DNA from: an uncultured Bacteroidales bacterium
GTDB lineage: Bacteria > Bacteroidota > Bacteroidia > Bacteroidales > UBA932
Assembly (NCBI GenBank): GCA_949297365.1
Contig: CASFSL010000006.1
Span: 1 to 42,582, forward strand
Direction of reading: 5' to 3'
Length of the DNA: 42,582 bases
Shown here piece after piece: positions 1-42,582 of the stretch; the stretch's first letter is position 1; each line of letters opens with the position of its first letter. The notes under the pieces are model-generated. The model saw only the letters and a program-made list of their open reading frames with translations, was not told where the DNA came from and did not search any database. A program made the translations under genes and the position numbers.

Positions 1-183
1 GGACGCAGGCTCTTACCCTGCATTTTCACCCTTACCTCTCCCGAGGGAGGGGCGGTTGTTTTCTGTTACCCGTGACGTAAGCTTTCGCCTACCTGTGCTT
101 TCCACAGTGCGGTGCTCTGTCCTGCCCGGACTTTCCTCCCCTGTCTAAGACAGCAGCGATAGAGCGTCCCGCCTAAGTCTCAT
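1..183 (-). ncRNA. rnpB: RNase P RNA (5' part; 3' end lies outside window)
   Basis: On the minus strand this holds the class A RNase P signature: a P3-like hairpin (CTGTC-TTA-GACAG) followed at once by the P4 strand AGGAAAGTCCGGGC, then GAGCACCGC, the GGCGAAAGC segment, and GGTGAAAATGCAGGGTAAGAGC near the window edge. It is the catalytic RNA that removes 5' leaders from pre-tRNA. Only about half of the usual 350-400 nt is present. The 5' end is estimated from the GACTTAGGCGGGACGC segment, because its P1 partner strand is not in the window. It begins only about 10-20 nt after the stop of the minus-strand oxidoreductase gene and I see no TAnnTTTG element in that gap. Confidence 0.93.
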
Positions 184-192
184 TGTATTGGA

Positions 193-1431
193 CTATTGTT
201 TTTTGTCGTAATACTTTCTTATGTTGCGCTCTACCTCGCGTTTCATGCGGGGCGGGAGGGTGCAGTTCTCGTGGCACTGCATGTCGTAGTTCCAGATACG
301 GGCCACGCAGTAGTTGGCGTGACGGCAGCCGCTGACCGTGCATGTACCGTCCTTCAGTTTGTTTACAAAATCGGTGTCGTATACCAGAGGACGGGCCATC
401 TCCACGAACTCGAAACCGGCGTTCAGGACCTTGTTGATACTGTCAAGGGAGTTGAGTCCGCCGACGAAGGCAAGCGGCATCTTGAGTTCCTTGCGGAACT
501 CTATTGAGTCATCGAAGAAAAAGGCCTCCTTGAACGGTTCGTCCTTAATCATCATCTTGCCGAACAGGTTGACGCCTAGTTTGAGCCACCACAGCTTCAT
601 GGGCATATAACCGGTGAGTACGCTGATGGGCATGGCTCCGCGCATCACATACATCGGGGCCCGGCTGACGAAGCCTCCGCTGAGCACCAGACAGTGCGCT
701 CCGTCCTGCTCCAGACGCTTGGCTACCCTGATGCAGTCCTCCAGTTCCAGTCCGCCCTTGAATCCGTCCCTGGTATTGGTCTTTACCAGTACCGCAATGT
801 CGTCTCCGGCGGCCTTCATCACCTCCTCCATCACCATATCCATGAATCTCATGCGGTTCTCCAGCGGACCTCCGTACTTGTCCTTGCGGTGATTGGTGTA
901 CGGGGACAGGAACTGCGAGATAAGGTAGCCGTGTCCGGCGTGTATCTCTACGGCGTCGAATCCTCCGTCACGGGCGATGCGTACCGCATTGCCGAAATCC
1001 TTGACCGTCTGGAGGATCTCGTCCTCACGCAGACCGTGTACGAAGGTGGGGGAGTAGAGGTTGAATCCGCTGGAGGCTCCCACCGGCCTCTGTCCGCAGT
1101 ACATACGGTGCGACATATTGCCGCAGTGGCCGAGCTGGATGCAGGCCTTGGCTCCCGCCTCGTGTATCGAGTCGGTCAGGTCTCTCAGGCCCGGGATGAT
1201 CTCCGGACGCATCCACAGCTGGCGGTGGAAGGACAGGCCGCTCTTGTTGACGGACGCATATGCCACCCCCGTCATGCCTACTCCTCCTCGGGCCAGGGCC
1301 GTGTGGTAGTCTTTCAGCTGCTGAGTGGGTACGTGACCGTCGCACATGCCCTCGTAGGCCGAGGCACGGATGACGCGGTTCTTAAGTTCTATGGGGCCTA
1401 TCTTGGCCGGTGTGAATAAAAGGGAATCCAT
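193..1431 (-). CDS. Old Yellow Enzyme-family NADH:flavin oxidoreductase (ene-reductase)
   Basis: A 412-residue FMN-dependent TIM-barrel enzyme of the OYE / 2,4-dienoyl-CoA-reductase type, which reduces activated C=C bonds with NAD(P)H. The N-terminus (LLFTPAKIGPIELKNRV) is typical. The active-site stretch HAGHGYL is at about residues 164-170 and the YGGPLENR motif at 186-193. The phosphate-binding GG region and the MARPLVYD stretch are near 324-352. A C-terminal cysteine group (C364, C369, C375, C386, C390) resembles the [4Fe-4S] region of 2,4-dienoyl-CoA reductases, but the middle Cys of the usual C-x2-C-x3-C is replaced (A372), so cluster binding is doubtful. The ATG follows the TAA of the upstream gene directly, so the two are co-translated. 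Its neighbour is a 5-alpha-reductase-like protein, which suggests a steroid-like or enone lipid substrate, but that is inference. Confidence 0.85.
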   Translation of the reverse strand: MDSLLFTPAKIGPIELKNRVIRASAYEGMCDGHVPTQQLKDYHTALARGGVGMTGVAYASVNKSGLSFHRQLWMRPEIIPGLRDLTDSIHEAGAKACIQLGHCGNMSHRMYCGQRPVGASSGFNLYSPTFVHGLREDEILQTVKDFGNAVRIARDGGFDAVEIHAGHGYLISQFLSPYTNHRKDKYGGPLENRMRFMDMVMEEVMKAAGDDIAVLVKTNTRDGFKGGLELEDCIRVAKRLEQDGAHCLVLSGGFVSRAPMYVMRGAMPISVLTGYMPMKLWWLKLGVNLFGKMMIKDEPFKEAFFFDDSIEFRKELKMPLAFVGGLNSLDSINKVLNAGFEFVEMARPLVYDTDFVNKLKDGTCTVSGCRHANYCVARIWNYDMQCHENCTLPPRMKREVERNIRKYYDKKQ

Positions 1432-2214
1432 TTAATATATAAAAGGTATTAGTCGTTTGCGTTTGAGGCTGGTGAACTCCTCGCCGAATTCCTTGGTGTA
1501 CTTCTCGTACAGGGAGTTGGCCCTCGGCGCGAGATTGGCGAAGGTCCACATGCAGAAGATGATGCCCGGAAGGGACCAGGTGAGTATGGCGAAACCGAAC
1601 CACTCGGTGATCTCACCGTAGTAGTTGGCCGAGGATACGTATTTGAACATGCCTCCGCGCGGTATGTAGTGCCTGGTGTCACCGGGCTTGCGCAGGTGGC
1701 GGATGATGTAGTCCGAGTGCAGGTTGACCACCATGCCGAAGATGAAGATCAGGGCTCCGGCGATGAACTGCGGAGAGTACAGCCAGCTGAGTGTGTATCT
1801 GTCCTCAGGGGCCAGTATGAAAAGCCAGCCGCTGATGAGGTAGGCGTTTATGACGTTGAATACCGCGCCCATGAGTACTACCGTTATAGGTATCTTGCTC
1901 TTGCCCCTCATAAGGAAAGGGTAGACGAGTGAGCGCTGGATGTAGTGGACAACGAGGAACGATACCAGTACGGTGGCGGTCGGACGCTGCCAGCCCTGTG
2001 CGTAGATATAGATGAGCGCGGTGACTATCAGCACCGGTATCTCCATGAGCACCCAGCCCAGTTTGTTGTCTATCATCGGACCCCATCCTTTGGAACGCAG
2101 GTATCCGTAGCCGGCCTTGAAGTACTGCAGGGCTGCGAAGACCACTACGGCCAGCACCACCATTATCTTTTCTACGGTAAGAAAAAAACTCTCGTTGAAT
2201 ATTGTCAGATCCAC
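1432..2214 (-). CDS. Steroid 5-alpha-reductase-family membrane protein
   Basis: About 260 residues with several hydrophobic segments (roughly 12-30, 55-72, 82-100, 109-130, 148-163 and 205-226). The C-terminal half carries the 3-oxo-5-alpha-steroid 4-dehydrogenase signature: N-L-H-S-D near 164-168, LRKPGDTRHYIPRGGMF at 174-190, YVSSANYYGEITEW at 192-205 and the end RLIPFIY. The family reduces the delta-4 bond of 3-oxo steroids or methylates/reduces isoprenoid-like lipids with NADPH. The longest frame starts at 2286 inside the upstream gene. I chose GTG 2214, 25 nt after that gene's stop, because it gives a normal N-terminus; no Shine-Dalgarno is seen. It is the middle gene of a three-gene lipid/enone operon. 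The substrate is unknown. Confidence 0.8.
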   Translation of the reverse strand: MDLTIFNESFFLTVEKIMVVLAVVVFAALQYFKAGYGYLRSKGWGPMIDNKLGWVLMEIPVLIVTALIYIYAQGWQRPTATVLVSFLVVHYIQRSLVYPFLMRGKSKIPITVVLMGAVFNVINAYLISGWLFILAPEDRYTLSWLYSPQFIAGALIFIFGMVVNLHSDYIIRHLRKPGDTRHYIPRGGMFKYVSSANYYGEITEWFGFAILTWSLPGIIFCMWTFANLAPRANSLYEKYTKEFGEEFTSLKRKRLIPFIY

Positions 2215-2239
2215 GGTTGTAGGTTTTAATAAGGAAATA

Positions 2240-2980
2240 TCAGGGTTTGAGCCGCATCGAGCACTGGAAGACCGTCTTGTCGGCACAGCGGCCTTCCACG
2301 AAGAATGTATCGGGCCCCACAGTTCCGCGCAGCAGTTCTACGGTCTCGCCCGGACGTGTCTCGTGGTTGAAATTGATCTGGAATTCGTCTATGTCCTTGC
2401 CGGATACGGTCTCCAGCGGCAGGGTGTCGAAGGCCCATTCGACGTATTTAGCATTGTTGGTATGGGCGTTGAAATCCGCATCGGAGTAGAGTACCTCGTG
2501 CGTGCGTATCAGCTCCATCCCCTCCTTTGGGGTGACGAGCTTGCCGCAGTGCTCTGCGATGGCATCACGGTCGAGCGCGGTCGCGGGACTTTTCTCCCCG
2601 AGGACGTGGTCAGGGCGCAGCATCCTGCGGGACAGCGTGTCTATGAGCAGCCATGAGCTGGTGGCCTGAATCAGAGTCTTCCTTCCCTCCGCGTCCGAGA
2701 CCTCAAAGTCTCTGAGGGAGAATACTCCGTCCGGGCCCTTGTGCCATGTGGAGAACTGTATCTCGTCCTCCCACTTGGGGGCTTCGAGGTATTTTACCCT
2801 CATCCTCGATACGACCCATGAGATATTGTCCCTGATGAGATCATCGTAGCCGAACCCTATCCTGGACGCATGCCAGTTGGCCATCTCCTGTGCCATGGAC
2901 ATGAAGGCGAAAGCCTTGTAGTTCTTCCTGATGTCCACGTCAGAAGTGCGTAGAGTGTATCTTGTTGTAAGACTTTTCAT
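2240..2980 (-). CDS. Acyl-ACP thioesterase (FatA/FatB family)
   Basis: A 246-residue double-hotdog enzyme that hydrolyses acyl-ACP to free fatty acid in the cytoplasm. The N-terminal half has the typical RTSDVDIRKNYKAF start, NWHASRIGFGYDDL (about 35-48) and WVVSRMRVKYLEAPKWED (55-72). The second half carries the catalytic stretch DADFNAHTNNAKYVEW (about 167-182), with the Asn/His pair N171/H173. Length matches bacterial members of Acyl-ACP_TE. It is the first gene of the minus-strand operon and is divergent from pyrG. A -7-like TATCTTTG (minus strand, 3008-3015) lies 28 bp upstream of the ATG. Confidence 0.9.
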   Translation of the reverse strand: MKSLTTRYTLRTSDVDIRKNYKAFAFMSMAQEMANWHASRIGFGYDDLIRDNISWVVSRMRVKYLEAPKWEDEIQFSTWHKGPDGVFSLRDFEVSDAEGRKTLIQATSSWLLIDTLSRRMLRPDHVLGEKSPATALDRDAIAEHCGKLVTPKEGMELIRTHEVLYSDADFNAHTNNAKYVEWAFDTLPLETVSGKDIDEFQINFNHETRPGETVELLRGTVGPDTFFVEGRCADKTVFQCSMRLKP

Positions 2981-3004
2981 TTACGGATAAGGTTGAAAAA
3001 TATC

Positions 3005-3035
3005 TTGCAAAGATAGTTTTTTTACACTAACTTTG
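3005..3035 (+). promoter_or_regulatory. Bacteroidota-type promoter of pyrG
   Basis: TTG at 3005-3007, a 20-bp spacer, then TAACTTTG at 3028-3035, matching the -33 TTG / -7 TAnnTTTG consensus. The start codon follows 25 bp later. Confidence 0.75.
3008..3015 (-). promoter_or_regulatory. -7 element of the acyl-ACP thioesterase operon
   Basis: TATCTTTG on the minus strand; a matching -33 element is not evident. It lies inside the pyrG promoter spacer and is half of the palindrome TATCTT-GCA-AAGATA (3001-3015), so the two divergent promoters physically overlap. Confidence 0.55.
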
Positions 3036-3054
3036 TTCCCCCGTAAGTAAATAA

Positions 3055-5476
<2,422 letters not shown>

Positions 5477-5480
<4 letters not shown>

Positions 5481-6397
5481 TGAGGATCTTCAGAATAATA
5501 TCCGGAATCGTCCTTTCCGCTTTGGCCGCGCTCTCCTGCTCGCCGTTGTCGAAGGCGCAGCTGGAGGCAGTGCGGGAGTTGTCGTTCAACTGCGATACCA
5601 TATCCAGGTCTCCTGCCGTGCTGTTCGGGGAGATGGCCGATATAAGGCTGCACAGGGGCCTGTATTATACTCTGTCGTTGTCTTCGGGCGAGGCCAGGTA
5701 TGCGGAGATAGCCGCCTTGGCTGAGGCTTCAATGGATGATGAGGATATGGTGCGAAAAGCAGAAGGGTATGTGGATGTGCTGAACAGCTATCTGAGGGCA
5801 TTGCACAGCATCAGCGCAGAATCGCGGTGGAAGGGTGCCGGGACGCAGTTCCGGGGTATAGGCTCCCGGGTGGATTCGGTGATTTACAGGTACAATATAT
5901 TGGCTGACAAGGAGGATGAACTGCCTGAAGGGTATGCCCGTATGGCCGGGAAAGTACTCGGGTATGTGGCGGAGGAGGTCATGCAGGCAGTGCAGTCCAA
6001 GGCCGTCAGGAATGTGGTGATGGCCGGGGATACGCTGGTCTCGGCCAGTTGCGATTCGCTGATGTCCATCCTGCGCAGTGATGAGATGAATGCGCTCATC
6101 GAGCACGAGAGGGAGAGTCTGGGGGACAATTTCTCCGCCTGGCTGTCGGCTATGGAGATGTCCGGAACACCCGTGTCGGTGTCGGACCTGGAGGCCTATG
6201 TGGCACTTGTGCGCAGGGCGGACAATCTGTCCTCGGTACGGAACCGCTGCGTGTCGGCCCTGCGTTCGCTGAAAAACGCCCATGCTTCCCTGGCGGCGGA
6301 CTTTGCAGCGGGGGAGACGGACCTGTCCGCAGACCTGTATGCGGAGCTGGTGCGGCTGAACCGTCTGGCGGCACAGGTAGCCGGGATGCTTAATTGA
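5477..6397 (+). CDS. Predicted helical lipoprotein, function unknown
   Basis: A 306-residue protein that I do not recognise. It begins with a signal peptide and lipobox ending ALAALSC (C21 if the first ATG is used), so it is probably membrane-anchored and faces the periplasm. The rest looks largely alpha-helical, rich in Ala, Leu, Ser, Arg and Glu, with no cysteine pair or catalytic motif I can name. ATG codons at 5477 and 5480 are both possible; the first overlaps the upstream stop (ATGA), which argues for coupling. It is followed 7 bp later by the small helical protein, which may be a partner. Confidence 0.6.
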
Positions 6398-6404
6398 CAA
6401 GATT

Positions 6405-6740
6405 ATGGAAAAAGACAGGCAGTTGAATACACTCGAGGAGATACGCAGGGCCATTGCGGACAATGACAGTCTGCGTCTGGATACGGATATCCCGGACGAG
6501 GACAGGAAGATGCTGGAGGCAGCCGCTCTCTCTCTGAGGGAGATGGAGAGGGAGGTGCTCTCGGAGACTGCGGAGGGACTGCTGGACCGTATGGAAGCGG
6601 CTGCCGGACCCCTCAAGGAGATGGCAGCTCAGATACGCTCCCGGGTTACGGATATGAATAAGCCTTCCAAGGTCTTGGAGCACATAAAGAAAGTGATGTC
6701 GTTTGTTACCGGCCTGCTCAAGGAGGCCGGCAGGTGGTAG
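6405..6740 (+). CDS. Small all-helical cytoplasmic protein, function unknown
   Basis: A 111-residue acidic protein with no signal peptide or transmembrane segment. Predicted helices cover about 5-18, 31-55, 56-80 and 86-108, with heptad-like spacing (EMEREVLSETAEGLLDRMEA). No family is recognised. It lies 7 bp after the helical lipoprotein and ends 2 bp before the ATG chosen for the TPR/AraC regulator, so it belongs to the same transcript. A role as an accessory protein of either neighbour is only inference from position. Confidence 0.6.
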   Translation: MEKDRQLNTLEEIRRAIADNDSLRLDTDIPDEDRKMLEAAALSLREMEREVLSETAEGLLDRMEAAAGPLKEMAAQIRSRVTDMNKPSKVLEHIKKVMSFVTGLLKEAGRW

Positions 6741-6742
6741 CC

Positions 6743-8392
6743 ATGGACCTGCGGATTGTCATATTGGCCATCGGGCTTTTGGGATGGCTGTCGGTCTCGT
6801 GCTCCGAGGATGCGTCAGTGAATGTGGACCCGTGCGCGGAAGTGGACAGTCTTGCCTCTGCCGGGCAGTATGAGAAGGCGGTGAGCCTGGCCAGGTCCAT
6901 ATATGACAGTGCCAGGATGTCCGGCAACCGGCGTGAAGCCGTTGCGTCGGGTGCTAGACTGGGCCGTCTGTACTATATGACCTTCTCTCCGGATTCCATG
7001 TATTATTACTTTGATGCGGTGACGCAGGACGCAGAGGAACTTCAGATGTATCCCGAATGCATAATCATACACAATATCACCGGTGTCTACAATCTGATAA
7101 ACGCCATTGAGTATGAGAACGCCCTGCATCATTTTTACGAGGCAATAGACTGCGCGGAGAAGAGCGGCAGCACGGATGCCTATTATATGCTGTTGATCAA
7201 TGTGTCCATCATCCACTATATCAGGCAGGATCCTGCCGGCCTGGCCACTGCCGGGGAGATCTGTGATTATGGCAGGCGGACCGGAGACAGCTATTTTATG
7301 TACACTGGATCCTTGATGTATGCCTATATGTATCACAGTCTGGGAAATGACCAGGAGGCTCTCAGGTATATCCGGGAAGCGGAGCGGTGGCCGGAGCATT
7401 CGGTGGGCTCCAACTCCTATGAGCCGCTTTATGCCTCTGTTCTGGCATCCTTGGGCAGGAACGGTGAGGCGGAAAGTGTATTCCTGCACTGTCTGGAGGC
7501 TCACAGAAATGATGACAGCACGATGCAGGTGGAGGCTCTTGCCGGCTACGGAAAATTCCTGGCCGGGAATAAACGTTACAGAGAGGCTGTGGAGTATTAT
7601 CGGCGCGGGCTGGATATAACGGAGAAATATCAGCTTTACTTCTACGGTTACGGGATATATCAGGAACTGGCGGAGGTGTATTCCGCTATGGGCGAACATG
7701 ACCGGGCCGTGGAGTATCTGTCCATGTATTACGATCTGAAGGACAGGGTCTTCAATGTCGAGAAAGAACGCTCCTTCAACAGCCTAATCCGTCAGTATGA
7801 GGGGCAGAAGAACGCCAATGAGCTTCAGCGCAGGGATGTGCAGCTCTTGAAGCAGAGGCAGTTGATAGAACTGGTTGTGGCGGCGTTTATAGTGGCCGTG
7901 GTAGTCGTGCTGGCAGTGGTTATGCGGAATAGGTCGCAGAACAGAATGTACCGGCAGCTTGTGACCAAATACAATGACTATATGCAGCGGGAGAAAGAGC
8001 TTATGGCGCGTCTTGAGACCGCTGATAAGGAACAGGGTGGGGAAAACGACAGGATAAGACAGCTCTTTGACCGGCTTTCAGAAATGATGAGGCAGGAGAA
8101 AATGTATGCCTTGAAGAATCTGACGGTGGAGGATGTGGCTTCCCGTCTGGGAACTAACAGAAGCTATCTTTCCAAGGCCGTCAATACCTATGCCGGGGTC
8201 TCGTTCAACTCCTGGCTTAACTCCATGCGCATAAAGGAGAGCATAGAATTGCTTTCAAAGACGGAAATTCCCATTAAGCAGGTTGCCGATGAGGTGGGAT
8301 ACAGCAATCTGACCACTTTCTACAACAATTTTATCAAAGAGACTGGCGTTCCGCCGTCTAAGTACAGACAGGAGTCCAGGATAGGGTTTTAA
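6743..8392 (+). CDS. Lipoprotein-anchored TPR / transmembrane / AraC-type regulator
   Basis: A 549-residue one-component sensor-regulator. The N-terminus has a lipobox-like end LSVSC (C20). Residues about 30-340 are tetratricopeptide-type helical pairs (for example GQYEKAVSLARSIYDSA, YREAVEYYRRGLDITEK, GEHDRAVEYLSMYYDLKD). A coiled coil at about 345-372 leads to a transmembrane helix at 375-394. A second coiled coil precedes a C-terminal AraC-type double HTH at about 455-545, with DVASRLGTNRSYLSKAVN and IKQVADEVGYSNLTTFYNNF. A periplasmic TPR sensor with a cytoplasmic DNA-binding end is the likely topology. ATG 6743 was chosen over the in-frame GTG 6734, which overlaps the upstream gene. The BACON/LRR lipoprotein gene directly downstream is the obvious candidate target. 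A second protein of the same design lies at 35024. Confidence 0.82.
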   Translation: MDLRIVILAIGLLGWLSVSCSEDASVNVDPCAEVDSLASAGQYEKAVSLARSIYDSARMSGNRREAVASGARLGRLYYMTFSPDSMYYYFDAVTQDAEELQMYPECIIIHNITGVYNLINAIEYENALHHFYEAIDCAEKSGSTDAYYMLLINVSIIHYIRQDPAGLATAGEICDYGRRTGDSYFMYTGSLMYAYMYHSLGNDQEALRYIREAERWPEHSVGSNSYEPLYASVLASLGRNGEAESVFLHCLEAHRNDDSTMQVEALAGYGKFLAGNKRYREAVEYYRRGLDITEKYQLYFYGYGIYQELAEVYSAMGEHDRAVEYLSMYYDLKDRVFNVEKERSFNSLIRQYEGQKNANELQRRDVQLLKQRQLIELVVAAFIVAVVVVLAVVMRNRSQNRMYRQLVTKYNDYMQREKELMARLETADKEQGGENDRIRQLFDRLSEMMRQEKMYALKNLTVEDVASRLGTNRSYLSKAVNTYAGVSFNSWLNSMRIKESIELLSKTEIPIKQVADEVGYSNLTTFYNNFIKETGVPPSKYRQESRIGF

Positions 8393-8402
8393 AAACATCA
8401 AT

Positions 8403-8456
8403 TATACAAATCTTGAAAAATTTAAAAATTAAAATTTTGTCGTATTTGTATATTTG
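8403..8456 (+). promoter_or_regulatory. Inverted repeat and -7-like element upstream of the BACON/LRR gene
   Basis: TATACAAAT (8403-8411) and ATTTGTATA (8444-8452) form a perfect 9-bp inverted repeat separated by 32 A/T-rich bases. TATATTTG (8449-8456, TAnnTTTG) overlaps the right arm; a TTG at the expected -33 distance is not evident. The arrangement would suit an operator overlapping a promoter between the regulator and its neighbour, but A/T-rich DNA makes chance repeats more likely. Confidence 0.4.
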
Positions 8457-8480
8457 TGTAACGTTTTTAATCTAACCAAT

Positions 8481-10490
8481 ATGAGAAAAAGTTTATCTAT
8501 CCTTGTTATGATTATCGTCAGTTCGGTATTCATAATGACATCATGCAAGAAAAATGAGGTGAAGCCGGAGGAGAAGCCTCAGATTACTCTCAGTGACGGA
8601 AATACTGTTGAATTCTCTGCTGAAGCCGGTTCCAAGGACTTCTCTTTCAACACAAATGTTCAGTGGTATATCTCTTATGAGCCTGAGGAGTGGCTTTCAA
8701 TTACTCCGCAAGGAGGCGAGGCAGGGGATATTGTCGTTGAACTGACAGTACAGCCCAATAATGATACGGTAAGTTCCAGAAGCGCGTCGTTCACTATTGT
8801 GGCGGGAGGCGTTTCTGAACCCGTAACTGTTACTCAGGCTGCTCGGGGCACTGGAGGAGACGAGCCGGAAGGAGAGGAATTTGACCCTGATTTTCTTGCG
8901 TTTCTGCTGAGCAAGTTTGACACGGACTCGGACGGAGCCCTGAGTGAGGAGGAAAAGCTTGCAATAACAGAGATAACATGCACGGACCAGGAGGCTGTCA
9001 TAACCTCAGTGAAAGGCATCAGGGAACTGACTAATCTTGAAAAGCTGACGCTCAGTTACAATTCGGTAGGACCGGATCTGGATCTGAGCGGCATGACCGC
9101 CCTGAAGGAAGTGTATTGCGACCATAACCTCATCCTCAATCTGAACCTAAGCGGCTGCTCTTCGCTGGAATTGCTCAAGGCCAATGACATGACCGGATAT
9201 ATACTGGAGTCTGTAGACCTGACGGGATGCTCGGCATTGAGGTCCCTGAACATAGTGGACGGAGCTGTGTCGGAACTGGATATCTCGGACTGCAAGGCAT
9301 TGGAGGATATCAACATCGCTTACAATTCCATATCAGAACTGGATTTCAGTAATAATGATGCTCTTGTAAACGTTACCACGCGCAGAAATCCCATGTCCGG
9401 CTTTACCCTTGATCTGAGCGGGAAAGCAGAAATGGAGTATCTGAACTGTTCCGAGAGTCAGCTCTCCGGTCTGAATGTGTCCGGATGTCCGGAACTGCAG
9501 CAGCTCATAGCCTATGCCAACCAGATTCCTTCAGTTGATGTGACAGCAAGCTCAAAGCTCTATAATTTCCAGTTATACAGCAATCTTCTTACGTCAGTAG
9601 ACCTTACGCGGAATCCTGAGATCACATCCTTGGACGTGGCCTCCAACCAGTTGACCTCCCTGGATCTTTCAGGAAACAAGAAACTCACCGGCCTTACATG
9701 CTGGTCCAACCAGATAGGGGCGCTTGACCTGTCCGGATGCTCGGACCTGACGTCAATCAATGCTTTCAATAATGCTATAACCTCTGTCAATCTGGATGGA
9801 TGTGTGGCACTCGCAGATATTGATTTGCATGATAACCAGCTTACTTCCATAGACTTGTCAGACTGCAATACGGTCATAAGGTCTTTGACTGTTTACGGCA
9901 ATGCCCTTACAGAGCTGGATATGACGGGCTCCTCAATAGCCTATCTCTATGTGCAGCAGAATGATATGACATCCCTTGTCCTTGAGGGATGTACGCAGTT
10001 GTATCTGCTTAATTGTTCCAGCAATGATCTGACAGAGCTGGATCTGACTGACGCCACTTCAATTACGGAGATTGAGGCAAGTGCGAATGCGATTACGTCA
10101 GTCCTGTTCCCGGCCACCGGCACGCTCGTATCCGTGGGACTTGGCGGCAATCAGTTGACAAAGGTGGATTTGAGGGGATGTGACAATATCAATTCCCTGA
10201 CATTGGCGTCGAACAAGTTCACGCAACTGAGTCTGAATTATCTGAAAAACGTGGCCATGTTGGATGTGTCTATCAATCAGATAGAGTCTCTTGATATAAC
10301 AAGCATGGCAGTAATTACATCGGTGTTCTGTCATGATAACGGCATGAAGGAGTTGTATATCAACGAGAATGCCAATCCAAGCCAGTTGCGGGTGGATGAC
10401 GGATGCACAGTGTACAAAGGACCTGCCAGGGACTATGATGATGTTGATACCGGCAACTGGGGTGATACTGAAATCAATCCATGGGAATAA
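8481..10490 (+). CDS. BACON / EF-hand / leucine-rich-repeat surface lipoprotein
   Basis: A 669-residue protein. The signal peptide ends in a lipobox (FIMTSC, C22), so it is a lipoprotein, probably surface-exposed. Residues about 33-120 form a BACON-like beta-sandwich (QWYISYEPEEWLSITPQGG, ending PVTVTQAA). A single EF-hand loop DTDSDGALSEEE (147-158) is followed by KGIRELTNLEKL and about twenty internalin-like leucine-rich repeats of 20-22 residues, of the form LTSLDLSGNKKLTGLTCWSN, up to about residue 640. BACON domains are thought to bind glycans or mucin; LRRs bind proteins. The in-frame ATG at 8454 was not used because the signal peptide starts at 8481. It is followed 26 bp later by the fimbrillin-like gene. 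Confidence 0.85.
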   Translation: MRKSLSILVMIIVSSVFIMTSCKKNEVKPEEKPQITLSDGNTVEFSAEAGSKDFSFNTNVQWYISYEPEEWLSITPQGGEAGDIVVELTVQPNNDTVSSRSASFTIVAGGVSEPVTVTQAARGTGGDEPEGEEFDPDFLAFLLSKFDTDSDGALSEEEKLAITEITCTDQEAVITSVKGIRELTNLEKLTLSYNSVGPDLDLSGMTALKEVYCDHNLILNLNLSGCSSLELLKANDMTGYILESVDLTGCSALRSLNIVDGAVSELDISDCKALEDINIAYNSISELDFSNNDALVNVTTRRNPMSGFTLDLSGKAEMEYLNCSESQLSGLNVSGCPELQQLIAYANQIPSVDVTASSKLYNFQLYSNLLTSVDLTRNPEITSLDVASNQLTSLDLSGNKKLTGLTCWSNQIGALDLSGCSDLTSINAFNNAITSVNLDGCVALADIDLHDNQLTSIDLSDCNTVIRSLTVYGNALTELDMTGSSIAYLYVQQNDMTSLVLEGCTQLYLLNCSSNDLTELDLTDATSITEIEASANAITSVLFPATGTLVSVGLGGNQLTKVDLRGCDNINSLTLASNKFTQLSLNYLKNVAMLDVSINQIESLDITSMAVITSVFCHDNGMKELYINENANPSQLRVDDGCTVYKGPARDYDDVDTGNWGDTEINPWE

Positions 10491-10516
10491 CATTCATTAA
10501 CTAAACAACGACAATC

Positions 10517-11908
10517 ATGAAACGCAATATATATCTTTCAGTAGCGGCCACAGTATCGGCCATTCTTTTCTCTGCCTGTCAGATTACGGAAGTGTCGGAC
10601 AGCATAAAGACGCGCAGTATAACTGTCTACCCTGTGGAGGCGGATACAAGGACCAGTCTCGAATACGAGTACTCCGACTACTCACATCTTGTGTGGTGCG
10701 AAGGAGATGTGGTGGCCTATGTCACAGATTGTGCATCGGACGTGGTCAAAGAAGCGCAGGTATCTTCTGAGGGTGTGTTTACAGCGACAATACCTGAGAG
10801 TGCCGGGACGGACAACCGTCTGTACGTGGTTTATCCTGGAGACAGACTGGCTGGAGGAACGCTTGCTGATCTCAGCCTGGAAATCAGTGCTCAGCAGACG
10901 CAGGACTCGATAAGTGCAGTCAACAGTACCGGTATTGTGATTCCAATGATGGCTTGTACGCATGTGCCTGAGACCGGTGAGACATCCGTGTCAGTCAGCT
11001 ATGACGTGCCGGTGTCTGTGATCAGGTTTGATTTTGCCACTGCGGATTTCCCTCAGGACCAGATACAGTCGGTGACATTCACTGCGGCGCAGCCTGTGGC
11101 GGGAACTGTAAATGTGGCCGGATCCGTGAACGGAGACGTGATTTTCAACGGTGTGTCCAACAGTGTCACCACAACGATAGACAGACTGTCTCCTCTGGAA
11201 AGGGGCGGATATGTGTACGTACCCGTTATGCGCGGCTCTTACAGCGGTGTGACTCTGGAGGTTGTGACCGACAACAATGAGTTCGTCTTCCGTGACGGTA
11301 ATTTCGAGCTGGATGATCCTGATGCGACTTTGTACAAGGTGGAGATGACGCTCGGGGAGGGACAGGTAATCAGGGACCCGTATTTTGTCGAAATATCCGA
11401 AGACGAGCAGTTCTCTCCGGACAACAAGTACCTGATAGCATACAGGCAGTCCGATTATGTCTACCGTGTGGCATCGGAGCACATATCATCTAAGATAGAC
11501 GCGGTGACAATTGAGTATGATCCTGACTTGGGCGGTATTCCGGTTGTAGGTGATGTGATGGATTATGTATTCACAATAGGACCGGTAGCAGGTGCTGACG
11601 GGTATTACTGGCTGTACAGCGAGGCCGCCGGGAATACCAACGGTAATTATATCGGTTCTGCGGGCGGTACCAGTGCGGCTGGAAACTTTTTCTTTCAGAA
11701 TACGGAGCCTACCTCTTCCAGCAACTACTATATATGGCAGATCACGTACGGTGACGGTGTTCAGTATATTTACAATGAAGGCAGGAACCGTTGGTTTAAA
11801 TACGATGCCAGTGCTAACTCGGGAAAATTCGTCACAAGTTCTGTAGGTGAGGACAATACGGGTAATGAGTATATAAAGGATATTACTATCCTGAAACTGA
11901 TAGAATAA
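10517..11908 (+). CDS. Fimbrillin-like lipoprotein
   Basis: A 463-residue predicted lipoprotein (lipobox ILFSAC, C21) made mostly of beta strands. The order of features fits Bacteroidota fimbrillin-type proteins: a short linker, an early arginine-threonine segment (EADTRTSLEY) typical of the fimbrillin start, aromatic W-x-x-GD (LVWCEGDVVAYV), TGxxxIPMMA (near 137-146) and a tandem beta-sandwich with VSVIRFDF. The last 130 residues (YFVEISEDEQFSPDN onward) differ from fimbrillins and resemble a compact beta domain rich in Tyr, Trp and Asn, perhaps a ligand-binding tip. It probably shares a transcript with the BACON/LRR gene. Whether it is polymerised is not visible. Confidence 0.6.
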   Translation: MKRNIYLSVAATVSAILFSACQITEVSDSIKTRSITVYPVEADTRTSLEYEYSDYSHLVWCEGDVVAYVTDCASDVVKEAQVSSEGVFTATIPESAGTDNRLYVVYPGDRLAGGTLADLSLEISAQQTQDSISAVNSTGIVIPMMACTHVPETGETSVSVSYDVPVSVIRFDFATADFPQDQIQSVTFTAAQPVAGTVNVAGSVNGDVIFNGVSNSVTTTIDRLSPLERGGYVYVPVMRGSYSGVTLEVVTDNNEFVFRDGNFELDDPDATLYKVEMTLGEGQVIRDPYFVEISEDEQFSPDNKYLIAYRQSDYVYRVASEHISSKIDAVTIEYDPDLGGIPVVGDVMDYVFTIGPVAGADGYYWLYSEAAGNTNGNYIGSAGGTSAAGNFFFQNTEPTSSSNYYIWQITYGDGVQYIYNEGRNRWFKYDASANSGKFVTSSVGEDNTGNEYIKDITILKLIE

Positions 11909-11930
11909 GGCATAAGATTAATTAAGGTGC

Positions 11931-11961
11931 AGGAGGCTGTCCGGTATTCCGGGCGGCCTTC
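11931..11961. terminator. Hairpin between convergent genes
   Basis: AGGAGGC and GCCTTCT arms enclose an inner CCGG-TATT-CCGG hairpin with a 3x3 internal loop. It lies between the fimbrillin-like gene and the convergent flavoprotein gene. There is no clear T-tract, so termination is a guess based on position. Confidence 0.4.
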
Positions 11962-11966
11962 TGTAC

Positions 11967-13103
11967 TTAGATCAGGCGTCGGATGGTGTCGTGTATGCTG
12001 TCCGTGGAAGCGAAGAAGTCGGCCCGCCCGGCCGGTTCTGCTACGGACTGCTCCAGGCATCGGTTGCGCCGCAGTACATCCTCATAGCTCATCTCCATGC
12101 GTATACAGTCAAGGCCGTTGAATATTTTCCGGCCTTTTTCCGTGTTGACCAGCACCGCGCTGACTCCGCGGTCGTCATCGAAGTCGGGGCGGAGGTCGCC
12201 GATGCCCCAGAAGTCTCCGATGGTCAGGTCGCTGCCGCTGCGCAGTTCCCGGGCGGGACAGCGGTAGCAGCTAGGTCTGGAATACAGGTCTGCCAGGAAG
12301 CCCCGTATGAAGAGGTTCGCGGCCTTGCCCGGCTCGCTGAGCACCGGGCGGCATGGATTCCCGTCCGGATCAACAGCCGAGAAGAATATCCTGAAATGAT
12401 AGCCTTTCCAGCCGGAACCGTCCTTGTCCCTGAATCTCACATTGTCTATGCGCACGTTCCGGTATCCCCTGTCCTCCAGTCTCTGGATTTCCTCGCGGAG
12501 GTATTGCCGCCATACTCCCGGAGACGGTGCGCCGTGGCATATCAGCTCGGCTGTCAGCAGATGGTCAGGTATGTTGCCCAGATAGTGATTGAGCCCGGCC
12601 ACCTGACACGGAGTCCCGGTAAACAGCACCTTCCGTCCCTCTTTGAGGGCTTTCCTAACCTTGCCGTAGCAGTCCTCCATCCGGCTCTGGAGATATTTTG
12701 AGCCGATAAAAGGATGTACTTCCTCCGGCGCGGAGGCGCAGTCATGCACGGCTTCCATCGCAGAGTCGAAGCGTGAGCCGAAGACCAGACCGCCGTCTCT
12801 CAGTACGGCGGCGGCCAGCAGCGGGAATGCCCCTCCTGACGCGCTGCTTTCCCTTATCTGTCCGTCCGGATGCTTTACGGCGTAGACGGCCAGCGGTTTG
12901 CGGGCCGGATACCGGGCCTGTACCGGACAGACCTTGACGCAGAGACCGCATTCGATGCAGAGCTCTGTATTGACTTCGGGATACAGGAAGCCTTCCTGAT
13001 GGTCCTTCATGGAGATGCAGCCTCTGGGGCAGGCAGAGGCACATGCGGTGCAGCCGCAGCAGTCGTGCGGGTCTGAGATGACGATGTGGCGTATTTCTTT
13101 CAT
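11967..13103 (-). CDS. Ferredoxin-domain coenzyme F420 hydrogenase/dehydrogenase beta-type flavoprotein
   Basis: A 378-residue cytoplasmic redox protein. Two [4Fe-4S] motifs open it: C15-x2-C18-x2-C21-x3-C25-P and C49-x2-C52-x2-C55-x3-C59-P. The FrhB-like N and C domains follow (AVKHPDGQIRESSASGGAFPLLA, VLFTGTPCQVAGL at 159-171, ELICHGAPSPGVW, SDLTIGDFWGI). The family moves electrons between FeS clusters and a bound flavin; many bacterial members lack F420 and their partner is unknown. ATG 13103 was chosen rather than the longer frame to 13277, because that would run through the FMN riboswitch DNA on the opposite strand. A -7-like CAACTTTG lies 9 bp upstream. It is divergent from the riboflavin operon. 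Confidence 0.85.
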   Translation of the reverse strand: MKEIRHIVISDPHDCCGCTACASACPRGCISMKDHQEGFLYPEVNTELCIECGLCVKVCPVQARYPARKPLAVYAVKHPDGQIRESSASGGAFPLLAAAVLRDGGLVFGSRFDSAMEAVHDCASAPEEVHPFIGSKYLQSRMEDCYGKVRKALKEGRKVLFTGTPCQVAGLNHYLGNIPDHLLTAELICHGAPSPGVWRQYLREEIQRLEDRGYRNVRIDNVRFRDKDGSGWKGYHFRIFFSAVDPDGNPCRPVLSEPGKAANLFIRGFLADLYSRPSCYRCPARELRSGSDLTIGDFWGIGDLRPDFDDDRGVSAVLVNTEKGRKIFNGLDCIRMEMSYEDVLRRNRCLEQSVAEPAGRADFFASTDSIHDTIRRLI

Positions 13104-13108
13104 AACGG

Positions 13109-13139
13109 TTGCAAAGTTGGGGAAATTTCCATACATTTG
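13109..13139 (+). promoter_or_regulatory. Promoter of the riboflavin operon
   Basis: TTG at 13109-13111, a 20-bp spacer and TACATTTG at 13132-13139 match the Bacteroidota consensus. Transcription would start near 13143, about 14 nt before the FMN riboswitch P1 stem. Confidence 0.75.
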
Positions 13140-13144
13140 CCAAC
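13112..13144 (-). promoter_or_regulatory. Promoter of the ferredoxin/F420-hydrogenase-beta gene
   Basis: Minus-strand GTTG (13141-13144), a 21-bp spacer and CAACTTTG (13112-13119), one mismatch from TAnnTTTG. It interleaves with the plus-strand riboflavin promoter. Only 8 bp separate the -7 box from the ATG, so the leader is very short or absent. Confidence 0.5.
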
Positions 13145-13156
13145 CAAAATGAATAT

Positions 13157-13270
13157 CTCTCAGGGCAGGGTGCGATTCCCTACCGGCGGTGACAGTCCGC
13201 GACTCCCTGATTATCAGGGACTGAATCGGTGAAATTCCGATACCGACGGTATAGTCCGGATGAAAGAGAG
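13157..13270 (+). ncRNA. FMN riboswitch (RFN element)
   Basis: The P1 arms are CTCTC (13157-13161) and GAGAG (13266-13270). Between them are the conserved RFN blocks: AGGGCAGGGTGCGATTCCC, ACCGGCGGT, an AGTCCGCGACTCCC block with a variable hairpin (CCCTGATTATCAGGG), ATCGGTGAAATTCCGAT and ACCGACGGTATAGTCCGGAT. It binds FMN and controls the riboflavin genes that follow. Confidence 0.97.
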
Positions 13271-13299
13271 GTGTCATGACGACCTGACGTCGCCGCTGC

Positions 13300-13335
13300 C
13301 CTGAGTACGTATTGATACAGTACTTAGGCTTTTTT
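13300..13335 (+). terminator. Riboswitch expression-platform terminator
   Basis: CCTGAGTAC (13300-13308) pairs with GTACTTAGG (13320-13328) with one G-U, followed by CTTTTTT (13329-13335). It sits directly before the ribD start codon, so FMN binding most likely ends transcription. Confidence 0.88.
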
Positions 13336-13339
13336 GTTT

Positions 13340-14464
13340 ATGTGGAGCGACGAGGACATCAAATATATGCGCATGGCACTGGACCTGGCCCGGAAAGGGC
13401 AGGGACACGTGGATCCCAACCCGATGGTGGGTGCGGTCATAGTACGTGACGGCAGGGTATTGGCCAGTGGCTGGCATCACGTCTACGGCAGTCTTCACGC
13501 CGAGCGCGACGCTCTTTCTGCCTGCACGGAGCCGACACAGGGGGCTACGATGTATGTGACCCTCGAGCCATGCTGCCACTTCGGCAAACAGCCTCCGTGT
13601 ACCAACGCCATCATGGAGGCCGGAATATCCCGGGTCGTGGTGGCCATGACCGACCCCAATCCGCTGGTGGCCGGCAAGGGCGCGGGCATACTCCGCAGTC
13701 ACGGTATCGAAGTACAGACCGGCCTTTTGGAAAAAGAGGCCAGGTATCTCAACAGGGTATTTGTCCAATACATCACGACCAGGCGTCCGTGGGTGGTGCT
13801 CAAGAGTGCCGTAACCCTGGACGGACGCATCGCGGCTGCCTCTGGAGACTCCAAATGGGTGAGCTGCGAGGAATCCAGGCATCTGGCCCACGAGCTGCGC
13901 GGACGGTATGCCGGCATAATGGCCGGTATCGGCACGGTGCTTGCGGATGACCCGATGCTCAACTGCCGTCTGGACGGAATGCGTCAGCCGGTGCGTATCA
14001 TCGCTGACTCCAGGGCCTCGTTGCCGCTCGGCTCGGCTCTTGTGCGTAGTGTGGGCAGCTGCCGCACTGTCGTGGCTCATATCGCAGATGCCCCTCAGGA
14101 ACGGATAGCGGCTCTCCGAAGTCACGGAGTGGAGACCCTCGAGTGCGCTTCCTCCTGCGGCCGGGTGGATGTCGCGGACCTGCTGGACAGGCTGGGCGCA
14201 ATGGGGCTCAGCTCAGTGCTGGTGGAAGGCGGAGGCGAGCTGAACTGGAGCCTGATAAGCGCGGACTGCGTGGATGAGTACTATGTATTCGTGGCTCCGA
14301 AAATTGTCGGAGGCAGGACGGCAAAGGGGTTTGTCGGCGGAGAGGGCTTCGGCCTTATGGACCAGGCTGCTCCTGTGGTGATAGAATCGGTTGTGCCCTC
14401 TGGCTGCGACTGGCTTCTGCACGGATTTGCATCAAAACATTCGGAATTATGTTCACGGGAATAA
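13340..14464 (+). CDS. ribD: Bifunctional riboflavin-specific deaminase / reductase
   Basis: A 374-residue enzyme that deaminates and then reduces the pyrimidine intermediate of riboflavin synthesis. The N-terminal cytidine-deaminase-like domain has the zinc site H53-A-E55 and the PCCHFGKQPPC motif (zinc ligands C78 and C87). The C-terminal reductase domain has ESRHLAHELRGRYAGIMAGIGTVLADDP and the glycine motif LVEGGGELNWS. ATG 13340 was chosen over TTG 13334, which lies in the terminator T-tract. It is the first gene after the FMN riboswitch and overlaps ribE by 16 bp. Confidence 0.96.
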   Translation: MWSDEDIKYMRMALDLARKGQGHVDPNPMVGAVIVRDGRVLASGWHHVYGSLHAERDALSACTEPTQGATMYVTLEPCCHFGKQPPCTNAIMEAGISRVVVAMTDPNPLVAGKGAGILRSHGIEVQTGLLEKEARYLNRVFVQYITTRRPWVVLKSAVTLDGRIAAASGDSKWVSCEESRHLAHELRGRYAGIMAGIGTVLADDPMLNCRLDGMRQPVRIIADSRASLPLGSALVRSVGSCRTVVAHIADAPQERIAALRSHGVETLECASSCGRVDVADLLDRLGAMGLSSVLVEGGGELNWSLISADCVDEYYVFVAPKIVGGRTAKGFVGGEGFGLMDQAAPVVIESVVPSGCDWLLHGFASKHSELCSRE

Positions 14465-15099
14465 TAGAGGAAATAGGCACGGTACGCGCTGTCCGCGCGG
14501 GCAGGACCGGGGCGGTGCTCGACATCGAGGCGTCCAAGGTGCTGGAAGGTACGGCTGTGGGAGACAGCATAGCGGTCAACGGGGTCTGCCTGACGGTGAC
14601 TCCGGGCCAGGGACACTTTACGGCGGACGCCATGCCCGAGACCCTGCGCCGCACCTCGCTGGGCAGTCTCTCGGCCGGCTCGAAGGTCAATCTGGAGCGG
14701 GCCATGCTCTGTGGAGGCCGGTTCGGCGGCCATATCGTATCCGGCCATGTGGATGCCTGCGGCCGGGTGGCGGCTCTGGAGAAGGACGGCATAGCCCTGC
14801 TGATGAGAGTGTCCGTACCGGAGCAAGTTTTGAGGTACATCGCGGAGAAAGGTTCCGTGACTCTGGACGGTACCAGCCTGACCGTGGCTTCGGTCTGGGC
14901 GGATTCGTTTACGGTGTCACTGATACCTCATACTATGGCCGCGACTACCCTGCATCTGCTTCGGGTCGGTTCGCCGGTCAATGTGGAGGTGGACATGCTG
15001 GCCCGGTATGTCGAGCGGCTCCTGCACTCCGGGAACGGAGCAGACAGCGGCGCAAAAGGCGGACTGAGCATGGAATTTTTGAGACAGAACGGATTTTAG
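14449..15099 (+). CDS. ribE: Riboflavin synthase, alpha subunit
   Basis: A 216-residue protein that dismutates two lumazines to riboflavin and the pyrimidine product. It shows the two tandem lumazine-binding barrels: the first starts MFTGIIEEIGTV and contains NGVCLTV; the second starts near GGRFGGHIVSGHVDACG (about 87-103) and contains LDGTSLTVASV. Length is typical. The start codon lies inside the end of ribD, so translation is coupled. Confidence 0.95.
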   Translation: MFTGIIEEIGTVRAVRAGRTGAVLDIEASKVLEGTAVGDSIAVNGVCLTVTPGQGHFTADAMPETLRRTSLGSLSAGSKVNLERAMLCGGRFGGHIVSGHVDACGRVAALEKDGIALLMRVSVPEQVLRYIAEKGSVTLDGTSLTVASVWADSFTVSLIPHTMAATTLHLLRVGSPVNVEVDMLARYVERLLHSGNGADSGAKGGLSMEFLRQNGF

Positions 15100-15129
15100 A
15101 CGATTTTAAAAATTGTATTTTATATAAAA

Positions 15130-16371
15130 ATGGAAAAAGTGACAGAAAGAAAGTTCAATACCATCGATGAGGCGGCGGAGGCCCTGCGTCAGGGTGAGAT
15201 CATAGTGGTGATAGACGATCCTGACAGGGAGAACGAGGGGGATCTGATATGTGCGGCCAGATATGCCACCACGGCCAATGTCAATTTCATGGCCTGCTAC
15301 GGCAAGGGACTGATCTGTATGCCGATGAGCGCGGAGATGACCCGCAGGCTCGGTCTGGGCCAGATGGTCTCTCACAATACCGACAATCACAGTACGGCGT
15401 TTACAGTATCGATAGATCATGTTTCCACTACGACCGGTATCTCGGCCATAGAGCGTTCCATAACGGCTATGAAATGTGTGGAGCCGGATGCCAGGCCGGA
15501 GGATTTCCGCCGTCCCGGTCACATGTTTCCCCTTGAGTCAAGGCCGGGAGGAGTGCTGCAGCGCCGCGGTCATACCGAGGCTACCGTAGACCTGATGCGT
15601 ATAGCCGGACTTGATGAGTGCGGTCTGTGCTGCGAGATCATGCGTGAGGACGGGGATATGATGCGTACCACCGAGCTGATTGCCTTTGCCAGGGAACACG
15701 GCTTGAAAATTATTACCGTGGACGACTTGGTGATGTATCGGAAGCACCATGAGAAATGGGTGGAGAAAGTGACTGATGCAGCCCTGCCTACCAAGTATGG
15801 TAATTTCCGTATCTGCGGATATGTCAACAGGATAACTAAAGAGCACCATGTGGCTTTGATTAAGGGGGACTTGACCACAGACGAGCCGGTGCTGTGCCGG
15901 ATGCATTCGGAGTGCCTTACAGGGGATGTGTTCGGTTCGCTGCGTTGCGACTGCGGAGAACAGCTCGCCGAGGCTCTCAGGCGCATCGAGAAGGCCGGAC
16001 GCGGAGTCTTGCTTTATCTGCGCCAGGAGGGCAGGGGTATTGGCCTTATCAATAAGCTCAGGGCATACGAGCTTCAGGACAATGGCCTGGATACCGTGGA
16101 GGCTAATATAGCCCTGGGCTTCAAGGCCGACCTTCGTGATTATGATGTCGGAGGAGCTATTCTCTCCGATCTGGGTATAAGGAAACTTATACTGATGACC
16201 AACAACCCGATGAAGATCTTCGGTCTGGACCATTTCGGCATTGAGGTGGTGGACCGTGATCCCATAGAGATGACATGCAATGAGAAGAATGTACTGTACA
16301 TGTACACGAAGTACAAGAAGATGGGGCATCTTCTGCATTTTCAGAATCAGGAAAAACAGCACATGAAATAA
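15130..16371 (+). CDS. ribBA: DHBP synthase / GTP cyclohydrolase II fusion
   Basis: A 413-residue bifunctional enzyme. The N-terminal RibB domain (about 1-205) makes 3,4-dihydroxy-2-butanone-4-phosphate; it has [11 protein letters not shown] (29-39), [10 protein letters not shown] and [11 protein letters not shown]. The C-terminal RibA domain (about 215-405) opens GTP; its zinc ligands are C262, C273 and C275 in [17 protein letters not shown], with RQEGRGIGL at 298-306. Both catalytic signatures are intact. It starts 30 bp after ribE and is followed by ribH, so the operon supplies both branches of the pathway. Confidence 0.97.
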
Positions 16372-16385
16372 TTAAAACATACGAT

Positions 16386-16847
16386 ATGAAAGTAATAGAA
16401 GGCAATCTGTCGGCCACCGGCCAGAGAATCGGCATCGTGGCGGCCCGTTTCAATGAATTCATCACCTCCAAGCTCCTCGGCGGAGCGGAGGACTCATTCC
16501 TGCGCCATGGCGGCAACGGGGATGACCTGGATGTCGCCTGGGTGCCGGGTGCATTCGAGATTCCGTTCGTAGCCAAGAAGATGGCCCGCTCGGGGAAATA
16601 CGATGCTGTCGTCTGCCTCGGCGCGGTAATCCGTGGTGCTACTCCACATTTCGATATGGTTGCAAATGAGGCCACCAAGGGCATAGCCCATGTCGGACTG
16701 GAGTGCGATGTGCCTGTGATATTCGGCGTGCTTACCACCGACTCCATAGAGCAGGCAGTTGAGCGTGCCGGCACCAAGGCGGGCAACAAGGGCTTCGACG
16801 CCATGACCACCGCCATTGAGATGGTCAATCTCGGCCGTCAGTTCTAA
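16386..16847 (+). CDS. ribH: 6,7-dimethyl-8-ribityllumazine synthase
   Basis: A 153-residue enzyme that condenses DHBP with the ribitylaminouracil to give lumazine, the substrate of RibE, usually as a 60-mer capsid. Motifs are [13 protein letters not shown] (about 15-27), [10 protein letters not shown] (near 51-60), [15 protein letters not shown] with the catalytic histidine, and [21 protein letters not shown]. It is the last gene of the riboflavin operon and is followed by the branched palindrome. Confidence 0.97.
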
Positions 16848-16868
16848 CGGAGCAGATCGGTTTTAACT

Positions 16869-16962
16869 GTATAAAGTATTACCCTCTGAAGGTCCTCCCC
16901 ACCTTACTGTGGGTCCCCTCCCTTTTCGGGAGCCAACGCCTTCAGAGGGTAATACTTTATAC
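16869..16962. repeat. Branched palindrome: 24-bp outer stem with two inner hairpins
   Basis: The arms at 16869-16892 and 16939-16962 are perfect 24-bp inverted complements (GTATAAAGTATTACCCTC... and ...GAGGGTAATACTTTATAC). Between them are two clean hairpins: CCCAC-CTTACT-GTGGG (16898-16913) and CTCCC-TTTTC-GGGAG (16918-16932). The whole folds as a three-way junction. No T-tract follows on either strand, so this is not a standard intrinsic terminator, although it lies between the convergent ribH and hexosaminidase genes. No target-site duplication is visible. A palindromic repeat or MITE-like element, or a protein-bound structure, are options. Confidence 0.85.
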
Positions 16963-16983
16963 GGCATGGTATAAGGTGGTTAG

Positions 16984-18963
16984 TTAGTTATAGTGGTTGT
17001 AGACTTTCAGATTCGTGATGCGGCTCCGGAAGTCTCCGGCCTGCTGCAGTGGAAAGACGAGGGTGGGAACGTAGTACATCACGCTCTTGCCCTCATTGTG
17101 CCAGCGCTGTTCTATTTCCAGCCGGTCGATGACGCGGCCGTTGACGATCAGGGTGGTAGAGCGGTTGTCGCCTTTGACGGTCACTTCGAGCCGGTCACCG
17201 TCCTGGATGCTGTAACGGAAGGTGTTGAGGTAGCCGTCCCTGGCAAATCCCATCATACCTGATATAGGGTCGCTCAGATAGAACACTGCATCGTCAGAGC
17301 GGAAAAGTTCTGTGCCCGGCTCTTCCGTGCGGCCATCTACGGTGAAGCTTACGGTGTAGTCATAGCCTATCTCGGGATAGGGCAGATGCGAGCCTGGACT
17401 TACCGTATCGGTCTGCAGGACGCATCCTGGCTCAAAGCCTATGCGTCCGGCGAAATTGATGCCGGGAGCCTCCCTTACCCGTCTTCTGGCGGAGTCAAAC
17501 TGCGCGTAAGGCAGCGAGGTCTCCGCCCCTGTCCACATCTTGACCGCGAGGGTCTGCATGGCCGGAAAGAGTCTGTAGTGGATATCCTTGACCGAGATGC
17601 CGTTGCCGGCGTGGTCGTTCCATACCGCGAACATACCGCCCGCTATGGCCGGATCTTTTTCGGGAAAGACGGCGTCGCCAACGTGGGCGGGAGTCCAGTT
17701 GTCGTAGAGATATTCCTCATTGAGATAGTCGTAATAATAGCCGGCGGCCGGGACGATGTAGACCAGCCCGTCGGGGATGGAGATGAGCCTGTAGCCGTCC
17801 TTGGCCATCTGCACTGGATCGGCGTAGCCGTTGTACCAGGCGTTCATGAGCACACCCTCGGACTTGACCGGGGTCTCTCCGTGAGCATGGGTGAGGGCAC
17901 CCCAGACCACGACCTGCTTGCCGTAGCTCTCGACGAGGCGGATGTAGTGGTCGGTGAAGTGACGGAACTGCTCCACGACCTCCTGATCCTTGTTGGAGTA
18001 TTCATCCGTGCCGATATGTACTCTCGGACCTCGGAAGACAGGCCTGTCACCCTCAAGGTATTCCTTGAAGAGGGCATCCACGAACCCGTAGGTCTCGGGC
18101 TTGAACAGATCCAGATGGTCCATGCCGTACTCCTGAGAGCCTATCTCCGGCATATAGCGGGTGAGGGCCAGGGAGTGTGCCGGCACGTCTATCTCCGGGA
18201 TGATCTCCACGAACATATCCGCCGACTCTTCCTGAAAGTCGATGAATTCAGCCTTGGTGTAGTGGCCGTCCCGGGCCGTCAGTCCCGGATAAGTATCGCA
18301 CTCTAGCCTGAAGGCTGCGTAGGTGCGGTCCCAGTCCACTCCGAAATACTGCTTGAAACCGTTGTCGTTGAGGTGTATCTGAAGTGTGTTCATCTTGTAG
18401 TAGGCCATGATGCGCGAGAGCTTGCGCAGATAGCTCATCGGGATATATTTGCGGCCGCAGTCCATCATGAAGCCACGTATACCGTAATCCGGCCAGTCCT
18501 CTATCCGTCCCCGGGGCAGACTCCCGTCCGCACTGCCGTCAGCCATCTGCAGTAGGGTCTGGGTGCCCCAGTACACGCCTTTCACCGCCGGACCTGAGAT
18601 TCTTACCCTGTCAGATATATCCAGCGAATAGGCCTCGTCGCTTCCCCCGCTGGCTTTGTCCAGGCTCCTGTCCTTCTTTACTTCCAGGATGATGTCGCCT
18701 CTGCCTCCTTTATCGGAGATGACCTCGGGACTGTATCCCAGCAGGGTCTCCCAGTCCGCGGCCAGCATCCCGGCGACCCGCAGCAGCTCCGCGTCCCCGG
18801 ACGGCACCGCCACCCGCAGTTCCTCGCCCGGTACGAACGTTCCTTCTCCCGCGCTCCATGATTTCAGTTCCGGCACCACAAACGGCTTTGTGGCAGGAAA
18901 GTTGTCAGCGGATACACATACATTTGTCAGTATCAATAAGAGGATGGCTGTAGTCTTTTTCAT
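16984..18963 (-). CDS. Beta-N-acetylhexosaminidase (GH20)
   Basis: A 659-residue exported glycosidase. A signal peptide occupies about residues 1-18. The N-terminal GH20b-like domain (about 28-150) is followed by the catalytic barrel from about 160: DYGIRGFMMDCGRKYI, LQIHLNDNGFK (195-204), VEIIPEIDVPAHSLAL and the catalytic pair D320-E321 in VHIGTDEYSN. The last 130 residues look like a lectin-type beta-sandwich (YDYTVSFTVDGRTEEPGTEL). It probably removes terminal GlcNAc or GalNAc from host or dietary glycans. ATG 18963 is chosen over 18987 because it starts the signal peptide. It directly follows a hairpin and T-tract, so expression may depend on read-through or an unseen promoter. Confidence 0.92.
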   Translation of the reverse strand: MKKTTAILLLILTNVCVSADNFPATKPFVVPELKSWSAGEGTFVPGEELRVAVPSGDAELLRVAGMLAADWETLLGYSPEVISDKGGRGDIILEVKKDRSLDKASGGSDEAYSLDISDRVRISGPAVKGVYWGTQTLLQMADGSADGSLPRGRIEDWPDYGIRGFMMDCGRKYIPMSYLRKLSRIMAYYKMNTLQIHLNDNGFKQYFGVDWDRTYAAFRLECDTYPGLTARDGHYTKAEFIDFQEESADMFVEIIPEIDVPAHSLALTRYMPEIGSQEYGMDHLDLFKPETYGFVDALFKEYLEGDRPVFRGPRVHIGTDEYSNKDQEVVEQFRHFTDHYIRLVESYGKQVVVWGALTHAHGETPVKSEGVLMNAWYNGYADPVQMAKDGYRLISIPDGLVYIVPAAGYYYDYLNEEYLYDNWTPAHVGDAVFPEKDPAIAGGMFAVWNDHAGNGISVKDIHYRLFPAMQTLAVKMWTGAETSLPYAQFDSARRRVREAPGINFAGRIGFEPGCVLQTDTVSPGSHLPYPEIGYDYTVSFTVDGRTEEPGTELFRSDDAVFYLSDPISGMMGFARDGYLNTFRYSIQDGDRLEVTVKGDNRSTTLIVNGRVIDRLEIEQRWHNEGKSVMYYVPTLVFPLQQAGDFRSRITNLKVYNHYN

Positions 18964-18964
18964 A

Positions 18965-19019
18965 GAAAAAATTAAGAGGCGACCCAAAAGGGTAATTTCT
19001 CCTTTTGGGCCACTCTCTT
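18965..19019 (-). terminator. Hairpin with T-tract between the barrel gene and GH20
   Basis: CCCAAAAGG and CCTTTTGGG (18983-18991 and 19001-19009) form a 9-bp stem, extended by an AAGAG/CTCTT pair outside. On the minus strand it is followed by AATTTTTTC, only a few bases before the hexosaminidase ATG. Confidence 0.7.
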
Positions 19020-19043
19020 TATGTGAATGTCGAATATTGTCTT

Positions 19044-19937
19044 TTAAAAATAGAAGTTGAATGAAAGGTTTGCACCTATATTCTTGGTCCCGAAGTCAAA
19101 TCCGCTGGAAGTCGGGGTCAGCAATTCAGTCCATTCCTCAACTTCTCCGGACAGGGTATTGAAACCTTCAGCTGTATAGTATGTTCCTTTGGTCCAGTTG
19201 AATGCAGCTGTGAGATTAACCTCGGCTCCGATTGAAATCTTCGGTGCGAAGAACCATTCTATTCCGACATATCCCATCAGTCCGAAATAATGTGTGGGAG
19301 CTGTGTTGAATGTGCTGAGATAGCGCTGGTAACTGAAACCGGGAACAGCGGGGGCCGTTGAGTTATTGATACCCGTGCTTGGCTGCTGATTGATGTCGGT
19401 GATGGCATTGCCGTAAGAATATTTGGATTTATATCTGTTGAATGCATACAGAAGACCGCCTCCGAATACTCCCTGAACTCTGCCTTCTCCAACTCTGTAT
19501 TCTGCACCGATCATAAAACTGCCGCCGCCAGTGTTCTGAATGTGCGAGTCAATGACATCTGCATTGGACAGAGGGTCTGCGGCGCGTGCGGCATCGTCAG
19601 GAGCATAGAAGTTGTTCTTGTCATGGCTGTACATCCAGCCGATATTCATCCTGAGAGCGAAATTGTCGGATATGAAATATCTTCCGGCGAAAGATACTGT
19701 GGGTTGCAGCGTATTCAGTCCGGGATTATAAGGCTCTCCTCCGATATCTCCGATATTGTTTGAGGCGGAGCCGTTGAACATGTTGCCGAGAAAGTTTACG
19801 AGAGGGTTCGCACTTACGGTTATGCCGAAATCTCCGGCTTCTGGAGTATACTGCTTTTGCTGCAGTCCGTCTTCTTGTGCTGTCGCTGTAAATGCGGCAA
19901 TCAGAAGCAATAGAATCGGTGTATATATTCGTTTCAT
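19044..19937 (-). CDS. Outer-membrane beta-barrel protein
   Basis: A 297-residue protein with a signal peptide (residues 1-20, cleavage after TATA). The mature part begins QEDGLQQKQYTPEAGDFGI. Amphipathic strands with terminal aromatics alternate with loops, and the last strand ends in NLSFNFYF, a typical C-terminal barrel signature ending in F. Strand-rich stretches are FAGRYFISDNFALRMNIGW, SFMIGAEYRVG and YFGLMGYVGIEWFFAPKISIG. No specific family was recognised; many Bacteroidota have such OmpW/OprF-like barrels. It lies 10 bp downstream of a lipoprotein, which suggests a co-expressed envelope pair. Confidence 0.7.
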   Translation of the reverse strand: MKRIYTPILLLLIAAFTATAQEDGLQQKQYTPEAGDFGITVSANPLVNFLGNMFNGSASNNIGDIGGEPYNPGLNTLQPTVSFAGRYFISDNFALRMNIGWMYSHDKNNFYAPDDAARAADPLSNADVIDSHIQNTGGGSFMIGAEYRVGEGRVQGVFGGGLLYAFNRYKSKYSYGNAITDINQQPSTGINNSTAPAVPGFSYQRYLSTFNTAPTHYFGLMGYVGIEWFFAPKISIGAEVNLTAAFNWTKGTYYTAEGFNTLSGEVEEWTELLTPTSSGFDFGTKNIGANLSFNFYF

Positions 19938-19947
19938 GGCTTACTGT

Positions 19948-20481
19948 TTAAAAATTGTTGGAAGGTTCTGTTGTACTGGTAGCTTGAAGATTGGCCTGGT
20001 AGATGTAGTGGTTGGCCAGAGTGAGGTGAACCGTATTGCTGTTATACAAGGCATTGGGCACGGCTATGAGTTCGCCGTTGACATTCACGGTCTTGCTGGC
20101 TATGAATGACGGAGCACTGACTGTCGCGCTTATAGTGGTGTATCCGACAGGAACTGTGATGCTGAAATTGCCGTCCTGATCGGTTGTTCCGGAGAATGTC
20201 TGATAACCGGAGGCGCCACTCTGTCCTGAGATATATTCAGAATTCTGGACAGTTACAAAGACCTGCTGATTTGCGGCAGGAACGAAATGAGAGTCGATAA
20301 TGACTTCCGTGCCGTCAGATCCTGCAGAGCGGGTGGCTCCTGCGTCATATGTAAATGTTCCGGTTACGGTCGCAGAGCCGTCAATCTTGTCAAGTGTAAG
20401 TGTTGAATGTTCTTTTGTACAGGAAGTCAGAAATGCGGCTGATGTCAGTGCCGCAGCAATAAGAATGATGTAGTTTTTCAT
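19948..20481 (-). CDS. Predicted lipoprotein with Ig-like beta domain
   Basis: A 177-residue lipoprotein with lipobox FLTSC (C21). The mature part is mostly beta, with a linker rich in Thr, Ser and Gly, and a repeat-like GTFTYDAG ... GTTDQDGNFSITVPVG pattern typical of Ig-like or carboxypeptidase-regulatory-like sandwiches. No catalytic motif is visible. It resembles short lipoproteins paired with barrels in Bacteroidales, but I do not assign a name. It is the first gene of the minus-strand unit that continues with the outer-membrane barrel. Confidence 0.65.
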   Translation of the reverse strand: MKNYIILIAAALTSAAFLTSCTKEHSTLTLDKIDGSATVTGTFTYDAGATRSAGSDGTEVIIDSHFVPAANQQVFVTVQNSEYISGQSGASGYQTFSGTTDQDGNFSITVPVGYTTISATVSAPSFIASKTVNVNGELIAVPNALYNSNTVHLTLANHYIYQANLQATSTTEPSNNF

Positions 20482-20485
20482 AACG

Positions 20486-20517
20486 CAAATATTAAAAAGT
20501 TAAAATAAGTGTGTCAA
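20486..20517 (-). promoter_or_regulatory. Candidate promoter of the lipoprotein/barrel unit
   Basis: On the minus strand TTGACA (20512-20517), a 17-bp spacer and TAATATTTG (20486-20494). This is one base longer than TAnnTTTG but also has an E. coli-like -35. The ATG follows 4 nt later, so the transcript would be nearly leaderless. Confidence 0.45.
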
Positions 20518-20589
20518 TTCTGGATTTGTGACAGTTATATTGCAAAATTAGACAGAATAACTCAAAAAGAAGAAAAATTTGTACTTTTG

Positions 20590-20755
20590 CGCAGGGGAAA
20601 AAAGTGTTTTCATCAAGCGCGGCCGTGCCGGATGGAAAGACTCCGCACTTATTCTATTTTTATCGACTAAACCCTAAAATTCGAGCCTTGCAGTGCGTTC
20701 TATGCGGGGTGAGGGATACGAAAAAAGGACAACCCTGATGAGTTGTCCCTTTTAG
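20590..20755 (+). ncRNA. Candidate structured RNA, unidentified
   Basis: No gene covers this stretch. A TACTTTTG -7-like box (20582-20589) points into it. Hairpin 1 pairs AAGTG with CACTT and TTTTCATC with GATGGAAA around an inner CGGC-CGT-GCCG. Hairpin 2 pairs CCCT with AGGG and CCTTGCA with TGCGGGG. A bidirectional terminator closes the unit. No -33 element is obvious and I do not recognise the RNA; it could instead be untranscribed spacer. Confidence 0.35.
20721..20749. terminator. Bidirectional intrinsic terminator
   Basis: GGACAAC (20727-20733) and GTTGTCC (20742-20748) form a 7-bp stem. On the minus strand TTTTTT follows directly (downstream of the tRNA). On the plus strand CTTTT follows. 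Confidence 0.85.
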
Positions 20756-20828
<73 letters not shown>

Positions 20829-20838
20829 ATGTAGACTA

Positions 20839-20871
20839 CAAAGATAAATATCTTTTTTTAAAATTGCCAAA
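20839..20871 (-). promoter_or_regulatory. Promoter of the initiator tRNA
   Basis: Minus strand TTTG (20868-20871), a 21-bp spacer and TATCTTTG (20839-20846), ending 10 bp before the tRNA. It overlaps the last bases before the hisS stop region. Confidence 0.75.
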
Positions 20872-20878
20872 AATAAGT

Positions 20879-22237
20879 TTAAAAAAGTTCGAAAATTTTG
20901 ACTTTTTTCTGTTCTCCTGAAATTATGTCCTTGATGGACAATTCGTTATTGCTTATCTCGTCATCACCTGCAAGTATAACATATTTTATTCCTTTCTTGT
21001 CAGCGTACTCGAACTGCTTGCGGAGTTTCGCACTGTCGGGGTATATCTCCGCAGAGTGACCGGCCGCCCTGCATCTTGCCGCAGCTTTCAGTATATAAGG
21101 TAGGGTCTCCTTGCCCATATTGGCGAACAGATACTCGGTGCCCTGCACGGCTTCCTTGGGGAATTTGTCCAGCCCCAGCATGACATCGTAAATCCTGTCC
21201 GCTCCGAACGAGATGCCTACTCCCGAGGTGTCCGGCAGTCCGAAGATGCCGGTGAGGTTGTCGTAGCGTCCTCCTCCACAGATGCTTCCTATGGTGAAGT
21301 CAAGGGCCTTTACCTCGAAAATAGCTCCTGTATAGTAATTCAGTCCTCTTGCCAATGACAAGTCGAACTCCACTTCCGAGGATATCTCAGCAGAGGCGAT
21401 GAGGCCGAACAGTTCTTCCAGCTCCTGCAGTCCGCGGAGTCCTGTCTCCGAGCCGGAAAGCAGCTCTCTCATGCGGCTGATCTTCTCTTCGTTGCTGCCG
21501 GAAAGCGTGAGCACCGGCTCTATCCTGGATATACTCTCGGCAGTGAGCCCCCTTTCAGTCAGTTCCTCCTTCACGGCACCGAGGCCTATCTTGTCAATCT
21601 TGTCGATGGCTACTGTGATGTCCGTGAGTTTGTCCGGCTGTCCGGTGATCTCAGCCAGGCCGGCGAGGACCTTGCGGTTGTTGATCTTGATCCTTACGCG
21701 GATGTCGAGAGACTTGAACACTTCATCGGCTATCTGCACGAGTTCCAGCTCGTTGAGCAGGGATTCGGTGCCGATGACATCCACATCGCACTGGTAGAAC
21801 TCGCGGTAGCGGCCTTTCTGAGGCCTGTCCGCCCTCCAAACCGGCTGTATCTGATATCTCTTGAACGGGAAAGTAATCTCGTTGCGGTGCTGGACCACAT
21901 ATCTGGCGAACGGGACCGTCAGGTCATAGCGCAGACCCTTTTCGCTGACTTTCAGGGCCAGGGCATTGCTGCCCGTCTCGTGAAGCTCGTCTGTCGGCAT
22001 TTCCCTTATTTCCTTGAACGCGTCTCCTGAGTTGAGAATCTTGAACAGGAGCTTGTCTCCCTCCTCGCCGTATTTGCCCAGCAGGGTGGAGAGGTTCTCC
22101 ATCGCCGGGGTCTCGATGGGCGAGTATCCGTATTTCCTGAATATGGCCTTTATGGTGTCGAAGATGTAGTTTCTGCCGGCCATCTCTGCCGGAGAGAAAT
22201 CGCGGGTGCCTTTGGGTATGGACGGTTTCTGTGTCAT
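20879..22237 (-). CDS. hisS: Histidyl-tRNA synthetase
   Basis: A 452-residue class II synthetase that charges tRNA-His. It starts with [16 protein letters not shown]. Motif 1 lies near [13 protein letters not shown]. Motif 2 includes [22 protein letters not shown] (about 153-174) and the histidine-binding stretches [12 protein letters not shown] and [16 protein letters not shown]. The C-terminal anticodon-binding domain covers about 360-452. Length is normal. It is 17 bp downstream of rfbD in the same direction, and its stop is 50 bp before the initiator tRNA, which has its own promoter. Confidence 0.97.
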
Positions 22238-22254
22238 ATGCCGTTGTGTTGAGG

Positions 22255-23118
22255 TTAAAACAATCTGATTGCCTTGGACAGGCTCCTTTCCCAGAGCGGG
22301 ACTTTGACCCCGAAGGCAGTCTTTATAAGGGATTTGTCCAGCACGGAGTATTCGGGCCTCCGGGCGGCGGTGGGATATACGGAAGAGTCAACGGGGCTGA
22401 TGGTGCAGTCCAGCCTCTTTAGTTTCATGATCTTGTCCGCAAATTCGGCTCTGGAGCAGCTGCCCTCGTCCGAGTAGTGGAAGACTTCTCCGTATCTCGG
22501 AACAGTATCCAGCTGGGGCAGGATATGCAGGATGGCTTCGGCCAGGTCACGGGCGTACGTAGGCGTGCCGACCTGGTCGAAGACCACATTGAGCTCGTAT
22601 TCATCCAGACCCTTCTCTATCATGGTCCTGACGAAGTTCTTCTTGCCGTACGGCGAGTACAGCCATGCCGTGCGGATGATGATGGACAGGCATCCGGACC
22701 TCTTGACGGCCAGCTCTCCGGCCAGCTTTGTCCTGCCGTATTCGGACAGGGGAGACGGTCTGTCGCTCTCGTGGTACGGAGTACGCTTCTTGCCGTCAAA
22801 GACAAAGTCGGTGGATATGTGTATCAGGTAGATACCGTGACGGGCAGCGGCCGTGGCAAGGCACATGGGGCCGGTGACATTGATTCTGATAGCAGAACCG
22901 GCATCTGTCTCGGCTCCGTCTACGTTGTTGTATGCCGCACAGTTTATGATTCTGGTGATGGAATTCTCCGTGATGAATCTGTCCACCGCATCCTGGTCGG
23001 TGATGTCCAGCTGCGGGACATCCGTATAAAAGCATTGGTAATCCTTGTTTCCATCAAGCAGGGAGCGGAGCTCGCTGCCAAGTTGCCCGTCTGCGCCGGT
23101 AATCAGAATGTTGTCCAT
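22255..23118 (-). CDS. rfbD: dTDP-4-dehydrorhamnose reductase
   Basis: A 287-residue short-chain extended dehydrogenase that makes dTDP-L-rhamnose from the 4-keto sugar. It has the NAD(P)-binding motif GADGQLG (8-14), [12 protein letters not shown] (59-70) and the catalytic set T103, Y127 and K131 (STDFVFDG and YGRTKLAGE). ATG 23118 starts the Rossmann strand; the longer frame to 23208 would overlap the divergent gene. No other rhamnose genes are nearby, so rmlA, B and C must lie elsewhere. A TATCTTTG -7 element lies 20 bp upstream. Confidence 0.9.
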
Positions 23119-23137
23119 ATTTATAATAATTGTGCGA

Positions 23138-23145
23138 CAAAGATA
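23138..23145 (-). promoter_or_regulatory. -7 element of the rfbD-hisS unit
   Basis: TATCTTTG on the minus strand matches TAnnTTTG. A -33 TTG at the expected distance is not clear. Confidence 0.5.
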
Positions 23146-23168
23146 CTCAATTCGTAATCTAAAAAAAC

Positions 23169-23176
23169 TATCTTTG
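23169..23176 (+). promoter_or_regulatory. -7 element of the DUF4290-ftsK unit
   Basis: TATCTTTG on the plus strand, 16 bp before the DUF4290 ATG. It faces away from the identical minus-strand octamer at 23138-23145, giving a small symmetric divergent promoter region. Confidence 0.55.
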
Positions 23177-23192
23177 TGGAAATTTTTGCACG

Positions 23193-23830
23193 ATGGACTA
23201 CAATACAAATAGAGAAAAACTGATATTGCCGGAATATGGAAGGCACGTACAGAAAATGATTGAGCAGGTAAAGCAGATACCGGACAGGGAGAAACGCAAT
23301 GAGCAGATCAGGGCGGTGGTCTCTGTCATGGCCATACTCAATCCCCAGGTCATGGAGCAGCCGGACTATATGCACAAGCTGTGGGATCATGTGCAGATCA
23401 TTGCCGGTTTTGACCTTGATGTGGACTCGCCCTTTCCTATGCCGACCAAGGAGGAGCTGACGGCACCCCCTGAGATAGTGCCGATGCCGAAGGAACCTCT
23501 TGCGGCGGCGCATTATGGCCGGAATATCCAGAATATGGTGAAGGTGATAGCCGCCATGCCCGAAGACGAGACCCGCGACAGGATGATAAAGTCCATGGCG
23601 GTATATATGAGGCAGCAGTACCTTATATGGAACAAGGACAGTGTATCTGATGAGACTATCTTCAAGGATATAGAAAAACTCTCGGACGGTAAGCTGACAG
23701 TGCCGTCTCATATTCATCTTGACAGTATCTCCGAGAAGGAAAAATTCACCCGTCCGGGTCTGATGCTTCCCAACGCCCAGAACCGCAATCAGTTCAGGAA
23801 GCAGGGCCGGAATAAGAACAACAGAGGCAA

Positions 23831-23849
<19 letters not shown>
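23193..23849 (+). CDS. DUF4290 domain protein
   Basis: A 218-residue cytoplasmic protein of the Bacteroidota-specific DUF4290 family, function unknown. It begins MDYNTNREKLILPEYGRHVQKM, followed by the repeated half-domain pattern YGRNIQNMVKVIAAMPEDETRDRMIKSMA (from about 108), suggesting two copies of one helical unit (compare YGRHVQKMIEQVKQIPDREKR). The C-terminus is basic (QGRNKNNRGKWKKQQ), perhaps nucleic-acid binding. It overlaps ftsK by 19 bp, so translation is coupled; a role beside chromosome segregation is only positional inference. Confidence 0.88.
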
Positions 23850-26320
<2,471 letters not shown>

Positions 26321-26330
26321 TTTTAAATTT

Positions 26331-27011
26331 ATGAGAATTTTTATAAAAAATATTTTTTTCATCCTGGCAGTATTGTCAGCCCTGCCTTATACCCTTACAG
26401 CGCAGGGCAGGATTCCTCAGCCTAAGGAAGTGCTGGCCTCCATGCAAGAGGCATTGAAGGGACTCGGAACGGCTGATTTCGCGTTCTCGTTTCAGGCTTT
26501 CGGCCAGGACGGGGCCCTGCTGGGAGATGAAAGCGGTCATTTTGTGGCTCAGGGAGAGGCTTTCAGGCTCAGCACGGATGTGATGACGGTCTTCTGTGAC
26601 GGGCAGACCAAGTGGATCTATGATACGGTGAATGAGGAAGTGACGATATTTCCGCACGATGTGGCCTCGGTGGATCCTGCAGAGAATCCGTTTGCAGTGC
26701 TGAGCAAGGCGGACGCTTCCATGTACAGTTTCAAAGGAGGAACTGATACAGACAAGGCCGGGGACGGTTCCGTACAGTATGTCATCAATATGGTGCCGAA
26801 GGACAAAGGACTGTCATTCACGTCTCTTCGGATAACAGTGACCGCAGATACATTCCTGCCCTGTGCCGTGACATATGCGAGCCGCACAGGGGACAGGTAT
26901 GAACTTCAGATAGTCTCCGTCGGCTCTGTGGAGGCAAGACCGTCGGAATACTTCGTTCCGTCAAAGGAGCTGATGGACGATCCGGATATATATATTACTG
27001 ATATGCGCTAG
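26331..27011 (+). CDS. LolA-like outer-membrane lipoprotein carrier
   Basis: A 226-residue exported protein with a signal peptide (1-23, cleavage near LTAQG). The mature part fits the LolA/LppX open-barrel pattern: a helix (VLASMQEALKGLGTADFAFSFQ), strands with GHFVAQGEAFRLSTDVMTVFCDGQTKWIYD (about 68-97) and NEEVTIFPHD. LolA carries lipoproteins across the periplasm. The true start is ATG 26331, 10 bp after the ftsK stop; the longer frame from 26196 lies inside ftsK. Its stop is only 3 bp from the convergent NUDIX gene's stop. Confidence 0.78.
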   Translation: MRIFIKNIFFILAVLSALPYTLTAQGRIPQPKEVLASMQEALKGLGTADFAFSFQAFGQDGALLGDESGHFVAQGEAFRLSTDVMTVFCDGQTKWIYDTVNEEVTIFPHDVASVDPAENPFAVLSKADASMYSFKGGTDTDKAGDGSVQYVINMVPKDKGLSFTSLRITVTADTFLPCAVTYASRTGDRYELQIVSVGSVEARPSEYFVPSKELMDDPDIYITDMR

Positions 27012-27014
27012 CGG

Positions 27015-27632
27015 CTACAGCAGCCCGGCCTTCTCAAAGACTTCATTTATGGACGGATAGGTCTGTCCGGCGTATTGTCTGATATCCCCGGCCGGCACCC
27101 ATGCGGTCTGCGTGATGCCTTCTTCGGTCTGAGGCTTGGTGACTACGTCGCTACGGACGCTCATTGAGTACCAGTAGGTGTGCTTGAGTACGAACTGTCC
27201 GTCCCGGTGATATGTGTGGTCTGTAATGCATATCAGTTCTCCCAGTTCCGGGGCAGGGATTCCGCATTCCTCCATGACCTCTCTGACAGCATTCTCGGCT
27301 GTGCTCTCGCCTTTCTCCCGTTTTCCTTTGGGCAAGTCCCACAGACCGTTTCGGAATATCAGCAGATACTGCCCTCTGTCATTGCCGACAAGTCCTCCGG
27401 CCGCATCCACTTCCGTAAAGAGCTTCCTGAGCCTGTCGTATGTGGACTCGGGGTTGTCGCAAAGGATATAGAGTCTGGAGATTCCGGAGCCGGAGTCCAT
27501 GGTGCTGACCGCATCCTCAAGGACGGTGTCGCAGCCGTGGTCAATGACGATGACTGCCTCGGGGTCTTTTTCCGCCTGCTCTCCTTCCCGGCAGAGAATC
27601 AGGGCGCGCTGGTTGAAGAAAATGATTTTCAT
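27015..27632 (-). CDS. NUDIX hydrolase
   Basis: A 205-residue protein. The full Nudix box G-x5-E-x7-REUxEExGU is present as GKREKGESTAENAVREVMEECGI (in the middle, about residues 102-124), so it probably hydrolyses a nucleoside-diphosphate-linked substrate. The N-terminal 75 residues form a separate small domain (IIFFNQRALILCREGEQ) seen in some Bacteroidota NUDIX proteins. The exact substrate cannot be told. It is convergent with the LolA-like gene and divergent from rubredoxin. Confidence 0.9.
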   Translation of the reverse strand: MKIIFFNQRALILCREGEQAEKDPEAVIVIDHGCDTVLEDAVSTMDSGSGISRLYILCDNPESTYDRLRKLFTEVDAAGGLVGNDRGQYLLIFRNGLWDLPKGKREKGESTAENAVREVMEECGIPAPELGELICITDHTYHRDGQFVLKHTYWYSMSVRSDVVTKPQTEEGITQTAWVPAGDIRQYAGQTYPSINEVFEKAGLL

Positions 27633-27636
27633 ACCG

Positions 27637-27644
27637 CAAAATTA
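27637..27644 (-). promoter_or_regulatory. -7 element of the NUDIX gene (leaderless)
   Basis: TAATTTTG on the minus strand ends 4 bp before the ATG, so the predicted transcript starts at or next to the start codon. Confidence 0.55.
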
Positions 27645-27688
27645 AGAATAAATGCCTATATTAGTTCCGTGTAATAAATATCAGTGTT

Positions 27689-27850
27689 ATGAAAAAGTAC
27701 AGATGCACGGTATGCGGGTGGGTTTATGATCCCGCAGCGGGAGACCCGGATAACGGGATAACCCCTGGAACGGCTTTCGAGGACCTTCCGGCAGACTGGA
27801 CCTGTCCTCTCTGCGGAGTGGGCAAGGAAGACTTCGAGCTTGTAGATTAA
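27689..27850 (+). CDS. Rubredoxin
   Basis: A 53-residue protein too short for many gene callers. It has the two iron-binding knuckles C6-x2-C9-G and C39-x2-C42-G, with the conserved [22 protein letters not shown] core. Length and motifs match rubredoxin, a one-iron electron carrier of anaerobes used in oxygen or peroxide detoxification with rubrerythrin or flavodiiron proteins. No partner is adjacent; the nearest genes are NUDIX (divergent) and enolase (downstream, with its own promoter). No consensus promoter is clear. Confidence 0.95.
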
Positions 27851-29212
<1,362 letters not shown>

Positions 29213-29233
29213 TACGGTGCTGTTTATAAGCAT

Positions 29234-29266
29234 AGAAGCCGGCTCTGAATTGGAGTCGGCTTCTTT
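29234..29266 (+). terminator. Enolase terminator
   Basis: Arms at 29234-29245 (AGAAGCCGGCTC) and 29253-29264 (GAGTCGGCTTCT) form a 12-bp stem with one G-U pair and loop TGAATTG, running into TTT. It also lies downstream of the convergent TonB receptor gene. Confidence 0.8.
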
Positions 29267-29290
29267 CGTATGTGTCGTTGTAACGGGCTG

Positions 29291-31606
29291 TCAGTAGGAG
29301 AGTTTGATGCCGGCGAAGTAGGTGCGGGGCATACCGGGGCCGTAGATGTAGCCGGAGTCCCGGTCGGGGCCCTGGTCGAAGTCTCTCTGGTAGGAGTTGA
29401 GGATGTTGCCGACTCCGGCATTGATCTGAAGGGTTATCGAGTTGTAGATCCTGAAGTCGTATGTGACCTTGAAGTTAAGCTCGAAGAACCTGGGGGTGAG
29501 CTCGGTCCTGTTCTCGGCGATGTATCCCTGATGGTGCTCCACCAGCATACGGCCGGTGTATGTTCCGCTCAGGATCAGTGCCAGGTCGGTGACGGGATTG
29601 ACGGAGGTCGTGAAGTACCCGTATGCCTCGGGTGTCCTGAACATACGCTTTTCCGGCCGCACGTCTCCCTCCTCGCTCCATACCCTGGCTTCCTTGTACT
29701 CGGCCCGCTGCAGGGTGAAGCCGGCCTGGATCTGCCAGATATTTTTCCATGCCAGTTTGCCTTCTATGGTACCTCCGTATACCCTGGCGCCTGATTCATT
29801 GTACCTCTCCTTTATAAGGATGCCGTCCTCAAAGCCTATGTCCCTGAGCGCAAATACATTGTTGAGAGAAGTGAAGAATCCTTCCACCAGCAGGTTGCCC
29901 TGCCAGTTGCCTTTCCGCATGTACATGTCGGCCGAGACGCTGACGCTGTGCGATTTCTCCACTTTCAGGCCGTCGGCCAGGCGTATCATGGATACGGTGC
30001 CGCCCACATTGTCGATATGCAGGTCCTCGTCAAATGCCTGAGGAGCCCTGAATCCCGAGGAATAGCTTGCGCGGAGGTTGATGTTGCCGGTGGGGTTGTA
30101 GCGCAGGGTGGCGCGGGGGCTGAACACCGGGGCATCGATGAGGTTGTGCTTGTCGAGTCTTCCTCCGATGAGGATGCCGAATTTGTCGTTCTTCCACTCA
30201 TTCTGTGCAAATACGCTGGCGGTCCAGGTGTCCTGACGCATGTCCCTGCCGTAGCCTGTCATCATGTCGTGGAGCAGGTCCTGGTTGAATTCTGCACCGA
30301 TGGTAAGATCTGCGGGCATGAAGATGCACTTGTTGAAGCTGTAGTCGTACTGAGCCCCGGCGACCCATGTGAGATCGGTGGTCTCTCCGTAGGCGTTGGG
30401 GTCCTTGCCGGCTCCGTAGTAACTTTCCCTGTTGATGTGCTGCGCGGAGGCGAAGGCGCTTACCTTGTGTCTTCCGTCAGGGGAGAAATAGTCGAACTTG
30501 AGTCCTCCGGTGTTGATGCTGTGCTGTACCTGCTCGGCTATGTCGGCCTCGTGCGGGGGCAGATCCAGGCTGTTGCCTCCGCGCCTTTTCTCGCTCAGGT
30601 GGTGGTATTCCGCCGTGAGCCTGGAATGAAGTCCGGTCTTGAGATACGAGCGGGTTCCCAAGGTCTGCGCGTTGATCATGGGCAGCTCCGTATATCCGTC
30701 ACCATCAGCGTCATAGGCATCTCTCTGGCGGTTCTGTCCGAATACAGCGATTCCGAGCTTGTAGTCGTCGGATACTAAGGAGGCGTTGAGGGAGGTGTTG
30801 TTCTCGCCTGCGGATGTGCCGCCGATGTTGGTGTAGGTGTGCGAGAGCTGGGCACTGTTGTACAGCGGCTCCTTGGTGATGATGTTGATGGTGCCGGCGA
30901 TGGCCGATGAGCCGAACAGGGCCGAGCCGCCTCCGCGCATGACTTCCACCCTGTCAACCATGCTCACGGGCAGCTGCTCGATGCCGTAGACGTTGGACAG
31001 GGCACTGAATACCGGCCTGGAGTCTATGAGTATCTGGGTGTACGGGCCGTCGAGTCCGTTGATGCGCACCTGCTGGAATCCGCAGTTCTGGCAGCTGTTC
31101 TCGACCCTTACGCCCGGCTGGAAAGCTATGACTGAAGATACCGTGGATGCGTTGAGGTTGTCAAACTGCAAGGGAGTCATGACGTTGACTATGGTGGGGG
31201 CCATCTGTCTGGTAGTAACGCTCCTGTTGGCCGATACGACGACTCCGTCCAGCATAGAGATGTCCTCCTCGATCTCGAAGTTGAGCTCAAGGGTCACGCC
31301 TTTTTTGAGACTGACTTCCCTGCTCTGGGACTTGTACCCCATGCATGTCACTTCGACAGTGAAGTCGCCTTCAGGGAGGTCTTTGAGAAAATAGTGTCCG
31401 GTGGCGTCGGTGGCCGTGTACAGCATGGTGCCTTTGATCGTGACGTTGATGTACGGCAGATGCTCTCCGGTGTTCTTGTCCGTGACATGACCTATGATGT
31501 TGGCGTCTGAGCGGTCCGGGTCATTGTCGGTGCTTGATGCTTTGACGGGGAATAGTGTCAGAAGTATGGTGATAAATAATGCGAGTGTTGTTATGTGCTT
31601 GTTCAT
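29291..31606 (-). CDS. TonB-dependent outer-membrane receptor
   Basis: A 771-residue receptor. Signal peptide residues 1-24; a CarboxypepD_reg-like domain (about 36-120: GHVTDKNTGEHLPYINVTIKG, DATGHYFLKDLPEGDF); a plug domain (about 135-235: VNVMTPLQFDNL, GVRVENSCQNC, RVEVMRGGGSALFGSSAIAGTINI); then the 22-strand barrel ending TYFAGIKLSY. Two plug cysteines in SCQNCGFQ are notable. Substrate is not predicted by sequence, but the histidine-rich exported protein upstream on the same strand suggests a metal or metal complex. ATG 31606 starts the signal peptide. No SusD-like partner is present, so polysaccharide uptake is less likely. Confidence 0.93.
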   Translation of the reverse strand: MNKHITTLALFITILLTLFPVKASSTDNDPDRSDANIIGHVTDKNTGEHLPYINVTIKGTMLYTATDATGHYFLKDLPEGDFTVEVTCMGYKSQSREVSLKKGVTLELNFEIEEDISMLDGVVVSANRSVTTRQMAPTIVNVMTPLQFDNLNASTVSSVIAFQPGVRVENSCQNCGFQQVRINGLDGPYTQILIDSRPVFSALSNVYGIEQLPVSMVDRVEVMRGGGSALFGSSAIAGTINIITKEPLYNSAQLSHTYTNIGGTSAGENNTSLNASLVSDDYKLGIAVFGQNRQRDAYDADGDGYTELPMINAQTLGTRSYLKTGLHSRLTAEYHHLSEKRRGGNSLDLPPHEADIAEQVQHSINTGGLKFDYFSPDGRHKVSAFASAQHINRESYYGAGKDPNAYGETTDLTWVAGAQYDYSFNKCIFMPADLTIGAEFNQDLLHDMMTGYGRDMRQDTWTASVFAQNEWKNDKFGILIGGRLDKHNLIDAPVFSPRATLRYNPTGNINLRASYSSGFRAPQAFDEDLHIDNVGGTVSMIRLADGLKVEKSHSVSVSADMYMRKGNWQGNLLVEGFFTSLNNVFALRDIGFEDGILIKERYNESGARVYGGTIEGKLAWKNIWQIQAGFTLQRAEYKEARVWSEEGDVRPEKRMFRTPEAYGYFTTSVNPVTDLALILSGTYTGRMLVEHHQGYIAENRTELTPRFFELNFKVTYDFRIYNSITLQINAGVGNILNSYQRDFDQGPDRDSGYIYGPGMPRTYFAGIKLSY

Positions 31607-31635
31607 ATGTGTGTTATTCAAACGTTTGTGTTGCG

Positions 31636-31672
31636 GGCAGCGGCCGGATACAGGTATGCGTATGCCGCTGCC
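31636..31672 (-). promoter_or_regulatory. GC-rich hairpin in the TonB receptor leader
   Basis: GGCAGCGGC (31636-31644) and GCCGCTGCC (31664-31672) form a perfect 9-bp stem in the 131-bp gap before the receptor start. There is no T-tract. It may slow or regulate transcription into the receptor, or stabilise its mRNA end. Confidence 0.5.
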
Positions 31673-31737
31673 ATGAACGCGGTGCCTTGCGGTGCGTCCG
31701 TGGTCTGTGCCGCAGCCGGTGGATGGCCGGGCAGATG

Positions 31738-32085
31738 TCAGGCTGTCGCAGGAGGGCCTCTCCTGTTTTCCGTTTGAATATGGCACTGGGCCGCTCCGTC
31801 CTGCACTGAGGGTACGGACAGGTCTCCGCACAGGGGCAGGAAGACTGAGGGCAGATGGCCCTGCAGAATGTTGCCGTCAACGCTGAATGTCGAGAGGATC
31901 AGTATCGTGCGGGCCGAATCCCCGTCGTGGCTGTGTTCGTCATCGGCGAAAGGATGGGAGTGTACGATCTTGCATCCGTCTATGATGTGGGCATGAGGAA
32001 ACAGCGAGATGCTGCCCATGTATGCGAGAAAGAGCAAGGGCAGCAGCAGCTTGACGGCGATATGTCTTCTTATGAATTTCCTCAT
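31738..32085 (-). CDS. Small histidine-rich exported protein
   Basis: A 115-residue protein with an N-terminal hydrophobic segment (about 10-29) and the histidine-rich stretch FPHAHIIDGCKIVHSHPFADDEHSHD (split: H31, H33, H42, H44, H51, H53), with C38 and C86 nearby. This looks like a metal-binding site. No family is named with confidence. ATG 32085 was chosen over the TTG 9 bp upstream. A TATTTTTG box ends 6 bp before it. It sits upstream of the TonB receptor in the same direction, so a metal-uptake role is an inference from composition and position. Confidence 0.65.
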   Translation of the reverse strand: MRKFIRRHIAVKLLLPLLFLAYMGSISLFPHAHIIDGCKIVHSHPFADDEHSHDGDSARTILILSTFSVDGNILQGHLPSVFLPLCGDLSVPSVQDGAAQCHIQTENRRGPPATA

Positions 32086-32091
32086 GGTGCG

Positions 32092-32099
32092 CAAAAATA
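32092..32099 (-). promoter_or_regulatory. -7 element of the histidine-rich gene
   Basis: TATTTTTG on the minus strand, 6 bp before the ATG; a near-leaderless transcript is predicted. No clear -33 TTG. Confidence 0.5.
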
Positions 32100-32114
32100 A
32101 GGAAAAATCCGGAA

Positions 32115-32153
32115 TAAAAAAGGCAGCCGTCCCGGATGGCGGGAGACTGCCTT
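32115..32153 (-). terminator. Terminator of the CoA-transferase gene
   Basis: Minus strand: GGCAG/CTGCC outer arms (32122-32126 and 32147-32151) with inner TCCCG/CGGGA pairing, followed by TTTTTTA. Confidence 0.85.
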
Positions 32154-32176
32154 ATGCTGCTCTTGGCCGGAATATC

Positions 32177-33481
32177 TTAGCCTACGAAGTGATAGTGTGG
32201 GCCGAAGCGCTCGAAGGCCGCGCGGTCGAGCTCCTCCTGATGGTCGGGATGAGCGATGCTGATGATGGCCTTGGCTCTCTCCTGGAGGGACTTGCCGTAG
32301 AGGTCCACCGCACCGTACTCGGTTACGAACCAGTGGATGTGGTTGCGGGTGGTCACTACGCCGGCGCCGGAGGTGAGGATAGGGGCAATCTTGCTGACGC
32401 CCTTGTTGGTCACTGAGGGCATGGCGATGATGGCCTTGCCGCCCTTGGACATGGAGGCTCCGTAGACGAAGTCGATCTGGCCGCCTACACCCGAGTAGAA
32501 CTTGGTGCCGAGGGAGTCAGCGCATACCTGACCGGTGAGGTCTACCTGAAGGGCGGAGTTGATGGCTGTTACCTTGGGGTTCTTGGCGATGACGTAGGGG
32601 TCGTTGGTATAGCCTACGTCCATCATGGCCACCATGGGGTTGTCGTCGATGAAGTCATAGACCTCCTGCGAACCCATGAGGAAGGTGGATACCATCTTGC
32701 CGCGGTCAATGCACTTCTCTGCTCCATTGATCACGCCTTTTCTGACGAGTGGCAGTACGCCGTCGGCGAACATCTCGGTGTGGATACCGAGGTTCTTGTG
32801 GTCGCCGAGCTGGGCCAGTACGGCGTTGGGAATGGCGCCGATACCCATCTGCAGGGTGGCTCCGTCCTCGATCAGGGCGGCGCAGTTGCGTCCGATGGCT
32901 GTCTCGATGGGAGAGGGCTCGGAGAAGTGTGCGGGCTCCAGTTCGGAGTCGCACTCCACGAAGGTATCAATCATCGACAGGGGGATGATGGCGTCACCCC
33001 ATGCGCGGGGTACGTGCTTGTTGACCACTGCGATGACGTGCTTTGCGCATTCGACGGCGGCCAGGGAGGCGTCCACGGAGGTACCCATGGATACGTAACC
33101 GTGCTTGTCGGGGAGGGATACCTGGATCATGGCCACGTCGCAGGGCAGTACGCCGCTGCGGTAGAGTCTCTGGGTCTCGCTCAGGAAGATGGGGATGTAG
33201 TCGGCATAGCCGGCCTGTACGCTCTTGCGCACATTGCCGCCTACGAAGAATGCCTGATGGAAGAAGATTCCCTCATACTTGGCGTCGGTGTAGGGAGCGG
33301 GGCCCTCGGTGTGGAGGTGGTGAATCCTCACGTCCCTGAGTTCGCCTGCATCGCCTCTGCGGCAGAGAGCGTCGATGAGCACCTTGGGGGCTGCGGCCAC
33401 ACTGCTGAAATGAATATGGTCACCGGACTTCACGACCTTGACGGCCTCGTCCGCACTTACAAAATGGATATCTTTATGCAT
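32177..33481 (-). CDS. Acetyl-CoA hydrolase/transferase family protein
   Basis: A 434-residue CoA-transferase family I type protein. N-terminal half: GDHIHFSSVAAAPKVLIDAL, then VSLPDKHGYVSMGTSVDAS. The C-terminal half has the catalytic glutamate E236 in GIHTEMFADG, and the family blocks GVGGQIDFVYGASMSKGG and WFVTEYGAVDLYGKSLQERA. These enzymes swap CoA between acetate/butyrate-type acids (4-hydroxybutyrate CoA-transferase, acetyl-CoA:succinate CoA-transferase), typically in anaerobic fermentation. Which acid is used cannot be read. ATG 33481 was chosen over 33523. A -7 box lies 30 bp upstream and a terminator follows. Confidence 0.9.
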   Translation of the reverse strand: MHKDIHFVSADEAVKVVKSGDHIHFSSVAAAPKVLIDALCRRGDAGELRDVRIHHLHTEGPAPYTDAKYEGIFFHQAFFVGGNVRKSVQAGYADYIPIFLSETQRLYRSGVLPCDVAMIQVSLPDKHGYVSMGTSVDASLAAVECAKHVIAVVNKHVPRAWGDAIIPLSMIDTFVECDSELEPAHFSEPSPIETAIGRNCAALIEDGATLQMGIGAIPNAVLAQLGDHKNLGIHTEMFADGVLPLVRKGVINGAEKCIDRGKMVSTFLMGSQEVYDFIDDNPMVAMMDVGYTNDPYVIAKNPKVTAINSALQVDLTGQVCADSLGTKFYSGVGGQIDFVYGASMSKGGKAIIAMPSVTNKGVSKIAPILTSGAGVVTTRNHIHWFVTEYGAVDLYGKSLQERAKAIISIAHPDHQEELDRAAFERFGPHYHFVG

Positions 33482-33510
33482 ATGGTAGATTGTTGATAAT
33501 TTGCTTTCCG

Positions 33511-33518
33511 CAAAGTTA
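33511..33518 (-). promoter_or_regulatory. -7 element of the CoA-transferase gene
   Basis: TAACTTTG on the minus strand matches TAnnTTTG; -33 TTG not clear. Confidence 0.5.
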
Positions 33519-33544
33519 TACATTTTTCCTTATTGTTGTGATTT

Positions 33545-33577
33545 TTTGGGGATTCACAGAATATTTCAGTATATTTG
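33545..33577 (+). promoter_or_regulatory. Promoter of the FN3 lipoprotein gene
   Basis: TTTG (33545-33548), a 21-bp spacer and TATATTTG (33570-33577), then the ATG 31 bp later. Confidence 0.75.
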
Positions 33578-33608
33578 CAGGAAGAAAAAACTTATTGACC
33601 TTATATCT

Positions 33609-34952
33609 ATGAAAAGATTCCTGATTATGACTATGTGCGCTGTCGCCGCATATGTGAGCCTGTCGGTTGTCACATCGTGCGACAAGAACAACGGTGCACC
33701 TCCGATACTTATCGATACACCTGTGCTGACTGTCAGTGATGTTACGGCCAGTGGATTCACGGTCTCGTGGAGCCCTGTGGAACATGCTGCATCCTATACG
33801 TATGATCTTGACGGAACGGTGGAGGAGACTTCCGATACGTGCAAGGTCTTCGACAATCTCGCTCCCGGCACGTATAAGATCCGTGTCCGTGCCAACGCGG
33901 GTGACAATGCTGGTTTTATTGATTCCGAATATGCGGAGAAAGAGGTCGATCTGAAAGCGGGGGAAGATCCTGACAAACCGGAAGAACAGCCGACGGAGAA
34001 TATCAGGGCTGAGGCTTATTATGCCGGGGATTACTATGAGGCAGGCACGGGAAACGGCTGGATAAACTTCATAGAGGGCGATATAGAGGTCGAGGACTGG
34101 GGTGATGCTGTGGGAGAGGGACGGATCGTATGCCTGGACCTCAATTTTGATCTTCCGGACAATCCTGATTTTGCCGGATTGCCGGAGGGAATCTATGAGA
34201 TGGGTTCGGGGGACGGAGCTCCTTATACATGGAATGCTGACGGAAGCTCATACGTCATAAGTGCCGGAAGCGGGTATTCCGGAAACGGTGAGATTACCGG
34301 CGGCACAGTCACAGTCTCTTCTTTTGGAGAGGACGGGTACAGGATCGTCTGTGAGCTGAGTACGGAAGAGGGGGATTTTGAGTTTGAGTACAGGGGCAAG
34401 GTCTCTTTTATCAACCATTCGGGAGAGGGCGAGATGAGCAATCTGACAGGGGATTGCGAGGTAGCGGAGTTTACCCAGGGCAGTCAGACTTATCTCGGTG
34501 ATCTGTTTGAGACCGGAGAATCAGAGATGTACATGGTAGTGCTGGCGGATGATGACTATGACCTCAATACCAATTTCGGACTGGGGCAGTCAATAATCCT
34601 GTATCTCAATGTCCCCAACGGCTCTTCCGAAGGAGTCCCTGCGGGAACTTATGAGGGACTGCTGGATGCCTATACGGCTGTGTCGCTTCCGGCATGGACC
34701 GGCCTGAGCGGAATCTATGAGTACGGTACATACATGGGCTGCTGGTATTTCCACCTTCAGGAGCAGGTCGAGGCAAGATTTGTAGACGGTACGGTGGATG
34801 TGGCCGTGGACGGTGACACATGGGTGTTTGAGGGATATCTGCTGGACGGATACGGAAACACTGTCTCGTTTGTGTATGAGGGCGGGATGCTGTTTGCGGA
34901 TGAATATATGTACTCCCGGGCGGCCCTTGGCCTAAGGCAGTCCGGAAAATAA
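33609..34952 (+). CDS. FN3-domain lipoprotein with two repeat modules
   Basis: A 447-residue lipoprotein (lipobox VVTSC, C24). Residues about 36-115 form a fibronectin type III domain (TASGFTVSWSPVEHAASYTYDL, LAPGTYKIRVRA). Two copies of a module of about 150 residues follow (about 135-290 and 310-440), each with YYxGDYYE or YLGDLFET, a Gly-rich W/F turn, GLPEGIYEMG or GVPAGTYEGL, and a closing GTVTV/GTVDV ... FEYRGKV/FVYEGGM strand set. The same module occurs three times in the BACON lipoprotein at 36779. Function unknown; a surface binding role is plausible. The start was placed at the signal peptide, not at 33501. Confidence 0.72.
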   Translation: MKRFLIMTMCAVAAYVSLSVVTSCDKNNGAPPILIDTPVLTVSDVTASGFTVSWSPVEHAASYTYDLDGTVEETSDTCKVFDNLAPGTYKIRVRANAGDNAGFIDSEYAEKEVDLKAGEDPDKPEEQPTENIRAEAYYAGDYYEAGTGNGWINFIEGDIEVEDWGDAVGEGRIVCLDLNFDLPDNPDFAGLPEGIYEMGSGDGAPYTWNADGSSYVISAGSGYSGNGEITGGTVTVSSFGEDGYRIVCELSTEEGDFEFEYRGKVSFINHSGEGEMSNLTGDCEVAEFTQGSQTYLGDLFETGESEMYMVVLADDDYDLNTNFGLGQSIILYLNVPNGSSEGVPAGTYEGLLDAYTAVSLPAWTGLSGIYEYGTYMGCWYFHLQEQVEARFVDGTVDVAVDGDTWVFEGYLLDGYGNTVSFVYEGGMLFADEYMYSRAALGLRQSGK

Positions 34953-34967
34953 TCGGCAAGTTACGTT

Positions 34968-34998
34968 TTTGGCAAGTCGGCGGGTATTGCTATTTTTG
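34968..34998 (+). promoter_or_regulatory. Promoter of the second TPR/AraC regulator
   Basis: TTTG (34968-34971), a 19-bp spacer and TATTTTTG (34991-34998), then a 25-bp leader to the ATG. Confidence 0.7.
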
Positions 34999-35023
34999 CG
35001 CATTATTTCAGTGAACCTGTCTT

Positions 35024-36688
35024 ATGCGAAAGTACCTTATATGTTTTCTTCTCCTGCTGCCTTTGCTGTGCCGCTGCTCCTGTTCTGATGCTCCGCGTTC
35101 AGAGGCACTGTCGGATGACAGTCTGGACGTGTATCTTGCACAGATTCAGGACTGTTTCTCACGACAGGACTTTGATGCGGCATTGAAACTGTCATATCAG
35201 CTCAGGAATAAAGGTGAAAGCGAGCATGATGGGAGAGCTCTGCTTTACGGATACGTGTATATCGCACAGTGCTACGGAGGAATCAACAGGGTTGATTCAA
35301 TGTCTCTGTACTTTGGCAAGGCATTGCCGATGGCGGAGAAGAAAAATGATTACTGGGCTTTGGCAACAATTTACAATTCGCTGGGAGGCAATACGGCTTT
35401 CGGAGAAGGAGACTATTCTCAAGGGATTGCCTATCTTATAGAAGCATTGCGGTATGCTGAGAATATACGGGATACCTCCAGGCTGATGCTGGTCAAGAAC
35501 AATCTTGCGATGGCATATTGTTTTATAAATGATTCAACAGGTCTGATTTATGCACAGGATGTCTATCGGAACGGTGTGGATAATAACAATATCTACAGAA
35601 TATTTCAAGGAGCGATGATATCAGCTAACCTGTATTGGATGATGCGTGATACGGCGAATGCTCTGCGGTATGTAAAAGAGGCGCTTCCTTATGTGGAGAT
35701 GTATGACCAGTCTCGTGAAGTCTATGTGCTGTATGCGGATATTCTCCGTGATATTGGAAAAAAGGACAGTTCTGTCATATATTATAGAAAAGCGTTTCAG
35801 GAACAGTCCGGATCGGGCATATACTCAAAGGCTGATCTGTATTTGGGATATGCCGAGTTTTTGAAAGAAGACAGAAGGTATGATGATGCGGTCAGTGTTT
35901 TGATGGATGGCCTGCATATGATGGATTCTGTAAGATCTCCTGCAAAAAAGCCCATGATGTACCTGAGTCTGTCGGGAATATACGAGGATATGGGTGAGCT
36001 TGGTACTGCACTGACATATTACAAGCAGTATAATGAAGAGGCCAACAGACAGCTTAATCTGGAAATAGAGAGGAAAATCAGCAGTATACGCAGGGAGTAT
36101 GACAAGCAGAAGCATGAGGTGGAGCTGCTGGAGTGGCGCAATAAGTACAACCTTGCGGTGATGGCTTTTGTCTTTGCAGTGTGTGTGTTTGTTGGGTTGT
36201 ACCTGCTGTATCGCAGTAAGGTGAAAAATTACCGTCAGTTATTGAAGCAGCATCAGACCATATTGGAGCGTCAGGAGACGCGCCCGGCTCAAACAGCAGC
36301 TGTGCCGATGCCTCAGGACAAGATGAAGGAAATGTATGACAGGCTGGAGAAACTTATGTACGAGCAGGAGCTGTACCGCCAGAGCGATCTGTCGAGGGAC
36401 AAGGTCGCGCAGATGCTGTCCACGAACAGAACCTATCTGTGTTCCGTAATCAAGTCGTTCACCGGTATGACCTTTCCGTATTACGTGAATTCTTTCCGCA
36501 TAAACGAGGCCGTCAGGATTCTGTCCAATCCAGAGGACAACACTCCGATTAAGGCCATAGCCGGCAATCTGGGATACAATAATCTTACGACTTTCTACCG
36601 TCTTTTCGAGGCTGCTAAGGGTATGCCGCCGTCAAAATACCGCGAAACAGTTATACAAAACGCCAATTTGGCGGATTGTAAAAAGTAA
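35024..36688 (+). CDS. Lipoprotein-anchored TPR / transmembrane / AraC-type regulator
   Basis: A 554-residue protein of the same design as the one at 6743. Hydrophobic start with a cysteine-rich lipobox-like end (LLCRCSC, C16/C18/C20). TPR-like helical pairs from about 35 to 345 (NSLGGNTAFGEGDYSQGIAYL, DDAVSVLMDGLHMMDSV, GELGTALTYYKQYNEEANRQ). Coiled coil about 345-372, transmembrane helix about 375-396, second coiled coil about 430-455. C-terminal double HTH about 455-545 with KVAQMLSTNRTYLCSVIKSF and IKAIAGNLGYNNLTTFYRLF. It has its own promoter and lies 90 bp before the BACON lipoprotein gene, the likely target. Confidence 0.82.
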   Translation: MRKYLICFLLLLPLLCRCSCSDAPRSEALSDDSLDVYLAQIQDCFSRQDFDAALKLSYQLRNKGESEHDGRALLYGYVYIAQCYGGINRVDSMSLYFGKALPMAEKKNDYWALATIYNSLGGNTAFGEGDYSQGIAYLIEALRYAENIRDTSRLMLVKNNLAMAYCFINDSTGLIYAQDVYRNGVDNNNIYRIFQGAMISANLYWMMRDTANALRYVKEALPYVEMYDQSREVYVLYADILRDIGKKDSSVIYYRKAFQEQSGSGIYSKADLYLGYAEFLKEDRRYDDAVSVLMDGLHMMDSVRSPAKKPMMYLSLSGIYEDMGELGTALTYYKQYNEEANRQLNLEIERKISSIRREYDKQKHEVELLEWRNKYNLAVMAFVFAVCVFVGLYLLYRSKVKNYRQLLKQHQTILERQETRPAQTAAVPMPQDKMKEMYDRLEKLMYEQELYRQSDLSRDKVAQMLSTNRTYLCSVIKSFTGMTFPYYVNSFRINEAVRILSNPEDNTPIKAIAGNLGYNNLTTFYRLFEAAKGMPPSKYRETVIQNANLADCKK

Positions 36689-36709
36689 TAATTTGTATTC
36701 TCGTATAAA

Positions 36710-36761
36710 CAATATAATATTGAATTGTGAAATCAGTTTGAGAAATTCACAGCAATTCAAT
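36710..36761 (+). promoter_or_regulatory. Inverted repeats upstream of the BACON lipoprotein gene
   Basis: CAATAT-A-ATATTG (36710-36722) is a perfect palindrome. ATTGAATT (36719-36726) pairs with AATTCAAT (36754-36761), and GTGAA (36727-36731) with TTCAC (36746-36750), with a 3-nt bulge. This occupies the 90-bp gap between the regulator and its neighbour, so it is a candidate operator or leader structure. No TAnnTTTG is obvious. Confidence 0.45.
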
Positions 36762-36778
36762 AATTAAAACTTAACGAG

Positions 36779-38623
36779 ATGAGATCATTAAATTTTGCAA
36801 TTCCGGCACTGCTGTGCCTGCTTTGTCTCCAGGCTTGTAAAAAGGAGACACCTGAGCAACCGCCTGTAGAGGATCCTGTATTGGAAATCACGACAGAAGA
36901 CATTACTGTTGACCCTTCAGGGAAAGAGTGCTCTGTATCCTATACCCTTACCAATGGAGTTGAGGGCGGAACAGTGTCTGCACAGAGTCCGGCTGACTGG
37001 ATCGGGGATGTGAATGACGATGCCGAAGGTGTCGTGACTTTTACAGTCCTTCCCAATGATACGGAGTCGGACCGTTCTTCAAAACTCATAGTTACGTACA
37101 CTTATGGAGAAGGCCTGGCGGTAAGGGATTCAGTCAACATCACGCAGTCTGCGACATCCGTAAGCGAGCCTGAGTATAATTACGAGTTCGAGATGAAAGA
37201 ACTGTATGGGGTTTATTATGGTACGCAGTACGGACTGAACGGAGAATACAGTTATTTCATTACGCTGTCCGATCTGCCTTACGGCTCGGACGGGTACAGT
37301 CAGCCCGGCGGTACCTATTATATATTGGATATGTTCGGTCCGGCTCCTGAAAGCGGCAGTTTCATGTGTCCTGTAGGAACGTATACGCTCGGAGAGCCAG
37401 GTGCCACTGCCGAGTTTACATTTACACCTGATATCTCATTTGCAGCGACAATAGCGGAGGACGGAGAATCCCGTACAATGAATGTGACCTTTACAGAAGG
37501 TACTATAGAGGTCGGTAAGGATGAAAGCGGCAATTATGTGATAGATGCGGAGTTTGTGGACAATAATGGTGACACTCATCACATCACCTATATCGGAGAT
37601 GAAGGAACGTGGAAAGACGATTCTGCTCCTGAACTCCCTCCTTACGGAACCTTGGACAAGGACTTGAATATGGTGCCTACGACAGCCACATCCGAGTTTA
37701 TAGCAGCTACCGGTTCAAAAGAAATAATGACTGTCCTGTTTGAATTTACTGATATGCCTGTGGATGCTGACGGTAATGTGACTCCTCCGGGAAGCATTCT
37801 GACAATGGAAGCATTTATGCCTTATGATGAGAACGGATATATAGCACATGGGGATTACGAGATTCTTGAAGGAAACCGGACCTTTATTCTGATACCGGGT
37901 TCAGTGGAGGATTTTTTCGGAACACCAGCACCATTGGGAACATATGTGGAGTATATTGATGAGACAGGATATCCTTATTACGGAGCTATATCTGCAGGCA
38001 CAATGACAGTCTCGGGCCCCGGATACGGATGGTATACTATAGAATGGAATTTTACGACCGCTGAGGGATATAGTATTACCGGTTCATGGACGGGCAACCT
38101 TCCGACTGAGATGCCGAGTGAGTTCTCCACCTTGGAGTCGGATTATACACTTGACTTGTCCAACGTAGAGGTCAGTGCCACATATTACGGAGACTGGTAT
38201 GTGAACGGAGGCGGGGACTGGCAGATTACGATGTATCCTCCGCTAGGAACGACTGGTGGAGACGGTGTGATCATAGATGTCAATACCGAGAAACTTGGGT
38301 ATGATGCCGGTCTTCCTGCAGGAACATATAAGGCAGGAGCGGATGATTTTCCGGATCCAGCTTACCCTGAAGTCGGAGAATACCGCAGAGGATTCCTCAG
38401 TTACACTGGAAAACCTCAGGGAACAGTGTATGTGGGAGATCTTGACGGCATGAGAAATCCGGGAGAGATGGCTCCGGCGACTGAGGGGGACTTGATAATA
38501 ACCCATAACGATGACGGAACATATACATTTGAGTTCAGTTTCCTCGATGATATGGGACATACCTGGGACGGAGAGTGGACAGGATATGTAACGCTCGGCA
38601 AGTATCCTTTCGCAACCGAATGA
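36779..38623 (+). CDS. BACON-domain lipoprotein with three repeat modules
   Basis: A 614-residue lipoprotein (lipobox CLQAC, C20). A BACON-like domain at about 32-125 ends in DSVNITQSA. Three copies of the module found in the FN3 lipoprotein follow, at about 138-273, 283-445 and 455-610. Shared marks are VYYGTQYG / TYYGDWYV, a Trp- or Tyr-rich strand, a proline/glycine turn ending PVGTYTLG / PAGTYKAG, and a closing GTIEVG ... GNYVIDAEFVDNNGDTHHITYIG type strand set. It starts 90 bp after the TPR/AraC regulator and ends 1 bp from the convergent metallopeptidase gene, with no terminator between. Glycan binding is suggested by BACON but not shown. Confidence 0.75.
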   Translation: MRSLNFAIPALLCLLCLQACKKETPEQPPVEDPVLEITTEDITVDPSGKECSVSYTLTNGVEGGTVSAQSPADWIGDVNDDAEGVVTFTVLPNDTESDRSSKLIVTYTYGEGLAVRDSVNITQSATSVSEPEYNYEFEMKELYGVYYGTQYGLNGEYSYFITLSDLPYGSDGYSQPGGTYYILDMFGPAPESGSFMCPVGTYTLGEPGATAEFTFTPDISFAATIAEDGESRTMNVTFTEGTIEVGKDESGNYVIDAEFVDNNGDTHHITYIGDEGTWKDDSAPELPPYGTLDKDLNMVPTTATSEFIAATGSKEIMTVLFEFTDMPVDADGNVTPPGSILTMEAFMPYDENGYIAHGDYEILEGNRTFILIPGSVEDFFGTPAPLGTYVEYIDETGYPYYGAISAGTMTVSGPGYGWYTIEWNFTTAEGYSITGSWTGNLPTEMPSEFSTLESDYTLDLSNVEVSATYYGDWYVNGGGDWQITMYPPLGTTGGDGVIIDVNTEKLGYDAGLPAGTYKAGADDFPDPAYPEVGEYRRGFLSYTGKPQGTVYVGDLDGMRNPGEMAPATEGDLIITHNDDGTYTFEFSFLDDMGHTWDGEWTGYVTLGKYPFATE

Positions 38624-38624
38624 C

Positions 38625-39242
38625 CTATTTCAGGAGGAAGTCGATCATGTCGCGGTGTTCGCAGTAGGCGATGTCGCTCTTGAACTTTTCCTCGTTGGCA
38701 TCCTCCCCAAGCAGGACCGACAGGTAGGCCCAGAACCCCTTGCGGTGGTTGAGGTGCCTGAGGTGAGCCAGTTCATGCAGCATGACGGCATCTGACATCC
38801 TCTTGGGAAAAAGTGCCAGCTTAGGCGACAAAGTGATGTCTTTTAGAGAACTGCACTGTCCGAGAATGTCTTTAGGAAGCGTCTCCACGCTGACATTCCT
38901 GCAGTGCAGTTTTTTTTCGCGTTCCAGCTCGTGCAGGCGCACAGGCAGGACAGCCGAGGCCACCTGCTCCACGAACTTCTTGATCTGCCCGCGCAGCCAC
39001 TGCTGTATGCCGAGACGGTTGAAGTCCGTGCTGTCGGAATAGTAGAAACGCAGTGTGTCTGGACCGGTCTCCCGCAGGATGCCGGGCCGTTTTTGGAAAA
39101 GATATACTTCCCTGTTCGGGGATGGGAAGCCGGCCTCGTGCTCCAGCAGCGACAGGTCTATGGCAATCCACTCTACTCTCAGATAGGGACTGCTCAGACG
39201 CAGACGGGGATTGATGAGAAACGGCAGATCCTTGAATGTCAT
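38625..39242 (-). CDS. YgjP-like zinc metallopeptidase (M48-related, DUF45)
   Basis: A 205-residue protein. The zinc site H156-E157-L-A-H160 followed by H166 (HELAHLRHLNHRKGFW) is the YgjP-family hallmark. The upstream helix QQWLRGQIKKFVEQV and the stretch CSSLKDITLSPKLALFPKRMSDAVML fit the family; the usual 230-240 residues are slightly shortened. No signal peptide. The start overlaps the stop of the ViaA-like gene (ATGA), so it is the third gene of a RavA-ViaA operon. The substrate is unknown. Confidence 0.85.
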   Translation of the reverse strand: MTFKDLPFLINPRLRLSSPYLRVEWIAIDLSLLEHEAGFPSPNREVYLFQKRPGILRETGPDTLRFYYSDSTDFNRLGIQQWLRGQIKKFVEQVASAVLPVRLHELEREKKLHCRNVSVETLPKDILGQCSSLKDITLSPKLALFPKRMSDAVMLHELAHLRHLNHRKGFWAYLSVLLGEDANEEKFKSDIAYCEHRDMIDFLLK

Positions 39243-40588
39243 ACGGATATCTTCCAATATTTGTCCAGAATCTTATCATATCCTCCCGGGCCGGAGTTGC
39301 TTGAACCGATGTACAGACCGTAAAAACGGGTACCGCGCAGTTTCTCTTCCTGAATCTTCGCAGCGGTGGCTTTCTTGGGCATCGGAAAGATGAAGTCGCT
39401 GATGATCAGTATGTCGGCCATGGAGAAGTTGCCTTTCTGAAGGGCTTTGAACGAGGCACCCAGCATCTCTTCTCCGTCAGTCCCGCCGGTCAGCCGCCTT
39501 GAGAAGAACTCCTCCACTTTGGTGTATTGTCCGGGCCTGGATACTTCCATGTAGCGGGCGCGGACAGAGAAGGTTATCAGGAAGCATTTCCGTCTCTGTC
39601 TGCGGGCTAGGTAGATAATCTGTGTGAGCAGTGCGTGGCTGATATCCAGCGGTTTCCCTGCCATTGACAGACTGGTGTCTATGGCCAGGATTATAGGACC
39701 GGATTCCAGCCGCGGCTCCGGTCTGCGGTGCTTTTCGGTTTTCTGTCTGAAGACGGTAGGGGGCTTGGACTTGAACTGCTGCAGCTGATGGTCCACGTAT
39801 TTCTTGAAAAATACCGGCTCGTCTATAAGGGCGTATTCGGAAGGCAGGAGGTTCGTGAGGTTGTTGCCGACGGTGACTCCGTCTATCTCCTGCTTGCTTG
39901 TGGAATGTCTGAGCAGGATAGGAATATTGACCAGCTCGGTGATGTCCTTCTCTTCGCTTCCGGCTTCTTTCTCACGGCCTATCTGCTGGAGGATGTCTTT
40001 CAGCTCGGGATATCGGAATGCCGTGGCCCTCAACTTACGGCGGTCTTCATAGTCCTGCCGTCCTATGCCTATCAGCCTCTTTCTCAGACGGCTCTGGGTC
40101 AGACTTTCCAGCCTGCGGCATTTCATGATTGCAGCAGCAGACTCCCAATTGTACCTCATGGCCTCCAGCAGCCGGCTGTCGGGTATGCCGCAGTCGGAAA
40201 AAAGTCCGGCGTATCCTTCCGCATTGAACACGTCCTTGGGATAATTGTAGGTCAGCCAGGTCCTGAGTCTGGGCCATTGCTGTCTTTTCTCTTCGGCACC
40301 TGCACCGAAGAACTTCCTTATTCGTGCCAATTCGTCCTTGTGGCCTTCCTGAATCTCCAGGATGCCTGGCAGCAGTTTCTCATACAGGCCGAGCAGTCTT
40401 TCCCGCAGGAGTTCCCTGATGTCCTCGTCCTTCTCAACCATCGCCCGGTAGCCCTCCACCTGGCTCTGCATGTACTGTGACAGAGGGTCGTCCACGTACT
40501 GTTCAGGCACTTTGCCCCGGTCCATGTAGATGTCAAACAGTTCGGAGTAACTGTCTATCTGCTTGTCTATGTTTGAGTTATATTCCAT
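39239..40588 (-). CDS. viaA: ViaA-like VWA-domain protein
   Basis: A 449-residue protein. The N-terminal 280 residues are helical and Arg/Lys/Glu-rich. The C-terminal von Willebrand A domain has the MIDAS sequence ILAIDTSLSM (D304, S306, S308), the threonine loop LTGGTDGEEML and ISDFIFPMP. ViaA of E. coli partners RavA and modulates its ATPase. It overlaps the RavA-like gene by 11 bp and the metallopeptidase by 4 bp, confirming one transcription unit. Confidence 0.85.
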   Translation of the reverse strand: MEYNSNIDKQIDSYSELFDIYMDRGKVPEQYVDDPLSQYMQSQVEGYRAMVEKDEDIRELLRERLLGLYEKLLPGILEIQEGHKDELARIRKFFGAGAEEKRQQWPRLRTWLTYNYPKDVFNAEGYAGLFSDCGIPDSRLLEAMRYNWESAAAIMKCRRLESLTQSRLRKRLIGIGRQDYEDRRKLRATAFRYPELKDILQQIGREKEAGSEEKDITELVNIPILLRHSTSKQEIDGVTVGNNLTNLLPSEYALIDEPVFFKKYVDHQLQQFKSKPPTVFRQKTEKHRRPEPRLESGPIILAIDTSLSMAGKPLDISHALLTQIIYLARRQRRKCFLITFSVRARYMEVSRPGQYTKVEEFFSRRLTGGTDGEEMLGASFKALQKGNFSMADILIISDFIFPMPKKATAAKIQEEKLRGTRFYGLYIGSSNSGPGGYDKILDKYWKISV

Positions 40589-42137
40589 GCGGGTTGGCGC
40601 TCTTTACCCTGACTTCCAGAGCATTGACAGTCTTCTCCATGTTCAGGGCGTATTTTCGGAGCAGTCTGATGTCCGTGCCGGATACGAAGATATTGGTGTT
40701 GTTGTCCACAAGTATCTCCTTACGGCTGTTGAAACTGTTGCGTATGCTGAATACCCGGTCCTCAAGGTGAAGTCTGGAAAGGTCCGGTAGGCACTGTCTG
40801 TTGATAAGGGTGTTGATGCTGGTGCCGGTATCGCCGGATTTTTCAAGCAGATATTCCTTTCCGTCGATGAAGACGCTGTCCTTTCCTCGCCTGAGCCTGA
40901 CCCTCGTCATCTCCCCCGGAGGAGTGGAAGTGGAGGAGAATGTGCGGATGATGTCACCGCCCAGGCTGGCGTCGTGATAGCGTATGCCGTTGGACTCTAC
41001 AGTCAGGGAAAGCTGTCCGTAGTCATTGAGTACGATGAACATGGCCGTGCTCTCCCGTCCCTTGTCCAGAGGCAGCAATTTGGCGTAGAAGTAGCTGTAT
41101 ATCTTGAATGAGGTCGGTTGCCTGTCATCGGCCTTGTCTGTTGTCTCCAGTTCTTTGACCATGGTGTCGATTTCGGCCTGGATGTCGGCGAACAGGCATC
41201 TGATGACGGCTTCCGTTACAGGCACCATGCACTCTGTCTTGTTCCACAGGATGTGCAGGAGCAGGACCAGGTCGCTGTGGTCTACGCTGCTGCGTCCGTT
41301 CAGAAAGGCCGAGGTCTGCAGCAGTCCGGCTGTCTTTTTCCACCGCCTGTCGGAGATGTAGTAGTCCAGAGGCTCGACATTCTCTCCTTTTGAAAGTACT
41401 TTCAGCTCATTGCGGACACGTGTGATGACTTTCAGTATCTGCTCAGGCAGTTCTGTCCGCCGTATCTCCTTCCGCCATGAGGACAGCTCCTCATCTGTGA
41501 TTCTGAGCGTGGGGCTGATGTCCGGCACCGGAGTCTCCTGTTGTCTGAGCATCTTGTAGAACGTGGCCTCGCTTTCAATGCCGTTGGATACCATGCGGAC
41601 CAGAAAACGGTCCCACAGGGCCTCCAGTCCTTCGTCCTCGCGCGGCAATTCGTTGGAGGCGGCGATAAGGACCTTCATCGGCAGTCTCATCGTTACGGTC
41701 CCATTCTGGAAAATCCTCTCGTTTATGGCGGTCAGCAGGGCATTCTGAATCGCAGGGCCGGCCTTCCATATCTCGTCCAGGAAAACGACATCAGCAGCCG
41801 GCAGATACCCGTCTGTGCTGCGCTCGTAGCAGTCCTCGTCCTTGAGTTTTCTGATGGACACCGGGCCGAAAATCTCATCGGGAGTAGAGAACCGGGACAT
41901 CAGGTACTCAAACGACGTGCCTCCGGCGAATATCTCCTTCAGCCTTCTGGCAACCATGCTCTTGCCTGTGCCCGGAGGCCCCAGCAGGAACAGGCTCTCC
42001 TCGGATATGCCGCACAGCACTCCCATCGCCAGTATCCGTTCCTTCTCCCATATGCCTTCTCCAATTGCACGTATAAGCTGCTTGATTCGTTTCTGAATGT
42101 TCTCTGTCATTTTTTCATCAGTTGTTAGGTATCGCAT
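40578..42137 (-). CDS. ravA: RavA-like MoxR-family AAA+ ATPase
   Basis: About 519 residues. The AAA+ core closely resembles E. coli RavA: Walker A GPPGTGKS, FEYLMSRFSTPDEIFGPVSI, Walker B VVFLDEIWKAGPAI, sensor ASNELPREDEGLEALWDRFLVRM. A C-terminal beta-rich part (about 390-519) replaces or resembles the LARA region. RavA acts as a hexameric ATPase/chaperone with ViaA in metal or envelope-stress handling. Start choice is uncertain: ATG 42149 overlaps the predicted transcription start, so 42137 is preferred; 42110 also fits the RavA N-terminus. Confidence 0.88.
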   Translation of the reverse strand: MRYLTTDEKMTENIQKRIKQLIRAIGEGIWEKERILAMGVLCGISEESLFLLGPPGTGKSMVARRLKEIFAGGTSFEYLMSRFSTPDEIFGPVSIRKLKDEDCYERSTDGYLPAADVVFLDEIWKAGPAIQNALLTAINERIFQNGTVTMRLPMKVLIAASNELPREDEGLEALWDRFLVRMVSNGIESEATFYKMLRQQETPVPDISPTLRITDEELSSWRKEIRRTELPEQILKVITRVRNELKVLSKGENVEPLDYYISDRRWKKTAGLLQTSAFLNGRSSVDHSDLVLLLHILWNKTECMVPVTEAVIRCLFADIQAEIDTMVKELETTDKADDRQPTSFKIYSYFYAKLLPLDKGRESTAMFIVLNDYGQLSLTVESNGIRYHDASLGGDIIRTFSSTSTPPGEMTRVRLRRGKDSVFIDGKEYLLEKSGDTGTSINTLINRQCLPDLSRLHLEDRVFSIRNSFNSRKEILVDNNTNIFVSGTDIRLLRKYALNMEKTVNALEVRVKSANPHGI

Positions 42138-42151
42138 CCGTTTTTCCATTA

Positions 42152-42159
42152 CAAAAGTA
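42152..42159 (-). promoter_or_regulatory. -7 element of the ravA-like operon
   Basis: TACTTTTG on the minus strand, with a TTTG about 18 bp further upstream. It puts transcription start near 42147. Confidence 0.55.
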
Positions 42160-42194
42160 GAAAGTTTTATGTTTTTACAAAAATAGCCGGAACA

Positions 42195-42213
42195 TGTGCA
42201 GTAACACTGCACA
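42195..42213. repeat. Perfect inverted repeat in the ravA/antitoxin intergenic region
   Basis: TGTGCAGT (42195-42202) and ACTGCACA (42206-42213), 3-bp loop. It lies upstream of both divergent units and could be an operator. Confidence 0.5.
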
Positions 42214-42229
42214 CCAAGTGGGAATATCA

Positions 42230-42280
42230 GATATTTTTCCAAATATCCGGCCGCATACATGGGATATTTTGCTAAATTTG
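42230..42280 (+). promoter_or_regulatory. Antitoxin promoter region with ATATCC-type repeats
   Basis: GATATTT (42230-42236), AAATATCC (42241-42248) and GGATATTT (42262-42269) are related inverted or direct repeats. TAAATTTG (42273-42280) is a TAnnTTTG box; no -33 TTG is clear. Such repeats over the promoter suit self-repression by the toxin-antitoxin complex. Confidence 0.5.
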
Positions 42281-42310
42281 CGGAACTCAAATAAATTAGG
42301 AGGAACGACA

Positions 42311-42565
42311 ATGAGAGTATCAGCATCAATGGAGAGTTTGTGGCGTTATATTGAGTCACTCTCACTGAGTGAGCGCAACCGTCAGTGGTTGGCCGGAAAG
42401 TTACTTGAGAATCCTGATCCGCAGCATATGTTGGGAGAACTGCAGGAGGAGTATATCAGCAAAGAGGAAGTTCTGGAAATGATTGATTCGGGGTTGAATG
42501 ACGTAAAGGCCGGAAGAACGAGTTCGGCCAGAGAGGTGTTGGAGGAACTTCGTCATGAATTATAG
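42311..42565 (+). CDS. Antitoxin-like protein of a RelE/ParE-type module
   Basis: An 84-residue acidic protein. The N-terminal part (MRVSASMESLWRYIESLSLSERNRQWLAGKLL) looks like a short helical DNA-binding or dimerisation region, followed by an Asp/Glu-rich helix and a tail DVKAGRTSSAREVLEELRHEL typical of RelE/ParE antitoxins. A strong AGGAGG Shine-Dalgarno lies 9 bp before ATG 42311, unusual here. The next ATG overlaps its stop by 11 bp. Confidence 0.7.
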   Translation: MRVSASMESLWRYIESLSLSERNRQWLAGKLLENPDPQHMLGELQEEYISKEEVLEMIDSGLNDVKAGRTSSAREVLEELRHEL

Positions 42566-42582
42566 GCTAGAGGCATCTGCAA
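42555..42582 (+). CDS. Toxin-like gene, first codons only (RelE/ParE family suspected)
   Basis: ATG 42555 overlaps the antitoxin by 11 bp and gives MNYRLEASA before the window ends. Short basic MNYxLE-type starts are common in ParE/RelE toxins. Too little is present to confirm. Confidence 0.4.

Follow-up and report, generated by a model that had tools for sequence, protein, structure and literature searches.

A recurrent pairing of membrane-spanning TPR-AraC regulators with adjacent lipoproteins in a Bacteroidales genus

The sensor of AraC is a soluble cupin domain. An AraC-type regulator described by model TIGR04094 is encoded beside a surface antigen gene; it is Gram-positive and is not known to span the membrane. 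Rap and NprR, of the group named RRNPP, are cytoplasmic and are not known to be fused to a transmembrane helix and an AraC helix-turn-helix (HTH). PUL regulators of the HTCS and SusR types have propeller or kinase parts in the sensor and SusC/SusD neighbours. Bacteroidales are common inhabitants of animal guts. FimS of the FimS-FimR-FimA system in Porphyromonas gingivalis is membrane-anchored, has a periplasmic domain with eight predicted TPRs and controls a surface adhesin; FimA decreases or increases with single FimS substitutions, of which five out of six fall in TPR motifs (PMC11053733). The VtrA/VtrC and ToxR/ToxS co-component systems are described as regulators with periplasmic receptors in a report whose title calls them fast-evolving cassettes (PMC9214523).

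The window, a stretch of 42,582 nucleotides from an uncultured Bacteroidales bacterium (contig CASFSL010000006.1), contains two units in which a TPR-transmembrane-AraC regulator is followed by a lipoprotein (Table 1). A sequence-only reading of this DNA had described a lipobox, TPR helices, a transmembrane helix and a C-terminal double HTH in one chain, and this is borne out by sequence, Pfam and AlphaFold2. HTH_18 scores 71 bits in regulator 1 (cut-off 33.6), and HTH_AraC and TPR_12 also exceed their cut-offs. The AlphaFold2 model (mean pLDDT 87.9) begins with a short helix, followed by 16 helices at residues 30-336 that form about eight TPRs, a single long helix (339-427) that contains the hydrophobic stretch, and double HTH helices at 434-547; the HTH folds 6swi and 3lsg are among the matches listed by fold search. 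With a C-terminal double HTH above the family cut-off, regulator 1 is of the AraC/XylS type by its HTH, with putative DNA binding. The TPR part resembles by sequence the peptide- or protein-binding TPR receptors RapJ and RapH, its fold matches include LGN, Rap with peptide (4gyo) and NprR, and its divergence is roughly double that of the HTH. The model fits a topology in which a TPR sensor would lie in the periplasm and the HTH in the cytoplasm. The regulator had been thought an outer-surface or periplasmic sensor; an outer-surface position finds no support because the transmembrane helix and the HTH place the protein across the inner membrane.

Table 1. Features of the two regulator-lipoprotein units in the window
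Feature	Coordinates	Strand	Details
TPR-TM-AraC regulator 1	6743..8392	+	549 aa; upstream GTG at 6734 also open, an alternative start
Predicted signal peptide with lipobox LSVSC (Cys20)	6743..6802	+	Sequence; strict lipobox rule
TPR superhelix, residues 30-336	6830..7750	+	Pfam, AlphaFold2; putatively periplasmic
Predicted transmembrane segment, residues 375-394, within helix 339-427	7865..7924	+	Sequence by eye, AlphaFold2
AraC-type double helix-turn-helix (HTH_18, residues 466-543)	8138..8371	+	Pfam, AlphaFold2, fold search
Regulator-lipoprotein gap of first unit	8393..8480	+	-7-like box TATATTTG at 8449-8456 inside imperfect dyad 8399-8456
BACON/LRR lipoprotein	8481..10490	+	669 aa, lipobox MTSC; synteny kept in L024, L025
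BACON domain of first lipoprotein, residues 64-120	8670..8840	+	Pfam
Leucine-rich repeat region of first lipoprotein, about residues 184-610	9030..10310	+	Profile searches
Second lipoprotein of first unit	10517..11908	+	463 aa, without a Pfam family; 26 bp behind 8481..10490
Lipoprotein upstream of regulator 2	33609..34952	+	447 aa; fn3 E=2.9e-4, below cut-off
TPR-TM-AraC regulator 2	35024..36688	+	554 aa
Gap of second unit	36689..36778	+	No TANNTTTG; 10-nt perfect inverted repeat 36718-36762
BACON/beta-repeat lipoprotein of second unit	36779..38623	+	614 aa

The first lipoprotein, which starts 88 bp behind regulator 1, had been read as a BACON/EF-hand/LRR protein. Its lipobox, BACON domain (42.9 bits, cut-off 25) and leucine-rich repeats (LRR_4, 82.6 bits, cut-off 27) stand, while the EF-hand-like loop DTDSDGALSEEE, recognised by eye, is weakly covered by EF-hand_7 (E 0.015, 16.1 bits) below the cut-off of 30. 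Both window partners combine a lipobox with BACON above the cut-off, the second at 34.7 bits; LRR families were found by Pfam in the first unit and not in the second-unit lipoprotein. The two regulators are 27% identical, so the pair at 35024-38623, taken for a second copy, is real but is a paralogous arrangement. The model of the second-unit lipoprotein is weak overall (pTM 0.42), and fold search returned strings of beta-sandwiches with TM-scores of 0.06-0.22 among the 50 rows listed; apart from a 114-column match to the B. ovatus GH5 xyloglucanase 3zmr, a BACON-carrying enzyme, it thus pointed to nothing specific.

The arrangement was also said to recur, and the host genome has not two but 11 full-length regulator paralogues, 24-33% identical. 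A lipoprotein is the next co-directional gene for nine of these 11, compared with 27 of 201 background genes (Fisher 2e-6). For the genus, 67 hits were reduced to 57 full-length same-genus regulators by dropping partial, split and distant-genome ones, and genes were called with a program trained on the window plus the background stretches. The next gene was in view for 55 regulators, and 39 had a co-directional lipoprotein there (27 of 201 in the background, Fisher 4e-16), where the background comes from the host genome alone and the genus counts mix orthologues and MAGs and are not independent. By orthologous group (one of 23 lacked a view), a lipoprotein comes next in 19 of 22, and two of the remaining three have a divergent lipoprotein gene. 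The 16 regulators (of 55) with no co-directional lipoprotein next under a relaxed rule include some with a divergent one and three of the four in the L017 group; L017 adjoins convergent SusC/SusD-type genes. Recurrence of the unit exceeds chance and is much wider than the two cases in the window.

Outside the genus, a co-directional lipoprotein came next at none of 29 homologue loci by the strict rule and at one by eye; these loci had flanks of about 1.5 kb and a cruder gene caller, with a co-directional next ORF of at least 80 aa in 20 of 29. A universal pairing of TPR-AraC proteins with lipoproteins was rejected on these loci, and the pairing therefore looks like a trait of this lineage rather than of the architecture as such. 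Inside the genus, the identity of the neighbouring gene is non-random. Across 15 genomes (G015 and G016, of other genera and without matches, are omitted), regulator count correlates with lipoprotein-family matches (Spearman 0.88 and 0.91), and a large number of lipoproteins from these families are encoded at a distance from TPR-AraC regulators. The partners mostly carry BACON, fn3-like or other beta repeats, the LRR type being the exception, and sequence comparison of the lipoproteins with solved structures gave weak fn3-like, lipocalin-like or chance matches. Surface-exported lipoproteins of Bacteroidota have an acidic export signal after the cysteine; 25 of 36 distinct tails have D or E at +2 to +6, a count made without a control set and with several tails beginning at the wrong cysteine.

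Of 45 gaps that lie behind regulators and span 40-250 nt (some of which follow partial regulators or precede genes missed by the lipobox rule), 37 contain the Bacteroidota -7 box TANNTTTG. Dinucleotide shuffles give 3.6, and ordinary same-strand gaps contain the box in 10 of 27 cases; the partner lipoprotein therefore probably has its own promoter. Gaps before regulators have the box in seven of 27 cases. The last box ends 22-36 nt ahead of the called start in 26 of the 37 box-bearing gaps. A common operator was rejected: in 24 gaps the mean longest inverted repeat was 6.7 (6.1 shuffled) and direct repeats were 6.25 (5.94 in shuffles), giving no general operator signal. Two individual repeats are leads, namely the 9-nt dyad at 8399-8456 in the first gap, whose length was reached by three of 20 shuffles, and the 10-nt repeat of the second gap, reached by none of 20. 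Invertible promoters were also considered; four stretches around the two units, 251-401 nt in length, contained no inverted pair that was taken for an invertible segment.

Three loci have orthologous regulators and partly conserved promoter starts, yet the lipoproteins there are unrelated or distant (20-32% identity); this speaks against a sensor that is matched to the lipoprotein of its own unit. At one of them (C1), regulators that are 97-99% identical precede lipoproteins that are 24% identical, and DNA homology ends at codon 27, the lipobox cysteine codon; the other two have less identical regulators, and homology there ends 27-73 nt past the regulator stop. Compared with its L081 orthologue, the window locus has a regulator of 77% identity and a lipoprotein of 97%. 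In 16 swapped pairs (same group, lipoprotein identity below 35%), identity over the first 75 nt lies above the 95th percentile (65.3%) in 13, at this threshold in two and below it in one (61%); the percentile comes from 780 other pairs, which may include a few same-group pairs, and rows are not independent. At L068/L069 the gap changed together with the lipoprotein (57% identity). The proposed wiring of the sensor to its own lipoprotein is weakened as recognition by C1, the two similar loci and the window locus, whereas transcriptional wiring of regulator to lipoprotein is likely because of the promoter-like box in the gap.

The reading favoured here, and considered probable, is that the regulator is an inner-membrane one-component switch that controls an exchangeable expression site for surface lipoproteins. 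Each unit would be a local site for surface-lipoprotein expression, with a single-pass regulator that often lies behind a housekeeping gene. The TPR superhelix would bind a small protein or peptide signal in the periplasm, the bound state would travel along the long transmembrane helix to the cytoplasmic AraC-type HTH, and the HTH would act on the promoter directly behind the regulator gene, turning one to three adhesin-like lipoproteins on (or off). Some sites keep regulator and promoter start between species but differ in the lipoprotein body; recombination would have exchanged the body there, and surface display would therefore change with control unchanged. The extension to the whole genus, in which the duplicated switch marks fixed chromosomal sites and the swapping of bodies between species behind a kept regulator and promoter gives a combinatorially varied surface while sensory control stays the same, is put forward more tentatively, at slightly less than an even chance.

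The tight adjacency of the two genes could also reflect feedback, in which the TPR domain would detect the lipoprotein of its unit, whole or as a fragment, in the periplasm and set that protein's expression accordingly; this is the sequence-only reading in its strong form. Such feedback would suit the nearest TPR fold matches, which bind proteins and peptides, as well as the roughly twofold divergence of the TPR part expected if it followed a changing ligand, and the regulators of the LepA and C19 loci, with 49-73% identity, did change alongside the lipoproteins. However, the nearly constant C1 regulators before dissimilar lipoproteins and the reverse pattern at the window locus make this quite improbable, even if recognition of the kept signal peptide alone is possible at C1. 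Recombination could instead land lipoprotein cassettes behind regulators that control something else, and bodies that vary at constant sites and the many same-family lipoproteins without a TPR-AraC neighbour are what such insertion would leave; the gene order common to 19 groups and the promoter start mostly kept where the body differs speak against it, and it is judged unlikely. Glycan uptake under a SusR/HTCS-type regulator, in which the lipoproteins would bind glycans at the cell surface, would draw on the Pfam description of BACON as a putative binding domain, the SusD and TonB-dependent receptor genes beside L017 and the xyloglucanase match. It is very improbable: no SusC/SusD or glycoside hydrolase was noticed directly beside the other ten regulators of the genome, judged from N-termini and Pfam of selected neighbours.

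Compared with FimS, the regulators share TPRs, which are probably periplasmic, a hydrophobic helix that would anchor them in the membrane and putative control of a surface adhesin, and the FimS NCBIfam model touches the TPR-transmembrane part at 19.8 bits (cut-off 600). FimS is, however, a histidine kinase with two transmembrane helices and a separate response regulator, whereas output here would pass through a fused AraC HTH, and Pfam found no HisKA or HATPase in the window regulators. HTH_18 and HTH_AraC are shared with one-component regulators of the AraC/XylS family, but the sensor is a membrane-anchored TPR superhelix. The YSIRK-targeted surface antigen regulator (TIGR04094, model named adjacent_YSIRK) matches by the HTH alone (35.9 bits, cut-off 200), and the RRNPP-type receptors share the TPR sensor fold (4gyo, TM-score 0.60 by target; 5dbk, 0.55). 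VtrA/VtrC and ToxR/ToxS differ from TPR-AraC units in sensor fold, HTH type and partner. Pfam found no propeller or kinase families of HTCS/SusR regulators in either window regulator, and SusC/SusD-type neighbours occur at L017 only. The parts of the unit are each already known, and their layout was not recognised among the papers listed by searches of open-licence PubMed Central. If the favoured reading is right, FimS-like TPR sensing gains a one-component counterpart, and Bacteroidales have a regulated way to vary their surface by swapping cargo; the ligand of periplasmic TPR sensors would become testable, because one genome offers 11 natural variants and lipoprotein-swapped orthologues separate sensing from cargo.

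The first regulator of the window is a 549-aa protein in which TPRs and an AraC-type double HTH both score over the Pfam cut-offs. An AlphaFold2 model built from 45 family members (mean pLDDT 87.9) begins with an N-terminal helix, followed by 16 helices at residues 30-336, a single 89-residue helix (339-427) that encloses a hydrophobic stretch (375-394), and the HTH helices. Since basic residues follow the transmembrane segment in the sequence, the HTH is likely cytoplasmic and the TPRs periplasmic. A lipobox is present in 8/11 regulators of the same genome under the strict lipobox rule, in some only if an early start codon is used. The two named relatives sharing the window locus are uncultured Bacteroidales MAGs. 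In L104, which carries an orthologue of this first regulator, the regulator is broken into two frames and both downstream lipoprotein genes are open, which could reflect decay or an assembly error.

The sequence-only reading had placed such a regulator beside a BACON/LRR lipoprotein twice in the window. The arrangement is real and wider than two copies: the genome containing the window (G000; 2.28 Mb, 51 contigs) has 11 full-length paralogues, with 24-31% identity to the first regulator by multiple alignment and up to 33% by pairwise search. With a gene caller trained on G000 itself and one lipobox rule for all genes, a co-directional lipoprotein is next to 8/11 regulators (strict; 9/11 under the relaxed rule), against a background of 25/201 (strict) and 27/201 (relaxed) in 14 stretches of G000. 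Regulators at E<=1e-30 are present in 11 of the 14 same-genus relatives searched. Together with G000 these yield 57 full-length regulators, 55 with the next gene in view; a lipoprotein is next in 36 (strict) or 39 (relaxed), and 19 of the 22 orthologous groups in view (50% identity) have this order. Neighbour identity across homologues within the genus is therefore non-random. Among the non-fitting groups, the lipoprotein gene is upstream and divergent in 3/3 members of the L062 group and in 6/7 of the L018 group (one by rule, five by eye), the remaining member, L085, being ambiguous. In the L017 group a co-directional lipoprotein is next in 1/4; L017 itself has no partner downstream, and its neighbours are convergent SusD and TonB-dependent receptor genes. 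Genomes of the genus with more regulator matches also tend to have more matches to the two lipoprotein alignments (Spearman 0.88 and 0.91 across 15 genomes, which are non-independent relatives scored by match segments, not genes).

Across the order, a match at 1e-40 or better is found in 45 of 295 genomes (G000 included; four candidates per genome scored), corresponding to 36/177 genera. Of 29 loci from other genera, seen with short flanks and a cruder caller and showing a co-directional next ORF of at least 80 aa in 20, none has a co-directional lipoprotein next under the strict rule and one does by eye (L136). The regulator architecture thus occurs widely, and lipoprotein pairing looks like a trait of this genus.

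Single-linkage comparison of the genes in downstream runs gives a largest cluster of 39 members and a second of 11, whose own-genome members carry, by Pfam, BACON and fn3-like domains and Big_2 with weak Lcl_C, respectively. The cluster of the LRR protein has just three members, every one from the window's own locus. The BACON/LRR partner is thus real at the first unit and not typical: partners are mostly non-LRR, with BACON/LRR an unusual cargo at a common site. Many lipoproteins of the partner families lie away from any TPR-AraC gene. In G000, four of them are encoded divergently from related proteins of 191-199 aa with a cNMP-binding-like domain, which is over the Pfam cut-off in 2/4; such small proteins are possibly a second class of dedicated local regulator. 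The row of genes in L019 resembles a two-component version of the theme.

Coordinates of features in the window and in loci of its own genome or relatives
Locus	Position	Feature	Context
Window	6743-8392 (+)	TPR-TM-AraC regulator	first unit
Window	8449-8456	TANNTTTG	gap of first unit
Window	8481-10490	BACON/LRR lipoprotein (Pfam)	next gene after first regulator
Window	10517-11908	second lipoprotein, no Pfam family	after 8481-10490 gene
Window	36718-36762	10-nt perfect inverted repeat	leader of second unit
L075	9051-11483	subtilase with Por secretion tail	behind swapped lipoprotein, LepA locus
L125	8299-8889	small cNMP-binding-like regulator	divergent from same-superfamily lipoprotein
L127	2501-3097	small cNMP-binding-like regulator	divergent from same-superfamily lipoprotein
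L128	10546-11121	small cNMP-binding-like regulator	divergent from same-superfamily lipoprotein
L020	4513-5112	small cNMP-binding-like regulator	divergent from same-superfamily lipoprotein
L020	5167-9039	139-aa HTH-only relative of regulators; TPR protein whose C-terminus looks LuxR-like by eye (GerE under cut-off, E 0.039)	HTH-only protein adjoins lipoprotein; TPR protein divergent
L019	3161-6745	TPR histidine kinase, LuxR-type response regulator, lipoprotein of another kind	in a row
L015	7949-9358	Omp28-family lipoprotein	close to a regulator
L018	1823-2974	Omp28-family lipoprotein	close to a regulator

Most regulators are separated from the next gene by 65-141 nt. TANNTTTG, the Bacteroidota -7 consensus, is present in 37/45 gaps of 40-250 nt behind regulators, compared with 3.6 of 45 expected from dinucleotide shuffles (maximum 9 in 100 shuffles); with one gap per orthologous group (20 picked), the figures are 15/20 and 1.6. 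It also occurs in 10/27 ordinary same-strand gaps and in 7/27 gaps preceding regulators. The final box ends 22-36 nt ahead of the called start codon in 26 of the 37 gaps. The gap of the second window unit lacks it; in the orthologous gap of L068, a different hairpin-like sequence (by eye) occupies the place of the inverted repeat. No general operator was found in the regulator-lipoprotein gaps. Upstream, a co-directional gene lies within <100 nt of 33/62 regulators (partial regulators counted), LepA and ClpX being Pfam-confirmed examples.

Lipoproteins behind closely related regulators can differ widely. Comparison of the C1 locus with three orthologues gives 97-99% identity for the regulator, 98-99% for the upstream gene in two of them, and 24% for the lipoprotein. 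DNA homology ends at the identical base in 3/3, within codon 27, which encodes the lipobox Cys. It is back on the far side after 5.4 kb, where in L059 it extends over just 75 nt; the G000 segment additionally holds a second, convergent regulator-lipoprotein unit. This swap makes the lipoprotein body an improbable signal for the regulator. The proposal of a sensor wired to its own lipoprotein is supported in part. At the LepA locus, G000 homology to L072, L075 and L087 ends 27-32 nt past the regulator stop and, against L075, returns at the next shared gene. The cargo is three lipoproteins in L014 and one lipoprotein plus a subtilase in L075; L066 retains the G000 cargo. At C19 homology ends 73 nt past the regulator stop, and since the lipoproteins are still 29-30% identical, strong divergence rather than replacement may account for the difference. 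Among 16 within-group pairs with lipoprotein identity <35% (non-independent, from three loci, regulators 49-99% identical), promoter-start identity exceeds the 95th percentile of 780 other pairs (65.3%) in 13, equals it in two and is below it in one. Both window units supply counter-examples: between the second and L068 identity is 98-99% in the regulator, 54% in the lipoprotein and just 57% in the gap, and between the first and L081 it is 77% in the regulator and 97% in the lipoprotein.

The sensor changes as well as the cargo. Mean divergence is 30% and 35% in the two TPR halves and 17% in the HTH (52 within-group pairs with HTH divergence >5%). Regulators of the C37-type locus (L018, L067, L071, L073) are mosaics: L018 and L071 have 100% HTH and 74-79% TPR identity, L071 and L073 100% TPR and 94% HTH identity. 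The sensor domain by itself may have been exchanged between species here.

A fold search ties the TPR part to peptide- or protein-binding TPR domains (LGN, Rap, NprR). A polypeptide signal in the periplasm would be sensed by the TPRs and passed along the long helix to the HTH, which would act directly on the promoter behind the regulator gene, by activation or repression. The closest studied analogue is FimS of P. gingivalis, a TPR sensor controlling fimA for which the authors of that study consider a polypeptide ligand possible (PMC11053733). Each component here is of a familiar type. Their multiplied arrangement, with cargo that can be exchanged, appears to be a new variant, as far as literature searches tell.
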